Shown here: in pieces, positions 1 to 64,000 of the stretch
How the letters are laid out: each line of letters starts with the position of its first letter
Numbering within the stretch: position 1 is the first letter of the stretch
NCBI RefSeq assembly: GCF_000379725.1
Contig: NZ_KB903621.1
Coordinates: 62,001 to 126,000 of the forward strand
Origin: Cytophaga aurantiaca DSM 3654
Lineage (GTDB): Bacteria > Bacteroidota > Bacteroidia > Cytophagales > Cytophagaceae
Length of the DNA stretch: 64,000 bases
Direction of reading: 5' to 3'
Program-made: the position numbers and the translations under genes
Notes under the pieces: generated by a model
The model's database searches: none
What the model saw: only the letters and a program-made list of their open reading frames with translations
Told to the model about the DNA's origin: nothing

Positions 1-1
1 A

Positions 2-943
2 CAAAAATATTTTCATCTTTTTTGGATTCCATTTTTTCCAATTGGTCAAGTATGGGTTATAAAGAAAAATGGCAGCTCCGATTTTTATGAGCCTTCGTCT
101 AAAATGAATAAGCATTTGAACGCCTTAGATTTAAAATATAACACCCCTTGGTACACGTTTACACTTTTACTAGCAGCGATTGTCACAATAGCTACCTATT
201 TTTCTTTTGTTGGAATTAATTCATATTACAACAATAAATTTCGCGAACTAGAGCTGGCAGAAAAAGAAAATAAACGAGTAGAAAAAGAAATCGAGCTTCT
301 TTCTGCCGTGTCAAATGGTAAGCCTGATACGTACTTTATTCTTAATGATAGCAACTCTGCTACTACAAGCTGTTTAAAAGTCATTTCTTCAGACGCAACT
401 ACGCTTACCTGTCTTATAAGCCAAATTGATAGATGTACTGATTATAACTATTGTGCATTAGAAGCTTTTGCAACCAATGAGAATTTCTATAATGAGCCGT
501 TTGATTCCGTTGTTGTTACAAAAGCAGATTTAATACATTCCTATAAGAATGGAGATGAGAAAATTCTGATGCATTACTTACCCATGAGACTTACAGGCTT
601 TCTTAGAATAGATCATCCTGTTTTTATTTTTAATGGTGTGAACTATAAAAACGGAAAATATAAAGGAACGTTTAAAAATATTGGTGCTGCCATCACACAA
701 ATTAAATTTAAACAAGATAATAAATCTGAAAATAATCTTTTGTTAGACACTGCTTCAATTAAGAAAAATTTAAAAACCGGAGAGAAGTTTGTACTTATCG
801 GAACATATACTGGGTCTAAGCCAATATTGTCAGGGAATCTGTTTTTTTTAAATCAGAATAATGAAGCAGATACGTGTATTTTATTTGTAGATGGATTAAA
901 CGAAAATTTGACTCGTAAATCAAATTCTCCTGATTCATTTTAA
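2..943 (+). CDS. Zinc-ribbon family membrane protein, 5' end outside window
   Basis: The reading frame is open from base 2, so the first ATG at 104 is internal and the real start lies before the window. The part before that ATG encodes KYFHLFWIPFFPIGQ, a signature I know from Bacteroidota proteins in which an N-terminal zinc ribbon precedes a membrane anchor; the cysteines themselves would be off the left edge. A strong transmembrane segment follows (about residues 18-40 counted from the ATG at 104), then a charged helical stretch rich in Lys and Glu, then a soluble domain with four Cys near residues 90-117. Function is not known. The gene runs toward the secreted protein at 980 with a 36-base gap, so they may be cotranscribed. 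Confidence is high that the frame is real and partial, moderate on family. Confidence 0.75.
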   Translation, partial: QKYFHLFWIPFFPIGQVWVIKKNGSSDFYEPSSKMNKHLNALDLKYNTPWYTFTLLLAAIVTIATYFSFVGINSYYNNKFRELELAEKENKRVEKEIELLSAVSNGKPDTYFILNDSNSATTSCLKVISSDATTLTCLISQIDRCTDYNYCALEAFATNENFYNEPFDSVVVTKADLIHSYKNGDEKILMHYLPMRLTGFLRIDHPVFIFNGVNYKNGKYKGTFKNIGAAITQIKFKQDNKSENNLLLDTASIKKNLKTGEKFVLIGTYTGSKPILSGNLFFLNQNNEADTCILFVDGLNENLTRKSNSPDSF

Positions 944-979
944 ATCTGAATTGTGGCTGAGAGATTAAAATAAATTGCC

Positions 980-1702
980 ATGAAAAGAATTCGATTATTG
1001 TTTCTTAGTCTTGCTCTGATTGCATCATTCACTGTATATGCAAGACCTCATGTATGCCCTAAAGACTCTATTGGCATTGTAAAAAAGAAAGAGGTTTACC
1101 CATTGATGGATAATTGCAAAGATTCCATTCAATGGGAAGAAGTCCGTATGAAAAATACAACCATTCAAAACAAAATCAATTCCGATATATATGCTCTTAT
1201 TCAACGTTTAAAAATAGATTCAGCAAATTTTGAAGCAGTATGCATAAAAGAAATTTCCTATGAAGCAAATTCAACAATTACCTATTCTCAAAATAACATC
1301 GTAAGTATATTTTTTAAGAGTCTCTTGATTTATCCAAATTTTAATAGTTCAACATCCCTTAAGACATTGAACTATTCGGTTAAAACAGGAGAGGCAATAT
1401 CTTTTCAGGAATTATTCAAACCTGAAAAACGATCTGCAATTGATTCCATTATTATAGCTGAAATGAAAATATGGTATAAAGAGATGGATCAAATAGATTT
1501 TGATGAAGAAGATATTTCCTGGTGGAAAGAACAAATTAAAAATGCACAGTTTAGTATCGAAGACACCCGCATCATATTATATCTTAGAGGCAATCATTGT
1601 GCATATTGTTCAGATGAAGATCCTTCAGTTGCTTTCGATTATACGGAATATAAAAATTATTTTAATAAGAAAGGTGTATTTAAAGCTTTGTTGAAAAAAT
1701 AA
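980..1702 (+). CDS. Secreted DUF3298/RsiV-like protein
   Basis: This 240-residue protein begins with a signal peptide (MKRIRLLFLSLALIASFTVYA, cleavage after about residue 21). The C-terminal half has the layout of DUF3298 domains seen in RsiV-type proteins: a segment of the form LNYSVKTGEAISFQELF, a long helix, then a strand-rich stretch ending with a tyrosine-rich motif near FDYTEYKNYF. A CAYC pair lies near residue 208. RsiV of Bacillus is an anti-sigma factor that binds lysozyme, but this protein has no cytoplasmic anti-sigma region, so only the extracytoplasmic fold is suggested. It lies 7 bases upstream of the DUF4180 gene. Family assignment is from memory of the domain layout and is moderate. 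Confidence 0.6.
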   Translation: MKRIRLLFLSLALIASFTVYARPHVCPKDSIGIVKKKEVYPLMDNCKDSIQWEEVRMKNTTIQNKINSDIYALIQRLKIDSANFEAVCIKEISYEANSTITYSQNNIVSIFFKSLLIYPNFNSSTSLKTLNYSVKTGEAISFQELFKPEKRSAIDSIIIAEMKIWYKEMDQIDFDEEDISWWKEQIKNAQFSIEDTRIILYLRGNHCAYCSDEDPSVAFDYTEYKNYFNKKGVFKALLKK

Positions 1703-1709
1703 GAGGTCA

Positions 1710-2066
1710 ATGAAAATCCAATCTCACCAATCTTCCAACACAAAAATTGCAGAAGTACTTTCTGAAAGCATTATTATTGATACAATTGAAGATGGATCAA
1801 ACTTAATGGCCGACATTTATTATCAAGGCTTTGATGCACTTATCCTTCATGAAAAAAATATTACTCCAACTTTCTTTGATCTGAAAACAGGAATTGCCGG
1901 CGAGATCCTGCAGAAATTTTCGAACTATCGGATGCGTCTCGCTATTGTTGGTGATTTTTCAAGCTATAACAGTAAAAGCCTGAACGATTTTATCTTTGAA
2001 AGCAATAAAAATAAGCAGATCAATTTTGTTGATTCGGTAGGAGAAGCAATTGAACGACTGAGGTGA
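1710..2066 (+). CDS. DUF4180 family protein
   Basis: A 118-residue soluble protein. The central region (YQGFDALILHEKNITPTFFDL, then TGIAGEILQKFSNYRMRLA and VGDFSSYNSKSLNDFI) matches the conserved core of DUF4180 as I know it. The family has no established biochemical role; members are often stand-alone or near regulators. An AGAGG Shine-Dalgarno-like stretch lies 5 bases before the ATG. The gene follows the DUF3298-like gene after 7 bases, so the two may share a transcript, although no functional link is known. Family call is fairly secure; function is unknown. Confidence 0.75.
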   Translation: MKIQSHQSSNTKIAEVLSESIIIDTIEDGSNLMADIYYQGFDALILHEKNITPTFFDLKTGIAGEILQKFSNYRMRLAIVGDFSSYNSKSLNDFIFESNKNKQINFVDSVGEAIERLR

Positions 2067-2208
2067 GTTGACAAGTTGTTGGCGACTCTGCGTTGTCTTC
2101 TGTTCTCTATTGCCGATTCGTTTTGGCAGAAACAACAACGGCAAGAACACAACCACAGTTTTTCAACAGAAACATTTATCAGATTGGCAAGGTCTAATAT
2201 TAAGAATC

Positions 2209-2556
2209 ATGGCCGCCACTAAAAAAATTACCAAACAGTTAATTCTTTCAAAAATATCTGATCTCTACCGCATTGGATTATCCTGTTCTATAATTCCATC
2301 TTTATGCGCTGCGTTGCTTGTACTTGATGCGTATACCATACACGTAATGGAATTGATGCCTTTTGTAATGCTGTTGTGCATCGTATTTCCTCTAGCATTG
2401 ATTGGCTTATTTTCTATAGTGACCGGCTTGAAGCTTGCTTCCAGAATTGAAAATGAACCGAAGATAACTGCGGGGACTTATAGTTTAATCGTTGGCATTG
2501 CTCTTTTTATAGGCCAACTCTGCAGCTTTGTATTTGTGTTTTTAAAAATTATGTAA
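2209..2556 (+). CDS. Small membrane protein, unknown
   Basis: The frame opens at a TTG at 2068, but the upstream part is low-quality coding sequence (Cys/Arg/Asn-rich) and the ATG at 2209 gives a normal protein of 115 residues starting MAATKKITKQ. Three hydrophobic segments are visible (roughly residues 22-40, 46-70 and 84-112), so it is probably an inner-membrane protein with little outside the bilayer. I do not recognise the family. It is followed within a few bases by a strong hairpin shared with the convergent PII gene. The start choice is the main uncertainty. Confidence 0.5.
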   Translation: MAATKKITKQLILSKISDLYRIGLSCSIIPSLCAALLVLDAYTIHVMELMPFVMLLCIVFPLALIGLFSIVTGLKLASRIENEPKITAGTYSLIVGIALFIGQLCSFVFVFLKIM

Positions 2557-2562
2557 ACAAAA

Positions 2563-2590
2563 AGCCTCCAAAGAATAATCTCCGGAGGCT
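2563..2590. terminator. Bidirectional hairpin terminator
   Basis: AGCCTCC (2563-2569) pairs with GGAGGCT (2584-2590) around a 14-base loop. It lies between the convergent ends of the small membrane protein gene (stop 2556) and the PII gene (stop 2614), as expected of a shared intrinsic terminator. Confidence 0.7.
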
Positions 2591-2613
2591 TCCTCTTAAC
2601 TGACTACTGACCA

Positions 2614-2955
2614 CTATCGTATCGCATCATCGCCGCGCGTTTTTGTACGCATACGAATTGCATCGAGTACATCATACACGAAAATCTTTCCGTCGCCTAC
2701 TTTACCTTCGGAGCCCGTTTCGATAATTACATCTATACACTTCTCCAGATTCTCATCGCTTACTACGCAGATGATCATTACTTTAGATAAGAGTACAATT
2801 GATTTTTCTGCACCTCTGTAAATTTCAGGAAATCCCTGCTGTAAACCAACGCCCTTCACAGGTACAACGGTCATACATGGAATGCCTACTTTTATTAAAC
2901 CTGCCTGTATTGCCTTCAACTTTGATGGCTTTACAATTGCTTCAATTTTTTTCAT
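2614..2955 (-). CDS. glnK: P-II nitrogen regulatory protein
   Basis: A 113-residue protein of exactly PII length. PII trimers sense ATP/ADP and 2-oxoglutarate and, when encoded beside amtB, plug the ammonium channel. Visible landmarks in E. coli numbering are Gln39, Tyr46 in EIYRGAE, Lys58, the ATP loop GKVGDGK (84-90), and Arg101/Arg103 near the C terminus. The T-loop residue that is uridylylated in proteobacteria, Tyr51, is Lys here, and the T-loop sequence (VGLQQGFPEIYRGAEK) differs from the usual GRQKGHTE. Regulation by uridylylation at position 51 is therefore excluded, while ligand binding should remain. It lies 11 bases downstream of amt on the same strand, the classic amtB-glnK arrangement. 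Whether it is named glnB or glnK is a convention. Confidence 0.93.
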   Translation of the reverse strand: MKKIEAIVKPSKLKAIQAGLIKVGIPCMTVVPVKGVGLQQGFPEIYRGAEKSIVLLSKVMIICVVSDENLEKCIDVIIETGSEGKVGDGKIFVYDVLDAIRMRTKTRGDDAIR

Positions 2956-2966
2956 CTATATAAAAT

Positions 2967-4220
2967 TTATTCGATGGTCGTATATGCTTCAATACCAAAT
3001 TCTACTGCATCGGTTCCTGCAAGCTCTTCGCGCTCGCCCAAACGGATGCCTGTCGTTTTCTTCAGTATAGTAAATACTATGTATGTTACTACAAATGAAC
3101 ATACAGCGATTACGGTTACACCCAATGCCTGCACGCCTAATAAATGCGCATCGCCTGTAGTGAATAAGCCGCCGTTTGTTGCAAACAAACCTACCGCTAA
3201 CGTTCCGAACAAACCGTTCACGCCGTGTACTGCAACAGCACCCACCGGATCATCTACTTTCATTTTATCGATTGCAACAACCGCTACATCAATTAAGATA
3301 CCTGCACATAAACCAATGATGATTGCAGAGTTTGCGCTCACTACATTACAACCTGCTGTGATCGCTACCAAACCTGCCAACACACCGTTGATCACCATGG
3401 TAATATCAATGCGTTTGTAACGAAGGAACGTATACACCATGGTAGAGATACCACCCATCGCTGAAGAAAGAAACGTGTTTGTTGCTACGGTACCGATCAA
3501 TTCCCACTTACCTACTGCTCCTAATGTTGATCCCGGATTAAATCCGAACCAACCGAACCAAAGTATAAATGCACCTACTGCAGACAGCGTTAAGTTGTGA
3601 CCCGGAATCGGGTTGATGGAACCATCTGCATTGTATTTACCAATACGCGGACCAAGAACGATTGCTGCTGCCAATCCGGCAAAGCCGCCCATGGCGTGTA
3701 CTGCAGCAGAGCCTGCAAAATCATTAAAGCCTAATTTGAATAACCAGCCATTTGGATTCCACACCCAGTTTGCTGCCAAGGGATACATACATGCACAAAA
3801 GAACAATACAAAGAATGCGTATGCCCAGATCTTCATACGTTCTGCAACTGCGCCCGATACAATGGAGATTGCTGCAATCGCAAAGCCCATTTGTATAAAC
3901 CAGAATAATTTGTTTGACACAGTGAGGCCTAATCCCATGTCGCCTTCAGGAATTCCAAAGTCAAAAGCCCACCAGCCATTTGATTTTCCGTAAGCTATAC
4001 CAAAGCCAACAGCATAAAATGCAATGCCGCCGAACATAATGTCGATCATTACTTTGGCAATAATACTAACGGCGTTTTTAGATCGCACAAATCCAGATTC
4101 CAGTAAGGCGAAGCCGCCTTCCATCTGAAAGATCAGTGCAGCACAAATTGCTACCCAGACTGTATCAATAGCATGGGTGAGCTCTACTTGCTGTGCAGCA
4201 AGCTCAGTCATTTCGTTCAT
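2967..4220 (-). CDS. amtB: Ammonium transporter (Amt/MEP/Rh)
   Basis: A 417-residue polytopic membrane protein with the expected 11 or so membrane spans. It conducts ammonia/ammonium across the inner membrane. The twin pore histidines are recognisable in SAAVHAMGGFAGL and VGAVAVHGVNGLFG, and the conserved Asp needed for ammonium binding lies just before the first of them (FNDFAGS). The N terminus is cytoplasm-like with no cleavable signal, which fits Bacteroidota Amt proteins. An alternative ATG lies three codons in. It is the first gene of an amt-PII unit, and its 5' side faces a 292-base divergent intergenic region that holds the promoter. Nitrogen-responsive control is expected from the family, but no NtrC-type site was identified. 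Confidence 0.95.
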   Translation of the reverse strand: MNEMTELAAQQVELTHAIDTVWVAICAALIFQMEGGFALLESGFVRSKNAVSIIAKVMIDIMFGGIAFYAVGFGIAYGKSNGWWAFDFGIPEGDMGLGLTVSNKLFWFIQMGFAIAAISIVSGAVAERMKIWAYAFFVLFFCACMYPLAANWVWNPNGWLFKLGFNDFAGSAAVHAMGGFAGLAAAIVLGPRIGKYNADGSINPIPGHNLTLSAVGAFILWFGWFGFNPGSTLGAVGKWELIGTVATNTFLSSAMGGISTMVYTFLRYKRIDITMVINGVLAGLVAITAGCNVVSANSAIIIGLCAGILIDVAVVAIDKMKVDDPVGAVAVHGVNGLFGTLAVGLFATNGGLFTTGDAHLLGVQALGVTVIAVCSFVVTYIVFTILKKTTGIRLGEREELAGTDAVEFGIEAYTTIE

Positions 4221-4385
4221 TTTAGATTAAAGAATAAAGGGTTATTGAATATACCGGTTAAATATATTCGCGGGCAAAGCTGTTAAAATATTCATGGATA
4301 AAAAAGGAAATGTATGTAAAAAGTTAAAATTGTGGGTTATTTTTTACCTCACTTTGATAAAATAAGATACTTTTTTGTCAATTCA

Positions 4386-4470
4386 GCATTATGAATAAGG
4401 CTGTGTGATATTTTTGTTATCATTTTCCCTTAAACTGTATCTTTTTTATTGTTTCGCATTATGAATAAGG
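4386..4470. repeat. 15-bp direct repeat in divergent promoter region
   Basis: GCATTATGAATAAGG occurs at 4386-4400 and again at 4456-4470, a 70-base offset. A T-rich stretch of similar composition (ATACTTTTTT and GTATCTTTTT) precedes both copies, so the pair may derive from a local duplication. They lie between the divergent amt and L,D-transpeptidase-like genes, where they could be regulator sites for the rightward gene. The 4221-4512 gap holds nothing else I could recognise. Confidence 0.6.
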
Positions 4471-4512
4471 TTCCCAATCCTATTTCGTTTAAGAGACATA
4501 ACTGATCCATTC

Positions 4513-5103
4513 ATGCTGCGACTTTTGATCCCCTTTTGCATTTTATTACTTGCAACCTGTTCAAGTGAAAAGAAAAATAGTGTTCATGAAAAAATTGATA
4601 GTGTTAAAATTGCCGAAGCATTTAAATTCTGTAAGAAAAATGGCTACGATACTTCAGCGGCTTTCTTTGTAGACATGAGCATTCATTCAGGTAAGAATCG
4701 TTTTTTTGTTTGGAACTTCGCAACTAAAAAGATCGTCTACGAAGGACTCTGCTGTCACGGCATGGGCAAAGGCAGTACAGGCGCAACTCCGGTGTTCAGC
4801 AATGAAAACGGAAGTTACTGCACCTCTTTGGGAAAATATAAAATCGGCATTCGTTCCTACAGTCAGTGGGGCATTCATGTACATTACAAGCTGCACGGAC
4901 TGGAATCGACAAACTCCAATGCATACAACAGGGTTGTGGTGTTACATTCGTATTATGCAGTCTCCGAAACAGAAATCTATCCCTCACATTTGTCGATGGG
5001 CTGGAGTCTTGGATGCCCTGTGGTCTCCGATGGCATGATGACAAACCTCGATGCGTTGCTGAAAAAGAAAACAAAGCCAACGTTGTTGTGGATTTATAAG
5101 TGA
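4513..5103 (+). CDS. Murein L,D-transpeptidase-like lipoprotein (copy 1)
   Basis: A 196-residue lipoprotein: LLLATC forms a lipobox with Cys16 as the lipidated residue. The catalytic-domain signature is of the YkuD_2 type (murein L,D-transpeptidase catalytic domain family): CHGMGKGSTGATPVFSN, an HGL...SNAYNRVVVLHS segment with His145, and SLGCPV with the probable nucleophile Cys168. Family members are thought to act on peptidoglycan stem peptides in the periplasm; activity here is inferred. The ATG at 4513 is well placed before the signal peptide. It is followed after 98 bases by a close paralogue in the same orientation, a tandem duplication. Confidence 0.8.
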   Translation: MLRLLIPFCILLLATCSSEKKNSVHEKIDSVKIAEAFKFCKKNGYDTSAAFFVDMSIHSGKNRFFVWNFATKKIVYEGLCCHGMGKGSTGATPVFSNENGSYCTSLGKYKIGIRSYSQWGIHVHYKLHGLESTNSNAYNRVVVLHSYYAVSETEIYPSHLSMGWSLGCPVVSDGMMTNLDALLKKKTKPTLLWIYK

Positions 5104-5201
5104 TCACTAAATTTTTTGAAGTCTGTATTTTTATCTTACTTCGTACTATGAACAGGTACAGAATAGATTTTCGTTTGTCACATATACATCATTCATTCAC
5201 G

Positions 5202-5789
5202 ATGCTGTTTATTATTTTTTTCTGCTTCGTATTGCTTTCAGCTTGCTCGGATGAAAAGAAAAACACGGTCTATGAAAAAGTCGACAGCAGTAAAGTTGCA
5301 CAAGCTTTTAAATTCTGTAAGAAGAATGGTTATGATACTTCTACCTGCTTTTTTATAGATATGAGTATTCATTCAGGTAAGAATCGATTTTTTGTATGGA
5401 ATTTTAAAACTAAAAAAATTGCGTATGAAGGGCTTTGTTGTCATGGTGTGGGTAAAGGCAGTACAACTTCAACGCCTGTGTTCAGCAATGAGAACGGCAG
5501 CAATTGCACGTCTTTAGGAAAATATAAAGTGGGTATCCGTTCGTATAGCAATTGGGGCATCCATGCGCATTACAAGCTACACGGATTGGAATCTTCAAAC
5601 TCAAATGCATATAGCAGAATTGTCGTATTGCATTCACATGATCCGGTTTCAGAAACCGAGATCTATCCTTTCCATTTATCGATGGGCTGGAGCCTGGGTT
5701 GTCCGGTTGTTTCAAACAAATTTATGAGAAGATTGGATGGCTTATTAAAAAATAAAAAGAAACCAACGTTGCTGTGGATTTATAAATAA
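5202..5789 (+). CDS. Murein L,D-transpeptidase-like lipoprotein (copy 2)
   Basis: A close paralogue of the preceding gene: the two proteins align without large gaps from the lipobox to the common C terminus TLLWIYK. The frame is open from a GTG at 5100, but only the ATG at 5202 places the signal peptide MLFIIFFCFVLLSAC at the N terminus, giving a 195-residue lipoprotein with Cys15 lipidated. The YkuD_2 features are kept (HGVGKGST, SNAYSRIVVLHS and the nucleophile motif SLGCPV, Cys at about 167). Differences lie mostly outside the active site. Both copies look intact, so dosage or divergent substrate or timing are possible. A strong hairpin terminator follows directly. Confidence 0.8.
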   Translation: MLFIIFFCFVLLSACSDEKKNTVYEKVDSSKVAQAFKFCKKNGYDTSTCFFIDMSIHSGKNRFFVWNFKTKKIAYEGLCCHGVGKGSTTSTPVFSNENGSNCTSLGKYKVGIRSYSNWGIHAHYKLHGLESSNSNAYSRIVVLHSHDPVSETEIYPFHLSMGWSLGCPVVSNKFMRRLDGLLKNKKKPTLLWIYK

Positions 5790-5791
5790 AA

Positions 5792-5819
5792 AAGCAATGC
5801 CCTGGTCCAGACATTGCTT
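5792..5819. terminator. Bidirectional hairpin terminator
   Basis: AAGCAATG (5792-5799) pairs with CATTGCTT (5812-5819), followed by a T run on the plus strand and preceded by an A run. It separates the second L,D-transpeptidase-like gene from the convergent lipoprotein gene. Confidence 0.75.
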
Positions 5820-5845
5820 TTTTACTATCGGAAAATTGTGTGTAA

Positions 5846-6538
5846 TTAATAATTTACAAAATATTCTGAGAATAACTGATTGAAAGAACCTTGTAATACT
5901 TTTACGTTTCCGCTACCGTCGTATAATTTACAAGACATCGATCCTTTTGCAGAAAGAAGTTTGGTTCCGTTAATGATAACTTCCTTTTGAGAATCAATTT
6001 TAATATAGCTTCCTGTCTGGCTCGCAGTACCTTTGTATGAAGCCCATTCTGTTCCATTATTATCTGTCAATTCTACATCCCAACCTTGAGTAGTCGGATA
6101 GTCTGAATTTGTCGATAGTGTAGAGAAGTTTGTGTAGTTGCCAGCTGCATATATATTTTTAATATCCTGCTCAGAAGGAGCATCTCTATCTGTATAGCTT
6201 ATTGATTTATGAACACGCATAACAAGTGCGTCTAGATCATTCCACTGACCTCCTTGATAAACAATTTTTGTCCAATATGAACCTTCCCAAAATTCATACA
6301 CATAATCGTTGCTATTTGCATAATCAACATAGTTGCCCGCAGAACTTGAGCCTACCCCATTATTGACGCCGGTTGTGTTGCCAATACCTGCCTGACTGTA
6401 TGCTGCATTGTCAAACGTTCCTTGAAAATAATATTCACTGCTATTTGATGGTGTAGGATCATCTTTCTTTTTTGAACACGAAGTGATCGCAACAAGCATA
6501 ACAATTGCGCATACTAATACGCTAAAAGATTTTTTCAT
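5846..6538 (-). CDS. Lipoprotein of unknown function
   Basis: A 230-residue protein with a type II signal peptide: the hydrophobic core ends with VAITSC, so Cys21 should be lipidated, followed by the Lys/Asp-rich tether common in Bacteroidota surface lipoproteins. The mature part is rich in Asn, Ser, Tyr and Gly and looks like an all-beta domain; the C-terminal half contains KIDSQKEVIINGTKLLSAKG, reminiscent of ligand-free beta-sandwich repeats. No enzymatic motif was seen and I do not recognise the family. It is monocistronic, with a 136-base AT-rich gap separating it from topB. Confidence 0.7.
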   Translation of the reverse strand: MKKSFSVLVCAIVMLVAITSCSKKKDDPTPSNSSEYYFQGTFDNAAYSQAGIGNTTGVNNGVGSSSAGNYVDYANSNDYVYEFWEGSYWTKIVYQGGQWNDLDALVMRVHKSISYTDRDAPSEQDIKNIYAAGNYTNFSTLSTNSDYPTTQGWDVELTDNNGTEWASYKGTASQTGSYIKIDSQKEVIINGTKLLSAKGSMSCKLYDGSGNVKVLQGSFNQLFSEYFVNY

Positions 6539-6654
6539 GAGGTTGAGTAGTTTATTATTTATTAAAGCTACAAAATATTTTGTTTGTTAAATATGATGCG
6601 TGTACCTATTAATGGTGATTTTTATTATATGCTGATGAAAAAAATATAAACCTT

Positions 6655-6671
6655 CCTATCCGTAGAGTTAG
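6655..6671. repeat. Interspersed 17-bp repeat, copy near topB
   Basis: CCTATCCGTAGAGTTAG at this position occurs again as its exact reverse complement at 63561-63577, and a diverged copy lies at 63430-63446. A shared 17-mer nearly 57 kb away at a similar location (just past a gene end) indicates an interspersed element. Confidence 0.6.
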
Positions 6672-6674
6672 CCC

Positions 6675-8828
6675 TTATTCCAGCTCTACATTAAAACTTC
6701 CATTCATCACCAGCTTGCCTTCTACTTCTTTTTCTGTGCCCGGCATAACGAAACCTTTTAGCTTTGCTGTTTTGCCTTTGCTCAAAAGATCAAAAATATT
6801 TTTGTCGCTGAGTTTTTTACTCAATATTGTAAACGGAATTTTAAATCCGCATTGATTAAAATTAGAGCAGCCGTAAGCAGTATTACCTTTCTTTAATAAA
6901 TGCTCTTTGCACTTCGGACATTTCAATGTATCTATTGCAACGTCTTCCTTTGGCTTCTTTTCCTTTGCTTCTTTCGGTTTGCTTTCTTTTGGTGCAGCAG
7001 ATTTTTCTGTCTTCGCCGGAGCCTTAGATTTCTCAGGTGCAATGTAGATTGCTTTGTAGAAATTATTTTTAACTTCTTTGGTAATATCGGTTACCATATC
7101 AATCAATTCCTGCTTGAACGTTTCAAGTTGATATTCGCCTTTCTCTATCAAACGTAATTTACGCTCCCAGTTGCCGGTCAACTCCGCACTCTTCAGTAAC
7201 TCATTGTGAATGCAGTCGATCAGATCCATGCCTGTTTGCGTAGCAAAAATATTTTTCTTCTTACGCTCAATGTATTTACGTCTGAAAAGTGTTTCAATAA
7301 TATTTGCGCGAGTAGATGGCCGCCCGATGCCATTGTCTTTCAACAACTCGCGCATTTCCTCGTCTTCTACCTGCTTGCCTGCTGTTTCCATGGCTCGCAA
7401 AAGTGTTGCTTCGGTATATGCTTTTGGTGGAGAAGTTTTGCCTTGGTGTATCTTTGGTTCATGCGGACCGGTTTCCCCAACAGTAAAGTTTGGCATTACT
7501 TTTTCTTCGTCACCTTCTTTTTCTTTCTCTTCGGGTTTGTCATTTGCATAGACTTCCTTCCAGCCAGCTTCAATGATCTGCTTTCCGGTTGCTTTAAATT
7601 CTACTTGTCCGACTGTACCCAATACAGTTGTATTTGATACTTTACATTCCGGATAAAATACGGAAATGAATCTGCGCGCAATTAAATCGTAAATGCGTTT
7701 TTCTTCAATATGCAAATTGGAAGAAGGTGCAACACCTGTAGGAATGATCGCGTGGTGATCCGTAACTTTTTTGTCATCAAATACTGCTTTTGATTTCGGA
7801 ATCGGTTTTGCTAAAACCGGAGCAGTTAAATTTTTATAAATGGTCAGGTCTTCTAAAATTCCTTTAACTTTCGGATACAGATCTTCTGAAAGATAGGTGG
7901 TATCTACCCTTGGATAGGTAACAAATTTTTTCTCGTACAAACTCTGTACGTGCTTCAAGGTATCTTCGGCAGAGTAACCGAATCGTTTATTAGCTTCTAC
8001 CTGAATCGATGTCAAATCATACAATTTCGGATTCCCCTCTTTTCCTTCTTTGATTTCAAATGCAGTAACAACAAAGGGGTGTTGTTTTAAATAATCCAAT
8101 CCTTTGTTTGCTTTCTCTAAGGACTTGAGTCGTTCGATGGTCGCTGTAAATTCGGTTTCTCTGTAAATGGTTTTTAATTCCCAATACTCTTCTGAAACGA
8201 ATGCGTCTATTTCTTTCTGCCGAGCTACGATCATTGCCAGCGTTGGTGTCTGCACACGACCAATCGACAATACAATTTTTCCCTGGCCGAATTTTTTGGT
8301 AAACAAACGCGTAGCATTCATGCCCAATAACCAATCACCGATGGCACGGGCGCTGCCGGCTGCATAGAGATTGTTATATTGATCCGCTTCTTTTAACCGT
8401 GTAAAGCCTTCTTTGATCGCTTCGGTTGTTAAAGAAGAAATCCACAGACGTTTTACAGGTACAGCGCATTTTGCTTTTAACAATACCCAACGCTGTATCA
8501 ATTCTCCCTCCTGGCCTGCATCACCACAGTTTATAACTTCGTCGCAAGCATTTACCAGTTTCTGAATGACGTTAAATTGTTTTTTAACACCTGAATTGTC
8601 GATTAGTTTAATTCCAAAACTTGGTGGAATCATTGGCAGATCTTCTAAGCGCCACATCTTCCAGCGATCTAAATAATCATGCGGTTCCTTCAGCGTACAA
8701 AAATGTCCGAACGTCCAGGTGACCTGATAACCATTGCCTTCCCAATAGCCATCGTTGCGCTTCTTAGCGCCAAGTACTTCGGCGATATCTTTGGCAACAC
8801 TTGGTTTTTCGGCAATGCAAAGTTTCAT
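6675..8828 (-). CDS. topB: DNA topoisomerase III
   Basis: A type IA topoisomerase of 717 residues. The frame extends upstream to 8906, but MKLCIAEKPSVAKD at 8828 is the canonical TopB start. The TOPRIM domain comes first, with Glu7 and an acidic motif reading CGDAGQEGE (Asp103, Glu107); the usual DxDxE is DxGxE here. The catalytic tyrosine is Tyr305 in FVTYPRVDT. After the toroidal core comes a Lys/Glu/Ala/Pro-rich linker (about 595-632) and a C-terminal zinc ribbon with Cys637, Cys640, Cys654 and Cys660, then a TopoI-C-like tail. It relaxes negative supercoils and decatenates DNA, usually with RecQ. The gene stands alone on the minus strand. Confidence 0.93.
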   Translation of the reverse strand: MKLCIAEKPSVAKDIAEVLGAKKRNDGYWEGNGYQVTWTFGHFCTLKEPHDYLDRWKMWRLEDLPMIPPSFGIKLIDNSGVKKQFNVIQKLVNACDEVINCGDAGQEGELIQRWVLLKAKCAVPVKRLWISSLTTEAIKEGFTRLKEADQYNNLYAAGSARAIGDWLLGMNATRLFTKKFGQGKIVLSIGRVQTPTLAMIVARQKEIDAFVSEEYWELKTIYRETEFTATIERLKSLEKANKGLDYLKQHPFVVTAFEIKEGKEGNPKLYDLTSIQVEANKRFGYSAEDTLKHVQSLYEKKFVTYPRVDTTYLSEDLYPKVKGILEDLTIYKNLTAPVLAKPIPKSKAVFDDKKVTDHHAIIPTGVAPSSNLHIEEKRIYDLIARRFISVFYPECKVSNTTVLGTVGQVEFKATGKQIIEAGWKEVYANDKPEEKEKEGDEEKVMPNFTVGETGPHEPKIHQGKTSPPKAYTEATLLRAMETAGKQVEDEEMRELLKDNGIGRPSTRANIIETLFRRKYIERKKKNIFATQTGMDLIDCIHNELLKSAELTGNWERKLRLIEKGEYQLETFKQELIDMVTDITKEVKNNFYKAIYIAPEKSKAPAKTEKSAAPKESKPKEAKEKKPKEDVAIDTLKCPKCKEHLLKKGNTAYGCSNFNQCGFKIPFTILSKKLSDKNIFDLLSKGKTAKLKGFVMPGTEKEVEGKLVMNGSFNVELE

Positions 8829-8895
8829 AGTATAACAAAAATAAAAAGTTTGAGCAGAGTCTAATCTATATGTGAATAAGTATACTACACTTTGT

Positions 8896-9004
8896 TTTAA
8901 CCGCAAAGGGCGCGAAGATAAAAACGCAAGGAACGCAAAATTGAACCCTACAAATTACACCCAAGCAAATGCCAGCGCATTGCCTTGCGTCCTTTGCGGT
9001 TAAA
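8896..9004. repeat. Interrupted inverted repeat, CCGCAAAGG type
   Basis: TTTAACCGCAAAGG (8896-8909) is the exact reverse complement of 8991-9004, and inside it ACGCAAGG (8924-8931) pairs with 8983-8990. The two paired blocks would form a long interrupted stem over 109 bases in the topB-rho gap. Short CCGCAAAGG/CGCAAGG repeats of this kind recur in many bacterial genomes; function is unknown. Confidence 0.65.
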
Positions 9005-9020
9005 GGACTTATAAAACAAA

Positions 9021-9051
9021 AATGCCTCACTAAATAAATCAGCGAGGCATT
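9021..9051. terminator. Hairpin terminator of rho
   Basis: AATGCCTC (9021-9028) pairs with GAGGCATT (9044-9051). On the minus strand it lies about 25 bases past the rho stop codon and runs into a T-rich tract. Confidence 0.7.
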
Positions 9052-9074
9052 TTAATTATTGAATTGAGACTTGA

Positions 9075-10811
9075 TTAACCATTCATGGAGATCAAGAACT
9101 CATCGTTGTTTTTCGTTTTAGCCATTCTGTCGATCAGGAAGTCCATTGCTTCGATCGAGTTCATATCAGACATGTATTTACGTAAGATCCAGATACGAGA
9201 AAGAGCATCTTTATCGATCAAGAGATCTTCGCGACGTGTACCCGATGCAGGTACATCGATTGCAGGGTAAATACGTTTGTTCGCCAATTTACGATCCAAT
9301 TGAAGTTCCATGTTACCTGTACCTTTGAATTCTTCAAAGATTACTTCGTCCATTTTAGAACCTGTTTCGATCAATGCTGTAGCAATGATGGTTAGAGAAC
9401 CGCCGTTCTCAACGTTACGCGCAGCACCGAAGAATTTTTTGGGCTTATGCAATGCATTTGCATCCACACCACCTGAAAGTATTTTACCTGAAGATGGAAC
9501 AACTGTGTTGTATGCTCTTGCCAAACGCGTAATTGAATCTAATAACACAACTACATCGTGTCCGCATTCAACCATACGTTTTGCTTTTTCAAGCACCATA
9601 CTTGCAACTTTCACGTGACGATCTGCCTGCTCATCAAACGTAGATGAGATAACTTCTGCTTTCACGCTGCGTGCAATGTCTGTAACCTCTTCCGGACGTT
9701 CATCAATCAATAAAATAATTAAATGAACTTCAGGATGATTTGCAGCAATTGCATTTGCAATTTCTTTTAATAAAACAGTTTTACCTGTTTTAGGCTGTGC
9801 CACGATCATACCACGTTGACCTTTACCAATTGGTGCAAACATATCCAGGATACGTGTAGACAATTGGTTGTGCGTAGTAGAAAGGTTTAAACGTTCCTGA
9901 GGGAAGATGGGGGTCAAGTATTCAAACGGTATACGGTCACGAATTTGTTCCGTTGTTTTTCCGTTTACTGTATCTACTTTTAATAAAGCGAAATATTTTT
10001 CTCCTTCTTTCGGAGGACGAATTTGTCCAACAATTGTATCGCCTGTTTTCAAACCAAATAATTTGATCTGAGACGGTGAAACGTAGATATCATCGGGGCT
10101 AGCCATGAAATTGTAATCCGGTGAACGTAAGAAACCATATCCTTCAGAAATGATTTCCAATACACCTGAATTAACAATTACGCCATCAAATTCTTTTACT
10201 GAATATTGTTGTGAAGTTGTTTGTCTTGCAGGACGTTCAGATCTTTCTTCCAATCTGTCTTCGGTGATGCGGGGTGCACGTTCTTCATTGTATGAACGTG
10301 GCTGACGTTCTTCGTAGCTATTGCTGCGTGGAACTCGCTCTTCGAAATTATTTCTTGCAGGACGTTCTTCATTGTAAGAAACACGTGCAGGACGTTCTCT
10401 TTCCAACGGAACTTCTTCTGTTGGTACAATAGATTGACGCTCTCTGCGTCCCGGCGTTGCTGCTGCTCTAACAACATGTTCCGCAGGTGCAGATGCAACA
10501 GGTGCGCTTATATAATTATCATCTTCAGCCGTTTCAGCTGCTTTCACATTCGAACGTTTAGCACGTGGACTGCGGTTGTGATTATCTTCTGTATCTGAGA
10601 TTGTTGTTTCTGCTTCTTCTGAAAAAGTTGAAGTGCTGGCTACTTCTTTGCGCACAGAGGCTGCAACGGTTGGGTTTAATGCTTGTTGATCTAAAATTTT
10701 GTAGACCAATTCTTTCTTTTGTAATTTTTTAAAATTGGGAACATTCATCTTTTCAGCTATAACTCTTAATTCAGATAATAGCTTTAGATCTAACTCTTCA
10801 ATGTTGTACAT
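9075..10811 (-). CDS. rho: Transcription termination factor Rho with long charged insertion
   Basis: A 578-residue hexameric RNA helicase that ends transcription at Rho-dependent sites. Domains in order: a Rho N-terminal helical domain (1-45), a low-complexity region (about 50-205) rich in Arg, Glu, Ser and Pro with an 11-12-residue repeat built around [15 protein letters not shown], an OB/cold-shock RNA-binding domain (210-285, RNP1-like GYGFLRS), and the RecA-type ATPase with Walker A at 339-345 (QPKTGKT) and [13 protein letters not shown] for the Q-loop side. E. coli Rho has 419 residues, so most of the excess is the insertion. Such insertions are known from Bacteroidota and high-GC Gram-positives and may alter RNA binding or phase behaviour. 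It has a 310-base upstream gap shared with serS. Confidence 0.95.
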
Positions 10812-11121
10812 AAATGTGTTCTAATGTAATTGAAATCTTAAGGAAGGTGGGTTTTTAATTCGCAGTCTACACAGTTTGCGTGCGCAACCTCTGGTTCAAA
10901 CAATAAAATCTAATAACGTATTTTGATTATTGAAATCTGGTGAGCAGCAGAAAATTGTGGCTGATTACGATTTGATGTTACAAGTATAAAGGAACTTATA
11001 CTCATTGTCAAGGGTACGTAAGGAAAACCATGAAACTTTATTAAAATAAATTGATTTTCAATAAGCGGTATTTCTTGTAACTTGCGTTTCTCTAATCTAA
11101 TACCATTAATTTAGAATAAAC
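10812..11121. other. 310-base divergent intergenic region, rho/serS
   Basis: This stretch separates the divergent rho and serS starts and must hold both promoters. No ORF with coding character, no strong hairpin and no confident TAnnTTTG promoter was seen. Rho genes are often autoregulated by attenuation in their leader, so a leader function is possible but not visible. Confidence 0.4.
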
Positions 11122-12393
11122 ATGTTGCAAATCAATTATATCCGTGAAAACAAGGCTGCCGTTATAGAAGGTCTTACAAAAAAGTATTTTGCCGATGCGG
11201 AACAAATAGTAAATGAAATCATTGAAACAGACCAAATTAGACGAGATACGCAGCATAACTTAGATTTGATGCTTGCTGACGCGAATTCCAAGGCTAAAGC
11301 AATCGGTGATCTGATGAAGGCAGGTAAAAAAGAAGAGGCTGAAAAAGAAAAAGCTGCTGCAACAGAACTTCGATCTAAAACAAAAGAATTGCAGGATCTG
11401 CATACAATAAAGGAAGAAGAGTTGAATGCCCTTCTTGTAAAACTTCCAAACCTGCCGCATCATAGCGTTCCTGCAGGTCGCACAGCCGAAGAGAACATTA
11501 ACATTTATTCTCATGGTGAAGTACCAACGCTGCATGCAGATGCACAGCCGCATTGGGAGCTTATTAAGAAATACGATATTATCGATTTTGAATTAGGAAA
11601 TAAAATTACAGGTGCGGGTTTTCCTGTATATAAAGGTAAAGGCGCACGATTACAGCGTGCCTTGATCAACTTTTTCTTAGACGAAGCAGGCAAAAGCGGA
11701 TACACAGAAGTTCAGCCGCCCATCATGGTTAACGAAGCTTCAGCCTATGCAACAGGCCAGTTACCCGATAAGGACGGACAGATGTATTATGCAAACGAAG
11801 ATAAATTTTATCTGATCCCGACTGCCGAAGTACCTATTACCAATATATACCGGGATATGATCATCAGAGAAGAAGATCTACCGATAAAAAATACAGGTTA
11901 TACACCATGCTTCAGAAGAGAAGCAGGATCCTGGGGCGCAGATGTGCGTGGCTTAAACCGCTTACATCAATTTGATAAAGTTGAGCTTGTACAAATTGCT
12001 ACGCCGGAAACATCGTATGCAATTTTAGAAGAAATGAAAAAACATGTACAAGGCTTGCTGGAAAAATTAGAGCTGCCTTATCGTATTTTGCATTTATGTG
12101 CAGGTGACATGAGCTTTACTTCTGCTCTTACATTCGATTTTGAAGTGTATTCAGCAGCACAAAAGCGTTGGTTAGAAGTTAGTTCCGTAAGTAATTTTGA
12201 AGCATATCAGGCAAATCGTTTGAAGCTTCGTTATAAAGTAGATGGCAAAACACAATTGCTTCATACGCTGAATGGCAGTGCGTTGGCTTTGCCGCGTATT
12301 GTAGCTTCAATCTTAGAGAATAACCAAACACCGGAAGGTATTCGCATTCCAAAAGCATTACAGGCTTATACAGGTTTCGATCTTATAAAATAA
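11122..12393 (+). CDS. serS: Seryl-tRNA synthetase
   Basis: A class II aminoacyl-tRNA synthetase of 423 residues, typical for bacteria. The N-terminal 110 residues form the long antiparallel coiled coil that grips the tRNA variable arm (alternating Lys/Glu/Ala around residues 50-100). The catalytic domain carries TAEVPITNIYRD for serine recognition, motif 2 in CFRREAGSWGADVRGLNRLHQFDKV (read in two pieces, about 262-286), and motif 3 in NGSALALPRIVASILE. It charges tRNA-Ser in the cytoplasm. It is monocistronic and followed within 20 bases by a hairpin terminator. Confidence 0.97.
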   Translation: MLQINYIRENKAAVIEGLTKKYFADAEQIVNEIIETDQIRRDTQHNLDLMLADANSKAKAIGDLMKAGKKEEAEKEKAAATELRSKTKELQDLHTIKEEELNALLVKLPNLPHHSVPAGRTAEENINIYSHGEVPTLHADAQPHWELIKKYDIIDFELGNKITGAGFPVYKGKGARLQRALINFFLDEAGKSGYTEVQPPIMVNEASAYATGQLPDKDGQMYYANEDKFYLIPTAEVPITNIYRDMIIREEDLPIKNTGYTPCFRREAGSWGADVRGLNRLHQFDKVELVQIATPETSYAILEEMKKHVQGLLEKLELPYRILHLCAGDMSFTSALTFDFEVYSAAQKRWLEVSSVSNFEAYQANRLKLRYKVDGKTQLLHTLNGSALALPRIVASILENNQTPEGIRIPKALQAYTGFDLIK

Positions 12394-12410
12394 TCAGGCT
12401 GCGCTTATAA

Positions 12411-12447
12411 AAAATGGTCAAGCTATTTCAAATAGCCTGACCATTTT
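12411..12447 (+). terminator. Hairpin terminator of serS
   Basis: AAAATGGTCA (12411-12420) pairs with TGACCATTTT (12438-12447), with a T tract after it, 17 bases past the serS stop. Confidence 0.75.
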
Positions 12448-12495
12448 TTATTATACATCTACTAAATTTATAGAGATTTAAGATACTGCAAGAGA

Positions 12496-12801
12496 TTATA
12501 TTACTACATCCAGCATTGTTTGAAAATACACTGCATCGGTGCCAAAACGTTTCGCCAGTTTGTCCATTGCTTTTTGTTCCCAATTTTCCAGGAATTTTTC
12601 AAGGTGCGCTTCTTTCTCAAAAAACAATTGTAAGCTGTATGTACTGCCGTTGCCTTCTTCTTCATAACGCAACCGCATAAGATGGTGTCTCACTACAAAG
12701 CCTGAGTCCAAGGCGTTTGTGAAATAAACATCTTTTGCCCAATTAACCCATTCTGTTTCAACAGATGAGTCTAAATTAAAAGTTGTATTAAATAAAATCA
12801 T
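12496..12801 (-). CDS. DUF4286 family protein
   Basis: A 101-residue cytoplasmic protein. The opening MILFNTTFNLDSSVETEWVN, the W-x-K motif with FTNALDSGF, and the SLQLFFEKEAHLEKFLENW segment match the small DUF4286 family, common in Bacteroidota and predicted to be a ferredoxin-like (dimeric alpha-beta barrel) fold. No function is established. It is monocistronic between serS and the MFS transporter gene, and convergent with serS. Confidence 0.8.
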   Translation of the reverse strand: MILFNTTFNLDSSVETEWVNWAKDVYFTNALDSGFVVRHHLMRLRYEEEGNGSTYSLQLFFEKEAHLEKFLENWEQKAMDKLAKRFGTDAVYFQTMLDVVI

Positions 12802-12956
12802 ACGTGCGAATTAATACTTTCAATCCAAAATAAAAAATAATTACGGATACATTTTATTCAAGATATTAAAATTGTAAATTAAACAGCGAACATAAAGTTC
12901 AATTATTCGTACAATACCCATAACTTTTTAAGAATTAACAAAACTCCTGTTACTGC

Positions 12957-14228
12957 ATGTATTCAAATAATAATAGTTCAACCGATTATACGAAAGTTTT
13001 CTTAGTATTATCAACCCTTTTTCTAATGTGGGGTTTGATTACTGTACTGAATTTTTCTCTGATTGAAGAATTACGTGATGTATTCAAATTGAGCTTCTAC
13101 GAATCGTTAAGTATTAATCTGGCGCTTTATGCTACTTATTTTGTGGTTGCGATACCTGCAGGAATTATAATTAATAAGGTGGGTTTTAGAAAAGGTATTA
13201 TTATTGGAGCAGGTCTTTCAAGTTTTGGTTGTTTTTTATTTTATCCGGCAGCAGAATCAAATTCCTTTATAAAATTATTGATGGCTCTGTTTGCATTGGG
13301 CGGAGGTTTTACATTTCTTCAGGTTTCTGCTAACCCATATGTAGCATTGCTGGGTATGCGTGGCAAAGGAGCTGCTAAACTTTCTTTCATTCAGGCATTT
13401 AATTCATTCGGAACCTTTCTGGCACCCTTACTTGCCGGCGGACTTTTCTTATCGATGTCGGGATTGAATCCTGAAAGCATCGTAACCATGTCTCCGGAAG
13501 AGATTATGGAACATAAGATCTTATTGGTTCAAGTACCTTATTTGGTATTCGGTTCAATCTGGTTTTTACTAATGCTGATTGTAGTTTTGTCTGAATTGCC
13601 TAAAGTAAACGTTCAGGATCAAGCACCGCTTATTCGTTCAAATGAAACAGAACCCCGTAAACACATCTTCCAATATCCTCAGGTGATTAACGGTGCAATT
13701 ACATTATTTTTATATGTAGGCGCAGAAGTTTCGCTGGCATATTATATTTCAGAAAAGAGTGAAGGTCTTATGCCTTATTACTGGGGGCTGGCATTATTAG
13801 GAAGATTTATAGGCGCAGGGCTGCTATTTGTAGCAACTAGTCCGCGTAAGCTTATGAAACTTTCGGGAAGTGTGGCGATCTTCTTATTATTGGTTTACCT
13901 GATTGTCAATACTGATGAAAAGCGCATTCTTACTCAAACCACAGATCCAGCTTTATACCTTCTTGTGCTAATCGGTTTATGCAACTCTATTATCTGGCCA
14001 ACAGTATTTACAATGGGAATAGATGGCATGGGTAAATACTCTATCAACGCAAGCTCTATTTTGGTTATGTCTGTATTTGGCGGAGCAATCATTCCGTTGC
14101 TATTCGTTTATCTGCTTTCAGATTATTCCATCATTTCAGCCTTCCCTTTGCTGTTGCTTGCCTATGGCGCAGTAATATGGTTTGGCACCAAAGGTTCGAT
14201 CTATGAAAAGAAAAGTAACTTTTATTGA
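12957..14228 (+). CDS. MFS sugar transporter, FucP/GluP-like
   Basis: A 423-residue major facilitator with 12 predicted spans. Features of the fucose/glucose/galactose proton symporter branch are visible: MWGLITVLNFSLIEELRDVF in TM1 and the following loop, the TM4-TM5 stretch FTFLQVSANPYVALLGM, and SFIQAFNSFGTFLAPLLAG. FucP relatives import hexoses or fucose. The exact substrate cannot be read, but glucose or galactose would fit a polysaccharide degrader. The gene stands alone and ends before a strong terminator shared with the convergent asparagine synthetase gene. Confidence 0.82.
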   Translation: MYSNNNSSTDYTKVFLVLSTLFLMWGLITVLNFSLIEELRDVFKLSFYESLSINLALYATYFVVAIPAGIIINKVGFRKGIIIGAGLSSFGCFLFYPAAESNSFIKLLMALFALGGGFTFLQVSANPYVALLGMRGKGAAKLSFIQAFNSFGTFLAPLLAGGLFLSMSGLNPESIVTMSPEEIMEHKILLVQVPYLVFGSIWFLLMLIVVLSELPKVNVQDQAPLIRSNETEPRKHIFQYPQVINGAITLFLYVGAEVSLAYYISEKSEGLMPYYWGLALLGRFIGAGLLFVATSPRKLMKLSGSVAIFLLLVYLIVNTDEKRILTQTTDPALYLLVLIGLCNSIIWPTVFTMGIDGMGKYSINASSILVMSVFGGAIIPLLFVYLLSDYSIISAFPLLLLAYGAVIWFGTKGSIYEKKSNFY

Positions 14229-14260
14229 TCTGGGTTTAATATAATAGCACATAAAAAAAA

Positions 14261-14285
14261 GTGGTCCCACTAAAAGCGGGACCAC
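14261..14285. terminator. Hairpin terminator after MFS gene
   Basis: GTGGTCCC (14261-14268) pairs with GGGACCAC (14278-14285), with an A run before and a T run after, so it can act in both directions. Confidence 0.8.
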
Positions 14286-14310
14286 TTTTTTTATGTATTG
14301 CATTTAAAAA

Positions 14311-14346
14311 GAAACCTTCCTTCTCCTGAAGGAGAAGGAAGGTTTC
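14311..14346. terminator. Perfect 16-bp-arm hairpin terminator after asnB
   Basis: GAAACCTTCCTTCTCC (14311-14326) is exactly complementary to the sequence that follows a TGAA loop. On the minus strand it lies just past the asnB stop; an A/T tract flanks both sides. Confidence 0.75.
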
Positions 14347-14353
14347 TTTTTAA

Positions 14354-16210
14354 TTATTTTTTGGCAGGCATAAACTGTTCAAACCAAAGCTGAAAAATAA
14401 CAAGTGACCAGATACGCTTACTATGATAATATTCGCCTGAACGGAATTTTTTTACGAGCTTGTCAATTTCTGTCGAGTTAAAAATTCCCTGACTATCGAT
14501 AAACTTTTTGTCTAAATAATAATCAATTAAATATTTATGCGATTCTTTAAGCCATTCTTCTGAAGGTGCTGCAAAGCCCCATTTAGTGCGGTATATAAGC
14601 TCTTTGGGTAAATATTTTTCAAGAGATTTTTTCAGAATATATTTTTGTGTGCCGTTTTTGATCTTTAATCCAACCGGCAAATTAATAGCAAATTCCGCTA
14701 AATGATAATCCAAAAAGGGGCATCGCACTTCTAAGCTATGGCGCATGGAGGCAATGTCCATCTTGTACATTAGATCATCTGCCAGATAGTGGTTAATATC
14801 AAAGAATGAAACTGCTTGTTCGTTTGATAATGAAATTTTTTCAACGGATTCCCAATAAGGTATTGTTGTTGCGTGTTTGTATTTGTAGTTCAGTAAATTT
14901 CCGATCTCATGTTGAGTGAACATTTGCTGTTCTTGCGACCACATGTTTATATATGGATTTACATCGTTCCAGCCATCAAATAATCTGGATTTTATAGCAG
15001 GCTTCCCTCCTAACATTTTTAATATACTTTCAGCTAATCTCAAGGAAGCCTTCCCGCCTATTTTTTTCAAGGTAGCAACCCGGTTGTACCAATAGTAGGT
15101 GTTATAGCCCATAAACAATTCATCCCCTCCGTCGCCTGTTAAAGCTACAGTGGTGCGTTCACGTGTTACTTTAGAGATCAGTAGACTTGGTAAAACCGAA
15201 GATACCGCAAACGGTTCGTCATAAAATTCTACAGCATCTTTTAATACACCAAAAATGTCATCTGTGGGTAAGCGGTATTCATGATGATTGGTTTGCAATA
15301 TGTCGGCAACTTTTTTTGCATAACCGCTTTCATCAAACTTTTTTTCGTCAAATCCAATCGTAAATGTTTCAACCGCGCGCGAACTATTTTCCTGAAATTT
15401 TGCGGCTATCAAAGAAGAATCTACCCCACCGCTGAGAAATGCGCCAATGGGCACATCGCTAAGCATTCTTGATCTTACAGCATTGGAAAGAAGCTCGTGA
15501 AACTGCTCTATTGCATCTGTTTCATTTATTTCAACAGGACTATATTTTTCTCTGATATCATAATAGCTTTTTATCGTTACTTCAATCTTATTTTTGATTT
15601 CTATGTAACAGCCATTCGTCAGTTTTTTAATATTTTGAAAAATGGTATTTGGTTTGGGTATGTACTCCAGAAATAAATAATCTGACAACGCTTCGGTATT
15701 TATCAACCTAGGTATTGGCAATTCTAATAATCCTTTGATCTCCGATGCAAAAGCAAAGCCATCCGGACCATCATAATAGCATAGCGGTTTTATTCCGAAT
15801 CTGTCTCTTACGATCGTCAGACTTTCATCTAGCGTATCCCATATAGCTATAACAAACATTCCATTAAATTCCTGAAAGGCTTTTACTCCGATCATAGCAT
15901 AGAGTTCTATAGCTACTTCGGTATCACTTGTTGTTTGTGTGCTGATGTTGTATTTGGTAGCTATCTCTTTATAATTAAAGATCTCACCATTAAAGACCAT
16001 TACATACCGTTTGTCTTTAGAAAAAAAAGGCTGATTGGCAGCATCTGATAAATCCAGAATACTCAATCTGCGGTGACCTAAATATATTTCCTGTTGTGTG
16101 TTCGAATAAAAACCTTCCGCATCAGGGCCCCGGTGTTTAAGCCTGTGCGTCATGTTGCGAAGATCTTCGATCGTCCATTTAGAAGAAATAAAGCCGGTAA
16201 TTCCACACAT
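14354..16210 (-). CDS. asnB: Asparagine synthase (glutamine-hydrolysing)
   Basis: A 618-residue two-domain enzyme converting aspartate and glutamine to asparagine with ATP. The N-terminal class II glutamine amidotransferase domain begins MCGITGF, so Cys2 becomes the N-terminal nucleophile. RRLSILDLSDAANQPF and FNGEIFNYKE are the usual glutamine-site motifs. The synthetase domain carries the PP-loop FLSGGVDSSLIAAK and TGDGGDELFMGY. Its length is in the range of AsnB proteins often found in Bacteroidota polysaccharide loci, which are longer than E. coli AsnB (554), so a role in amidating sugar acids cannot be excluded. No polysaccharide genes are adjacent. It reads away from the rearranged patch at 16.3-17.9 kb. 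Confidence 0.92.
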   Translation of the reverse strand: MCGITGFISSKWTIEDLRNMTHRLKHRGPDAEGFYSNTQQEIYLGHRRLSILDLSDAANQPFFSKDKRYVMVFNGEIFNYKEIATKYNISTQTTSDTEVAIELYAMIGVKAFQEFNGMFVIAIWDTLDESLTIVRDRFGIKPLCYYDGPDGFAFASEIKGLLELPIPRLINTEALSDYLFLEYIPKPNTIFQNIKKLTNGCYIEIKNKIEVTIKSYYDIREKYSPVEINETDAIEQFHELLSNAVRSRMLSDVPIGAFLSGGVDSSLIAAKFQENSSRAVETFTIGFDEKKFDESGYAKKVADILQTNHHEYRLPTDDIFGVLKDAVEFYDEPFAVSSVLPSLLISKVTRERTTVALTGDGGDELFMGYNTYYWYNRVATLKKIGGKASLRLAESILKMLGGKPAIKSRLFDGWNDVNPYINMWSQEQQMFTQHEIGNLLNYKYKHATTIPYWESVEKISLSNEQAVSFFDINHYLADDLMYKMDIASMRHSLEVRCPFLDYHLAEFAINLPVGLKIKNGTQKYILKKSLEKYLPKELIYRTKWGFAAPSEEWLKESHKYLIDYYLDKKFIDSQGIFNSTEIDKLVKKFRSGEYYHSKRIWSLVIFQLWFEQFMPAKK

Positions 16211-16277
16211 AGTCTACAAGTTAGAACTACGTTAAACAAAAAGCAAACCTTCGGAACGTGTAATTATGTAAAAGAAC

Positions 16278-16484
16278 TAAAACAAGCGATCCTCTAAATC
16301 AAAAGGTAATACTTAGTTCATACGTTCCAGACCAATGCTGAAGGGAATTACCGTATACTCACCATTTATATACCAGTATATTTGTCTTGAAATACGATTA
16401 TGAATTATGATAAGTATCATCTGTAAAGTGCACCAAAAATTGCATGCCTACTTCTAATGAAATATTGTCTTCAATTGCAAGCTT
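16278..16484 (-). pseudogene. Decayed C-terminal fragment of the DUF1444-like gene
   Basis: This stretch aligns over about 200 bases with the 3' part of the complete gene at 17065-17850, including identical runs of 35 bases (starting at CCATTTATATACC) and 25 bases (starting at GCACCAAAAATTG). Read on the minus strand it encodes the same C terminus (GNIYWYIQRSIR, IGLERMN), but a TAA replaces the Tyr codon before VLPFDLED, and a 2-base deletion shifts the frame in the middle. No start or N-terminal part remains. It is therefore a non-functional remnant of a duplicated copy, lying just upstream of asnB and separated from the intact copy by the unknown gene at 16544. Confidence 0.85.
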
Positions 16485-16543
16485 ATGATTAATCCATTTC
16501 TTTTATGTCTCAAAAGTGATATATTAAAAAAATTAAACGATAC

Positions 16544-17056
16544 ATGTCAGGAATTAGAAAAATCTTAGGGGTAATATGGGGAGTATTAATTGTGACGTTT
16601 GTCTCATTTCTAACTATGCGGAACGAATTCGGCATGTTTAGACCAACAAAATTAAATGATATTGAATTTATTAATAAAAATTTAAACTATAAAAATATTG
16701 ACGCTATAAAAATAAGTACAGATATATACCTGGGATATTTTAGCCGAACAATAATTAATAAAGACACAATTAACTATTTAATAAGAGGAATTAAAAATGC
16801 GAAGTGGTCTTACGTATCACATCCATCAGCAACTGATTGCATAGATATAGAAATACATTTCAAAAATGATACAAGTGCTACTTTTTCAGTGTTTAATTCC
16901 AAAAAATCAGGAACAAACTTTAACTTTTGGGGTCTCTCTGGACATTACAGAAACGATACGTTGCAGCCCATTATTAAAGCTTTATCTGATGAGTTGTATA
17001 AAGACACTGCGATATATTCCAAGCGCCATCATATTAAAAAGTATTTAAATTATTAG
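16544..17056 (+). CDS. Membrane-anchored protein, unknown
   Basis: A 170-residue protein with one N-terminal membrane segment (about residues 7-25, ILGVIWGVLIVTFVSFL) and a soluble, probably periplasmic, domain rich in Asn, Lys and Ile. The coding sequence is more AT-rich than its neighbours. I do not recognise the family. It lies between the decayed fragment and the complete copy of a duplicated gene, with its stop only 8 bases from the convergent complete gene, so it probably arrived or was enclosed during the rearrangement. The ATG at 16544 directly precedes the membrane segment. Confidence 0.6.
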   Translation: MSGIRKILGVIWGVLIVTFVSFLTMRNEFGMFRPTKLNDIEFINKNLNYKNIDAIKISTDIYLGYFSRTIINKDTINYLIRGIKNAKWSYVSHPSATDCIDIEIHFKNDTSATFSVFNSKKSGTNFNFWGLSGHYRNDTLQPIIKALSDELYKDTAIYSKRHHIKKYLNY

Positions 17057-17064
17057 TTCATTCA

Positions 17065-17850
17065 TTAAAACAGCCGATCTTCTAAGTCAAAAGGCAGTAC
17101 ATAATTCATCCGCTCTAGCCCAATACTGTAGGGTATTACAGTAAACTCGCCATTTATATACCAGTATATTTGTCTTGAAATACGGGATTCGGAGTTGTGA
17201 TATGTTTCGTCTGTAAAATGCACCAAAAATTGCATGCCTACTTCAAGCGAAATATCGTCTTCGATGATCTTACAAATAAATGTGTCTTTATCAGGTAAGG
17301 CAACCAGCGCACCGTGTGTTCCTTGCAGGGCCGGATATTCTTCCAGATACAAAACAGCAGAAGTTTTAAACGCATCGTCTCCTGTTAACGTCCACATGCC
17401 TGCCTGCGGATGTCCTTCATAAGGCACAACTACACGGTGATATGTTTCCTGAATATTCTTTAATGCTCTTTCAAATAATTCATCTTCTGTTTTATCCCAG
17501 GCTGCAGCATTCGCTTTAAGAACATGTTCAATAGAAGACGGATAGTCCAGTACTAAAATCGTTTTTGTATCCTCTAAGGTTTCACGCACATAAAATGCTT
17601 CTTCGGGAAACGATTCCAGATCTGCTTTGCTGATTATTCGAAGTGATAGATAACGTGCAAAAGCTTCGTACCCTTCTTCTTCCTGAACTGCAGACTGAAA
17701 TACAAATGCCTTTTGAGTTTCTTCGGGCACATTGTTATGATCTTCTGTCTGATCTTTTGATCCGGAAGAAGAAGTTGACGAATCGGTTTTTTGTGCCGAG
17801 TCGTTATTCGAATAAATAAAATTTAAATATTTTTTAAGGAAGCTTTTCAT
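17065..17850 (-). CDS. DUF1444-like protein
   Basis: A 261-residue, probably cytoplasmic, acidic protein. After a short basic start and a Ser/Asp/Thr-rich linker (about 15-45) comes a folded region whose pattern (TEDELFERALKNI, WTLTGDDAFKTSAVLYLE, GALVALPDKDTFICKI) resembles DUF1444/YtpQ-type proteins as I remember them. The C-terminal third (about 195-261) is the part duplicated as a decayed fragment at 16278-16484. Function is unknown. The family assignment is tentative; a suppressor-of-fused-like or immunity-type fold is an alternative not testable here. It stands alone, convergent with the unknown gene at 16544. Confidence 0.6.
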   Translation of the reverse strand: MKSFLKKYLNFIYSNNDSAQKTDSSTSSSGSKDQTEDHNNVPEETQKAFVFQSAVQEEEGYEAFARYLSLRIISKADLESFPEEAFYVRETLEDTKTILVLDYPSSIEHVLKANAAAWDKTEDELFERALKNIQETYHRVVVPYEGHPQAGMWTLTGDDAFKTSAVLYLEEYPALQGTHGALVALPDKDTFICKIIEDDISLEVGMQFLVHFTDETYHNSESRISRQIYWYINGEFTVIPYSIGLERMNYVLPFDLEDRLF

Positions 17851-18052
17851 TACAGCTCATCAATTATTCTGCAAGATACGACAGTATGAATAAAAAGGAG
17901 AAAAATTAAATCAAGAGTTCATCCACGTATTTCCAACAGCCCTTTTTCCAAATATTACAAGTTGTTTTTTAGATACTTATGATTTTAAAAAGAATTTCAA
18001 GTTGTTGGAAAACTATCTGACAAAAAACATACCTTTGTCGAAATACCGAAAA

Positions 18053-18451
18053 ATGAAAGATAAAATTTTAGAACATTGGGATATTAGCTATTTGGTTTCA
18101 TTTCTGTATATCTTTTTAGCAGAATCTGATTTTGTTATTAATAAAGAAGAAGCTGCTACGCTCAACACCAGCTTAGATGATACACTTGTCCGTTTATTCT
18201 TTCACACGGAAGAGCAAAAAGACGCTATCATTAAGGAAGTAAATACTTATACGCATACATTAGATGAAGCTGAAAAAATGGATCTGATCGAAGAGCTTGC
18301 GAAAAAAATCGATATCCCTTTTGATGTGTATGAATTTATTGTTCAGGAATTAAATAAGATAGCGAAAAGTGATAAATACGTTTCCGTCGAAGAGCACTCA
18401 CTCTTATATTATATCCGATTGAAATTGAATAAAGATTACGACGATAATTAA
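18053..18451 (+). CDS. Small helical protein, TerB-like
   Basis: A 132-residue all-helical acidic protein from the ATG at 18053; an alternative TTG at 18002 would add 17 residues. The sequence SFLYIFLAESDFVINKEEAA, followed by a second helical hairpin with a DKYVSVEEHSLLYYI repeat of the same pattern, resembles TerB/TerB-like domains, which have two such acidic helical units. TerB-like proteins are linked to tellurite resistance and stress, but the domain is used widely, so no function should be inferred. TACCTTTG at 18030-18037 fits the Bacteroidota -7 promoter element (TAnnTTTG), which would favour the ATG. It precedes the YwqK-like gene by 25 bases in the same direction. Confidence 0.6.
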   Translation: MKDKILEHWDISYLVSFLYIFLAESDFVINKEEAATLNTSLDDTLVRLFFHTEEQKDAIIKEVNTYTHTLDEAEKMDLIEELAKKIDIPFDVYEFIVQELNKIAKSDKYVSVEEHSLLYYIRLKLNKDYDDN

Positions 18452-18476
18452 TGCCTCTTCAATTTTAATTGAGATC

Positions 18477-20105
18477 ATGAAAAAGCTATTTTTTACGGCA
18501 GCAGTATTTTTATTGGTGAGTTTGTTTTCTGCAGCGCAAAAAATAGTGTTAAACTCTATTCAGGTAAAAGAGGTTCGTGCCTTCAATGGAGACAGAGATA
18601 CAACTCGTTCGATCTATACTATCGACCACCAAGGATACAAACAAGGGCCGTTTCAATATTTTTATAAAAATCAAATCCTGGTTAAAGGAAACTACAAAAA
18701 CGATATACTTGTAGATTCCTGCTTTTTCTACAATAGAGAAGGCGCGTTGTTTGCAAAAGGGAATTTCACTTATAAAAATGATTACAACAGAACGATTGGT
18801 TTTAGTATGACCAGTTACTCTAAAAATTATTTTGCTTATCTAAACGATACTCTTATTGTATACAATCATCCAAGTGATCGATCAAAGCCAAGTGTTTTGG
18901 TATATAAAAATAATCTTAAAGAAGGCGTTTTTAAAATCAATTCAAAATATGGTTTTGAGAATTTGTTTACATACAAACATGACACATTACACGGTCCCTT
19001 TAGGAACGTTTTTATTTTAAATTTCAATAAATACCACGAAGAGATTTTTTTCGAAGAAGGGTCCTATTGGAATGGAGCAAATAGCTACGATGACTGGTAT
19101 TATAAATATTTAATTAAGGAAAATCAAAGCCCTGTATTAATTCAAAAAACACTGTATAATAAAAACATCAAACTCGAGAGTGCTACCTATTACAAAACTT
19201 CCGGAAAAAACGAATGTTTATATTACTACTCTACAACCGGCACTATTGATAGTATTCGATGCCTGCATGAAGAAGGAAATTTAAAATCCTTTATTCATTA
19301 CGGCTCTAATGGAGAGGGTGTGCAATATACCTATAATAAAGAAGGGCAATTAATTAAAAAGGCTTCGTATGAAAGAGGACTGCTTAATGGATATATGTAT
19401 GAATATACCGACAACGTTGTTGATCAAAAAACACTTTATAAAAATGATACCATCATACTAAAAGAACAGATTCAAAATAATATTGTTTCTGAGCGGGCTT
19501 TTTATAAAAATAATGAAGTTGACAAAATAGATTGGTTCAACGATAAAGGAAAATACATGCATTCAATTTCGGGTGGAGCTAATGGTACTATTTCTACTGT
19601 CGGTTCAGATGAAACTACCCCTATATTCATTTATCAGAAAGGAGATAAATCTGTATCTGAAGAAAATTATGCTGAAATGCGGGCTGATATTGTTCTGTAT
19701 AAAGCATTTCCCTTCGGACATGAATTTTACTCGAAAAATAATTCTAATTATTACAACGCATTCGTTATTTCTAAAAGAGAAAATAATGTTTTCAGGCCAA
19801 ATGAATATTATAATTATACCCTTAAACCGATAGAGGATTCGTTGATTGCTTATTCAAAAACTGTAGAAGGCAAAACCTTGTCCAAATTAAAGGCTCCTGT
19901 AACCATAATCATTTCTTTGTCTTTATTGAAATCTAATAAGGTGAGTAAAGCATCTTCTCCCGTTCAATTAAATAAAATTGTTGGCGGGAATAAAAAAATA
20001 AATAAAGTAATTGAAAAATTTTTCGTTGAGCGGACAATCCAATATTCTACTTCTCTTTTTGAAAATCAATATATAGAATGTAGCTATACAATATACCCGA
20101 ACTAA
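18477..20105 (+). CDS. Secreted MORN-variant (YwqK-like) repeat protein
   Basis: A 542-residue exported protein with a signal peptide (MKKLFFTAAVFLLVSLFSAAQ). Repeated units such as HQGYKQGPFQYFYKNQILVKG, GNYKNDILVDSCFFYNREG and YNKEGQLIKKASYERGLLNG are MORN-variant repeats of the kind annotated as YwqK-family proteins. The repeats dominate residues 45-370, after which a C-terminal domain (about 400-542) follows that I do not recognise. In Bacteroidota such proteins are usually periplasmic or surface proteins of unknown role; the antitoxin label attached to YwqK is not supported here because no partner toxin is next to it. A strong hairpin follows the gene. Confidence 0.7.
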   Translation: MKKLFFTAAVFLLVSLFSAAQKIVLNSIQVKEVRAFNGDRDTTRSIYTIDHQGYKQGPFQYFYKNQILVKGNYKNDILVDSCFFYNREGALFAKGNFTYKNDYNRTIGFSMTSYSKNYFAYLNDTLIVYNHPSDRSKPSVLVYKNNLKEGVFKINSKYGFENLFTYKHDTLHGPFRNVFILNFNKYHEEIFFEEGSYWNGANSYDDWYYKYLIKENQSPVLIQKTLYNKNIKLESATYYKTSGKNECLYYYSTTGTIDSIRCLHEEGNLKSFIHYGSNGEGVQYTYNKEGQLIKKASYERGLLNGYMYEYTDNVVDQKTLYKNDTIILKEQIQNNIVSERAFYKNNEVDKIDWFNDKGKYMHSISGGANGTISTVGSDETTPIFIYQKGDKSVSEENYAEMRADIVLYKAFPFGHEFYSKNNSNYYNAFVISKRENNVFRPNEYYNYTLKPIEDSLIAYSKTVEGKTLSKLKAPVTIIISLSLLKSNKVSKASSPVQLNKIVGGNKKINKVIEKFFVERTIQYSTSLFENQYIECSYTIYPN

Positions 20106-20155
20106 TATCACTACTTCTAGGTATTAAACAGGACTACTCCTACTTGTAGTTATAT

Positions 20156-20198
20156 AAAACAGAAAGAGTCACGCGAACAACGTGACTCTTTCTGTTTT
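20156..20198. terminator. Long hairpin terminator
   Basis: An 18-base arm at 20156-20173 (ending AGAGTCACG) pairs perfectly with 20181-20198 around a 7-base loop. It serves the convergent genes ending at 20105 and 20215. Confidence 0.8.
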
Positions 20199-20214
20199 AG
20201 GATAGATTTTAATG

Positions 20215-20910
20215 CTAGAATGAATAGGCGATTTTAATTCCCCACATCCCACTTGGTAATGTTTTTTTCGTTTTTTCAGTTGTAAATACATACGATGAAG
20301 TATATGGATAAACATTTGAAGGTTCAGCATGAGCCTGTGATACCGTTTGTGTTCTAACCCCAATTCCTAAATAATAGTCTAATAAAAAACCTTTACCTAA
20401 ATCATATACGTAACCATAATTAAAGGTAAAGCTGTTTAATTTATTGTATTCTTTTACTCCCGATATATCCTGGCCTTGGTATTGAATCGCTTCAGAATTG
20501 TACATTCTGTGTCTGTATACCACACATAAATAAGAGCCTTCAAAATTGTCGTCGTTCAAATAGACTTTTGGCGAGATGCTATACGTGCTTCCCACTTTGA
20601 AATTTCTCTTGAATTCACTATCAACATCAAAAAAGCCAAAGGTGGTTAAATTACCTACGTAGTTTTCATAGGTAAGCCCTGCGGCAAGTTCAACGCTGAA
20701 TGTATTTCCAAACATACGTTCATAATAAATAGGATAATCACCGATCAAAATTCCCAATGGATTGATGGAGAATTTATTTTTTAGCCCAGTTGATGAACCT
20801 TTAGCCGGCTGGTAAGAATCATATACTTTTATTTGTCCTTCCGGTACCGTTTGAGAATACGATTGATAACTAAATAAAACAACCAATAATACAATGTTTA
20901 AATGCTTCAT
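20215..20910 (-). CDS. Predicted outer-membrane beta-barrel protein
   Basis: A 231-residue exported protein. The frame extends to 20949, but the ATG at 20910 puts the signal peptide (MKHLNIVLLVVLFSYQSYSQ) at the N terminus. The mature protein shows alternating hydrophobic/polar strands, many aromatic residues and a C-terminal Phe (KIAYSF), which is typical of outer-membrane barrels of the OmpA/OmpW-like group. The specific family is not recognised. Divergent from the gene at 20968 with a gap of only 57 bases, so the two promoters must overlap. Confidence 0.65.
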   Translation of the reverse strand: MKHLNIVLLVVLFSYQSYSQTVPEGQIKVYDSYQPAKGSSTGLKNKFSINPLGILIGDYPIYYERMFGNTFSVELAAGLTYENYVGNLTTFGFFDVDSEFKRNFKVGSTYSISPKVYLNDDNFEGSYLCVVYRHRMYNSEAIQYQGQDISGVKEYNKLNSFTFNYGYVYDLGKGFLLDYYLGIGVRTQTVSQAHAEPSNVYPYTSSYVFTTEKTKKTLPSGMWGIKIAYSF

Positions 20911-20967
20911 TCGGGGAAAAATTTTAGATATTTGACCTAAGTTACTCATTTTAATTATATACTCCTT

Positions 20968-22593
20968 ATGAAGCTAATTGCCTTTTTATTTTCACTCCCC
21001 CTAATTCTTTTTACCCATTCGATCCAGGCGCAGGATATTGAATTGAAATGGGGCGCACCTGTTAAAAATGTTAGAGGTGAATACCCTTCAGATGTTTTAG
21101 GTAAAGACGAAACCGGTTTTTATATTTTCAAAAGCGGTAGTCATGTTACGTTAGAAAAATTCGACAACAATATGAATTTTGTATGGCGTAGAGAGTTGGA
21201 GATTTTTTTAACAAAAAGAATCGAAGTTGTTTTTGAGGACATCATTCTTACAAAAAACAAAATCATTGTTTTCACAAGTCATTACGATAGTAAAACAGAT
21301 ACTAAAAAATTATTTGCTTCCTATATTTCTAAGGACGGTGTTATTGAACCTAAACTATACGAAGTAAATTCCTTTGATAATCTATCATCCAAAAAATCGG
21401 TAGTATATGATGTTACACATTCCGAAAATTCAAACTCCATTCTTATTTTTTCAAATTTCAGAGAGAAAAATACTGAAAAAGAAAAATTTCATTATAAAGT
21501 AATTGATGAGAATCTTCTTCAAAAAAATCAGTCGTTTATAGAACTTCCGTATAGCGGACTAAACACATCCATTCTTGATTATTTAATTGATAATGCCGGT
21601 AACATCCACCTTGTATACCGTGTCAACTTAAAGAAAGAGGAGGAAAATAACAGATCAAATGATGATAAAATTGATTTCAATTACTACATCATGTCCTTTT
21701 ATCCTGCAACAAAAGAATATAAAGAATACGATTTAAGAGTTGGCGATCATCTTATATCAGGTATATCTCTGGTCATTGATAAAGATTCAAGGTACATGTA
21801 CATTCCTGGTTTTTATTCAGAAAAAAGACTAAATGCATTAAAGGGTACTTTTATTTCTAAAATTGATCTTATTAATAAAAAAGTAATATATGCGAAACAA
21901 AAAGATTTCGATCCTGTTTTCTTAGCTGCTGTATATGCAAAAGCATCTGATGATGATGATGAAAAAAAGAAAGATATTGAGCAGGCTAAAAAAGATGCAG
22001 CTGATAAAAAGAAAACAAAGCCGAAAGAGCAACTTTATAATTACGATATCCTTGATCTATTTGTAAATGAAAATGAAGAAGTCGTTGTTGTGAGTGAGCA
22101 ATACTATGTGCATGTAGTAACTACAAGTACTACAAGCTCAACCGGCGTTACCACATACCATACAACGTATTACTACTATTACAACAACGTTATGGTTACT
22201 AAATTCGGTGCTGATGGCGAAAGAGTCTGGTCTTCAAATATTCCTAAATATCAGGTAACAACAAACGATGGTGGCTTCTATTCTTCTGTCGGGATATTCT
22301 TCCACAATGACGTAGTTTATATTTTCTATAATGATAACCCTGCCAACGGCACAGTAATGTCTCAAAAACAATTGCGCACAAAAAATCCACAAAGATCTCA
22401 GTTGGCTCTGATCTCTGTTGATGGTTCAGGAAATTTAAAGAAGCGTGTATTAATGCCTGCTCCTGCTAAAGGTAAAGGAATTGCAACACGACCAAAATTC
22501 ACGGTGCAAGTAAACGATAGTCAGGTATTGCTGCTCGGATATTTATCCGGTCAATATAAAATTGGAAAATTAGAACTGTCAACTCAAAAATAA
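20968..22593 (+). CDS. Secreted protein, probable beta-propeller, unknown
   Basis: A 541-residue exported protein with a signal peptide (MKLIAFLFSLPLILFTHSIQAQ). The body has repeated strand-turn units with Asp/Gly and Trp, as in YSDVLGKDETGFYIFKSG-type blades, suggesting a propeller, but blade counting is not secure. A highly charged helical insertion (about 325-355, rich in Lys/Asp/Ala) interrupts the fold and is followed by a Thr/Ser/Tyr-rich stretch near 385-400. The family is not recognised. It ends 13 bases before a remarkable 78-base palindrome. Confidence 0.6.
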   Translation: MKLIAFLFSLPLILFTHSIQAQDIELKWGAPVKNVRGEYPSDVLGKDETGFYIFKSGSHVTLEKFDNNMNFVWRRELEIFLTKRIEVVFEDIILTKNKIIVFTSHYDSKTDTKKLFASYISKDGVIEPKLYEVNSFDNLSSKKSVVYDVTHSENSNSILIFSNFREKNTEKEKFHYKVIDENLLQKNQSFIELPYSGLNTSILDYLIDNAGNIHLVYRVNLKKEEENNRSNDDKIDFNYYIMSFYPATKEYKEYDLRVGDHLISGISLVIDKDSRYMYIPGFYSEKRLNALKGTFISKIDLINKKVIYAKQKDFDPVFLAAVYAKASDDDDEKKKDIEQAKKDAADKKKTKPKEQLYNYDILDLFVNENEEVVVVSEQYYVHVVTTSTTSSTGVTTYHTTYYYYYNNVMVTKFGADGERVWSSNIPKYQVTTNDGGFYSSVGIFFHNDVVYIFYNDNPANGTVMSQKQLRTKNPQRSQLALISVDGSGNLKKRVLMPAPAKGKGIATRPKFTVQVNDSQVLLLGYLSGQYKIGKLELSTQK

Positions 22594-22606
22594 ATTCCAA
22601 TCAACT

Positions 22607-22684
22607 ATTAATGAAAAAGTCCCTTCCAGGTCCCGATCCCGATAGCTATCGGGATCGGGATCTGGAAGGGACTTTTTCATTAAT
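22607..22684. terminator. 78-base near-perfect palindrome
   Basis: Two 39-base arms meet at GATAGCTATC (22641-22650) with a single mismatched pair. The core CCCGATAGCTATCGGG is related to the hairpin at 40211-40249 (CCCG-TAGCTAT-CGGG). It lies between the convergent genes ending at 22593 and 22700 and should act as a strong bidirectional terminator. Confidence 0.75.
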
Positions 22685-22699
22685 ATACATTCACAGTTT

Positions 22700-23365
22700 T
22701 TATACTTCGAACGAATCAACCAATTCCGATTCGTACAAAGCCTTCATTAAGCTGTTGTGTAGTTTCACCGGTCCGTCAACTTCAATGACCAAATAGATCT
22801 GACCTGCACGCTTGCCCTGATTAATAATTTTCGGACTTAATTTAAATGATTTGATCAATTGTTTTATTTGCTGAATGACATCAACATTATTATGCAAGTG
22901 AATTCGGTATATTTTTTCTCTGTTTGTACGGTCAATATATCGTTGTAACCAGGAAAAGGATAAAAGAATAATTAATACTATAACAACGGATATAATTGAA
23001 ATGGCATACATGTTAAAACCCACCATCATACCAATAGCCGCAGCGGCCCATATAACTGCAGCTGTTGTGATTCCTTTGATTGTATTGCCTTCCTTATAAA
23101 TAACACCTGCACCCAAAAAACCTATGCCCGTAATGATTGTTGATGCAATCCGGGTAGGATCGCTTTTGCCCATAAGTGTAACTGCAACAAGTGTAAACAA
23201 GGTTGATCCCACAGTAATTAATATAATTGTTCTGAAACCGGCCACTTTACTTTTATACTCACGTTCTGCACCGATTAAAGCTCCCAAACAAAGTGATATA
23301 CAAAGCTTAATTACTGGCTCTTCAATTGTTTCTAACTCTTTTACTATTTCTGTTACTAAATTCAT
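22700..23365 (-). CDS. MgtC/SapB family membrane protein
   Basis: A 221-residue protein with four or five membrane spans in residues 15-135 and a soluble C-terminal domain of ACT-like length. The signature LGALIGAEREYKSKVAGFRT, then PTRIASTIITGIGFLGAGVIYKEG and IKGITTAAVIWAAAAIGMMVG, is diagnostic of MgtC/SapB. Some members support survival at low magnesium or inside macrophages and affect the F-ATPase; in free-living bacteria the role is less clear. It is the last gene of a radA-HEAT-mgtC run with a 4-base gap to the gene before it. Confidence 0.88.
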   Translation of the reverse strand: MNLVTEIVKELETIEEPVIKLCISLCLGALIGAEREYKSKVAGFRTIILITVGSTLFTLVAVTLMGKSDPTRIASTIITGIGFLGAGVIYKEGNTIKGITTAAVIWAAAAIGMMVGFNMYAISIISVVIVLIILLSFSWLQRYIDRTNREKIYRIHLHNNVDVIQQIKQLIKSFKLSPKIINQGKRAGQIYLVIEVDGPVKLHNSLMKALYESELVDSFEV

Positions 23366-23369
23366 TGGC

Positions 23370-23876
23370 TTATAATTTCTTAATTATTTTATTTGCTCGG
23401 CTTTTAAAGCTTGGCGTTGCATAAGGCAATTGGTCTTCAATAATTATTTTTAATTCATTCCCAAGTTCGGGATATCGTTTTATTACATTGTATGCAACGG
23501 TCATTCCAAATGCTTTTACAGCAGATTCTTCTTTGGGGTCGCTCAACAATATAAATAACCGATCGATCAGTGAACTTTGGTACTCGTCCGGAATCTGCAT
23601 GGTTTGCATGATCCTTAAACTATTTCTACGCACACTTCCATGTATAGGTTTCTCCAAACACGCTATAAGCTGCGGTATATATACGTCAAACCATTCCGGC
23701 TTTAGCTCATATACTTTACTGGCCGCCCAGGATGCGCGCTGAACGAGTATTTTATCTTTACCAATAAAATACTGCATCAGCTGCTTCAGATTTGTTTTTG
23801 ATTCTGCCGCCCAGTAACTTATTTTCTTTGTCTGAACAAGGCTATGTTCTTTTAACAACTCTTCTTTCAGATTCAT
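23370..23876 (-). CDS. HEAT-repeat-like protein
   Basis: A 168-residue helical protein. Helical pairs such as VQRASWAASKVYELKPEWFD and SVRRNSLRIMQTMQIP suggest HEAT/armadillo-type repeats, a protein-binding scaffold. Family-level function is unknown. It lies in a minus-strand operon between radA (14-base gap) and the mgtC-like gene (4-base gap). A scaffold role in DNA repair with RadA is only a guess from position. Confidence 0.6.
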   Translation of the reverse strand: MNLKEELLKEHSLVQTKKISYWAAESKTNLKQLMQYFIGKDKILVQRASWAASKVYELKPEWFDVYIPQLIACLEKPIHGSVRRNSLRIMQTMQIPDEYQSSLIDRLFILLSDPKEESAVKAFGMTVAYNVIKRYPELGNELKIIIEDQLPYATPSFKSRANKIIKKL

Positions 23877-23890
23877 TGTCAGATCAGTTT

Positions 23891-25258
23891 TTAATTGCTT
23901 AAAATTGAATCAAACACTTCACCCAAACGGGCTACATCATGTAAGCGAATGCCGAAACGCTTTGGATCTAAACTTTTCATATTGTATTTAGAAATAAAAA
24001 TATGTTTAAAGCCTAATTTTTCTGCTTCTGAAATACGCTGTTCAATTCTGTTTACCGCACGGATCTCACCACCCAAGCCTACTTCGCCTGCAAAGCAAAT
24101 ATCTCCCGGAATAATGGCATCATGAAAAGAAGAAACAAGGCTCACACACACTGCCATATCAAGCGCAGGATCTTCAACCTTTAATCCACCGGCAATATTT
24201 AAGAACACATCTTGTGCACCAAAGCGCATACCTCCACGTTTCTCTAACACAGCAAGTAACATATTCAATCGCTTTGAATCAAAACCTGTACTACTTCTTT
24301 GCGGCGTGCCGTATGTTGCAGCACTCACAAGAGATTGAATTTCTATCAACAACGGTCTGTTGCCTTCCAGCGTTGCGCCTATTGCAATGCCACTGATGGC
24401 TTCGTCGCGCTGTGATAATAATATTTCGGATGGATTGGTTACTTCACGTAAACCTTCGCCTGACATTTGATAAATCCCCAATTCGGAAGTTGAGCCAAAA
24501 CGGTTTTTTGTTGTTCGCAAAATTCGATACGACAAATGCTGATCGCCTTCAAACTGCAAAACCGTATCAACCATGTGCTCCAATACTTTCGGTCCTGCCA
24601 GCGTTCCTTCTTTGGTAATGTGTCCGATTAAAAAAACCGGTGTGCCACTTTCTTTCGCATACTTCAATAGTTCTGCTGTACACTCACGCACCTGAGAAAT
24701 ACTTCCGGCTGCAGATTCGATAAAAGACGAATGCAATGTTTGAATCGAATCAATAACCAGAATTTCCGGCTGCAGAATTTCTATCTGTTTAAAAATATTC
24801 TGCGTAGACGTTTCGGTTAATATGTAACATGCATCTGAAGGAACTTCAATACGTTCCGCACGCATTTTAATCTGCTGCTCGCTTTCTTCTCCGGATACAT
24901 ACAATACTTTAACTGCAGAAAGTTTTAATGCAACCTGAAGCATTAACGTCGACTTACCAATACCCGGCTCGCCGCCGATCAATACAATAGAGCCCGGTAC
25001 AATGCCACCTCCCAACACGCGATTCAGTTCACCATCCGGTGTTACGATGCGTTGTTCCTGACTGTATGTGATTTCTTTAAGATGACGTGGTCTCTGCGCT
25101 ACCTTCGTAGAGCTGCTGTTCCAGGATGTTTTATCTTCTTTTTGTATGATTTCTTCTACATAGGTATTCCACTCTCCACAAGATGCACAACGACCAACCC
25201 ATTTAGGCGATTGCGCACCGCAGCTTTGACAGAAATAAGATGATTTTACTTTGGCCAT
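23891..25258 (-). CDS. radA: DNA repair protein RadA (Sms)
   Basis: A 455-residue RecA-like ATPase that promotes branch migration and processing of recombination intermediates. The N-terminal C4 zinc finger has Cys10, Cys13, Cys24 and Cys27. The ATPase follows with Walker A GGEPGIGKST, then the RadA-specific KNRFG motif in TTKNRFGSTSELGIY, and the C-terminal Lon-protease-like domain with LNIAGGLKVEDPALDMAV. All key motifs are intact and the length is typical. It is the first gene of a three-gene minus-strand run. The gap to the next gene upstream is 86 bases. Confidence 0.95.
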   Translation of the reverse strand: MAKVKSSYFCQSCGAQSPKWVGRCASCGEWNTYVEEIIQKEDKTSWNSSSTKVAQRPRHLKEITYSQEQRIVTPDGELNRVLGGGIVPGSIVLIGGEPGIGKSTLMLQVALKLSAVKVLYVSGEESEQQIKMRAERIEVPSDACYILTETSTQNIFKQIEILQPEILVIDSIQTLHSSFIESAAGSISQVRECTAELLKYAKESGTPVFLIGHITKEGTLAGPKVLEHMVDTVLQFEGDQHLSYRILRTTKNRFGSTSELGIYQMSGEGLREVTNPSEILLSQRDEAISGIAIGATLEGNRPLLIEIQSLVSAATYGTPQRSSTGFDSKRLNMLLAVLEKRGGMRFGAQDVFLNIAGGLKVEDPALDMAVCVSLVSSFHDAIIPGDICFAGEVGLGGEIRAVNRIEQRISEAEKLGFKHIFISKYNMKSLDPKRFGIRLHDVARLGEVFDSILSN

Positions 25259-25344
25259 AAATTCGTATTAAGTAACATACAAAGTACAAAGAGAATAAGA
25301 GAAATAAAAAAATGATTATCTGGCTAGTAGATTATTTTAACATA

Positions 25345-26157
25345 TTATTCAATCGGCTTCAGCACCTCGCGTTTAAATGCTTTAAAAGGATTCTCCCAAA
25401 TCACATCTAAGGCTATATAACTTACATCTTTAATATCTTCCCGACCGATTAAATTATTCATATATCCTATGCTGTATATAAATGAAGAATTTTTCGGATC
25501 AATGGAATAATAAAAACAAAAACGTGCTTCTTTATAAGCAAAGGTCGACCAATCGGTTGAAGGTGTTGTAGATTGTGTTGAAGAGAATAAAGCTTCTGCA
25601 CTTGCCGTAAAGCGATGTACTTTATTTTTGTCGAGGGTTATTGCTGCCTGCAATCGAAAGCGCGAACGCAATTGATATCTATTATCTTCCGGTTGAAAAT
25701 CCGGATTGAAAAAAGATCTGAATTCCTGCCGGTAGGTAGCAACTAACTTCACATTCCGCACTTTTAATTCATACATAAAGCGCCCATACGCACGGATTTC
25801 CTGTTTGTGCATTGGTGAAATTGTATTGAATGATTTTTCGTCTCCGTATTCATCCTGATTCCGATAACTCAATGCAAGTGAATAATGCCAATGCTTATGA
25901 AATCTGTGATAAAATTCCTGATTCAAAACAAAGATTTCTTGATACTTCAGCGGATTATTTGATTGAGGGCCGCTTATCCTTCCCAGACCCACATAGCTGA
26001 ATGATTGTATCTTGTTTGCTGAATCCAACGATTGTCGTACACCAAATGCAAGCCACGATGCTGTATTTGTCTCGCCCAAGCCGGGAGGACTGATCTGAGC
26101 ATGTGCGGCGCATACCGTCAACAAAAAAACAAACGCATAAATAATATAGGATCTCAT
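25345..26157 (-). CDS. DUF2490 outer-membrane beta-barrel protein
   Basis: A 270-residue exported protein (signal peptide MRSYIIYAFVFLLTVCAAHAQ). The mature part has alternating strands with motifs HWHYSLALSYRNQDEYG and RYQLRSRFRLQAAITL that match the DUF2490 family of predicted outer-membrane barrels common in Bacteroidota. The typical member is around 240-270 residues, as here. Function is unknown. It is monocistronic; its upstream gap contains a hairpin belonging to the next gene. Confidence 0.7.
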   Translation of the reverse strand: MRSYIIYAFVFLLTVCAAHAQISPPGLGETNTASWLAFGVRQSLDSANKIQSFSYVGLGRISGPQSNNPLKYQEIFVLNQEFYHRFHKHWHYSLALSYRNQDEYGDEKSFNTISPMHKQEIRAYGRFMYELKVRNVKLVATYRQEFRSFFNPDFQPEDNRYQLRSRFRLQAAITLDKNKVHRFTASAEALFSSTQSTTPSTDWSTFAYKEARFCFYYSIDPKNSSFIYSIGYMNNLIGREDIKDVSYIALDVIWENPFKAFKREVLKPIE

Positions 26158-26232
26158 ACAATGTATGTCCGATGATTTATATAAAGCTCTATATCAATTT
26201 GGGGAAAAAGTGGGAATGATTGATGTTTTTAT

Positions 26233-26272
26233 AAAAAAAGCGTCTCTTGTAATTACAAAAGACGCTTTTTTT
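26233..26272. terminator. Hairpin terminator after T9SS gene
   Basis: AAAAAAAGCGTCT pairs with AGACGCTTTTTTT around a TTGTAATTACAA-type loop. It lies just past the stop of the T9SS-substrate gene on the minus strand. Confidence 0.7.
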
Positions 26273-26294
26273 AAAATCAATGAGAGAAAGAATA

Positions 26295-27401
26295 TTATTT
26301 AACAAACTTCCCTGTCCATGTTTGTTCATTATTGCTAAGTGTTAACACGTATACACCGGCTTGCAGATCAGCAACAGATATTTTATTCAGGTCTGTATTT
26401 GTTCCGCTCTTAATATGTAAGCCAGTTACAGAAGTGATGGACCAGGTTTGGAATATACAATCTGAAGGGATATAAACCAGGTCCTGAACGGGATTCGGAT
26501 ACAGTGAAACAGTTGATACATTCGATTGTGAAAGAATTCCTAAGCTTGCGTCCTGACCAAAATCAAAATAAAATGTGTTTTCATATTTATGACTTGATGA
26601 AGAATACGTATAGGCTTTTGCCCGCGTTATTTCATTGTTTGTATTTAATGTGTAAGTAAGTTTTGTGTTCAGTAAAGGTGTAGAACCAATCTGATTGGCA
26701 AAAGTAGAATCGATTTTGAGAGGACTTGCACTTTTATATGAATGATCCTGATACCCTGAAACATTCACTCTTGTATCTGTACCATTATAACCAAATTCAT
26801 AAAGAGTATCTGTTTTTACTGTATTGTTCGCATTAAAAACTACAGATATGCCGGCAAAAGATAAACGATAGAATGGATCGCTGGAAGGGTTTTTTAATTC
26901 AATACGATTGATTTTACCGTTTGAATGATAAAATACATCGTACTGTGCGTAAGTCTCCACCGTATTGTCTTCCGTATCATAAAGCGTTTCGCTGATAGAA
27001 GTAATGGTTGTTCCTGAAAGAAAGAAGGTGTCTTTTGCATACGTCGCAAATGTACCTGAAGAGCTTGATCTTGCTTCCAATAGATATGCAACATAAGCGG
27101 CAGTTCTTGTAACCGTTGTTTTACTTTCAACATAACTGATAAAGTCAGACAATTCGCTGAAAGAACTATAAATAGGCAGATCCGAATATTTTTGCTGAAG
27201 AATCAATCCGATTTGAACACTTGCACTTGGTGTGCCAAAATATTGTGTACGTTTTGTATAGCCCGCTTTTAATGTGGGACTCGTAAGTTCATCGCCAAGA
27301 TAAGATAGCGGGGTTTCAGGAAGCTGCGTTAGTGTAATATTCTGTGCGAAAACTGATACATAAAAACAAAAGATTGATATGCCGAGTAAAAATTTTTTCA
27401 T
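26295..27401 (-). CDS. T9SS substrate with C-terminal sorting domain
   Basis: A 368-residue secreted protein. A signal peptide (MKKFLLGISIFCFYVSVFAQ) takes it across the inner membrane. The last 70 residues (SLYPNPVQDLVYI, then SITSVTGLHIKSG, ISVADLQAGVYVLTL and the basic end FVK) form a type A Por secretion sorting domain, so the protein should cross the outer membrane by the type IX system. The middle (about 25-295) is Ser/Thr/Tyr-rich and all-beta; I do not recognise it. T9SS components themselves are not in this window. The gene lies 9 bases downstream of the amidotransferase gene on the same strand. Confidence 0.85.
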   Translation of the reverse strand: MKKFLLGISIFCFYVSVFAQNITLTQLPETPLSYLGDELTSPTLKAGYTKRTQYFGTPSASVQIGLILQQKYSDLPIYSSFSELSDFISYVESKTTVTRTAAYVAYLLEARSSSSGTFATYAKDTFFLSGTTITSISETLYDTEDNTVETYAQYDVFYHSNGKINRIELKNPSSDPFYRLSFAGISVVFNANNTVKTDTLYEFGYNGTDTRVNVSGYQDHSYKSASPLKIDSTFANQIGSTPLLNTKLTYTLNTNNEITRAKAYTYSSSSHKYENTFYFDFGQDASLGILSQSNVSTVSLYPNPVQDLVYIPSDCIFQTWSITSVTGLHIKSGTNTDLNKISVADLQAGVYVLTLSNNEQTWTGKFVK

Positions 27402-27410
27402 ACTAGAAAA

Positions 27411-28100
27411 TTAAGACTGAATAAATTTATTTAATAGTTGATACATCCATTGATTGGCTTTAACAATATTGTCATCGTTGTAGAATGTTTCTTCTTTATG
27501 AATATATGGGCCTTCAACTAATTCGTCCTGACAAAATTCGCTGATCGTTTTTATGCTATCGTTTGTCATTTCCATATGAAACTGCAACGCCAATACATTG
27601 TCTCCATAAGCAAAGGCTTGATTTGCGCATGCTTCAGAGCTTAACAGTTGTACGGCACCCTTAGGCAGGTCAAACGTTTCTCCATGCCAATGAAATACAT
27701 TCATAGTATCGGGAAGATCCGAGAACAAATGATTATTTTTTGCCGCAGTTGTTTTGGTAACAGGCAACCAACCAATTTCTCTGTAGGTATTTTTATAAAC
27801 TTTTGCACCCAACACCTCAGCAATCAATTGCGCACCCAAACAAATACCAATTACTTTTTTGCCGCGTTCAATCGCTTTTTTTATTAATGCTTTTTCCTGT
27901 GCAAGCCATGGATACTTGTTTTCATCGAGTACGCTCATAGGGCCGCCCATAACAATCAATACATCAAAAAGTTCTACAAAAGGCATACGCCCATCTTCAT
28001 AAAACCGTGTTGCCGTAACTTTATTGCTGGGGCGTCTAACCCAATCTTCCATGCAAGCCAGTCCCTCAAAAGGAACATGTTGAAAATAATGAATATTCAT
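27411..28100 (-). CDS. Class I glutamine amidotransferase (GMP synthase GATase-like)
   Basis: A 229-residue class I amidotransferase domain protein. The frame runs to 28184, but MNIHYFQHVPFEG at 28100 is the natural start of the family. The nucleophile lies in GICLGAQLIAEVLG and the second catalytic His in LQFHMEM, with a supporting FHWHGETFDLP segment. Stand-alone members of this type (YfeJ-like, GMP synthase GATase-like) are often annotated as glutamine amidotransferases but may hydrolyse other gamma-glutamyl amides; the true substrate is unknown. Its 5' gap (28101-28299, 199 bases) has no further gene. Confidence 0.82.
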   Translation of the reverse strand: MNIHYFQHVPFEGLACMEDWVRRPSNKVTATRFYEDGRMPFVELFDVLIVMGGPMSVLDENKYPWLAQEKALIKKAIERGKKVIGICLGAQLIAEVLGAKVYKNTYREIGWLPVTKTTAAKNNHLFSDLPDTMNVFHWHGETFDLPKGAVQLLSSEACANQAFAYGDNVLALQFHMEMTNDSIKTISEFCQDELVEGPYIHKEETFYNDDNIVKANQWMYQLLNKFIQS

Positions 28101-28299
28101 TCGAAACGAATTGTAAAAGGTGCTAATTTCAAAAATACACTTTAATGCTTCATTTTTCAAATTTTGCACTAAAGTAAGCGTCATTCAATCTATTCAAGCA
28201 TTCTGAAGCAATCCTGAAATATTCAATTAAAAAAATAATAACGCATTTGAATGTACCCCTCGTTCCATTGTTATGGATTCTATGTATCTGCTAAAATAT

Positions 28300-29055
28300 T
28301 TATTCTAAATTTTTTAAATGAACGGCTATGGCTGCAATCCTTTTATTGTCGCTGGATACAAGCACAGGACATGTTTTTGCTCTGTTGAATGCTACAACCG
28401 CTTGAGGTTTTTTACCCCAGTAGGTATACAGTAAGCCCAGCTCATACCAATGTCTCATAATGTTGGGCGTTAAAACAATTGCCTTCCCAAGCGCTTTTTC
28501 AGAATCTGCATACGTTCCTTCTGGAATTTTTCCGATAAAAGCCATTGCCAATTGTTTTTCAATCCAGCTGATATGGCCAATCTCACGATAGAATGAGCCC
28601 AGAATAGAATAAGCGATATCGTCTTTTGGATTTAAAGTAATCGCACGATTAAGTTCTACCTTAATTTGATTACATAATTTCACTTTGGTTTTACTCCCTT
28701 CAAACATTGCTGTATTGCCTAAAGCTGCAGCCAGCCATGTGTGGCCGTTTGAATTTGTTTCTTCTAATTGAATGCAGCGCTTGGAAGCTTTAACGGCATT
28801 TCTAAAATTAACTTCCTTTTCTGTAGCAGGAGCATTATCTCCATAACAAACATATGCACGTGCTATTTTCCACGGCGCTTCAGCCTTGCTTGAATTCAGA
28901 TTGTACCACGCTATAGCATCTTTATACCGCATCAAATTAAAATATGTATCTCCTTTTAAAATATTCTGACTTGTGGAGTTTAATACGTAAGAGCTTAGTA
29001 AATTAATTGTAAGCAGTCCAGCAACCAGTCCTATTATTAGATTACGTATTTTCAT
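28300..29055 (-). CDS. TPR-repeat protein, membrane-anchored
   Basis: A 251-residue protein with a single N-terminal membrane segment (residues 5-23) that could be a signal anchor. The remainder is made of tetratricopeptide-like helical pairs, e.g. YFNLMRYKDAIAWYNLNSSK, SILGSFYREIGHI and YELGLLYTYWGKKPQAVVAF. It resembles the RMDN-type TPR proteins found in Bacteroidota. TPRs mediate protein contacts; the partner is unknown. Its start overlaps the stop of the SDR gene by 4 bases, so translation is likely coupled within the PhyH-SDR-TPR operon. Confidence 0.7.
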   Translation of the reverse strand: MKIRNLIIGLVAGLLTINLLSSYVLNSTSQNILKGDTYFNLMRYKDAIAWYNLNSSKAEAPWKIARAYVCYGDNAPATEKEVNFRNAVKASKRCIQLEETNSNGHTWLAAALGNTAMFEGSKTKVKLCNQIKVELNRAITLNPKDDIAYSILGSFYREIGHISWIEKQLAMAFIGKIPEGTYADSEKALGKAIVLTPNIMRHWYELGLLYTYWGKKPQAVVAFNRAKTCPVLVSSDNKRIAAIAVHLKNLE

Positions 29056-29828
29056 TTTTTATAAAGATCGTTTGCAATTTTTTCTGTCACAAATTTTGGA
29101 AGCCATGCTGTCAAAACAACAATGATCTTGTTTAATAAACCAGGGATAATTTCTGCTTTACCTTTATACAATCCATTTACACCAATCTTCGCTACTTCGT
29201 CTGCAGTCATGCTGAACGTATCGGATTTTTTCTTTATATCAGCACTCATGCCTGCGCGTTCTACAAAATCCGTTGCTGTTGGGCCCGGACACAAGCAACT
29301 TACCGATACGCCTGTGCTTTGTAACTCCAATCTGATACCCCGTGTGAAAAGCAATACAAAGGATTTGCTGGCAGCATATAAACTCAATGTTGGTACAGCC
29401 TGATATGCAGCGGTACTTGCAACATTTAATATATACGATTTTGGATGTTTCTTTAATTGCGGAATCAATGCATACGTTAATTGAACAAGCGTTAACATAT
29501 TCAGTTGCAGCATTTCATTGTGGCTTTCAATTGAGCGATCAGAAAATTTTCCCCAAATTCCGTAACCTGCATTGTTTACCAATGTATCAACTGAATAATT
29601 TTTTTCCGTCAGCCATTTTAAAATAACCTCTGTAGAGCCTGCGTGTGAAAGATCTGCTGCCAGATAATCAACACGTACCTTGTAACGTTGACCAATAGAT
29701 AAACTTAATTCTTTCAGGGTTTCTTCTGAACGGGAAATCAATAACAGATTATTGCCCTTTGCTGCAAGTGCCTCTGCTATTGATTTCCCTATTCCTTTAC
29801 TTGCTCCTGTTATAAGTGCGTAATTCAT
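29052..29828 (-). CDS. Short-chain dehydrogenase/reductase
   Basis: A 258-residue SDR-family oxidoreductase. The nucleotide-binding motif is TGASKGIGKSIAEALA (TGxxxGxG), the structural motif VNNAGYG follows at about residue 86, and the catalytic triad is Ser (NVASTAAYQAVP), Tyr and Lys (YAASK). The C-terminal tail is hydrophobic (LLNKIIVVLTAWLPK), which suggests membrane association, as in DltE-like and steroid-dehydrogenase-like SDRs. NAD(P) preference and substrate cannot be read. It sits between PhyH-like and TPR genes in one transcript, so a lipid or fatty-acid-like substrate is plausible. Confidence 0.85.
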   Translation of the reverse strand: MNYALITGASKGIGKSIAEALAAKGNNLLLISRSEETLKELSLSIGQRYKVRVDYLAADLSHAGSTEVILKWLTEKNYSVDTLVNNAGYGIWGKFSDRSIESHNEMLQLNMLTLVQLTYALIPQLKKHPKSYILNVASTAAYQAVPTLSLYAASKSFVLLFTRGIRLELQSTGVSVSCLCPGPTATDFVERAGMSADIKKKSDTFSMTADEVAKIGVNGLYKGKAEIIPGLLNKIIVVLTAWLPKFVTEKIANDLYKK

Positions 29829-29837
29829 GTATAACCC

Positions 29838-30671
29838 TTAGCGAACAAATTTTGAAAGTCTTTGATAAAATTGAGTTGAGCTGTTTTCATTTTTTGGTTG
29901 ATACTCACCTCCAATAAAAGGAATATACATAACTCTTCTTCTGCTCTCTTCACCTAAGATCTTAGATTTTTCTACACGATGCCATGATCTTCCATCGTGT
30001 ACAGTTAAATCTCCTGCTGTAATATTAAATCCAATCTCATCCGGATCAGGCTTATGACTTACATAATATTTTTTCTTAAATAATAGATCGAAGATATCCT
30101 GCTTATGTGTGCCCGGAATAATTCTTAATCCACCATTTTTAGGATCATAATCATCCAGGTGAATTCCAACATTCAACATGGGTGCTATTTTTTTTCCGTA
30201 AAAAACATCGCGAAGACAATCGGTATGCCAGCCCATTTGAGTAAACTTACTTGTTTCGCTGTTGATGTAGTGATTCACTACTAAACCATCCTTTTCAAAT
30301 TCACCAATACGCTCGTCTTTAGCCTGCAGCAATGGATACAACGCTTTTAATCTTGGATCTTTCAACAGTTCGTTTAAAACTTTACTGAATAAAGATGCGA
30401 AGGCAAAACGCTGAACAATTTTTTTACCATCCAGATCAACGCCATACTTAATCGGTACACCGTTTATTTTTTCTCTATTGCTTTCGATCCACTGATCCTG
30501 AACATCTTCTAATGCTTTTATAACTGTGGATACTACTTCCGGTTTAAGGAAATTTTTAAAATGAATATAACCGTGTGTTTCAAAAAAATTTAACTGCTCG
30601 ACAGTAAGTGTTTCGCCTAATGTAAACACCGGTTCTTTTATTAGTGTAGTGAAATTTTTTGTAGCTACCAT
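29838..30671 (-). CDS. Phytanoyl-CoA dioxygenase family protein
   Basis: A 277-residue Fe(II)/2-oxoglutarate oxygenase of the PhyH family from the ATG at 30671 (a TTG at 30683 would add four residues). The HxD...H facial triad is visible as GWHTDCL and SWHRVEKS, with an Arg-bearing strand after the second His (SRRRVMYIPF) for 2-oxoglutarate. NGGLRIIPGTHKQ is a further family hallmark. The substrate could be a fatty acyl chain or a small secondary metabolite; PhyH is versatile. It is the first gene of a three-gene run with 9-base and -4-base junctions. Upstream lies a long AT-rich gap. Confidence 0.85.
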   Translation of the reverse strand: MVATKNFTTLIKEPVFTLGETLTVEQLNFFETHGYIHFKNFLKPEVVSTVIKALEDVQDQWIESNREKINGVPIKYGVDLDGKKIVQRFAFASLFSKVLNELLKDPRLKALYPLLQAKDERIGEFEKDGLVVNHYINSETSKFTQMGWHTDCLRDVFYGKKIAPMLNVGIHLDDYDPKNGGLRIIPGTHKQDIFDLLFKKKYYVSHKPDPDEIGFNITAGDLTVHDGRSWHRVEKSKILGEESRRRVMYIPFIGGEYQPKNENSSTQFYQRLSKFVR

Positions 30672-30683
30672 ACTTTTAAACAA

Positions 30684-31244
30684 AGATTAAATTTAAAAAC
30701 ATTGAAGAGCTTAGAATCTGCTCGGTACTTGTAACACATCTTTATTACTCTTAAATATCGATGTACTTCCTATAGTAATTTTGTGCTTAATGTTTTTTGA
30801 TCTTGCATTTTTAAATGAAACATCTTTTTTATTATATAATCTATATAGATTTAGTATAGATTAAGGCAAATGTAAAGGCTCAAATTTAAATTACCAAAAT
30901 TATGTACTGAAATTTTATTTTGAATATGGCAACAATTAAAGTATTTTAAAGAATAAAAAATCATTAAAATACATTATTATAAAATATAATTCTGTCAAAT
31001 TAGGCTTTACATCTTTGTTAAAAAGCCTGTTTGGACATTTTTCGAATTAAAATTTATTTTAAAAATGCTAAAATTTTGCTAAAAACAAGCTAAAATCTAT
31101 TTTGTGATATTTCAATATGCTTTTTTGAAAGAATAATCTATTAAAAATTGAAGAGCATATATGGAAATATATAAGATGCTAAGCCAACTGATTTTCGTCA
31201 GTTTCAAAATAGAATACTCAGCAGTTGTAAAGTCCTTTATGAAT
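30684..31244. other. About 560-base AT-rich region without a gene
   Basis: This stretch separates the PhyH-like gene start from the HxlR stop. It is very AT-rich with many poly-A/T runs. The only frame of any length in it overlaps the HxlR gene antisense and has no coding character. It has no long inverted repeat that I could see. It probably holds the PhyH-operon promoter. Confidence 0.4.
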
Positions 31245-31592
31245 TTATTTCTTCAGAATTTTCTTTCTGTGTTGTATTCCCCAATCGTAAAGTGCTTTAA
31301 TTACATCATCCAAGGTATCGGCATAGGGCAAAATGGTGTATTCTACCAATACAGGCGAATCGTCGTAAACGGTGCGTTTGATCAATTCATGTTCTTCCAG
31401 ATCTTTTAATTCCTTCGCCAATACCTTAGAGGAAATGTTCGGAATGCTTCGTTGAATTTCTCTAAAACGATGATTTCCGGTTGTAATTGAAATAATGATC
31501 TGCAGCTTCCACTTTCCGCTTACTACGTCCAGTGCATCGCGAACAGCTTGCAATGACGACGTACATTCTTTGTGACTGTGTTTGACAACCAT
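31245..31592 (-). CDS. HxlR-family transcriptional regulator
   Basis: A 115-residue winged helix-turn-helix protein of HxlR/MarR type. CTSSLQAVRDALDVVSGKWK at residues 8-27, then HRFREIQRSIPNISSKVLAKE and LEEHELIKRTVYDDSPVLVEY, are the diagnostic segments. The Cys near the N terminus is conserved in redox- or aldehyde-sensing members. It is transcribed away from a DoxX-like gene with a 102-base gap packed with GGTAACT repeats, a classic divergent regulator-target arrangement, so it probably represses itself and the DoxX gene. Confidence 0.92.
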   Translation of the reverse strand: MVVKHSHKECTSSLQAVRDALDVVSGKWKLQIIISITTGNHRFREIQRSIPNISSKVLAKELKDLEEHELIKRTVYDDSPVLVEYTILPYADTLDDVIKALYDWGIQHRKKILKK

Positions 31593-31595
31593 ATT

Positions 31596-31648
31596 GGTAA
31601 CTTTAAGGTAACTGATTACTTTTGGGTAACTGGTAACTTTTGGTAATC
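31596..31648. promoter_or_regulatory. GGTAACT repeat array, probable HxlR operator
   Basis: GGTAACT occurs at 31596-31602, 31607-31613, 31625-31631 and 31632-31638, with a fifth GGTAATC at 31642-31648. GTAA-CTGA-TTAC between the second and third forms a short palindrome. All copies lie between the divergent HxlR and DoxX-like genes. Start-to-start distances of 11, 18, 7 and 10 bases are compatible with a multi-dimer operator. Confidence 0.65.
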
Positions 31649-31694
31649 AAATCTATCTAAATTGCATCATCAATCAAAAGGAAAATTAAAGATT

Positions 31695-32063
31695 ATGAAA
31701 AAGGATAAAATTATTTACTGGGTAGCTACAGGTATTGTTACTGCCATGATGTTGATGAGTGGGGTAATGTACTTTGCAAATCCTGAAATAGCAGCAGGAT
31801 TTGTTAAATTGGGCTTTCCGGATTACTTCCGCGTAGAACTAGGAGCAGCTAAGCTTATCGGTGCAGTTGCACTTATTGTTCCGCAAATTCCAATACGAGT
31901 AAAAGAATGGGCGTATGCAGGTTTTGGTATCAACTTCATCTCTGCTATTATAACACACTTTGCTATTGGCGATGCAAAAGGCACTCCGATGATTTTCTTT
32001 TTGCTGATCGCTTTAGTTGTGTCAAATATTTATCTGCACAAAACGAAGACTGCGGTTGCGTAA
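31695..32063 (+). CDS. DoxX-like membrane protein
   Basis: A 122-residue protein with four membrane spans; the upstream TTG at 31662 is unlikely to be used because the ATG at 31695 starts the standard family N terminus (MKKDKIIYWVATGIVTAMMLMSG). FRVELGAAKLIGAVALI and the WAYAGFGINFISAIITH segment match DoxX-like proteins (DoxX_2/3). Members are associated with quinone or thiol redox processes and are frequent HxlR-regulon targets. It faces the HxlR gene across the GGTAACT array. Confidence 0.85.
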   Translation: MKKDKIIYWVATGIVTAMMLMSGVMYFANPEIAAGFVKLGFPDYFRVELGAAKLIGAVALIVPQIPIRVKEWAYAGFGINFISAIITHFAIGDAKGTPMIFFLLIALVVSNIYLHKTKTAVA

Positions 32064-32199
32064 TTATTGAAATACTAATCTATACCATTTTAAACCGATG
32101 CCTCAGCTTGAAGCGAAGGCATCGGTAATTAGTAAATCTTTCTCTTATCCTCTTATCAATATATCACAATTAATTTTTTATATTGGTTACATATAACAC

Positions 32200-32373
32200 A
32201 TGAAACCAAAGCCAGTCATACTTTCGTTTGAAAAAGCTCAAGAAGAGTTGATCGATAATTTTTTGAAATTATCGATGGAAGAACGATTTTATGCATTTTT
32301 TAAACTAAGGGCGAAATATATACCAAATGAGGCAACAGACTCTTCACAAAAAAGAATTGTCAGAATAAGATAA
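32200..32373 (+). CDS. Small helical protein, 57 aa, partner of nucleotidyltransferase
   Basis: A short frame of 57 residues beginning MKPKPVILSFEKAQEEL and ending in a basic RIVRIR. It is almost entirely helical, with a conserved-looking core SMEERFYAFFKLRAKY of a type I know from many small proteins encoded directly before DUF6036-like nucleotidyltransferases (pattern L-x-x-EER-x-x-x-x-x-x-LR). It ends 7 bases before the nucleotidyltransferase start, so the two genes are probably cotranslated. No function is established. Confidence 0.65.
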   Translation: MKPKPVILSFEKAQEELIDNFLKLSMEERFYAFFKLRAKYIPNEATDSSQKRIVRIR

Positions 32374-32380
32374 TAGCCCT

Positions 32381-32839
32381 ATGGATCTTTTTTCAGATGA
32401 ATTTTTAAAATTAATAAGCGTTTTTCAAAAAAATAATGTTGAGATAGTTCTCGTTGGCGGCATGGCTGTTACTCTACATGGCTACCATCGTTTTACTGAA
32501 GATATTGATTTATTTTTTTATCCTTCGAATGAAAACGGCACAAAGCTAATTGCTGCCTTAGAAGAATTTGGTTATGATACTGCTGATTTTAACGAAACAG
32601 ATTTTTCAAAAGCAATGCATTTCAGGCTCTATGAAAAAGACAGCTACATTGATTTGCTAAATGCAACTGTTGGTGTAACCCCAGATGAAATTTTTAAATC
32701 TGCAACTTCTTTTTCAATTAATGACATTGAAATAAAGGTTATTCATATAAACCAGCTCATCCAAAATAAAATCGCATTAAATACATCTAAAGATACTGCT
32801 GATGCGGAAGCTTTAATAAAAATCAGAGATAAGCAATAA
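32381..32839 (+). CDS. Nucleotidyltransferase (DUF6036/MNT-like)
   Basis: A 152-residue protein of the minimal nucleotidyltransferase fold. The signature VLVGGMAVTLHGYHRFTEDIDLFF carries the GG(A/M) turn and the metal-binding D-x-D (EDIDLF, about residues 44-49) with a possible third acid near SYIDLLN. It resembles the AbiEii/DUF6036 group, several of which are toxin-antitoxin or phage-defence components. Here the partner is the 57-residue helical protein just upstream, not an AbiEi-type repressor, and no HEPN gene is adjacent. NTP transfer activity is inferred from the fold only. Confidence 0.75.
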   Translation: MDLFSDEFLKLISVFQKNNVEIVLVGGMAVTLHGYHRFTEDIDLFFYPSNENGTKLIAALEEFGYDTADFNETDFSKAMHFRLYEKDSYIDLLNATVGVTPDEIFKSATSFSINDIEIKVIHINQLIQNKIALNTSKDTADAEALIKIRDKQ

Positions 32840-32846
32840 TTTAGCT

Positions 32847-33110
32847 ATGCGATTCATCGATCGAAAAAGGACATTTTATATTCTTATAGCAGCAAATATT
32901 ATTTTATTGAACTTGCTTTACTTTGCATTTACTAATCAAACAAGTTCACACCCATCAACATATACAATACCAGCAATGCTATTAATACTGTTGTATATCA
33001 CTGATACATTTTTTGTTTGGTTTGCATTTATTAAAGACAGCAAAATAAAAACATACTATCTGGTATTCCCAATCGCGCAATTTATAATGATCGCATTCTT
33101 TTGGATTTAA
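32847..33110 (+). CDS. Small three-span membrane protein, unknown
   Basis: An 87-residue protein with three hydrophobic segments (about residues 10-28, 41-60 and 67-86). It starts 7 bases after the nucleotidyltransferase stop, so it may be a third member of that unit, although no family is recognised. Its N terminus is basic (MRFIDRKRTF), consistent with inner-membrane insertion. Confidence 0.5.
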   Translation: MRFIDRKRTFYILIAANIILLNLLYFAFTNQTSSHPSTYTIPAMLLILLYITDTFFVWFAFIKDSKIKTYYLVFPIAQFIMIAFFWI

Positions 33111-33304
33111 TACAAAAAATACAACAATTGTCTATTACAGACATCAGAAATAATGATTATGAATTTCAGCAATAGAATAGTGTATTCATGATTATTTTCT
33201 AATTCTTATAGGTATTTACTCAGTTCGAACTACCAATTTACCTTTATATAACAGATACTGGCATGCTATTTTCTGCATGATTTGTATAAACATAAAACCA
33301 ACCA

Positions 33305-33713
33305 ATGGGGACGATTATTAACAAACTTGATTATTCAAGAATTCAGCAATGCATTAGAAATGCTAAACAATTTAATTCAATTACTATTGTTGAAGCTGCG
33401 GCTTTAATGCACGAACTTAAATTAGGTGAACTTTTAGAGCCTGAAGAAATTCCTAATAATGTGGTTACAATGAATTCAATTGTCAAAATTTCTTTTGTTG
33501 ATTCAAATAAAAGAGTTTCGTTTCAACTTGTATACCCCCGATAAAGCAGATTTAAAAATGAATAAAATTTCTATCTTTTCGGCTATAGCTACGGCATTGA
33601 TAGGCTATAAGATCGGTGATGAAATTGAGTGGTGCGCACCTGCAGGTATGACAAAAATCAAAATTGAAGAAATTCTTTACCAACCAGAAGCAGCCGGAGA
33701 TTATAATTTATAA
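33305..33713 (+). pseudogene. Frameshifted Rnk/GreA-type RNA polymerase-binding protein
   Basis: Two overlapping frames together encode one protein of about 135 residues, the length of Rnk. The first frame (33305-33544) gives the N-terminal helices and MNSIVKISFVDSNKRVSFQL; the second continues DKADLKMNKISIFSAIATAL, GYKIGDEIEW and the hallmark end EILYQPEAAGDYNL. The switch happens in a run of five C at 33535-33539: losing one C would restore VYPDKADL, matching the family VYPDEAD. Either the gene is inactivated, the C run is a sequencing error, or the ribosome slips here. Rnk-type proteins bind RNA polymerase through a coiled coil plus an FKBP-like GreA C-terminal domain. Confidence 0.8.
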
Positions 33714-33732
33714 TACATGTTACTTTTAAAAT

Positions 33733-33764
33733 TTCGTCGGACCACAAAAAAGTGGTCTGACGAA
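33733..33764. terminator. Hairpin, TTCGTC/GTGGTC family, copy 1
   Basis: TTCGTCGGACCAC (33733-33745) pairs with GTGGTCTGACGAA (33752-33764) with one G-T pair. The right arm AGTGGTCTGACGAATG is identical to that of the hairpin at 56360-56393. It follows the frameshifted gene and may terminate it. Confidence 0.65.
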
Positions 33765-33818
33765 TGCTGTTTACTGAACAACTCTTTAGGCTTTAAGCAT
33801 TATGCCTTCCCTCTATGT

Positions 33819-36746
33819 CTAATCAAAAATCGACTGAATATCTTCTTTGCTTAAGGCCTTAAAGAATGTTTCTTCTGAACTGATCAGATCGTTTGCCAGC
33901 TTCAATTTATTTTTCTGAAGATTTAAAATTTTCTCTTCAACGGTGTTCTTGGTAATAAACTTATACGTGAACACCGTATTCTTTTGTCCGATACGGTACG
34001 CTCTATCCACCGCCTGTGCTTCAACCGCAGGATTCCACCATGGATCAAGCAGGAACACATAATCAGCTGCTGTTAAATTCAACCCTAAGCCACCTGCTTT
34101 TAACGAAATTAAAAATACACGTATACCTTCTTCATTTTGAAAACGTTCTACCTCTGCTTGTCTGTCGCGTGTTTGTCCATCGAGGTATGCATATCGGATG
34201 CCCGCCTTATCCAATAACTTTGCATACAGCTGCAAATGTTTTACAAATTGAGAGAATACAAGAATCTTGTGACCCAGATCCAGTGCGTTATCCAGCATGT
34301 GATTCACATCTTCCATTTTGCCCGACGTACCTTCAAACGATTCTTCTACCAAACCCGGATGGTTAGCGATCTGGCGCAGTTTCGTTAAGCCCTGTAATAA
34401 CAAGATCTGACTGCCGGCCAATCCTTTTTCATCAATCGATTCAAGAATTAAGTTTCTGTAATTCGATTTTGTTTTTTCATACTCCTCTTCCTGTTCCGGA
34501 GTCATGATGCAGTAATGTACGTTTTCAATTTTCTCCGGAAGATCTTTTACTACCTGAGATTTTTGTCTGCGTAATATGAATGGTTTGATGATGCTGTATA
34601 AACGTTTTGTTTTTACTTCATCGTTTTTCTTTTCAATCGGATTCAGAAATTCATTTCTGAAAAATTGTTGTGTACCCAGTAAACCCGGATTCACAAAAGT
34701 CATCTGCGACCACAGATCCATCGTGCTGTTCTCAACCGGTGTACCTGTTAAGATCAATCTGTGTTTGCTGTTCAGTTCTTTAACCGCTTTCGCAATAATA
34801 GACTCCGGATTTTTTATTACCTGAGATTCGTCCAGAATGGTATAATAGAATTGATACTGTTTGAACAATTCTATATCAACACGTATCGTACCGTATGAAG
34901 TAATGATGAGGTCGTAATTTTTAAACTGCTCTGCATTCTTATCACGACCAATACCTGTAAAATTTAATATTTTTAATTCAGGTGTAAATTTACGCGCTTC
35001 CATCTCCCAGTTGTATACCAGAGAGGTAGGCATGATCAGCAAACTCGCTTTGCCTTCTGCTTTTTCTTTTAAGGATTGCAAAAGCGCAAGGGTCTGTACC
35101 GTCTTACCCAAACCCATGTCGTCTGCTAAACAACCGCCAAAATTGTATTGGTTCAGAAAGCGCATCCAGTTATATCCTGCTTTTTGATACGCTCTCAATT
35201 CTCCTTTAAATCCAGCCGGAATTTCGTAATCTTCAATTTCCTGAAAATCGCGTAGACGTTCCAACTTTCTATCCATCGAAACTTCTGCCAAGCGGTCATT
35301 TTGCAACTCTTTAACAAGCGCCATGTGGTGCTTGCGCAGTTTCAGTTCATCTGAATCCTGTTCAATAAATGCAAAGAGATCTGAATATTGACTGAACCAT
35401 GATTCCGGTATTACAGCAATCTCGCCATTAGGCAACACAAATTCTTTTTTCTTTTTAAGAATGTATTGTTTCAATTTTAAAAATGGAATTTCAAATTCTC
35501 CGAAACGAACTACTGCATAGATATCGAACCAGTCGTTGTTTTCTTTTACTTCTAAACTGATTGAAGAAGCGCCGACAAAATATCGTTTCCCGTCTTTCAG
35601 ATTCTGACGGATAATTAAGCCCTGTGCTTCTAAGACATCTCTATTGGCAGCAAGCCAAGAAAATATTTTTGATTTTTCCAGTGTGATCTTACCGCTCTTA
35701 AACTCTAATTCTGAACTTCGTAAAATATCAAGAAAATCTCTTTCCTTATCGGTATCACGCTTTACTTTATGGAAAATATATGAATCGTCTGTCTTCTCCA
35801 TTTTTACAAACGAAGGAGATAATTTGTCTGAAGAAAAAATAAAATTTCCGTATTGAAAATCCAGACTCAATAAGATCTTACTTTCTTCTTCTACAGCTAC
35901 TGCTGTTTCATCGTTACCGAAAAGCGATGTAGGTGCTTTCGCAACTGCCAGCTCGGTAAGTGTCAATACCGGTTTCGGAAGATATTCTTCTGCATGTATC
36001 GTAAAACCTTTGGCATGCACATCAAATGTTGAAATGATTTGCGTAACAAATTTTTCGTAATACATTTCCTCCATCTTGCGAGGAACCAGAATAAATTTTT
36101 TATTTAAAAACGGTTTTAATTTATTTCCATCAACTTCTTTATTAAAATGAAATACCGTATTGTCCACTAATAGCCATGCCGGCATGCTGCATACGATGAT
36201 TGCATTTTTATATTGGAAATCGACTTTTTGGCCGTCGTATTTTATGGTCGGAAAATAATGTGTGTTGTCTTCATTGCGCATGAAGTGAAAAAGTACATTT
36301 GCTTTCTTTGGAGCAATTGCCAGGCGCTTCCAGGTAGGTTCGCCGTCGTGCCCCATTTCAAACAGCATTTTATGTTCTAACAGACACAGAATTTCGTTTT
36401 TCTTTAACTCGATGTACGAACGGATCGCATCCTGAATTAACTCATCCCCTTTTTCTTTATTGAATATTTTAAGAAAGAATTCGGGTGGTGTAATTTTTTT
36501 GTTGTAGAATTTTTTAACAATGGCTTCCTGCTGAATCGAGTCGATTAATTTTATCAATTTATAATCGGTCTCATCCAACTCGCGTGCAAACTCATCTGCA
36601 TTTTTCGCAGAGATATTCTGATGCTTAAGCGTAAGTCTTCTTTGATGATCTAATTGAATCACAAACGACTCAAATAAATATCCTAAGTACTCATGCTCAA
36701 ACAGTGAGTATATGATCTGAAAAGGTTCTGTAGTTGATACTTTCAC
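33819..36746 (-). CDS. SNF2-family DEAD/DEAH-box helicase
   Basis: A 975-residue superfamily 2 ATPase. The C-terminal half is the SNF2 motor: Walker A in DDMGLGKTVQTLALLQ, motif II as LDESQVIKN (DESQ rather than DEAH/DEAQ), motif III LTGTPVENS, and the helicase C lobe ending with LLDPWWNPAVEAQAVDRAYRIGQ. The N-terminal 450 residues are alpha/beta and typical of bacterial RapA-unlike SNF2 proteins; no SWIM zinc motif was seen. Bacterial SNF2 proteins remodel protein-DNA complexes, but their targets are largely unknown. The start is a GTG at 36746 followed by MKVSTTEPF (first residue read as Met). It stands alone. Confidence 0.88.
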   Translation of the reverse strand: MKVSTTEPFQIIYSLFEHEYLGYLFESFVIQLDHQRRLTLKHQNISAKNADEFARELDETDYKLIKLIDSIQQEAIVKKFYNKKITPPEFFLKIFNKEKGDELIQDAIRSYIELKKNEILCLLEHKMLFEMGHDGEPTWKRLAIAPKKANVLFHFMRNEDNTHYFPTIKYDGQKVDFQYKNAIIVCSMPAWLLVDNTVFHFNKEVDGNKLKPFLNKKFILVPRKMEEMYYEKFVTQIISTFDVHAKGFTIHAEEYLPKPVLTLTELAVAKAPTSLFGNDETAVAVEEESKILLSLDFQYGNFIFSSDKLSPSFVKMEKTDDSYIFHKVKRDTDKERDFLDILRSSELEFKSGKITLEKSKIFSWLAANRDVLEAQGLIIRQNLKDGKRYFVGASSISLEVKENNDWFDIYAVVRFGEFEIPFLKLKQYILKKKKEFVLPNGEIAVIPESWFSQYSDLFAFIEQDSDELKLRKHHMALVKELQNDRLAEVSMDRKLERLRDFQEIEDYEIPAGFKGELRAYQKAGYNWMRFLNQYNFGGCLADDMGLGKTVQTLALLQSLKEKAEGKASLLIMPTSLVYNWEMEARKFTPELKILNFTGIGRDKNAEQFKNYDLIITSYGTIRVDIELFKQYQFYYTILDESQVIKNPESIIAKAVKELNSKHRLILTGTPVENSTMDLWSQMTFVNPGLLGTQQFFRNEFLNPIEKKNDEVKTKRLYSIIKPFILRRQKSQVVKDLPEKIENVHYCIMTPEQEEEYEKTKSNYRNLILESIDEKGLAGSQILLLQGLTKLRQIANHPGLVEESFEGTSGKMEDVNHMLDNALDLGHKILVFSQFVKHLQLYAKLLDKAGIRYAYLDGQTRDRQAEVERFQNEEGIRVFLISLKAGGLGLNLTAADYVFLLDPWWNPAVEAQAVDRAYRIGQKNTVFTYKFITKNTVEEKILNLQKNKLKLANDLISSEETFFKALSKEDIQSIFD

Positions 36747-36900
36747 ACCGTAGCTTGTTTAATTCCCGCACTGGAAATAGTAAAGCAGCAATCCTGTTTT
36801 TACTTATTTTCCATAGAAAAGGAATATACAATATACTAAACAAGCAATTTGTTTTGGTCTAAATAGAGGATATTTTATTCACAAAAAAAGCGGCAAGTTG

Positions 36901-38124
36901 CTAAATATATTTTTTCAAATTTAGCTTAGATGCTATAATAGAAGGTCTTATAGATGCGGCAAAAGAAATACAAATTACGGTACAGCCAATCCAGATCAAA
37001 TCAGCCGTTCTCAACTCAACCGGATATTCTTCAATAACCGATGTTTCCGTACCGATTGTAACAAATCCGTAGTGCTGCTGCATAAAACAAATTCCTATTC
37101 CTAGCGACACACCCATGATTGCTCCAGTCAGCGCGATCAACATTCCTTCGGCCATAAATAAATTGCGGATAAATGTTTTGGTAGCCCCAATGGATTTTAA
37201 TACTGCGATGTCTTTCCGTTTATTTAATGTAAGCATGGTTAAACAAAAGAATATACCGACAGATGAAATTGCCAGAATAAAACTAAGCATTACGTTTACC
37301 ACAAATTTTTCAACTTTAATTGCTTTCAATAATCCTTTGTGCTGTTCATCGCTATTAAGAACAGAAAACTTCTCACCTAAGCGTTCTTTAAGTTGATCTC
37401 TGACATCATTGATGTTGTGGCCTTCGGAGATTTTTATTTCTAAGGACGTACGTTCTTTGTCGTAATTCATTAACTCCTGTGTGAACGAAAGCGGTACGAA
37501 TATGTAATTGTCGTCGTATTGTTTTTCGATCGCAAAAACCCCTCCAACCTGAATGTTCTTAATTCTGAATGCATCAAATGCATCGGGCTTTTTAATCTTA
37601 TCTTTATCCGGATAAAAAATCTGGACAGGAGCGAATTGATTATTCACCGGTACGGATAATTTATATTGAACCCCTCTCCCAATGATCGCAAAGTCATGGC
37701 CCGCTTTGTTCATCTTCATGTTGCCCGCTACCAGAAAGGAATCCATGCGGTGTTGCAATTCGAAATTCTCTGAAAGGCCTTTTATTTTTATTACGTCTGT
37801 TTCGTTTTTATAACTCAGCACGGCATTGTCTTCTATTACTTCTGTAATAATAAAAACGCCATCTGTTTGTTGGATCAATCTGTGCAGGCTATCCGTCATT
37901 AAAAATGTTTTTCCGGTTTTAGGGGTGATCTTAATTTCCGGATCAAATGAATTGTATAACGAACGGATCAGATTTTCCATGCCATTAAATACAGACATGC
38001 CGATTACCAATGACATGGTAATCACTGCAACAACAAGAATGGAAAGAATAGAGATTACGTTGATAAGAAGTAAATTCTTACCAGAAAAATAATAACGCCG
38101 CGCAATGAATAAAATAGACTTCAA
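36901..38124 (-). CDS. LolC/LolE-type ABC transporter permease (FtsX-like)
   Basis: A 407-residue permease: an N-terminal span (residues 20-45), a large periplasmic domain (about 48-270), and three C-terminal spans. The FtsX/MacB-type end is seen in RKDIAVLKSIGATKTFIRNLF, diagnostic of the LolCDE family, which extracts lipoproteins from the inner membrane. A TTG at 38124 is the only good start (MKSILFIARRYYFSGK). It lies 15 bases downstream of rbfA, an arrangement common in Bacteroidota, but the ATPase (LolD) is elsewhere. Confidence 0.85.
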   Translation of the reverse strand: MKSILFIARRYYFSGKNLLLINVISILSILVVAVITMSLVIGMSVFNGMENLIRSLYNSFDPEIKITPKTGKTFLMTDSLHRLIQQTDGVFIITEVIEDNAVLSYKNETDVIKIKGLSENFELQHRMDSFLVAGNMKMNKAGHDFAIIGRGVQYKLSVPVNNQFAPVQIFYPDKDKIKKPDAFDAFRIKNIQVGGVFAIEKQYDDNYIFVPLSFTQELMNYDKERTSLEIKISEGHNINDVRDQLKERLGEKFSVLNSDEQHKGLLKAIKVEKFVVNVMLSFILAISSVGIFFCLTMLTLNKRKDIAVLKSIGATKTFIRNLFMAEGMLIALTGAIMGVSLGIGICFMQQHYGFVTIGTETSVIEEYPVELRTADLIWIGCTVICISFAASIRPSIIASKLNLKKYI

Positions 38125-38139
38125 CTGATTTCCGGAGGA

Positions 38140-38541
38140 TTACTCTTTTAAGCCAGGATATTGGTTTGAATCAAAATTGTCATCATCTTTTTTAGGGATC
38201 ACAATTTTAGACATTACATCATCCATGTGGTTTGCATAATCCACGTTATCATCCAGATAGAAAATTATTTCAGGAACAATACGTACCTGTTTGCCAATCC
38301 GTTCGCCAAGCAGTTTACGCAATGGCTTACTTTGTGCCTGAATTTCTTTTAAAAATCTCTTTTTGTCTTCGACTAACATGATGCTCAAATAAAATTTGGC
38401 AACACTTAAGTCGGGGCTCATGCGTACAACTGTTATGGAAATAAATACGTTTCCAAAAAGTGCGCGACTTTCTTTCAGAAAAATATCTGCCATTTCTTTC
38501 TGAATCAATCTTGCTACCTTTTGTTGTCTTACACTTTCCAT
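38140..38541 (-). CDS. rbfA: Ribosome-binding factor A
   Basis: A 133-residue KH-like protein required for 16S rRNA 5'-end maturation and cold growth. The start MESVRQQKVARLIQKEMADIF, the FISITVVRMSPDLSVAKFYLS core and the VRIVPEIIFYLDDNVDYANH segment are all family-typical. An acidic tail (about 118-128) extends it beyond the E. coli length. It is first in a two-gene unit with the LolC/E-type permease. Confidence 0.93.
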   Translation of the reverse strand: MESVRQQKVARLIQKEMADIFLKESRALFGNVFISITVVRMSPDLSVAKFYLSIMLVEDKKRFLKEIQAQSKPLRKLLGERIGKQVRIVPEIIFYLDDNVDYANHMDDVMSKIVIPKKDDDNFDSNQYPGLKE

Positions 38542-38593
38542 ACGTATTCGTTGTTTAAATCCCTTTGACTGATCTATGGTTCAGTTTTTAGTT

Positions 38594-38661
38594 AAACCTC
38601 CAAGGATTTATATAATTAGAGTTATTATAAATATTAATTGTATTTAAATCCTTGGAGGTTT
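38594..38661. repeat. Inverted repeat, CCTCCAAGG type
   Basis: AAACCTCCAAGGATTTA (38594-38610) pairs exactly with 38645-38661 around a 34-base AT-rich spacer. It shares the CTCCAAGG core with the three hairpins at 45.4-46.2 kb, so it probably belongs to the same repeat family in a diverged form. It lies in the rbfA/membrane-protein divergent gap. Confidence 0.65.
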
Positions 38662-38796
38662 CGAAACCAAATCCGGGACTACAGTTAAACCCCCTTTTCA
38701 AAGGAAACGTAAAAATACAAAAAAGAGTCGGCTTATGTTTGTTCTGCTGACATTGAAAACAAAAAAATGCTTAATTTGCTGTAAAAATAAGAGCCT

Positions 38797-40212
38797 GTGC
38801 TACAATTCTTAAAGAATTTTGATCCGTTCCGTTTACTAGCTGTAGCCTTGATTGCGTTACTGGCTCGTTTTTATTGGTTTTCAGAAGATGTACTATTAAT
38901 CCCTTCTTTGCAATGGTTGAGTATCGGAGAAATGATGACCGATCAGAAAGTTCTTTATAAAGACATCTGGACTTCTTTAGAACCTTTCAGTGCTGGGACG
39001 TATTATTTTATAGATCTGCTATTCGGGAAGTCTGTTGCAGCACTTCGCATTTTATCTCTTCTTTTATGCATCACTCAGGCATTCTTATTCAATTATTACG
39101 TTTCACAGACAAATATTTACGACCAAAAAACTGCTTATCCGGCATTCTTTTATGTATTGTTCAGTTCCATAAATTATGATTTCCTTTCTCTATCGCCGGT
39201 TCAGTTAGGCCTTACCTTTATGCTGCCTGTAATGTATTTCCTGTTTAAGGATGTGCGTATGGGTGAAAAGTCAAGAAATCACTTTTTCGCAGGAGCTAGT
39301 TTAGGTGTTGCATCCCTGTTTTATTTGCCCTTCGCCTGCTTTATTGTTTTTGTCATTTATTCATTTGCTGTTTTCAGTTCGTTCGATTTTAAACGATTCT
39401 TTCAATTGATCTCGGCCTTTGCATTTCCGTGGTTAATGGTATTCTCTTATTATTATCTGAATGGCTCATTAAATGAAGTAATGAGTAATTTAATACAGAG
39501 TACATTCTTCTCACGACCTCAATACTATGTGGACTTCTATTCGATCGTGAAAGTAGGCTTGCCTTCTGCAGCATTGAGCATTATTGCATTCTTCTTCACT
39601 ATTTCTAAAAGTAAGTTTCTAAACTTTCAATATTCTTCCATGAAAATCATGGTGATGTGGTTTGTGAATGGATTAGCTGCATTTCTACTCATGAATGAAT
39701 GGGGCTATTTCAACCTGTATATCATGGTGCCTGTATTTTCATTCTTTACAGTTTTTTTATTTTTGGAAATAGATCGTTGGTGGATCAAAGAAAGTTTGTT
39801 GTGGACACTCATAATAACTTTTGTTGTCCTTCACATTTATTATAAGTCAGTAGATACTGAAAAAATGAAAGCCGGCAAATCATCTATTTTAATCAGCGGA
39901 GATTCTGAAGCGCGATTTGATGGAAATGTTGTTGCGGGAAAAACTATTTTAATATTGGGGCAAGATCCTGAAGCCTTGATCCATAACAAACAGGCTACAT
40001 TGTATGCCTCATGGAATCTGGCTTTGAGGCATTTTGGTGACTTAACAAATTATGCGAACATTTCATTTATTTATACAAACATACTGGATCCAAAACCTGA
40101 ATATATATTTGATGAAGTTGGAATTATGCCAGCTTTAATAGAACGTATACCCGAGCTTGCAACGTATTATGAACCTTCATTCGATAAAAAGATATATCGG
40201 TTGAAAAAATAA
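38797..40212 (+). CDS. Multi-spanning membrane protein, GT-C-like
   Basis: A 471-residue membrane protein with about ten spans in residues 10-350 and a soluble C-terminal domain of about 115 residues. The first periplasmic loop (LYKDIWTSLEPFSAGTYYFID) has the position and acidic character of the loop in GT-C glycosyltransferases and O-antigen-ligase-like proteins. The family is not certain; DUF6427-like proteins of Bacteroidota gliding loci are another possibility. The start is a GTG. A terminator hairpin overlaps the stop codon. Confidence 0.65.
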   Translation: MLQFLKNFDPFRLLAVALIALLARFYWFSEDVLLIPSLQWLSIGEMMTDQKVLYKDIWTSLEPFSAGTYYFIDLLFGKSVAALRILSLLLCITQAFLFNYYVSQTNIYDQKTAYPAFFYVLFSSINYDFLSLSPVQLGLTFMLPVMYFLFKDVRMGEKSRNHFFAGASLGVASLFYLPFACFIVFVIYSFAVFSSFDFKRFFQLISAFAFPWLMVFSYYYLNGSLNEVMSNLIQSTFFSRPQYYVDFYSIVKVGLPSAALSIIAFFFTISKSKFLNFQYSSMKIMVMWFVNGLAAFLLMNEWGYFNLYIMVPVFSFFTVFLFLEIDRWWIKESLLWTLIITFVVLHIYYKSVDTEKMKAGKSSILISGDSEARFDGNVVAGKTILILGQDPEALIHNKQATLYASWNLALRHFGDLTNYANISFIYTNILDPKPEYIFDEVGIMPALIERIPELATYYEPSFDKKIYRLKK

Positions 40213-40249
40213 AAAAGGTGATCCCGTAGCTATCGGGATCACCTTTTTT
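40211..40249. terminator. Bidirectional hairpin terminator
   Basis: AAAAAAGGTGATCCCG (40211-40226) pairs with CGGGATCACCTTTTTT (40234-40249) around TAGCTAT. It overlaps the stop codon of the membrane-protein gene and lies just past rpiB on the other strand. Confidence 0.8.
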
Positions 40250-40271
40250 ATTTAATGTATATTTTGTTGTA

Positions 40272-40709
40272 TTACACGCAAGCAATTTTATTCACTCTTC
40301 CTTCGTGTCTTCCGCCTTCAAATGGTGTTTCAATAAACATTTTTACACACGAAATAGCTTCTTCGATCGGAATGAAACGTGCTGGCAAACACAATACGTT
40401 GGCATTGTTGTGCTGACGTGTAAGCATTGCTATTTCAGGTGTCCAGCAAAGACCTGCACGAATGTCCTGATGTTTATTCGCTGTCATACACACACCGTTG
40501 CCACTGCCGCAAATTAAAATGCCAAATGTTGCTTTACCCGTTTCAACTGCTGTAGCAACCGGATGAGAAAAATCAGGATAATCTACCGATGCATCTGAGA
40601 ACGGACCGCAATCAATCGTTGTGTGACCTTGTGATTCCAGGTAAGCGATAACTTCTTTTTTGTAGGTATAACCAGCGTGGTCGCCACCTAATGCAATTGT
40701 ATATGCCAT
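40272..40709 (-). CDS. rpiB: Ribose-5-phosphate isomerase B
   Basis: A 145-residue RpiB/LacAB-type isomerase that interconverts ribose-5-phosphate and ribulose-5-phosphate in the pentose phosphate pathway. The N-terminal IALGGDHAGYTYKK binds phosphate, the active-site Cys lies in LICGSGNGVCMTANK, and RHNNANVLCLPAR is also a family signature. Length is standard. It is the last gene of glyA-tatC-rpiB, 3 bases from tatC. Confidence 0.95.
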   Translation of the reverse strand: MAYTIALGGDHAGYTYKKEVIAYLESQGHTTIDCGPFSDASVDYPDFSHPVATAVETGKATFGILICGSGNGVCMTANKHQDIRAGLCWTPEIAMLTRQHNNANVLCLPARFIPIEEAISCVKMFIETPFEGGRHEGRVNKIACV

Positions 40710-40712
40710 AAT

Positions 40713-41519
40713 TTAAATTTGTTCAGCTTCTTTTACTTTTCTTTTATAAACCACAGCACTTACAAATATACTTCCTTCGTATAATAAGAGCATAGGTATA
40801 AGCATCAACATCATACTCAACATATCCGGAGAAGGTGTTACAATTGCAGCAATAACCGCCATTACAAGTATGGCATGTCTTCTGTAGTTTCTCATAAACA
40901 TCGGAGTCATCAGACCCATCAACGATAAGAAATAAACAACTACCGGTAATTGAAATATAATTCCTCCGCCTAAAGCCATCATGCATAATGTTGAAATGTA
41001 TGAGGTAACATCAAAATTATTTTGAATAGATGGGTCCAGTTGATAATTGGCCAAGAAATTAATGGCCAATGGTGCTATGATATAGTATCCAAAAAGAATC
41101 CCTATGAAAAACAAAACCGATACGCCCAATACCACACCCCGAACATTTTTGCGTTCGTTCGGATGCAGCGCAGGTGCTACAAAAGACCAGATTTGGTAGA
41201 CGATAAATGGAAATGCTACAATTGCTCCGGTGATCAATGCAGTCATGATATGCATGGAGAACTGACCTGTCATAGTTCGACTCATCAACGTGAAATTCAT
41301 GTTGCCCACGCAAAAATCAAAATACTTACACAATATTCTGAACGTGAAAAAGTCTGGCCTTGATGGCGCCATTAAGATTTCATGAAAGATAAAATCCATA
41401 TAAATAAAAGCGATGATAGAAAAAGCTATCACCGCTATTATTGATTTCATTAAATGTTTCCTTAATTCATCGATGTGATCGAAAAAGGACATTTCTTTTT
41501 TAACTGTAGTATCGCTCAC
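40713..41519 (-). CDS. tatC: Sec-independent protein translocase TatC
   Basis: A 268-residue, six-span membrane protein that recognises twin-arginine signal peptides. The start region MSFFDHIDELRKHLMKS is the signature (the ORF begins 9 codons earlier at a GTG; an ATG at 41492 is an alternative start). The conserved periplasmic loop is FSMHIMTALITGAIVAFPFIVYQIWSFVAPALHP, quoted here only by its key residues Pro and Glu/Asn in FVAPALHPNERK. tatA is not adjacent. It lies 27 bases from glyA. The twin-arginine protein at 56428 would be one of its clients. Confidence 0.93.
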   Translation of the reverse strand: MSDTTVKKEMSFFDHIDELRKHLMKSIIAVIAFSIIAFIYMDFIFHEILMAPSRPDFFTFRILCKYFDFCVGNMNFTLMSRTMTGQFSMHIMTALITGAIVAFPFIVYQIWSFVAPALHPNERKNVRGVVLGVSVLFFIGILFGYYIIAPLAINFLANYQLDPSIQNNFDVTSYISTLCMMALGGGIIFQLPVVVYFLSLMGLMTPMFMRNYRRHAILVMAVIAAIVTPSPDMLSMMLMLIPMLLLYEGSIFVSAVVYKRKVKEAEQI

Positions 41520-41546
41520 CGAGTGTTATCCTATCTCTTAATTAAA

Positions 41547-42842
41547 TTAGATATACAATGGATATTCAGCCATCCAGTTGTTTACATCTTTACGCACAGC
41601 TTCAATTACTGAATCTTTTGTTTGATTCATCAATACGCTATCGATCATTTCAACGATACGGATCATGTCATCGTCTTTCATGCCGCGGCTAGTAATAGCA
41701 GCCGTTCCAACACGCATACCTGAAGTAACAAATGGAGATTTGTCGTCGAATGGTACCATGTTTTTGTTAATCGTAATGTCTGCACGGATCAAAGCATTCT
41801 CAGCTTCTTTACCAGTCAATCCTTTGCTTCTTAAATCAATTAACATTAAGTGATTGTCTGTACCACCTGAAATGATATCGTATCCTTTTTTCAAAAATGC
41901 TGCGGCCATTACCTGAGCATTTTTTTGAATCTGTTTTGCATACTGTAAGTAATCCGTAGACAATGCTTCCTGAAAAGCAACTGCCTTCGCAGCAATTACG
42001 TGCTCTAACGGACCACCTTGCGTACCCGGGAAAACGCCCATGTCCAATACATTAGACATCATGCGCACTTCACCTTTTGGTGTTTTCAAACCAAATGGGT
42101 TTTCAAAATCTTTACCCATCATAATCACACCACCACGCGGACCTCTTAAGGTCTTATGTGTTGTTGTAGAAACAATATGACAATGCGGAACCGGATCGTT
42201 CAATAAACCTTTTGCGATCAAACCAGCAGGGTGAGAAATATCTGCTAATAAAATAGCACCTACGCTGTCTGCAATCTTACGGAAACGTACGTAATCCCAA
42301 TCACGAGAATATGCAGAAGCTCCGCAGATAATCATTTTAGGTTTTACTTTTAATGCCGTTGCTTCAACAATATCCATGTTGATCAAACCTGACTCTTTTT
42401 CAACACCATAAAAATGTGCCTGGAAATATTTACCAGACATGTTTACCGGTGAACCATGCGAAAGGTGACCACCGTGTGAAAGGTCGAAACCTAAAATAGC
42501 ATCACCCGGATTCAAACATGCGATCATGATCGCTGCATTTGCCTGTGCGCCTGAGTGCGGCTGTACGTTTGCCCATTCAGCACCAAACAATTTTTTCAAA
42601 CGATCAATTGCAATCTGTTCTACCTGATCTACAACCTGGCAGCCGCCATAATAACGCTTGCCCGGAAGGCCTTCAGCATATTTGTTTGTTAGTACGCTTC
42701 CCATTGCTTCCATCACTTGTTTAGAAGTGAAATTTTCTGAAGCAATTAACTCGATACCTTCTTCCTGACGGTGAGCTTCTTTAGAGATCAAATCAAATAT
42801 TTGAGTATCTCTAACAGTTGTGCGAATAGGTGCAGTAAACAT
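41547..42842 (-). CDS. glyA: Serine hydroxymethyltransferase
   Basis: A 431-residue PLP enzyme that converts serine and tetrahydrofolate to glycine and 5,10-methylene-THF. The PLP-lysine motif is [14 protein letters not shown]. The start segment [34 protein letters not shown] and [11 protein letters not shown] are all intact, and length is typical. It is first in the glyA-tatC-rpiB run with an upstream gap of over 200 bases to the divergent gene at 43085. Confidence 0.97.
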
Positions 42843-43084
42843 ATGTTTGGATGGTGATTTTAGGCCTCAAAATTACGGCTTTTCAAGGAGCTTAAAAAGG
42901 AAAGGAGTCAATAAATCGATTTTAGTTTGGGTAGATATCTTCTCGCTAAAATCATTGGGCTTGCAATAGCCTGAATTTTAGTGGGTTTTAAACCTGACTG
43001 AAAATATAATAAACTATTAATCAAAGATATACGCAATATTTAATACATTTGAATGTTTTACATTTACAAGGCTTTACTACTTTT

Positions 43085-43765
43085 ATGATCAAAAAAATTC
43101 TTTCAATTACTAGTTTCGTTTTAGGAATGGCAATTGCCGGCCAGGGGCAAACTGTTCAGGATATTTTTGGAAAGACAAACTACACGATTACCTGGTATGG
43201 CATTGATTATTCCCATTCTAAGATTGTCGGCTCGGTTGCTACCTTCGGCGGCAGTACTCCCATTTCTGCTGCAGATCTGCGTGACAATTATTATGCTGCC
43301 TGGAATTATTTGATCTTAGACGAGCCTGATAAATTTGATATCGCAAAAATGATCCATCACAAAACGGTTGAAAAAGATATAAGCATCACAAAAAAATTAA
43401 ACGCAGCTGCTCACATGGATTCCATTGAAGTTGCTGCAACGCCTTATTATTCCCCTCAGGAAATTCAGAGCTTTGTTTCTGCTTACCCTATTGAAAACAA
43501 AACCGGCATTGGTTTGGTATTTATTACGGAAAGCATGAATAAACTGAAGTCCGAAGCCTACTATCATGTAGTGTTCTTCAATGCAACAACCAAAGAGGTA
43601 TTGTTACAGGAACGCTTTCGAGGTGGAGCTGCAGGAATGCGCATCCGAAATTATTGGGCAGGGTCTTATTTTAGTGTAATGGAATATGTTAAAGATTCGA
43701 GCTACTCAAAATGGAGAAAAAAATATGCTCCCAACACACCAGATCCAACTACACCAACATGGTAA
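43085..43765 (+). CDS. Secreted protein, unknown
   Basis: A 226-residue exported protein. The frame opens with TTG at 43049, but MIKKILSITSFVLGMAIAGQG at 43085 is a clear signal peptide. The mature domain is alpha/beta with no cysteines in the core; AYYHVVFFNATTKEVLLQERFRG, read in part, and the Pro/Thr-rich C-terminal tail TPDPTTPTW are notable. I do not recognise the family with certainty. A TACATTTG promoter-like element at 43044-43051 is well placed upstream. A hairpin terminator follows. Confidence 0.65.
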   Translation: MIKKILSITSFVLGMAIAGQGQTVQDIFGKTNYTITWYGIDYSHSKIVGSVATFGGSTPISAADLRDNYYAAWNYLILDEPDKFDIAKMIHHKTVEKDISITKKLNAAAHMDSIEVAATPYYSPQEIQSFVSAYPIENKTGIGLVFITESMNKLKSEAYYHVVFFNATTKEVLLQERFRGGAAGMRIRNYWAGSYFSVMEYVKDSSYSKWRKKYAPNTPDPTTPTW

Positions 43766-43772
43766 TCGATTA

Positions 43773-43817
43773 AGAAAAAGGCTCCCGAAAATTTAATTTT
43801 CCGAGAGCCTTTTTCTT
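43773..43817. terminator. Hairpin terminator
   Basis: AAGAAAAAGGCTC pairs with GAGCCTTTTTCTT-type sequence at the other end (CGAGAGCCTTTTTCTT), around an AT-rich loop, between the convergent genes ending at 43765 and 43829. Confidence 0.7.
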
Positions 43818-43828
43818 GGACTGCATCA

Positions 43829-45343
43829 TTACAGACACTGCTTTTTTACTTTTCCTTTTTCTAACAACAATGTTTGTTCAATGCATTTCGGCATATCGCT
43901 TTCATAATGCGAAACATAGATCAGCGTTTTTTCAATATGCTTACATACATCATCTACCAAAGATGTGAAACGCTGCAGCTGCTTTTTATCCAGGCCCTGA
44001 CAAGGTTCATCTAAAATCAACAGCGGCGGATTTTTAACCAACGCTCTTGCAAGTAGCAACAGCCGCTGTTGCCCCAACGATGTTTTATAAAATGATTTTT
44101 GTTTCAGATGAATCACATCAAGTGCTTCCATCCAATGGATAACTGTTTTTTGCTGCAGGCTTGTTAATTTTGTTGAAGAACCGACCTGATCATTCAAACC
44201 TGAACTTACAATTTCAAAGCAGCTTGTTTTATCCTGAGAAAATCCACCCAGTGAATAATCATTTTTAGACAGCGATTGCGACTGCACATAACTGGTACCG
44301 CGAAGAAATTGATTGTGCATTTCAGGAGATACATATCCGATCTTCTTTTTAATCTCCCAGATACTTTCTCCACTGCCGCGCTTCTGATCAAACAGATGTA
44401 CATCGTTTAAATATACCTGTGGATTGTCTGCCGTGATCAAACTCAATAAGGTTGATTTTCCTGAGCCGTTGTGCCCGACAAGTGCCCAATGTTCACCACG
44501 TTTTACCGTCCAGGATATATCATCCAGAATTTTTTTATCGCCAAATGATACGTTAATGTGATTCATCTGAACAGCAACTTCAAAAGCTGGATATGTTGAA
44601 GCCGATATTTCTTTTAGATTTTCCCAATCAAAAAATTCATCGGAAGTATTTTCTGTTGCTTCATCCACAGGAATGTTTTCACCTTTGCCGATCGCTTTTA
44701 ATTTTCCTTTATCTAAAAGAAAAATCTGATCGGCTGCTGTTGGTATTTCATCTGAAGTAGTGATCAATACGATCGTGATGCCTTGTGCTTTGATCTTGTC
44801 AATCAAGCCGTGAAGTTCATTACGTGTAGCGGTATCCAAACCAATAAAAGGCTGGTCGAGAATCAGAATGTCGGGCTTGGTTAATAAGGCCAATGCCAAC
44901 TGAACACGCTTACCTTCGCCATTTGAAAGTTCAATAATAGGCTGAAGAAGTTTTTCTTTCAGATTTAATTGTGAAACAATTTTTTCTAATGCATCTGCAT
45001 CGGAATTTTCTTTTGAAAGAATTTTATGGACCGTTGGAAAATTATCTCCATAATTCCGATCGTAGCGCTGACCAAAATACGAACGGGTTTCAAATGCAAA
45101 AGAAAAATTATGTTGCTGCTGTACAATTATTTTTTTCAGATCAGCAGAAGAAAATGTAATTGTACCTGCTGTTGCAGGAATATGTTCTGCAATGATTTTT
45201 GCCAATATTGTTTTGCCGCTTCCTGAAGCACCTGTCAATACAATACATTCGCCTTGTTGGATAGAGAACGAAATGTTATTCAATACCTGTTCTGTATCTA
45301 TGGAAAGAGAAACGTTTTGGGCAAGGATGATGGAGAGAGGCAT
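43829..45343 (-). CDS. Double ABC ATPase, ModF-like
   Basis: A 504-residue protein made of two ABC ATPase domains. The first has Walker A LTGASGSGKTILAK, signature LSNGEGKRVQLALALL and Walker B ILILDQPFIGLD. The second has LVGHNGSGKSTLLSLI, SLGQQRLLLLARAL and LLILDEPCQGLD. There are no membrane spans. The order and the divergent second signature resemble ModF (PhrA), a duplicated ATPase near molybdate transporters in E. coli. No modABC genes are in this window, so a molybdate link is unsupported; a transporter-independent role is equally possible. Confidence 0.8.
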   Translation of the reverse strand: MPLSIILAQNVSLSIDTEQVLNNISFSIQQGECIVLTGASGSGKTILAKIIAEHIPATAGTITFSSADLKKIIVQQQHNFSFAFETRSYFGQRYDRNYGDNFPTVHKILSKENSDADALEKIVSQLNLKEKLLQPIIELSNGEGKRVQLALALLTKPDILILDQPFIGLDTATRNELHGLIDKIKAQGITIVLITTSDEIPTAADQIFLLDKGKLKAIGKGENIPVDEATENTSDEFFDWENLKEISASTYPAFEVAVQMNHINVSFGDKKILDDISWTVKRGEHWALVGHNGSGKSTLLSLITADNPQVYLNDVHLFDQKRGSGESIWEIKKKIGYVSPEMHNQFLRGTSYVQSQSLSKNDYSLGGFSQDKTSCFEIVSSGLNDQVGSSTKLTSLQQKTVIHWMEALDVIHLKQKSFYKTSLGQQRLLLLARALVKNPPLLILDEPCQGLDKKQLQRFTSLVDDVCKHIEKTLIYVSHYESDMPKCIEQTLLLEKGKVKKQCL

Positions 45344-45367
45344 GAGGTAAATCTTACGTTGTCAAGT

Positions 45368-45402
45368 AAACTCTCCAAGGGTTTAAAACCCTTGGAGAGT
45401 TT
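45368..45402. repeat. REP-like hairpin A, CTCCAAGGGTTT family
   Basis: AAACTCTCCAAGGGTTT (45368-45384) and its reverse complement (45386-45402) are separated by one base. It lies between the ModF-like gene start and the RAYT gene stop. The same sequence recurs inside the RAYT gene and beyond its start. Confidence 0.9.
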
Positions 45403-45440
45403 GTTTCTTGTAGACTGATAACTACTTTCTATAAGGAGTA

Positions 45441-46112
45441 TTATTCTTCAAACATTAATTTATACGGCAACTTACTATTTTTATGAAATTTAATGAACTG
45501 CTCTTCCTTTCCAAACCAATCACGCATATACTTTTTGTTTAAATTCGTTTGCTTATCGGATAGATAAGTATGAAAAGATGAGAAAGTCCAATCGTTAAGA
45601 TTTTTTACAAAACCATGATGAATAGGATTATTGTGTATATAACAAATCAAATGTGTCATATAATTTTCATTATTAGCTTTTTTGCGTTTAAAATTTGGAA
45701 TAAATAAGCTGCCCTTTCTGCTATACATTTTATTAAATGCTTGTGTATAGCCATTAAATAAATGACTGAACTGGCTACTTATTATGTTCGAAAACTCTCC
45801 AAGGGTTTGAAACCCTTGGAGAGTTTCTTCATCGTTGTGAGATTCATTTACCAAACCCGACTCTTTTAGTTTCTCTGTCTTCTTTAATCGCATATATTGC
45901 GATACCTCTTTTTCACTTCTAATCCTTATCATCAAATGTAAATGATTCGGCATTAAACAATATGCATAAGTTTCAGCAATCGGATAAATATAATGTGTGT
46001 ATTTTTTTAAAAAGAACCGATAATTTTCTTCGCTATTAAAAAGATTTTCAAATCCATTGGCATGTGTATATACATGATATACTGTTTCTGGTAATAGAGG
46101 TTTTTGTAACAT
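45441..46112 (-). CDS. REP-associated tyrosine transposase (RAYT)
   Basis: A 223-residue Y1 (HUH) transposase of the single-copy RAYT type. The HUH motif is MPNHLHLMI (His57, His59) and the single catalytic tyrosine is Tyr158 in CYIHNNPIHHG. An ORF extension to 46181 begins inside hairpin C and is not used. The insertion ETLQGFQTLGEF at residues 96-107 is encoded by a perfect copy of the CTCCAAGGGTTT hairpin in the variable region between HUH and Tyr helices, and it keeps the frame. The enzyme should cut and rejoin single-stranded DNA at such hairpins. Two more copies flank the gene. All known RAYT catalytic residues are present. Confidence 0.9.
   Translation of the reverse strand: MLQKPLLPETVYHVYTHANGFENLFNSEENYRFFLKKYTHYIYPIAETYAYCLMPNHLHLMIRIRSEKEVSQYMRLKKTEKLKESGLVNESHNDEETLQGFQTLGEFSNIISSQFSHLFNGYTQAFNKMYSRKGSLFIPNFKRKKANNENYMTHLICYIHNNPIHHGFVKNLNDWTFSSFHTYLSDKQTNLNKKYMRDWFGKEEQFIKFHKNSKLPYKLMFEE
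45792..45826. repeat. REP-like hairpin B inside the RAYT gene
   Basis: A perfect 17-base-arm copy of AAACTCTCCAAGGGTTT with one-base loop, internal to the RAYT coding region (codons 96-107) and identical in its arms to hairpin A. Confidence 0.95.
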
Positions 46113-46115
46113 AAA

Positions 46116-46229
46116 AGTTGCTTGTCGAAAAATGCCACTTAATAAAAATCGATTGTTGCTTATAATATCATATGTTAACAAAACTCTCCAAGGGTTTGAA
46201 ACCCTTGGAGAGTTAGTTGCTTGTCGAAA
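46116..46229. repeat. 15-bp direct repeat flanking the RAYT start and hairpin C
   Basis: AGTTGCTTGTCGAAA occurs at 46116-46130 and at 46215-46229. The pair brackets the region between the RAYT start and hairpin C and may mark a past duplication or insertion. Confidence 0.6.
46181..46214. repeat. REP-like hairpin C
   Basis: AAACTCTCCAAGGGTTT (46181-46197) with its complement to 46214, one terminal base missing. It lies in the gap between the RAYT start and the arginase stop. Confidence 0.9.
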
Positions 46230-46241
46230 TGTAAATCCAAA

Positions 46242-47186
46242 TCAATCCTCCATCAGCACATCAATCAATTCAATAACCGCCTTACTCATACTGTTGTTGT
46301 TATCAAGTAGCGGATTGATTTCTGTGAATTCCCACAAGCGAATATTTTTCAATCGCTTTAATGTATCTACTACCTGCTTTGCTTCTGCTAACAATAATCC
46401 GTTGTAAACAGGCGTACCTGTACCGGTTGAAACGCTTGTATCCAATACATCTACATCAAAGGAAACATATACAGCATCATAGTCTTTAAAATACGATACT
46501 GCCTGGTCTAAAATATAGGTTAAGCCTTTTGCTTTTACATCATACGGACTGTAATGATTCAGTTTATAATCACGGATCAGGTGATATTCCTGAATTTCAA
46601 AATCGCGTAAGCCAATGAAGAATATATCTTCCGGACCAATCTTCGGAGTTAAACGACTTGCGCCGCAATGTTTCAATTCTTCCCAAAAAGGTTTTAAGCC
46701 TGCATCAATGGTGCTTCTTGAAAGTTCAATGTTATCATAACCCATTGAAGCAGACAAAGACATCCCATGAAGATTGCCCGATGGAGTCGTATAAGGCGTA
46801 TGTAGATCTGCATGCGCATCTACCCAAATTACGCCCAGTTTTTTATTTGCACCAATCGCTTCACGTACACCTGCCATAATGCCAATTGCATTGCTGTGAT
46901 CTCCGCTAATGATCAATGGATATTGATTTTTTACGATTGCACTGATCTCTTTTGCCGTATTATTGTTCAATTCGGATAACAGCTTAGCATATTTCCCTTG
47001 TGCATACGGACCAACTTCTCCTCTTTTATTCGGATAGCTGGCAATTACTTTTACAGGAAATTTTTTTAGTACAGGATTACTGCGCTCTGCATCTGCAACA
47101 AACAAAGCATCCAACGCAAGGGAAGTCCCCAATCGTTGCGCGCCGATATCTGAAGGAACAGAAACAAGGATCTCAGGCTTTTTCAT
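46242..47186 (-). CDS. Arginase
   Basis: A 314-residue ureohydrolase that splits arginine to ornithine and urea with a binuclear Mn centre. The metal-binding motifs are GDHSNAIGIMAG (His), VDAHADLHTP (Asp-Ala-His-Ala-Asp) and FDVDVLDTSVSTGTGTPV (Asp-x-Asp). The Ser/Gly-rich end of the last motif is typical of arginase rather than agmatinase. No ornithine-pathway genes are adjacent. The gene stands alone and reads toward the RAYT. Confidence 0.88.
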   Translation of the reverse strand: MKKPEILVSVPSDIGAQRLGTSLALDALFVADAERSNPVLKKFPVKVIASYPNKRGEVGPYAQGKYAKLLSELNNNTAKEISAIVKNQYPLIISGDHSNAIGIMAGVREAIGANKKLGVIWVDAHADLHTPYTTPSGNLHGMSLSASMGYDNIELSRSTIDAGLKPFWEELKHCGASRLTPKIGPEDIFFIGLRDFEIQEYHLIRDYKLNHYSPYDVKAKGLTYILDQAVSYFKDYDAVYVSFDVDVLDTSVSTGTGTPVYNGLLLAEAKQVVDTLKRLKNIRLWEFTEINPLLDNNNSMSKAVIELIDVLMED

Positions 47187-47262
47187 AAAAGTATTTACGG
47201 TTATTCTACTTGTAATGATACGAAAACCTTTCTAAATTGATTATATATTTAATCAGCATACC

Positions 47263-48129
47263 ATGATAAAATTTTATATTTCGTTGACCGTATTCACCTT
47301 TTTGGGTTTAGCCAGTTGTTCTAGTCACAAAAAAGCATTAGCCGATCGTACACCTACAGATACACTTTCTGTTGTGCAAGCAGGCGTGCAAACTTCCGAC
47401 ATCAGAAATCCATATTATAATGTCAATCCACAACTTGATCTATTTCAAAAAAAGATTTCTTTTTATGCAGAAAATTCTACCGAGCATTGGGAATTATTCA
47501 TTAAAAACGACAGCAGCTTTACATTTGTATTGAATGATAAAAAAACCGTGTTTGAATTTTCAAAAGTCGTGCAGGATGCTGCTGGCATTCATTATCATTC
47601 TAAAAAAATAATTGAAACGACGGACACGACTCAACAGAAAAAAATTACTATAGCAATTTCTAAAACGGTAACTCCCGAATCATCCAGCATGAGTCATTTG
47701 CCATTTTTTGTTTCTGTGATTATCGAAGATGGAAGTATATCCACCACATATGAAGGTGAAGGATTTTATATAAGCAATCCCGGATTACATGACATCTGGG
47801 TACTGGATAGTATTAACGGTCAAAAAGTTGATGCTGCTAAATTTTCTGAAGGCTTACCCCGACTGGAGTTTCATTTAGATGGAGGAAAAATATATGGATT
47901 TGGTGGCTGCAATGAACTCAAAGGGAATTACTTTATAAGCCGTAATAATAAACTGAATATTGAGTTGGATCAAATACAGACAATGAAGTTCTGTATAGAT
48001 GCATCTGCCAGTGAAAGTGAGTTCTTAGCTGTATTAAATAAAAAACGCTTTACCTACAGCATTAATAATTTGCGATTGACATTGGTGCAGAAAGATCAAT
48101 CAACATTGATATTTAAAAAAGTAGATTGA
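47263..48129 (+). CDS. META/HslJ-domain lipoprotein
   Basis: A 288-residue lipoprotein: FTFLGLASC is the lipobox, Cys19. Residues 170-288 form the META (HslJ, DUF306) domain with IWVLDSINGQ, LPRLEFHLDGGKIYGFGGCNELKG and a final strand LTLVQKDQSTLIFKK. HslJ proteins are linked to heat-inducible membrane stress and novobiocin resistance, but the molecular role is unknown. The N-terminal 150 residues are an additional domain. The gene is divergent from arginase. Confidence 0.85.
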   Translation: MIKFYISLTVFTFLGLASCSSHKKALADRTPTDTLSVVQAGVQTSDIRNPYYNVNPQLDLFQKKISFYAENSTEHWELFIKNDSSFTFVLNDKKTVFEFSKVVQDAAGIHYHSKKIIETTDTTQQKKITIAISKTVTPESSSMSHLPFFVSVIIEDGSISTTYEGEGFYISNPGLHDIWVLDSINGQKVDAAKFSEGLPRLEFHLDGGKIYGFGGCNELKGNYFISRNNKLNIELDQIQTMKFCIDASASESEFLAVLNKKRFTYSINNLRLTLVQKDQSTLIFKKVD

Positions 48130-48152
48130 AAAATATTTATTCTTAATAAAAT

Positions 48153-48186
48153 AAGTCAGCACACCAAATATCTAGTGTGTTGACTT
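48153..48186. terminator. Hairpin terminator overlapping ST1 stop
   Basis: AAGTCAGCACAC (48153-48164) pairs with GTGTGTTGACTT (48175-48186), with one mismatch. It sits between the convergent META gene and the end of the sulfotransferase cluster. Confidence 0.7.
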
Positions 48187-48972
48187 AAATAATTTTTTTA
48201 GTAATGATTTTGTATGGATATAACGCAGTTTTATTTTTTCCTTCAAAAGAGATTTTACCTTTAAACGATTAATTTTCTCCGCATCAATTGTATGAACTGA
48301 TCCATCGTTTGTATAACCCAATGCCTCCATTGTCTCTTGAGATTTAGTCCAAAATATTTTTTGCAAATCAACCGACAATTCTTCTTTCCATCCTCCAACA
48401 GCTCCTTTTCTGAAAAATTTCTGACTGCTTGATTTGGTTGGGTCTTCTTCTAAAAAATTGCCAAATCGTGCTTCAGCATTTTTTTGTTTTTCAAATGTTG
48501 GCAGATTTTCCCAATTGGCTTTAGGTAAATCAATCACATGTTCAATTTTAGCAAATTCTTTTTTCGGATCCGTGATCAGATCTTCAAACCGGATAAGTAT
48601 AGGATTTTCCTGCAACCAAAATTTACAATTCAAATCCCATCCCCCAAAAAAAGAGCCGTGTTCGGCTTTGGTTGCTTCTTCATAATTCTTAGCCAGATCG
48701 GAGTTTACATCTATTAAGTTTTTTCTGTGATTGGCAAGCGAGCATATCGAATCACGGCCATCTCTTACAAGATAAATCACCTGATCCGTTTTAGAATACG
48801 TTTTTAATAAAAAGGGTAAGTCATGTGTTTTTACAAATATGGTTGCAGCAGCAGATGTATTCGGACGATTTTCATTTTCTATGGATTCAATACCATAAAC
48901 ATGAAAAAGAATATTTCTAAAAAACGTATTGCCGGATCTAGGAAAAGAAGCTAACCAAACTTTTTTGCTCAT
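48172..48972 (-). CDS. Sulfotransferase 1 of the sulfated-glycan cluster
   Basis: A 266-residue PAPS-dependent sulfotransferase (Sulfotransfer_1-like). The 5'-phosphosulfate loop is WLASFPRSGNTFFRN (residues 6-20), the 3'-phosphate loop is YLVRDGRDSICSL, and the C-terminal FRKGAVGGWKEEL carries the RKGxxGxWK motif typical of soluble sulfotransferases. It transfers sulfate from PAPS to an acceptor hydroxyl. It is the last gene of the cluster, 27 bases from its paralogue, and has no signal peptide, so it acts in the cytoplasm. Confidence 0.85.
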   Translation of the reverse strand: MSKKVWLASFPRSGNTFFRNILFHVYGIESIENENRPNTSAAATIFVKTHDLPFLLKTYSKTDQVIYLVRDGRDSICSLANHRKNLIDVNSDLAKNYEEATKAEHGSFFGGWDLNCKFWLQENPILIRFEDLITDPKKEFAKIEHVIDLPKANWENLPTFEKQKNAEARFGNFLEEDPTKSSSQKFFRKGAVGGWKEELSVDLQKIFWTKSQETMEALGYTNDGSVHTIDAEKINRLKVKSLLKEKIKLRYIHTKSLLKKLFKSTH

Positions 48973-48999
48973 AAAGTATGCTCGTGTGTATTCTTAACT

Positions 49000-49839
49000 T
49001 TATTTATTTGCCCTCGATAGTTTGCGTATCATATAATCTCTAAACTCAATGCATTTGATTTGTAGTGCTCCATACTTAAGCAAAAGTTTCAGTTTGAAGT
49101 TTTCTGCTTTTTGCGATTTGATTTCATTTACTCGGGGGAAATCAATTTCATTTATGCTGCCGTCTTCTGTGTATCCTAAAAGTGCCATGATATCAGCAGA
49201 TTTTTCTAAAAAACTATTCTGACATTCAACCGGCATTTCTACTTTCCAATTTCCTATTTCACCTTTTCTAAAAAATTTCTGACTAAAGTCTCCTCCTGCG
49301 TAATTGTAATCCGGTTCTATTCCATGCTTTGCGATGCCTTGTTTTTGTTTTTCAAACGTTGGCAATTCATCCCAATTCGCTTTTGGAAAAGAGATTTTTT
49401 TTTCTAATTCAGCAAAGGTTGCCTGTGGGTTTTTAACCAAATCTTCAAACCGTACAAGTATACAATCTTCTGCAAGCCACAATCTGCAATTGTTTGCCCA
49501 GCCTCCAAAAAAGGATCCTCTATGAGCATTTGTAGCTTCAATAAAATTTTGACGCATATCTGAATCCGGTGCTATTAAATTTTTTCTTTTAAATGCCAGC
49601 GAACAAATAGAGTCTCTGCCGTCGCGAACCAGATATATGACTGTATCTTTTTTAGGGTTATATGTTTTTAATTGATAAGGTAACAGATGGGCTTTAATAA
49701 ACACCAATGATTCCTTTTTATAATTTTCATTAAGAAGTGATTCATCTTCCAAAGAATCTAAGCCATATACATGAAATAATACATTTCTAAAAAACGTGTT
49801 CCCCGACCTTGGGAAAGATGCAATCCAAATCTTCTTCAT
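49000..49839 (-). CDS. Sulfotransferase 2 of the sulfated-glycan cluster
   Basis: A 279-residue sulfotransferase and close paralogue of the previous gene, with the same architecture: IASFPRSGNTFFRN (7-20), YLVRDGRDSICSL, and FRKGEIGNWKVEM for the RKGxxGxWK motif. The C-terminal 40 residues are more basic. Its start overlaps the stop of the next upstream gene by 4 bases (ATGA), so translation is coupled. The pair probably arose by duplication and may sulfate different positions. Confidence 0.85.
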   Translation of the reverse strand: MKKIWIASFPRSGNTFFRNVLFHVYGLDSLEDESLLNENYKKESLVFIKAHLLPYQLKTYNPKKDTVIYLVRDGRDSICSLAFKRKNLIAPDSDMRQNFIEATNAHRGSFFGGWANNCRLWLAEDCILVRFEDLVKNPQATFAELEKKISFPKANWDELPTFEKQKQGIAKHGIEPDYNYAGGDFSQKFFRKGEIGNWKVEMPVECQNSFLEKSADIMALLGYTEDGSINEIDFPRVNEIKSQKAENFKLKLLLKYGALQIKCIEFRDYMIRKLSRANK

Positions 49840-50549
49840 TTCACAAGTTGAGTAATGTCTTTGTATAATTGAACATCAAGTTCATTATAACCTTCAATTA
49901 TTTTTATAATCGAATCTTCAATTGAAGTTTTTTTATTTGAAGTTTGGTTGACCGCTTCCTGATGCTGATGTTTCCAGTTTAACATCTTACTCAATTTAAG
50001 TACATCTTCAGAGTAGTTTTCAATAATGCCGATAAAATATGCAGAATGAATATCTAGCCCTTTTAAATACCGTGTCATTTTATTTCGTGCATGCGGTCTA
50101 GCCGAAAATTCCTCCAGTGTGCACGCCAAACGATTTATAAGAGACAATGCAAGTGGTTTGTTTTTATTTTCCTGAGTTAAAATTTCCAATAAATAATAAT
50201 AGTTGGAAACTACCCGTTTAACCGGATCTCTTACCCAGGTTACGATAGGTACATTCTTTAAATTCGGATACAATTCAATAAGATTCAAGTATTCAAAATG
50301 CCCATGCAAAACCTTTGTATCTTTTGGAAATAATGGTTCTGCAACTTCTTTCCCATTTATCTTAAATTTGTATTTATTTTCTTTATAATTGATATCAAAT
50401 TGAGCTACATTTTCGATACCATAATTATTGTTCAGCAAAGATCTAAATGAGGTCCCGCCTGTTTTAGGTATATGTAATGAAATTAGTTCTATGTTCAGTT
50501 CAGATACAGGAACTAATTTTTTTGAACTAAATAATTTCCAGCTTTTCAT
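49836..50549 (-). CDS. Sulfotransferase 3, Sulfotransfer_2-like
   Basis: A 237-residue protein from MKSWKLFSSKKL at 50549 (the frame extends 26 codons further into the upstream gene). The loop LISLHIPKTGGTSFRSLL has the IPKTGGTS pattern of carbohydrate sulfotransferases (Sulfotransfer_2, like heparan sulfate 2-O and chondroitin sulfotransferases), and TWVRDPVKRVVSNYYYL is the PAPS 3'-phosphate loop. It is more distant from the other two. It lies 1 base downstream of the ATPase gene. Acceptor and position are unknown. Confidence 0.75.
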   Translation of the reverse strand: MKSWKLFSSKKLVPVSELNIELISLHIPKTGGTSFRSLLNNNYGIENVAQFDINYKENKYKFKINGKEVAEPLFPKDTKVLHGHFEYLNLIELYPNLKNVPIVTWVRDPVKRVVSNYYYLLEILTQENKNKPLALSLINRLACTLEEFSARPHARNKMTRYLKGLDIHSAYFIGIIENYSEDVLKLSKMLNWKHQHQEAVNQTSNKKTSIEDSIIKIIEGYNELDVQLYKDITQLVK

Positions 50550-50550
50550 T

Positions 50551-51282
50551 TTATAAATTTTGATACAGTTCAATACCTGCTTCAACATCCTTTGCATCGT
50601 ATTGTATCGATCCTTTGTCAATAACAATAATCCGATTGCAATTTTTTCTTATTAAAGATAAATCGTGAGAAATAAATACCACTGCTTTTGAGCTCGAAAA
50701 TTCTTTCAGATACTCAAAACATTTTTTTTGAAATTGTTCATCACTTACAGACAATGCTTCGTCAATAATAATCAAGCCCGGATCAATTGCTTTAACCGCT
50801 CCAAACCTTAACTTAATTCGCATGCCTGAACTATAGGTGCCCATTGGAGAGTATACATCTTCTCCTAAGCCGGAAAATTCTTTTAATACCGGAATTCGTT
50901 TTTGTAATTCTTTTCTACCAATACCAATAATTGCACCGGTGAAAAAATAATTGTCAATGCCTGAATAAAATCTATTCAATGCCTGTGTTCCTACAAATAA
51001 AGGAATAATGGTAACGGCTGAAATTATCCGTCCGACAGTTGCATGATATGTGCCGATGATTATGCGAACCAATGTGGTTTTCCCTGAACCATTCTTTCCT
51101 AAAATGCCTATGAAATCTCCTTGATGAATTGCAAAATTAATATCTGTTAACGCCCATTTTTCGTGCTTGCGAAGTTTTTTTGTAGGTCGAAACGCAAAGA
51201 GGTCTACAAAGCCATACCACAAGCTCCAATGGAATTTTTTACAGAATTTTTTATTTACATCTTCAATACGTACCAGCTCCAT
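50551..51282 (-). CDS. Polysaccharide-export ABC ATPase (Wzt/KpsT/TagH-like)
   Basis: A 243-residue ATPase of the ABC-2 polysaccharide/polyol-phosphate export type. GILGKNGSGKTTLVRI is Walker A (about 59-74), YSSGMRIKLRFG replaces the typical LSGGQ signature as in this subfamily, and LIIIDEALSVSD is Walker B. No C-terminal carbohydrate-binding domain is present, unlike Wzt, so the protein is closer to KpsT/TagH. It shares a TAATG junction with the permease gene upstream. It powers export of a cytoplasmically assembled glycan. Confidence 0.88.
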   Translation of the reverse strand: MELVRIEDVNKKFCKKFHWSLWYGFVDLFAFRPTKKLRKHEKWALTDINFAIHQGDFIGILGKNGSGKTTLVRIIIGTYHATVGRIISAVTIIPLFVGTQALNRFYSGIDNYFFTGAIIGIGRKELQKRIPVLKEFSGLGEDVYSPMGTYSSGMRIKLRFGAVKAIDPGLIIIDEALSVSDEQFQKKCFEYLKEFSSSKAVVFISHDLSLIRKNCNRIIVIDKGSIQYDAKDVEAGIELYQNL

Positions 51283-52058
51283 TACTCAATCAGTTTTTCT
51301 ATTAAAATCCGAACGCGTTTATTGTAGACAAATAAATTTATAACAAACAGAATAATCACTATTCCCGTTATGCTGCTGAATGTTGATAGTGAAACGCTGC
51401 TGGTTCCAGTCAATAATAGATCTCTGGGTACTCCGATCAAATAGGTTAGCGGATTGAATTTGATAATTGTGTGTACAATTGCTGAATCAAATTTAGGAGA
51501 ATAGATAATGGGAGTTAAAAACAATAAGACTTTATTAAATTCTTTTCCCAGAATATATACGTCTTCACTTACTACTTCAATCATGGATATAAATATTCCG
51601 ATTGAAAAACATAACATCGCAAGTGGTATCGTTGAGATCAGAAATGTGCCGATGTTCAATGATACATCCAGAAAAATAGCAATGATCATCATGTTAATGA
51701 ACCCTGAAATAAAAAAGCGTACCAATATTAAAACAAACTTAGCTGTTATCACCGTAAGCACCGGTAAAAAGCCTTGTGTGTGTAATCTTATGGAAGAAGA
51801 AATAGAGTTTCCCAATAAATCATATGATTGTGCGTACAATTGCCAAAGTAACGTTCCGATTAAAATATATGCTGTATAATTAATATCTAATTGTCCGGGA
51901 TTAAGTAAGCCGCTTTTCTGTAAAAATATCCAGATGATGGATTGAATTAACGGGAGAAATAAAATCCATGCAACTCCAATAAAAGACCTTTTATAAATCT
52001 GAGTGAACTCTATTTTTATTAATTCGAAAAACAAATATTTGTTTTTTATAAACTTCAT
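51282..52058 (-). CDS. Polysaccharide-export ABC permease (Wzm/KpsM/TagG-like)
   Basis: A 258-residue ABC-2-type permease with six predicted spans. Family features are YKRSFIGVAWILFLPLIQSIIW near the N terminus, the FISTIPLAMLCFSIGIFISM loop region, and LTPIIYSPKFDSAIVHTIIKFNPLTYLI with the conserved Pro-rich end. It is coupled to the ATPase gene by a 1-base overlap and starts 7 bases after the fusion gene stop. Together they should form a half-transporter pair of the glycan exporter in the inner membrane. Confidence 0.88.
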   Translation of the reverse strand: MKFIKNKYLFFELIKIEFTQIYKRSFIGVAWILFLPLIQSIIWIFLQKSGLLNPGQLDINYTAYILIGTLLWQLYAQSYDLLGNSISSSIRLHTQGFLPVLTVITAKFVLILVRFFISGFINMMIIAIFLDVSLNIGTFLISTIPLAMLCFSIGIFISMIEVVSEDVYILGKEFNKVLLFLTPIIYSPKFDSAIVHTIIKFNPLTYLIGVPRDLLLTGTSSVSLSTFSSITGIVIILFVINLFVYNKRVRILIEKLIE

Positions 52059-52065
52059 TTTTAAT

Positions 52066-54111
52066 CTAGAGTTTACTTAACGTTTCAATCCGGTTCTTAT
52101 ACAGCTCTAATGTTTGTATTGCTGTCTTTTGCCAATGAAAATTATTTGACTGTATTAATGCTTGTAGTGATTTTTTCCTGCGTTCATCTTTATTACTGGA
52201 AACGCCAATAATTGCAATACAAATTTCATCGATATCTTCACTATCAACCGGATAACCTGAGTCTCCTACGACTTCTATCATAGAACTGTTATTGCCAAAT
52301 ATAACAGGGGTTTTACAAGACATTGCTTCCAGAATCGGTAAGCCAAAGCCTTCGTAATGGGAAATATAGATCAGTGCCAATGCTTCTCTATATAGCCAAG
52401 GTAAAGAATCTTCTGGCATAAATCCAGTAAAAATAATTCTGCTTGAAATATTTTTTATCTCCGGTAATACCTCTTTTAATTTCCAGCCTTGTTTTCCAAC
52501 AATTACAAAATATACGTTATTTGGCAAAAATGGAATTGCTTTTTGAAATCCAAGGATCGCATTTTTTAAATTCTTTCGTGGCTCCAGTGTAGAGACAGAA
52601 AGAAAAAATTCATCCGTCTTTTTTAATCCAACTTCGGCACGTATGGTGTCTTTCCAGTACGTACTTTCCAGCGGACAAAATACGGTATGGTCTGCCGCTT
52701 CGGGGATCATGTCCAAATGCTGGTCTGATGAAAAACGATTTGTGAAATCATTTTTTGTACTTTGTGAAATAGAAAAAAATGCAGCATTCTGTTTCATGCT
52801 CAACTCCAGGCCATAGTTGGCTAATGCGATGTTATCAATCTGATGATATTGGGGATGCGATAAATGTGTCAGATCATGAATCGTTATCAGTGCCTTCTCT
52901 TTTGCCTGCAATATAAATTCTGCATGTTGCAGTAAGGGTATATGAACAAGGTCATATTCTTTGGATGAAAAAACTGCATGCTTATCAAACAAATTCCCAG
53001 AGGTATTCATTTTTTGAGAAAGAAATGTATACGCTTTATCTTTAAAAACTTTTGAGTTATTGATGCACTTCGCTTTAAAACGTTTGTATTGCAAACCAAC
53101 CAATAAATAATTTTCGGCCGACAACGCAAAGCCCAATACAGATTTCATTTGGGATGCAACAGCTGTCTTTAATTTAGAGAATTTGTTTTTTTCACCTGCA
53201 ACCAAATTTAAATAAGGGCTTATCTCAAATTCATTGATGGATACATATCTGTTCGAATCAAAAATCTGTATATCCCAGACCGGGTTATTTCGTGTGATTT
53301 CTTTTATCGCTTTTATCAACTCAACTACATATCTTTTTGTGCCATCGTTATAAGGCATACATAGTTTAGATGATTCGATTAATATCTTGTATTTTTTTGT
53401 GTTGGAATGATTGAATCCAAGTTTTTGATGTATAGCAGGATAATATTCAGCCATTGAAAGTTGTTTCAGCTCTTCGTAGTTGTAATACGATAGCTTAACC
53501 AATGCGCGGGCATGATATTTAATGAATAAGGCTTGCTGATATGCATTTAAAGATTCCTGCCATATTGCCGGAATAAGAATGCCTTCTGCTGTTCTGCTTT
53601 TTTCAGTTGATCGTATATGATCTCCATGTAAAACCGGATCGTATATATAATCCTCTAAAGAAACCGTATCTGTGTATGGAACATTTATAAAATCAGAGAG
53701 CCGTTTCATTTCTCTGGGCAAATTCTCAATCAGATCTTCAAACCGAATGATGATATCTGCTTTATCGCTCCATGCTTCTACATGTTTGGACCAGCCTCTG
53801 AAATGACTTCCTTTATCAGCAACAATCGCTTCTTCTATATTACTTGCAAGAGATGTGCTTTGTGTAATTGTATTGTATCTGAAATATGCATTATTTGCTA
53901 CGCAATCGCGTCCATCGCGAACAAGCAAAATGACTTTTCTATTTTGTAGTACAGTTTCAGGAAGATCTTTGGGGTGTTGTTGCGTTTTAACTAATAATGC
54001 CTGGGCTATATTTTCATCTTTAAATAGAACCGGTTCTATTTTAAATAATTGCTTTAGCAAATTACTTACATACGTATCTCCTGAGCCAGGATATAAAGCT
54101 AAAAGAAACAT
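52066..54111 (-). CDS. Sulfotransferase-GT4 glycosyltransferase fusion
   Basis: A 681-residue fusion. Residues 1 to about 205 are sulfotransferase-like: LALYPGSGDTYVSNLL for the P-loop (7-19) and VRDGRDCVANNAYF for the 3'-phosphate loop (VRDGRD at 64-69), but the RKGxxGxWK motif of its neighbours is absent. Residues about 240-681 form a GT-B glycosyltransferase of family 4, with the C-terminal donor domain STLEPRKNLKNAILGF, IFTGFMPEDSLPWLY and the E-x7-E motif EGFGLPILE (587-595). The single chain could couple sugar addition with sulfation. It is the first gene of the cluster. Such fusions are unusual in my knowledge. Confidence 0.8.
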   Translation of the reverse strand: MFLLALYPGSGDTYVSNLLKQLFKIEPVLFKDENIAQALLVKTQQHPKDLPETVLQNRKVILLVRDGRDCVANNAYFRYNTITQSTSLASNIEEAIVADKGSHFRGWSKHVEAWSDKADIIIRFEDLIENLPREMKRLSDFINVPYTDTVSLEDYIYDPVLHGDHIRSTEKSRTAEGILIPAIWQESLNAYQQALFIKYHARALVKLSYYNYEELKQLSMAEYYPAIHQKLGFNHSNTKKYKILIESSKLCMPYNDGTKRYVVELIKAIKEITRNNPVWDIQIFDSNRYVSINEFEISPYLNLVAGEKNKFSKLKTAVASQMKSVLGFALSAENYLLVGLQYKRFKAKCINNSKVFKDKAYTFLSQKMNTSGNLFDKHAVFSSKEYDLVHIPLLQHAEFILQAKEKALITIHDLTHLSHPQYHQIDNIALANYGLELSMKQNAAFFSISQSTKNDFTNRFSSDQHLDMIPEAADHTVFCPLESTYWKDTIRAEVGLKKTDEFFLSVSTLEPRKNLKNAILGFQKAIPFLPNNVYFVIVGKQGWKLKEVLPEIKNISSRIIFTGFMPEDSLPWLYREALALIYISHYEGFGLPILEAMSCKTPVIFGNNSSMIEVVGDSGYPVDSEDIDEICIAIIGVSSNKDERRKKSLQALIQSNNFHWQKTAIQTLELYKNRIETLSKL

Positions 54112-54195
54112 ATTGGCCTATTAAAACATCCGTTTAAAGTTACTACAAATAATTTCTGTACAAAATCTGTATTGTCCATTAGTGGATAAATTAAT

Positions 54196-54229
54196 AAAAA
54201 AACCTCTCCGTAAACGAAGAGGTTTTTTT
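54196..54229. terminator. Hairpin terminator
   Basis: AAAAAAACCTCT (54196-54207) pairs with AGAGGTTTTTTT (54218-54229). It lies just past the stop of the lipoprotein gene at 54246 on the minus strand. Confidence 0.75.
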
Positions 54230-54245
54230 ATTAAGATAGAATTGT

Positions 54246-55322
54246 TTAATAAGGTTGGAAAGCAGTCACAGAGTATATACTCGTTCCGCTATCATTCATT
54301 AATGCAAAATTCAATTTGTAACCATCTGAATCACACGTGCCATCAAATATAGAGCTTCCTATTGCATCTGTTTTATAGCCCGCTTCAGCAGTCCAATAAT
54401 ATTTTGTATATCCCAACAACACATATGCAGGTTTAGCTGTATATGAAACATATTCAACCTTGCCTTGTTTTAACACATACGGACCAGCATAAGAAGAACC
54501 ACAATTAGACCAGATGAATGGAGTGCTGATGTTACAAACAAATTTTTCATTGTCTATATTTAATCCCAACTCACCTACATAATCGAATGTTGCCGTTGAT
54601 GTTGTTGTCAAATAGGTTGAAGCTGCAAAGCTTGTATCTCCTTCAAGTTTGAATGTTATACCTGTAGAAGTTCCTGGTGTATTCTGGAATGTTCTTTTGC
54701 GGAAAATTTTCCATGAACGTATAACCGGTGATGCACCAAGTGTATCGTAGCTTAACGTAAGATCACCACGCACTTTATGTATGATCTCTGCATTCGGCGT
54801 ACTTGTAAATAAACCGATGATAGAACCACCGCTGGTATTGGTTATATATGTAGTACCTTCATATGTTACGGATTGATTTGAATTTGTATATAGAACTTTA
54901 TACTTATTGAATACTACCTGTAACTTAGAACCTTGATCTGAAAAATAGGTTCCGTTAACAAGAGTTACATCAATACTGCCGCTTAATACTCGATATGGCG
55001 TGCAGTTGGAGCCACTTTGAGAATAGTCAATAGAGAAATTTTTAGAATTGCTATTCAAATTGAATGTTACTTTACCGCAAGGAAGTATTGCAGTTGAAGT
55101 AGTACGTAAATTTGAACTTGTTCGCATGCCTGAAGCATCTGCATATTCCTGAGAGTTATAAACTTTTTCTATATCACTGCTTACTCTATCCAATTCACTT
55201 CTTCCACTTGCATCATCGGCTTTGGTTCGGCCTTCATATGTTGGCGGCACTTCATCTGCCTTTTTACATCCTATCAACGAAAAAGTCATACCGATTAAGA
55301 ACGTATAAATAATTCTTTTCAT
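54246..55322 (-). CDS. Lipoprotein of unknown function
   Basis: A 358-residue lipoprotein; FSLIGC is the lipobox (Cys19) and KKADEVPPTYEGRTK forms a flexible tether. The mature domain is all-beta and Ser/Thr/Tyr-rich, with 4-5 Cys late in the sequence (near residues 265-275 and 325-330). No family is recognised. It is monocistronic with a 245-base upstream gap. Similar lipoproteins in Bacteroidota are usually surface-exposed. Confidence 0.7.
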   Translation of the reverse strand: MKRIIYTFLIGMTFSLIGCKKADEVPPTYEGRTKADDASGRSELDRVSSDIEKVYNSQEYADASGMRTSSNLRTTSTAILPCGKVTFNLNSNSKNFSIDYSQSGSNCTPYRVLSGSIDVTLVNGTYFSDQGSKLQVVFNKYKVLYTNSNQSVTYEGTTYITNTSGGSIIGLFTSTPNAEIIHKVRGDLTLSYDTLGASPVIRSWKIFRKRTFQNTPGTSTGITFKLEGDTSFAASTYLTTTSTATFDYVGELGLNIDNEKFVCNISTPFIWSNCGSSYAGPYVLKQGKVEYVSYTAKPAYVLLGYTKYYWTAEAGYKTDAIGSSIFDGTCDSDGYKLNFALMNDSGTSIYSVTAFQPY

Positions 55323-55591
55323 TTACATCAATGGTTTAGTTTGTAATAAATTCTTTTCAATTAATATGCCAATTAAAATATAGTTAGTCTCTAAAGAATA
55401 TTGGCACATCCTTTCATTTAACGCAGAATGAATACTTTCGTTTAAAAATTCAATTTGTTGATTTCGCAGCTTTTTGTTCAATTTGAATTATTTCAAGTCC
55501 TTCCTCTAAAATCAATGCCTGGAGCTAAAGGAATTATTTATAATAAATAGGTGTTATAACATCAAATATGATTGTATATTCTATTCAACTT

Positions 55592-56320
55592 ATGAAAAAA
55601 TCAATACTATATATTTCATTTTTAGTGATAATTGTTTTCGGTACAAGTTCTGGATTCAATCATTCCTTGATAAAAAAAGAAAAAATGAAATTGATTTATA
55701 TATACGATCCGCTTTGTGGATGGTGTTATGGCTTTGGACCTGTAGCTGAAAAAATTGAGCAGAATTATAGTGAAACAGTAGACCTGGAAATTATCAGCGG
55801 CGGCATGATTATGGGCGACCGGATTGCTCCTGTAGGCAATATGGCTGAGTATATTTTAAGTGCCATTCCTCGTCTTCAAAAAACTACAGGTGTAACATTT
55901 GGTGCGCCTTATATTGAACTGTTAAAAGAAGGCACGTATGTAACTTCTTCTGAAAAACCCTCTGTTGCACTTTGTGTATACAAATCTTTTAAAGCTGATC
56001 GAAGAGTAGAGTTTGCTCACAGCATACAAAAATCCTTCTTTGTTGAAGCAAAAGATCTGAATCAGGATTCTGTGTATGCAAACATTGCTGCGAAATTTGG
56101 AATTGACCGCGAACAATTTCTGACCCGCATGCAGGAGCCGGAGTATCTGAAACAAGCACATGCAGAATTTAAAAGAGCTGCAGACCTTGGAGTAACGGGC
56201 TTTCCGACTTTGCTGCAAAAACAGCAAACCGGATATGTGAAACTTTCTGAAGGATATACAAGTTATGAATCCATTGAAAAGCATTTACAGAAACAGCTGA
56301 AGTCAGAAGGTGCTCAATAA
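55592..56320 (+). CDS. DsbA-family thioredoxin-fold protein (FrnE-like)
   Basis: A 242-residue exported protein from the ATG at 55592 (an ATG at 55568 would add 8 residues before the signal sequence). The signal segment MKKSILYISFLVIIVFGTSS leads to the active site YIYDPLCGWCYGFGPVAEK, with a CGWC redox pair, and the helical insertion typical of the DsbA-FrnE group. DLGVTGFPTLLQKQ holds the cis-Pro loop. A periplasmic disulfide or isomerase role is probable. It precedes the DODA-like gene by 107 bases with a hairpin between, so cotranscription is uncertain. Confidence 0.85.
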   Translation: MKKSILYISFLVIIVFGTSSGFNHSLIKKEKMKLIYIYDPLCGWCYGFGPVAEKIEQNYSETVDLEIISGGMIMGDRIAPVGNMAEYILSAIPRLQKTTGVTFGAPYIELLKEGTYVTSSEKPSVALCVYKSFKADRRVEFAHSIQKSFFVEAKDLNQDSVYANIAAKFGIDREQFLTRMQEPEYLKQAHAEFKRAADLGVTGFPTLLQKQQTGYVKLSEGYTSYESIEKHLQKQLKSEGAQ

Positions 56321-56359
56321 GAATATTAAAATTGCTTGACTAAATAGATTGTGGTTAGA

Positions 56360-56393
56360 ATTCGTCAGGCCCCAAGACAGTGGTCTGACGAAT
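56360..56393. repeat. Hairpin, TTCGTC/GTGGTC family, copy 2
   Basis: ATTCGTCAGGCCCC (56360-56373) faces GTGGTCTGACGAAT (56380-56393), a shorter and less perfect match than copy 1 at 33733. The right arm is identical in both over 16 bases. It lies in the gap before the dioxygenase gene. Confidence 0.65.
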
Positions 56394-56427
56394 GGATCAT
56401 TATCTTATAGTACAAAGATATTGTAAT

Positions 56428-57300
56428 ATGCATCGTAGAAAATTTATTAAAAACGCCGCGCTTGTCGGAACTGCAATGATTGGTTTACATCAATTTGCAC
56501 GTGCCTGGGATAATGAACCCAAGCTCGATGCTGTTATGCCTGTATTGTTTGTTGGTCATGGAAGTCCCATGAATGCCATTGAACAGAATAAATTCAGTGA
56601 CACCTGGAAAGAGCTTGCCAAAAAACTGCCTGCACCGAAAGCCATTATGGTTGTATCTGCGCACTGGGAAACAGTAGGTACAAAAGTTACTGCTATGCCC
56701 CACCCGACTACCATACACGATTTCGGAGGTTTTCCGCAAGCGCTGCATGACGCGGAATACCCAGCACCAGGCTCGCCTGAAATGGCAAAAGAGACTGCAA
56801 CACTCTTGTCTAAATGGGAAGTACACGAAGATCATTCCTGGGGCCTGGACCATGGCACCTGGTCAATCTTACTGCCGATGTATCCGGAAGCAAAAATTCC
56901 GGTCTATCAGATGAGTCTGGATGTGCGCAAAAAACCGGAAGAACAATTTGCCTTAGCACAAGATCTATATGAATTGCGTAAACGTGGTGTGTTGATTATC
57001 GGAAGCGGCAACATCGTTCACAATCTGCGCATGATCCAATGGAACGATACAGCCTATGATTGGGCGGATGCATTTAATACTACTGTAAAAAAAATTATAA
57101 CCTCGGGTGATGATTATTCAAAACTGATTGATTACCGCAATCTGGAGAACAATAAATATGCAATACCAACACCCGAGCACTATTTGCCGTTGCTTTATAC
57201 CTTGGGTTTAAAAACAAATAAAGACACCGTTTCCTTCTTTAATGATGTTACTACGAATGGCTCTCTTGCTATGACCAGCCTACTCATTCAGTCTGTTTAA
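56428..57300 (+). CDS. DODA-type extradiol dioxygenase with twin-arginine leader
   Basis: A 290-residue protein from the ATG at 56428. The N terminus MHRRKFIKNAALVGTAMIG is a twin-arginine (Tat) signal, RRKFIK being the consensus. The mature part is a LigB/YgiD-type 4,5-DOPA-extradiol dioxygenase: VLFVGHGSPMNAIEQNKFS, VVSAHWETVGTKVTAMPHP and LDHGTWSILLPMYP contain the His ligands of the metal site. E. coli YgiD is cytoplasmic, so export of this version is noteworthy. An upstream ATG at 56392 lies in a hairpin and is less likely. A terminator follows. Confidence 0.85.
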   Translation: MHRRKFIKNAALVGTAMIGLHQFARAWDNEPKLDAVMPVLFVGHGSPMNAIEQNKFSDTWKELAKKLPAPKAIMVVSAHWETVGTKVTAMPHPTTIHDFGGFPQALHDAEYPAPGSPEMAKETATLLSKWEVHEDHSWGLDHGTWSILLPMYPEAKIPVYQMSLDVRKKPEEQFALAQDLYELRKRGVLIIGSGNIVHNLRMIQWNDTAYDWADAFNTTVKKIITSGDDYSKLIDYRNLENNKYAIPTPEHYLPLLYTLGLKTNKDTVSFFNDVTTNGSLAMTSLLIQSV

Positions 57301-57346
57301 TTAATGTTGTTTGTTTAAGTTTAGTGTTTAGTTTAGTTTCTAATGA

Positions 57347-57376
57347 AAGAAGTCACGCCGTTAAGCGTGACTTCTT
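57347..57376. terminator. Hairpin terminator
   Basis: AAGAAGTCACGC (57347-57358) pairs with GCGTGACTTCTT (57365-57376), between the convergent dioxygenase and amino acid permease genes. Confidence 0.8.
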
Positions 57377-57407
57377 GTTTTTATATTGACAGATACCTAT
57401 AGCTGAA

Positions 57408-58856
57408 CTATAGTTGTTGTTCTTTATTGATCTTACTGTGATGTCTGCTGTATAAAAAATAAATTGCGATGCCAATTGCCATCCATACGATTAAACGTAC
57501 CCATGTATCAAATGGCAGCGCATACATCAGGTAGAAACAAATGATGATGCCCATGATGGGTACAAACGGAACCCACGGTGTGCGGAATGCACGGGGCGCA
57601 TCCGGTTGCTTTTTACGTAATACCAACACACCTACGCAAACAAGAACAAATGCAAACAGCGTTCCGATGCTGGTCATCTCTCCTACTACAGAAACAGGTA
57701 CCAAGCCTGCAAACAAACTAACTAATACAGCAAATAAAATATTCGACTTCCAAGGGGTTTGATATTTGGGATGTACTTCAGAAAATATTGCAGGAACCAA
57801 CCCATCTTTCGACATACTGAAGAATACACGGGATTGGCCCATTAACAATACCATAATCACAGATGTGTAACCTGCAAGAATAGCAATGATGATCAACTCC
57901 TGAAAGAATGCATAAGGTGTAGCTGCGATAGCCAGGGCAACAGGTGCTGCTTCACCTTTGAAAAGCTGATAGTTTTCAAGCCCTGTCATTACATAAGAAA
58001 ACAATACATATAGGATTGTACATATTATTAATGAACCTAATATACCAATCGGCATATCGCGCTGTGGATTTTTAGCTTCCTGTGCAGCTGTAGATACGGC
58101 ATCAAAACCAATGAACGAAAAGAATACTACGGCAGCACCAGTCATTACACCTGTCCAGCCGAAATGCTCAAATGCTCCTGTATTCGCAGGTATGTAATCT
58201 GCATGGTTTGCAGGATCCATATAACTCCAGCCTAAAACGATGAATGCAATTACTACGGTAATTTTAAGCGCTACGATAACACTGTTTAATTTTGCAGATC
58301 CACTCATGCCTCGAATAAGTACCAATGACATCAGACAGGTAATAAAAATTGCAGGGATATTTACAATGCCATGTACTTCTGCTCCATTAATTTTTATCGT
58401 TTCAAACGGCGACATCATCCATTGATAGGGAATATTCTCTACCCCCAGTTTCTCTAACAATTTACTCAGGTAACGCGACCAGCTGATAGCAACTGTTGCA
58501 GCGCCTACCGCATATTCCAGAATAAGATCCCAGCCGATGATCCAGGCAATGAATTCGCCAAGGGTTGCATACGAATAGGTATATGCACTGCCGGCAATCG
58601 GCAGCATAGAAGCAAATTCAGCATAACACAAACCTGCAAACGCGCAACCCAAACCTGCAATCATGAAAGAGATGGTTACGGCAGGACCAGCATTCTCCGC
58701 TGCAGCAATACCTGTAAGAGAAAATATTCCGGCACCGATGATTGCACCGATACCAAGTAAAATAAGGCTGGTTGCTCCAAGGCTTTTTTTAAGTTCTCCG
58801 TTTTCTTCTTTGAGAATGGACGCAATACTTTTCGTTTTAAAAAGGGGTGAGGGCAT
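57408..58856 (-). CDS. APC-family amino acid permease
   Basis: A 482-residue polytopic protein with 12 or more spans, of the basic/cationic amino acid transporter branch (YfnA/CAT-like). The N-terminal signature LLGIGAIIGAGIFSLTG, then FAGLCYAEFASMLPIAGSAYTYSY and FFSFIGFDAVSTAAQEAKNPQRDMP, is intact. The C-terminal regions RKKQPDAPRAFRTPWVPFVP and the hydrophobic end are also typical. It imports an amino acid by proton or sodium symport; the substrate is not predictable. A terminator lies in its upstream gap, belonging to exbD's reading side. Confidence 0.88.
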   Translation of the reverse strand: MPSPLFKTKSIASILKEENGELKKSLGATSLILLGIGAIIGAGIFSLTGIAAAENAGPAVTISFMIAGLGCAFAGLCYAEFASMLPIAGSAYTYSYATLGEFIAWIIGWDLILEYAVGAATVAISWSRYLSKLLEKLGVENIPYQWMMSPFETIKINGAEVHGIVNIPAIFITCLMSLVLIRGMSGSAKLNSVIVALKITVVIAFIVLGWSYMDPANHADYIPANTGAFEHFGWTGVMTGAAVVFFSFIGFDAVSTAAQEAKNPQRDMPIGILGSLIICTILYVLFSYVMTGLENYQLFKGEAAPVALAIAATPYAFFQELIIIAILAGYTSVIMVLLMGQSRVFFSMSKDGLVPAIFSEVHPKYQTPWKSNILFAVLVSLFAGLVPVSVVGEMTSIGTLFAFVLVCVGVLVLRKKQPDAPRAFRTPWVPFVPIMGIIICFYLMYALPFDTWVRLIVWMAIGIAIYFLYSRHHSKINKEQQL

Positions 58857-58904
58857 ATTTAATTGTTCGTTTAAAAGCTAAAGTACAAGATTTTGGGAAA
58901 CTAA

Positions 58905-58944
58905 AAAAGCCCACAACCTAAGCGGACTTAAGTTGTGGGCTTTT
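58905..58944. terminator. Hairpin terminator of exbB-exbD
   Basis: AAAAGCCCACAAC-type arm (58905-58919) pairs with AGTTGTGGGCTTTT (58931-58944). On the minus strand it follows the ExbD stop at 58969. Confidence 0.8.
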
Positions 58945-58968
58945 CATCAAGCGATGTAGTGAATGCAC

Positions 58969-59367
58969 CTATTTTTTTTCAGCAGTAGAAATTACTGAAT
59001 GCAGTTTGTATACATTGATAACATCTACAGCTTTAATCAATTCGGATACCGGAACAGTTTCGTCTATACGTAGTGCGATGGTAATGTTTGGAGAGGTAAT
59101 GCTTTTCTCTTTCAATGCAGCTTCGTAATCTGCATACGTTGCCTCTTTGCCATTAATAAAGTATTGTCTTTGTGCATTGATCGAAACACTCAATAATTCC
59201 TGGTGCATACTTTTTCCTGTTCTTGATTCAGGAAGTTTAATACCCAGTGCATTCTGACTTGCCAATGTTGAAACCATTAAGAAGAACAACATCAGGAAGA
59301 ACAATATATCGGCCAGAGATGAGGCTTCCATCGCCCCATGACCTCTTTTTCTTCTTTTTATTTTCAT
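58969..59367 (-). CDS. exbD: Biopolymer transport protein ExbD
   Basis: A 132-residue ExbD/TolR-family protein with a short cytoplasmic N terminus, one span (SLADILFFLMLFFLMVSTL, about 15-33) that carries the essential Asp19, and a periplasmic domain. It couples proton flow to TonB-dependent transporters together with ExbB. Its start overlaps the stop of ExbB by 4 bases. TonB is not in this pair, but Bacteroidota often place it elsewhere. Confidence 0.9.
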   Translation of the reverse strand: MKIKRRKRGHGAMEASSLADILFFLMLFFLMVSTLASQNALGIKLPESRTGKSMHQELLSVSINAQRQYFINGKEATYADYEAALKEKSITSPNITIALRIDETVPVSELIKAVDVINVYKLHSVISTAEKK

Positions 59368-60056
59368 GAATTTGCCGGCTTATAAAGTGTATCTAAAAAG
59401 TCAACACTATTATCTTCAATTGTAGCAATTACGCTATCTATTCTATGGTTCAGATAGGTATACATCATATAAGCAATTACACCAACTACCAAACCTGATG
59501 CTGAAGTAATCATTTTTTCATAAATACCGCCAGCAATGATACCGATGCTGATATTAGATGCAATAGAAATGGCATAAAAGGACTTGATCATACCCGCAAC
59601 CGTTCCAAGGAAACCAAACATGGGCGCTATAGCTGCAATAGCAGCAAGCAAGGGAAGATTTTTTTCCATACGGTTCACTTCAATGTTAGACATGCTTTCC
59701 ATGATGCTTTCGATATCGCGTACCGGCGAACCTAAACGATTCAATGCTTTTTCAAATACACGTGCTGTAACACCTGAAGAACGCGCGCAGATGGCTTTTG
59801 CATCTTCAAGCTTACCTTCCTTGATCTTGTCTTTTATAGACTCCAACATGCGATCATCTATCTTAGCGGCATTTTTAATGTATAAAAAGCGTTCAATAAA
59901 AATCGCAAGTGCTGCAATTGACAAAAGCAAGATCGGAATCATGATAGGTCCACCCATCATTAAGATGTGTAACAATGAAAAATCCTCTTGCGCTACTGCA
60001 GTTGCGGGTTCAGATACTTCAGCGGTTTGAAGTTGTAAAAGAATAGCTTGTAACAT
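59364..60056 (-). CDS. exbB: Biopolymer transport protein ExbB / TolQ
   Basis: A 230-residue MotA/TolQ/ExbB channel protein from MLQAILLQLQ at 60056 (the frame continues to 60104). Three spans are predicted; the motif LLAAIAAIAPMFGFLGTVAGMIKSF and the TM3 region ITSASGLVVGVIAYMMYTYL are diagnostic. The first 25 residues are a leader-like hydrophobic segment, as in many Bacteroidota ExbB proteins. It forms the pentameric proton channel with ExbD. Confidence 0.9.
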   Translation of the reverse strand: MLQAILLQLQTAEVSEPATAVAQEDFSLLHILMMGGPIMIPILLLSIAALAIFIERFLYIKNAAKIDDRMLESIKDKIKEGKLEDAKAICARSSGVTARVFEKALNRLGSPVRDIESIMESMSNIEVNRMEKNLPLLAAIAAIAPMFGFLGTVAGMIKSFYAISIASNISIGIIAGGIYEKMITSASGLVVGVIAYMMYTYLNHRIDSVIATIEDNSVDFLDTLYKPANS

Positions 60057-60160
60057 AATATCTTTTGTTTTATTATAACATATAAATATAACAGGTATAA
60101 CCATAAAACCGTAATTTAAACGGTTTTAAATCCCAACAGGTAAATCTTTGGTCAATAAAA

Positions 60161-60211
60161 AAGAAACGTTCTTTCATATAATCCGTTGATTTATATGAAA
60201 GAACGTTCCTT
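60161..60211. terminator. Long hairpin between exbB and lipoprotein gene
   Basis: AAGAAACGTTCTTTCATATAA pairs with TTATATGAAAGAACGTTCCTT around a short loop, with one mismatch. It lies past the stop (60238) of the SMP-30-like gene on the minus strand. Confidence 0.75.
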
Positions 60212-60237
60212 TTAAGCGGTTAGTATGAAGAACGAAA

Positions 60238-61101
60238 TTAGTGTTTGGTAATTGTATATGCCATTACTGAATTGCCAAAAAATGTTGGTACAACCAATAA
60301 GTTTTCTCCTTCAATGTACCAGGAATCTGCTGCGTTTAGTTTCGCTTCCTTCGTATCCAATATTTTTTGTACAATAGAATCGTTTACATAATACACTTCT
60401 CCCGGCCAGCAAGAAATGATGTATTCCTCTTTGGAAATTTGCATTACACCATCTCCACCCGGAATATCTTTTGCAACGCCTGTCAATTTTTTTGTTGAAT
60501 AATCTGCATCGTAAAACAAACCGCTTTCCATATCAATGATGCGAAGTGAATTTTCCAATGCATATAAACCATTTGGTTTAAGCAATAATGGATCGCTTGA
60601 CCATAAACTCACTACACCATCTTTATACAAATGGATTTTTTTAGCTCCGGAATCTGTAAAATAAACATCTCCTTTTGCATCTATGGTTACATCGTTCAAA
60701 AATTCTGAACTGTCTACAACAATTGCCTTTTCAATTTTTGCAGTAGCCATATCAATGATTACCAGTTTGTGAATATCTGTTACATACATTTTGCCTTGAT
60801 ATACACCCATTCCTTTTGGAGCATCCAATCCTTTTACCCATTCCAACTGATCGATCTTGCCATCCAATGTCAACCGTGTGATGAAGCCATTCCCATCAGA
60901 GCTATCCGGCTTGCCATTGATGTTGCTTACATAAATAAATTTATCGGCAGCATTGTATAAAACAGATTCAGGTACTTTTAAAATTGTATCTGTTTTCCAT
61001 TTTAAGGTTGCTGTAACCTCCATCGGTTTTTTTTCTTCCGGCTTTGTTTCTCTACAGCTGAACAGCAACAGCAATGAGGCGACGTAGATGATCTTATTCA
61101 T
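60238..61101 (-). CDS. SMP-30/gluconolactonase-like lipoprotein
   Basis: A 287-residue lipoprotein: LLLLFSC is the lipobox (Cys16). The mature part is a six-bladed propeller of the SMP-30/NHL type, with repeated motifs such as PESVLYNAADKFIYVSNING, PKGMGVYQGKMYVTDIHKLV and FLNDVTIDAKGDVYFTDSGAKK. SMP-30 proteins include calcium- or zinc-dependent lactonases; the metal residues (Glu, Asn, Asp) are partly visible but not verified. It lies 28 bases after bglX on the same strand, so a sugar lactone substrate is possible. Confidence 0.75.
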   Translation of the reverse strand: MNKIIYVASLLLLFSCRETKPEEKKPMEVTATLKWKTDTILKVPESVLYNAADKFIYVSNINGKPDSSDGNGFITRLTLDGKIDQLEWVKGLDAPKGMGVYQGKMYVTDIHKLVIIDMATAKIEKAIVVDSSEFLNDVTIDAKGDVYFTDSGAKKIHLYKDGVVSLWSSDPLLLKPNGLYALENSLRIIDMESGLFYDADYSTKKLTGVAKDIPGGDGVMQISKEEYIISCWPGEVYYVNDSIVQKILDTKEAKLNAADSWYIEGENLLVVPTFFGNSVMAYTITKH

Positions 61102-61129
61102 GATTGAATTTTTTATTTTGTGATGTGTT

Positions 61130-63385
61130 TTATTTATAATAAAGAGTGACTTTCTGATCTGAGATCATAATTTCGAAAGAACCCGGCTCGGTAACCGTTT
61201 CCAATTTCTCATTTACAAATGCAAGATCCGCTTTCGAAAGTATAAAGTCAATGGTTTTGGATTCGCCGGGCATTAAATTTACTTTATCAAAACGGCGAAG
61301 ACGTTTTACACAAGGCGTAATAGATGCTACGACATCCCGTGTATACAATTCTACCACTTCTTGCCCTTCACGCACACCCGTATTTATTATTGTAACCGAA
61401 ACCTTTAAGGAATCTGTACCGGACAACGTATCTTCACTTATTTTGATTGGACTATATGCAAAGGTTGTATAAGATAAGCCATGACCAAACGGATATTGCG
61501 GATCGAATTCGTAAGAGTATTTATAAGGCTCAGCAATTTCAACCGCTTCGTCTAACAACTTATGATCGTAGGTAATCAATGTTCCACTGTAACGCGGATA
61601 GGTATAAGGTAATTTTCCGCTTGGATTGTATTTCCCATAGATCACATCGTAGATCGCCTGTGCACCCTGAGATCCAGGCCAGTAAGCCAGTACAATAGCA
61701 CTGCAATAGGGTTCTATTTCACGAATAATTCTTGGACGGCCTTCTAATAATATCAATACAATTGGCTTTCCTGTTTTTGCTAATTCTTTTATAATATAAG
61801 TCTGTGTTGAATCAAAAGCAAGATCCGGAATGTTACCGGGTGTTTCAGCATAGGCTGCTTCACCTGCGCAGATCACAATTACATCTGCGGATTTTGCTGA
61901 TTTAAAAAGTACATTTTTATTCCATTCATTTGCTTTACTCCATGCAGACAGGTCAAACAAACAGGTTGCAGGCGAATCTTTTTTAAATATTTCTGCAAGT
62001 GTATTTAAGCTATCCGGATACAGTTCTTCTTTGTTTCCCTGCCATGAATACGACCACGCTCCATGCAACTCAGATAAAGCATCTGCATACGGACCAGTAA
62101 GCAATACTTTTTTATCTTCGGACAAAGGCAGCAATCCATTTGAATTTTTCAATAAGGTAATGGATTCGCGCGCTGCCTGTAAAGCTGTTTCTGTGTAGGA
62201 TGGTTTTGAGAATGCATCTACCGCTTCCTGCTCCAGATATGGATGTTCAAACAGGCCCAGATCTTTTTTCAATTGTAAAATTCTTCTTACAGATTCGTCG
62301 ATGCGCTTTTCTGAAATTTTTCCTTCTTTAACCAATGCAATCAGGTCTTCTGTGAATTTAAAATCAAAGGGAACGATACACATATCAATACCGGCGTTTA
62401 CTGCCAGCAACACCGCGTCTTTATGGGTTTCTGCTACTTGATGACGCTCCTGAAGTTTTACAATATCCAGCCAGTCTGTAATTACTACGCCTTTAAAACC
62501 AAGTTCGGTTCTTAAAACATCAGTCAATAAATATTTACTTGCATGTACAGGTGTGCCATTTATTTCAGCAGAGTTTACCATCAAGGTATGTGTACCTTCA
62601 TTAACAGCCGCTCTGAACGATGGTAAATAATGTTCTCTTAAAACAATCTCCGGAATGTTTGCCGATGCTCTGTCTTTACCGTTTAACGCGGCCGAATATC
62701 CGACAAAGTGTTTCATACAAGCCGCTACATGCAAGGGATTTGAAACATCACCCCCTTCAAAACCACGAATAGCAGAAACTCCCATTTCTGTAACCAGATA
62801 GGTGTCTTCTCCAAACGTTTCTCCAAGTCGCGACCATTGCTGATTACGGCCTACGTCCAACACGGGTGCAAAATTATACCGTATTCCCGCTGCTCTGGTT
62901 TGTACAGCTGTTATTGCGCCGCATTCTTTTACTAATGAACGGTTTCTTGTTGCAGCCATACCAATGTTGTGAGGGAACTGTATGCCTTCATACACATAGT
63001 TTGCGCCATGTACCGCATCGATGCAATATAAAAACGGAATTTTGTGACGAGTTTTTTCAAGTGTTAATTTTTGAATGGGCTCAATGATTGAATGCCATTC
63101 ATTTAATGTGTATGCATGTGTCAATACATTCTGAATCGAACCGACATGATGTTTTATAATTACATCATTCAGTTTTGCTGTATCCAGAACTACTACGCTG
63201 TCTGTTTCATTCGCAATGGTCGCCAGTGTAAGATTGGTCATCTGTCCGACTTTTTCTTCCAGCGTCATTTCAGAAATAATTTTTTCGATTGGATCGATCG
63301 GTTTTTTTTCTACTTTTTTAGTGCATGCACTCATGCAGATCAAAGCAACTAAAGAAATTATTCCTGAGAAATGTTTTTTGTTCAT
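61130..63385 (-). CDS. bglX: GH3 beta-glucosidase, lipoprotein
   Basis: A 751-residue glycoside hydrolase family 3 enzyme. ICMSAC is the lipobox (Cys21), so it is anchored in the outer or inner membrane. The TIM-barrel domain has the catalytic nucleophile Asp in FKGVVITDWLDIV, the alpha/beta domain follows (SITLLKNSNGLLPL, IVLILLEGRPRIIREI), and the C-terminal fibronectin-III-like domain completes the fold. It removes glucose from the non-reducing end of beta-glucans, consistent with cellodextrin use. The end of YPRYSGTLITYDH and FGHGLSYTTFAY are also typical. The SMP-30-like gene follows directly. The upstream gap holds a 147-base inverted-repeat element. Confidence 0.93.
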   Translation of the reverse strand: MNKKHFSGIISLVALICMSACTKKVEKKPIDPIEKIISEMTLEEKVGQMTNLTLATIANETDSVVVLDTAKLNDVIIKHHVGSIQNVLTHAYTLNEWHSIIEPIQKLTLEKTRHKIPFLYCIDAVHGANYVYEGIQFPHNIGMAATRNRSLVKECGAITAVQTRAAGIRYNFAPVLDVGRNQQWSRLGETFGEDTYLVTEMGVSAIRGFEGGDVSNPLHVAACMKHFVGYSAALNGKDRASANIPEIVLREHYLPSFRAAVNEGTHTLMVNSAEINGTPVHASKYLLTDVLRTELGFKGVVITDWLDIVKLQERHQVAETHKDAVLLAVNAGIDMCIVPFDFKFTEDLIALVKEGKISEKRIDESVRRILQLKKDLGLFEHPYLEQEAVDAFSKPSYTETALQAARESITLLKNSNGLLPLSEDKKVLLTGPYADALSELHGAWSYSWQGNKEELYPDSLNTLAEIFKKDSPATCLFDLSAWSKANEWNKNVLFKSAKSADVIVICAGEAAYAETPGNIPDLAFDSTQTYIIKELAKTGKPIVLILLEGRPRIIREIEPYCSAIVLAYWPGSQGAQAIYDVIYGKYNPSGKLPYTYPRYSGTLITYDHKLLDEAVEIAEPYKYSYEFDPQYPFGHGLSYTTFAYSPIKISEDTLSGTDSLKVSVTIINTGVREGQEVVELYTRDVVASITPCVKRLRRFDKVNLMPGESKTIDFILSKADLAFVNEKLETVTEPGSFEIMISDQKVTLYYK

Positions 63386-63429
63386 GTGATTTAAAAATAA
63401 ATGAATGAGGATATATGATTATATCGAAT

Positions 63430-63576
63430 CTATCCGTAGAGTTGGTGAAGCGCTCTACGATCTTATTATGAATAGAGTCTTTGACTCGTTTTTAATATTT
63501 TACCTAAGTTTACAAAGAGTCTAAAGAGTCTCAATTATTAATCATCCATAGAGCGCTTCGCTAACTCTACGGATAG
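63430..63576. repeat. Inverted-repeat element, CTATCCGTAGAGTT family
   Basis: CTATCCGTAGAGTT-GGTGAAGCGCTCTA (63430-63457) pairs with 63549-63576 with two mismatches. The 91-base interior holds AGAGTCT three times. The right arm contains the exact reverse complement of the 17-mer at 6655-6671. It separates bglX from the aldo/keto reductase gene. Confidence 0.75.
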
Positions 63577-63591
63577 GATTGTTTAAAGTAA

Positions 63592-64000
63592 CTATTGAGA
63601 CCAGGAAGTTGGCTCTCTATCCCAACGGTGTTTTTTTAATTCGTTGTACAGATCAAGGTTTAATTTTTTTCCGTCGCTTACACCAGTGTTTGCCAATACA
63701 TTGCGTTCCTTTCTCATGCCGGGGATCGTAGTAGATACATCGTCGTTCATTAAAATAAAGCGCAATGCCATTTCTGCCATCGTCATACCCTGCGGTACAA
63801 CAGGTCTCAACAGGTCAGCATGTTCAGAACTTGAGATCAGATTTTCGGGTACAAAATAACTTGCTCTCCAATCGCCTTCATCAAACGTTGTATCCTTTGT
63901 GATCGCGCCGGTTAATGTTCCTTCATCAAAGGGCACTCGTGCAATTACGGCGATATCTAATTTTTTACACAAAGGGAACAATACATCTTCGGGTGCCTGA
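63592..64000 (-). CDS. Aldo/keto reductase, 5' end outside window
   Basis: The frame is open to the window edge, so the start and N terminus are missing; a TTG at 63981 is not a real start. The visible C-terminal 136 residues ([75 protein letters not shown]) match the NADPH-binding end of AKR-family reductases, including the SxxIPG-like turn. It reduces carbonyl compounds; the substrate is not predictable. It points toward the inverted-repeat element. Confidence 0.85.

Follow-up and report, generated by a model that had tools for sequence, protein, structure and literature searches.

What does a compact operon that combines sulfotransferases, a glycosyltransferase (GT), and an ABC transporter make or export in Cytophaga aurantiaca DSM 3654? 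An earlier note on a 64,000-nucleotide stretch of this genome (here termed the window) had proposed that six genes build, sulfate, and export a surface polysaccharide or glycolipid. We examined each part of this proposal by profile searches, predicted structures, trees, and comparison of loci across genomes.

Organization and insertion site of the operon

The window carries six minus-strand open reading frames at 48172-54111, in the order fusion, permease, ATPase, ST-C, ST-B, and ST-A (Table 1), and the content and short junctions described in the earlier note were all recovered. The fusion matched both Sulfotransfer_1 (7e-10) and Glycos_transf_1 (1e-27) in Pfam. The mechanically called ST-C frame opens at a TTG within the ATPase gene (50627), but translation more likely starts at ATG 50549, which lies one base past the ATPase stop. 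With this start, the fusion and permease genes are separated by 7 bp, the permease and ATPase genes overlap by 1 base, and ATPase and ST-C are 1 bp apart. ST-C and ST-B overlap by 4 bases, and a 27-bp gap separates ST-B from ST-A.

Table 1. Positions of the operon genes and of the surrounding features in the window
Feature	Coordinates	Strand	Description
Fusion protein, 681 aa	52066..54111	-	N-terminal Sulfotransfer_1-type half (~1-240) and C-terminal GT4 half (~241-681)
ABC-2 permease, TarG-like	51282..52058	-	ABC2_membrane 2e-8; best solved match TarG 6jbh_C, 2.8e-12
ABC ATPase of the TagH/RfbE kind, 243 aa	50551..51282	-	ABC_tran; Walker A GKNGSGKT; no Wzt_C match
ST-C, Sulfotransfer_2 carbohydrate-type sulfotransferase	49836..50549	-	PF03567 6e-8; 237 aa from ATG 50549
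ST-B, Sulfotransfer_1	49000..49839	-	E=3e-15; PAPS motifs intact
ST-A, Sulfotransfer_1	48172..48972	-	E=8e-21; PAPS motifs intact
Intergenic hairpin	54112..54245		A and T runs on its flanks; upstream edge of the cassette
Inserted cassette	48130..54245		Between a convergent META lipoprotein gene and the lipoprotein gene at 54246-55322

The transcription unit looks bounded on both sides, with a strong hairpin separating the fusion gene from the upstream lipoprotein gene and a convergent gene following ST-A. The 134-nt upstream gap folds at -33 kcal/mol (z -4.86), with equally stable folds in 0/200 shuffles, and an inverted repeat, judged by eye, is present in the corresponding gap of congeners. 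In two congeners that lack the operon, the same convergent neighbors lie only 67 and 88 bp apart, compared with 6.1 kb in the window. Given this clean empty site in two genomes, the operon arrived as one cassette.

Two other accounts of its distribution were rejected. The fusion is not a family-wide trait: among the matches listed in 18 other family genomes, none covers its sulfotransferase half. Plasmid or phage cargo known from public records was likewise set aside: ST-B found no protein match among 72,556 plasmid and 50,697 phage records, and coverage of the fusion stayed below 80% in every plasmid record, the best 10 of 315 matches aligning by the GT half only.

A fusion with a degenerate sulfotransferase half

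The fusion scored above threshold with the Sulfotransfer_1 (PF00685) profile (39.1 bits; cutoff, 22), and its sulfotransferase half retains VRDGRD. It has lost the Arg of the first loop (PGSGDT), the His of KTH (KTQ), and RKG altogether: R9 is replaced by G, H44 by Q, and R175 by A, so that this half lacks the motif set of an active Sulfotransfer_1 domain. R9, H44, R175, and G177 are kept in 40/41 other fusions, although conservation of the first motif is partly by construction, since that motif was the search seed for 35 of the 41. The His and RKG columns were unseeded, and five intact fusions (L153-L157) came from a profile search. The sulfotransferase half in the window is probably catalytically dead, and the one exception among the other fusions is an independent second loss of the motifs. 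The earlier note had counted four sulfotransferase domains; three have intact motifs, and because the fusion half has lost the diagnostic residues, the number of competent sulfotransferases is likely three.

The GT half keeps EGFGLPILE (at 587), which we take to be the EX7E active-site motif of GT4 enzymes, together with EPRKN. It adopts a GT-B fold by VIA-align (Z 34.1 to 6tvp_A; rmsd 3.0; 341 aligned), a result that concerns this half because the matches listed for the whole fusion fall on it. Both marks of GT4 membership, the GT-B fold and EX7E, are thus present. In the tree, the GT half clusters with 34 fusions and one stand-alone GT (96/96).

Three stand-alone sulfotransferases

ST-A and ST-B scored 75 and 56.7 bits with the Sulfotransfer_1 profile, against the same cutoff of 22. 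Each has a basic first-loop residue, the KTH histidine (within KAH in ST-B), and RKGxxGxWK, all of which we presume to serve in PAPS binding. In alignments, ST-B matches Teg14 at the first loop and SULT1C2 at the RKG motif. ST-A and ST-B are sisters in the tree (100/100), which suggests that the pair arose by duplication.

ST-C scored 33.5 bits with the Sulfotransfer_2 (PF03567) profile (cutoff, 22) and carries the PAPS-loop motifs HIPKTGGTS and WVRDPVKRVVS. K29, R107, and S115 are invariant across 31 aligned sequences (the window protein and 30 of 32 listed relatives). The predicted ST-C model (pLDDT 89) matched the heparan-sulfate 2-O-sulfotransferase 3f5f_A with a Z of 13.7 (rmsd 3.7; 198 aligned; VIA-align) and a 6-O-sulfotransferase with a Z of 12.7 (rmsd 4.3; 184 aligned), and its best 18 structural matches were heparan-sulfate 2-O-, 6-O-, N-, and 3-O-sulfotransferases. 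Matches by Foldseek alone were weak (TM at most 0.50 among the matches listed). On this model, the ST-C fold is closest to the heparan-sulfate 2-O- and 6-O-sulfotransferases.

The motifs reported in the earlier note were all found, with VRDGRDSICSL in ST-A and ST-B, TWVRDPVKRVVS in ST-C, and RKGxxGxWK in ST-A and ST-B only. Loss of the PAPS residues, which the note had named as evidence against its reading, affects the fusion half as the exception; ST-A, ST-B, and ST-C all retain their PAPS motifs.

An exporter related to TarGH and Wzm-Wzt

Among solved structures, the ATPase matched TagH (9cfl_B, 5.6e-39), 6amx_A (9.3e-39; an ABC transporter in its record, which we take to be Wzt), and RfbE (9qfx_C, 8.7e-34). 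The adjacent permease and ATPase are both nearest to characterized members of the TarGH/Wzm-Wzt type, and by sequence the pair is nearest to teichoic-acid and O-antigen exporters. The ATPase fell below the cutoffs of the TagH equivalog NF010066 (147.5 versus 320 bits), a galactan Wzt model (136.3 versus 400), and the NodI equivalog TIGR01288 (63.8 versus 424). As the earlier note had stated, the ATPase lacks a carbohydrate-binding domain; Pfam gave no Wzt_C match over its 243 residues. A drug or lipid-A exporter, raised there as a possible refutation, was rejected, as the DrrA model gave 82 bits versus 147 for TagH and the closest proteins of solved structure are of the TagH/TarGH and RfbE types. 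The fusion loci contain two lineages of ABC pair, and since the exporter differs between loci, the cargo need not be shared.

PAPS supply and genes absent from the operon

The operon lies on contig C2, while an APS kinase, a PAPS_reduct-domain protein, a CysN-type GTPase, and a CysQ-type phosphatase adjoin one another on contig C42. PAPS synthesis genes within the cluster are a hallmark of sulfated capsule clusters in the accessible text of one report (PMC11641403), and the window operon departs from this pattern. An APS kinase is also encoded in congeners without the operon; the PAPS supply is therefore not operon specific. PAPS genes occurred in the fetched DNA of only 1/34 fusion loci, and they lie beside sulfotransferase/glycan clusters at fusion locus L076 and at the order relatives L044 and L046.

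Profile searches of the six operon proteins gave no match to an initiating transferase, a sugar-nucleotide enzyme, or an outer-membrane export family, and the operon thus cannot build a glycan alone, contrary to the earlier proposal. Its gene content fits a sulfation-and-export cassette better than a complete builder.

Recurrence of the module

A genome-collection scan gave 34 Sulfotransfer_1-GT4 fusion loci; 73 loci were gathered with two peptide patterns as seeds, one of them PRSGNTFF. The Rhodohalobacter protein at L071 (713 aa) is among 36 fusions by length and, with a weak GT match, stands outside the 34-locus count and the residue comparison. Search profile A3 was built with 14/36 fusion sulfotransferase halves. 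With the fusion itself as the query, the first genome-collection scan found no relative.

ST-C homologs were present at 22/34 fusion loci, with at least two at 18/34, and a second GT4 gene lay directly downstream in 19/34. An ABC-2 permease and ATPase were found anywhere in the fetched DNA at 17/34 loci. Clusters with several sulfotransferases are thus common in this module and no special mark of the window, where the earlier note had called the sulfotransferase-to-GT ratio unusual. A single-strand permease-ATPase-sulfotransferase(s)-fusion run was present at 9/34 loci. The window operon belongs to this recurrent module in a rearranged form. Going by record titles, Saprospiraceae/Lewinella-type bacteria account for 14/34 fusion loci. 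As a weak control, permease, ST-C, and ST-A/B queries gave no match at 10 other loci (8 from the same genome and 2 from congeners), 4 of which had an ATPase match.

In a separate class sample, which partly overlaps the 73-locus set, the fusion occurred in 9/395 genomes, counting that of the window (L135 and L136 duplicate L063 and L071, L151 and L152 duplicate L069 and L074, and L162 was left out of the analysis). An ST-C or ABC-2 match was absent from the fetched DNA in 5/8 other fusion genomes (L153-L157), in single-sequence searches that can miss distant permeases; given such partnerless fusions, the fusion may act without ST-C and ABC-2 partners.

Homologs of the downstream GT4 sought elsewhere in the genome were indistinguishable from general GT4s. 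The large membrane protein F5 had no match in the genome in a search run without a positive control.

The sulfotransferase-GT4 fusion is the hallmark of a scattered family of putative sulfated-glycan machines, apparently undescribed so far. No description of the fusion or module was recognized in the literature searched, mostly by titles and abstract openings, with thin coverage of subscription papers.

Proposed function and alternatives

We consider it probable that the horizontally acquired cassette sulfates a glycan, either a free oligosaccharide or a lipid-linked one, in the cytoplasm and then exports it across the inner membrane. The GT4 half of the fusion would extend an acceptor that comes from genes elsewhere. 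ST-A, ST-B, and ST-C would transfer sulfate from PAPS supplied by the enzymes encoded on C42, and the TarGH-like ABC pair would carry the product across the inner membrane. The probably dead fusion half may have a structural or partner-binding role, with the ST-A/ST-B pair perhaps supplying the activity it once had. The functions of the cassette were all read from homology.

A reading that we hold possible, though with some doubt, is that the product is a sulfated glycolipid or small sulfated glycoside, Nod-factor-like, made by one glycosyl transfer and two to three sulfations and moved by a short-cargo ABC pair. The operon has a single GT, and the length of its ATPase leaves no room for a carbohydrate-binding tail, which is also true at 16 of the 17 fusion loci that contain an ABC-2 pair (246-279 aa; 404 aa at the 17th, L076). 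Acyl-activating ligases, carrier proteins, a lipid-A-type acyltransferase, and MBOAT genes at related loci further suggest acylated products. However, the operon itself has no acyl or lipid genes, the ATPase scores far below the NodI cutoff, and the predicted ST-C fold is nearest to enzymes that act on polysaccharide chains.

The absence of backbone biosynthesis genes would also suit a tailoring cassette that sulfates a surface polysaccharide or O-glycan exported mainly elsewhere, with the ABC pair moving an unrelated or accessory substrate. The five class-sample genomes with a fusion but no nearby ABC-2 match, and the inconstant exporter type, agree with this reading; we consider it unlikely, as the permease, ATPase, and ST-C are tightly joined in the window and the same-strand run with the fusion recurs at other loci. 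Least probable by far is a decaying island that makes nothing any more, in which the lost fusion motifs mark the onset of functional loss. The branch of the fusion's sulfotransferase half, with its lost motifs, is indeed very long (5 changes per column versus a median end branch of 0.31), but all six frames are open, the motifs of ST-A, ST-B, ST-C, and the GT active site are retained, and a second lineage with a comparable loss also keeps this half in frame. Cytoplasmic sulfation followed by inner-membrane export is the reading we prefer.

Comparison with known systems

Chemically characterized, ABC-exported sulfated capsules are described for Vibrio sp. KMM 8419 (PMC11641403) and Cobetia marina KMM 1449 (PMC11766843). 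In the accessible parts of these reports, the clusters share sulfotransferases, GTs, ABC export, and PAPS supply with the system described here. They comprise 80 and ~70 genes, respectively, and include sugar-nucleotide genes, PAPS genes, and Kps export parts, whereas the window operon has six genes and none of these. The sulfotransferase-GT4 fusion goes unmentioned for either cluster in those parts; relative to known ABC-exported sulfated capsules, the fusion module is what is new.

The TarGH and Wzm-Wzt systems are closest to the window pair among solved structures, but the window ATPase falls under the equivalog cutoffs and lacks the Wzt carbohydrate-binding domain, and the operon has no outer-membrane partner. 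ST-C shares its predicted fold with heparan-sulfate 2-O- and 6-O-sulfotransferases, at 16-22% identity in the four top structural alignments, and differs in being bacterial and stand-alone. NodIJ is the exporter of the rhizobial Nod factor. Together with NodH (PMC11625862, as far as its accessible text goes), it pairs a sulfotransferase with ABC-2 export of a short glycolipid, a set comparable to that of the window, which lacks Nod-type synthase genes and has an ATPase far under the NodI cutoff.

The putative sulfated-glycosaminoglycan cluster of Pontiella sulfatireligans, from another phylum, has one sulfotransferase within a GT2/GT4 cluster, and sulfated exopolymer was measured there; the figure legend, in the part of the report available, names no fusion or ABC pair (PMC7356697). 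In the Aeromonas salmonicida A450 O-antigen cluster, an ABC-2 export gene adjoins a sulfotransferase-domain gene, as in the window; the accessible text gives a single such gene, mentions no fusion, and reports no known sulfate in the O-antigen (PMC4483657). Gene content is thus no proof of sulfation.

Implications

Tentatively, the fusions may constitute a widespread, undescribed Bacteroidota class that couples elongation and sulfation in one polypeptide, with the window form being derived, repeated independently in a second lineage, and using a pseudo-enzyme half to tether the GT to separate sulfotransferases. Some of the as yet unknown producers of sulfated glycoconjugates in granular sludge could belong to this class, as many carriers are of the Saprospiraceae/Lewinella type, a group that includes sludge bacteria. 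We infer the link of the module to sludge from taxonomy and from "SlAct" in the names of L076 and L079, read as activated sludge. According to the accessible text of one study (PMC10483923), sulfated glycoconjugates occurred in every granular-sludge matrix, known sulfotransferases used as queries gave few matches there, and its authors regard the bacterial pathways as poorly known.

The fusion provides a concrete search query, and the six genes form a minimal set suited to deletion or transfer. The lost-motif fusion also raises the question of why a probably dead sulfotransferase half stays on a glycosyltransferase in two separate lineages.

Layout of the operon and its arrival in the genome

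The six minus-strand genes, encoding a sulfotransferase-glycosyltransferase (ST-GT) fusion, an ABC-2 permease and ATPase, and three stand-alone sulfotransferases (ST-A to ST-C), look like a single unit, judging from a strong hairpin between the operon and the upstream lipoprotein gene and from the convergent gene downstream. The short gene junctions and the sulfotransferase motifs described in the earlier note were borne out on rereading the sequence and on motif check, respectively.

Two congeners, G002 and G003, share the neighbor order (arginase, META, lipoprotein, DSBA-type, and LigB-type genes), and the gap at the operon site is 67 bp and 88 bp in these genomes versus 6,116 bp in the window. 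By sequence search, the operon is absent from the 18 other genomes of the family. Together, these results point to a gain in the window's lineage rather than to repeated loss. An inverted repeat was seen by eye in the gap of all three genomes, of which the window's alone was folded. The G+C content of the operon genes is 31 to 35%, versus 36 to 42% for five measured nearby genes. At the place corresponding to a nearby IS200-like gene (see table), G002 has no open reading frame of its size.

Coordinates of the operon and of other features discussed in the text
Feature	Location	Coordinates	Remarks
Six-gene operon	window, minus strand	48172-54111	transcription order: fusion, permease, ATPase, ST-C, ST-B, ST-A
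Start of ST-C (most likely)	window, minus strand	50549	ATG; product of 237 aa
IS200-like (Y1) transposase-type gene	window	45441-46181	22 bits vs cut-off 23; between ModF-like ATPase and arginase genes
Other sulfotransferase-like gene	own genome, contig C3	7604-8395	
Other sulfotransferase-like gene	own genome, contig C1	304052-304591	
Other sulfotransferase-like gene	own genome, contig C24	127257-127625	
Other sulfotransferase-like gene	own genome, contig C3	133114-133749	
Second fusion with decayed ST half	L158 (genome G773)	9967-11949	
713-aa protein	L071 (Rhodohalobacter sulfatireducens)	9998-12139	good ST half; remainder only weakly GT4-like
Membrane protein, family F5	L062	13169-15691	no Pfam match; family 813-874 aa where seemingly complete
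Membrane protein, family F8	L070	12064-15231	no Pfam match; family (with relatives) 997-1147 aa where seemingly complete

The fusion protein and its probably inactive sulfotransferase half

The C-terminal half of the fusion is a GT4 enzyme (structural alignment to 6tvp_A: Z 34.1, rmsd 3.0, 341 aligned residues) and retains the EX7E motif. In an alignment of 42 fusions, we compared four positions of the N-terminal half, Arg9, His44, Arg175, and Gly177 in window numbering, which we take to have catalytic roles. All four are retained in 40 of the 41 other fusions; conservation of the first motif is biased in the 35 fusions for which it was part of the search seed, and five intact fusions found by profile (L153 to L157) retain it free of that bias. 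The window's fusion has Gly9, Gln44, and Ala175, keeping only Gly177, and its sulfotransferase half is probably catalytically dead. In the sole exception among the others, L158, the four residues are Gln, Asn, Arg, and Pro; its aligned Arg sits in YRHPK, and RKG is absent. Both decayed halves still match Sulfotransfer_1 (39.1 bits in the window and 30.7 in L158 versus a Pfam cut-off of 22).

The GT-half tree places L158 as sister (100/100) to L090, whose motifs are intact, and the starred branches force two losses; the window's own position is unsure because its branch is long. At 5 changes per column, the window's ST-half branch far exceeds the median (0.31); its GT half is less deviant, with 1.8 and 1.7 in two trees whose medians are 0.51 and 0.43. 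In both proteins the decayed half stays in frame, with a G-W pair and a FED/YED-L-I stretch, and may have a noncatalytic binding role. Besides its fusion, the L158 locus has one ST-C homologue and two MBOAT-like genes, and it encodes a 749-aa protein weakly similar to GT4/fusion sequences.

Stand-alone sulfotransferases, PAPS supply, and exporter

ST-A and ST-B are 54% identical, are sisters with full support, and each carry all four motifs. ST-C belongs to Sulfotransfer_2 by Pfam profile. Its predicted structure (pLDDT 89, pTM 0.86) aligns best with the heparan-sulfate 2-O-sulfotransferase 3f5f_A (Z 13.7, rmsd 3.7, 198 residues), followed by 6-O-, N-, and 3-O-sulfotransferases (18 rows altogether). 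Below these come the bacterial sulfotransferase 3rnl (Z 10.8) and, at Z ≤10, further sulfotransferases, mostly of the small-molecule type. Because heparan-sulfate-type enzymes top the alignments of the model, a sugar acceptor is favored for ST-C, with the caveat that a common fold is no proof.

Contig C42 encodes, consecutively, a GTP_EFTU-domain protein, a PAPS_reduct-domain protein, and an APS kinase, adjoined by a divergent Inositol_P-family protein; we name the first, second, and last CysN-, CysD-, and CysQ-type. The congeners have APS kinase as well, so supplying this operon is not the sole purpose of PAPS synthesis. Further sulfotransferase-like genes occur in the genome; none of the four tabulated stands in a comparable operon within the stretches read. 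Elsewhere, GTP_EFTU-, PAPS_reduct-, and APS-kinase-type genes precede the module in L076 and lie within other sulfotransferase/glycan clusters in L044 and L046.

By sequence search, the best solved relatives of the ATPase are, in order, TagH, entries named only ABC transporter (presumably Wzt), RfbE, TarH, and 8tsi (which we take to be KpsT); the permease gave three rows, with TarG on top. Of the 17 fusion loci in which an ABC-2 pair was seen, 16 have a short ATPase of 246 to 279 aa. The ATPase of L100, a related locus that lacks a fusion, carries Wzt_C, so polysaccharides are within the range of this exporter family.

Recurrence of the module

Scanning the GTDB genome collection with ST-B and ST-A gave 73 loci, 34 with a fusion (35 proteins). 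By record title, 32 belong to Bacteroidota groups and one to Planctomycetaceae (L102); one reads only "bacterium" (L125). Because several contigs are short, partner counts over these 34 loci are lower bounds: ST-C homologues in at least 22 (two or more in at least 18), an ABC-2 permease and ATPase within the fetched DNA in at least 17, a second GT4 directly downstream in at least 19, the large membrane protein F5 in at least 18, and an unbroken same-strand permease-ATPase-sulfotransferase(s)-fusion run in at least 9 (L063, L065, L066, L068, L072, L075, L080, L090, and L092). The closest arrangement is that of L092, a Chitinophaga-titled MAG (permease, ATPase, ST-C, stand-alone ST, fusion, GT4); in one tree the GT halves of L092 and the window form a pair (85/79) that the 42-fusion tree does not resolve. 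A weak control comprised ten further loci totaling 183 kb and 175 ORFs, two of them from congeners and eight from the window's own genome, the latter in part chosen because they contain other sulfotransferase or GT genes. None of the ten matched the permease, ST-C, or ST-A/B queries; four had an ATPase match and one a GT match.

In a separate class sample, 26 of 395 genomes had a match at 1e-10, and nine, including the window's own, had a frame of >600 aa, counted as a fusion. Among the other eight, ST-C homologues lie nearby in three and an ABC-2 pair in two; the two genomes with both were already in the 73-locus scan. Neither partner was found near the fusions of L153 to L157, L156 having only 3.6 kb upstream. 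Thus, the fusion is the stable core of the module, and the exporter is a frequent but inconstant companion. In an order sample, 5/390 genomes (own included) had a match to the fusion's ST half, the other four matches being stand-alone frames of 261 to 291 aa. ST-B matched in 7/395 genomes of a phylum sample (own included), with two matches in fusion-sized frames, one of them L071 with its weak GT similarity. Overall, the trait is rare and patchy.

Product and relation to known systems

We consider it likely that a glycan is sulfated in the cytoplasm and then exported by the ABC pair, a reading that covers polymer and glycolipid alike. The operon's six genes include one GT and lack initiating, sugar-nucleotide, and outer-membrane export genes. 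Two rivals, that the product is a glycolipid or small glycoside and that the genes form a tailoring cassette, each overlap partly with this general sulfation-export reading. By analogy, a glycolipid is possible because related loci hold acylation genes.

Six loci (L062, L063, L070, L085, L095, and L133) contain an apparent pyrrole-acyl pathway, with profiles run for the L062 and L070 members only; L095 carries a stand-alone sulfotransferase and no fusion. An acyl-CoA dehydrogenase-like gene occurs in 6/6; for that of L062, the nearest model is the PigA prolyl-carrier dehydrogenase, at 368 bits versus a cut-off of 500. Five of the six loci have an adenylation ligase, five a flavin halogenase-like gene, and three an 84-aa carrier protein. 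A (halo)pyrrole acyl group may be attached to the glycan of these loci. In five Bacteroidales-type MAGs (L065, L066, L072, L075, and L080), the genes after the fusion encode an adenylation ligase of ~600 aa, with a fused carrier domain in L066, and a protein whose L066 member gives a Lip_A_acyltrans match. By eye, F5 combines MBOAT-like and SGNH-like parts (in L092, a GDSL match falls just under cut-off), and F8, which often adjoins GT2 and GT4, resembles a GT-C type transferase.

Sulfated capsules with ABC export are reported for Vibrio (PMC11641403) and Cobetia (PMC11766843); thus, this kind of system is known. A warning case is the ABC-2 O-antigen cluster of Aeromonas salmonicida, which has a sulfotransferase-domain gene yet no known sulfate (PMC4483657). 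The fusion, its recurrence, and its repeated decay were not found in the open-access literature searched, and by term count "fusion," "bifunctional," and "Bacteroid" do not occur in the main text of a 2024 polysaccharide-sulfotransferase review (PMC11625862). Any novelty would thus lie in the joining of a sulfotransferase to a GT4 enzyme, in the repeated occurrence of this fusion across Bacteroidota, and in its apparent decay, more than once, to a pseudo-enzyme, rather than in sulfated-glycan export itself.
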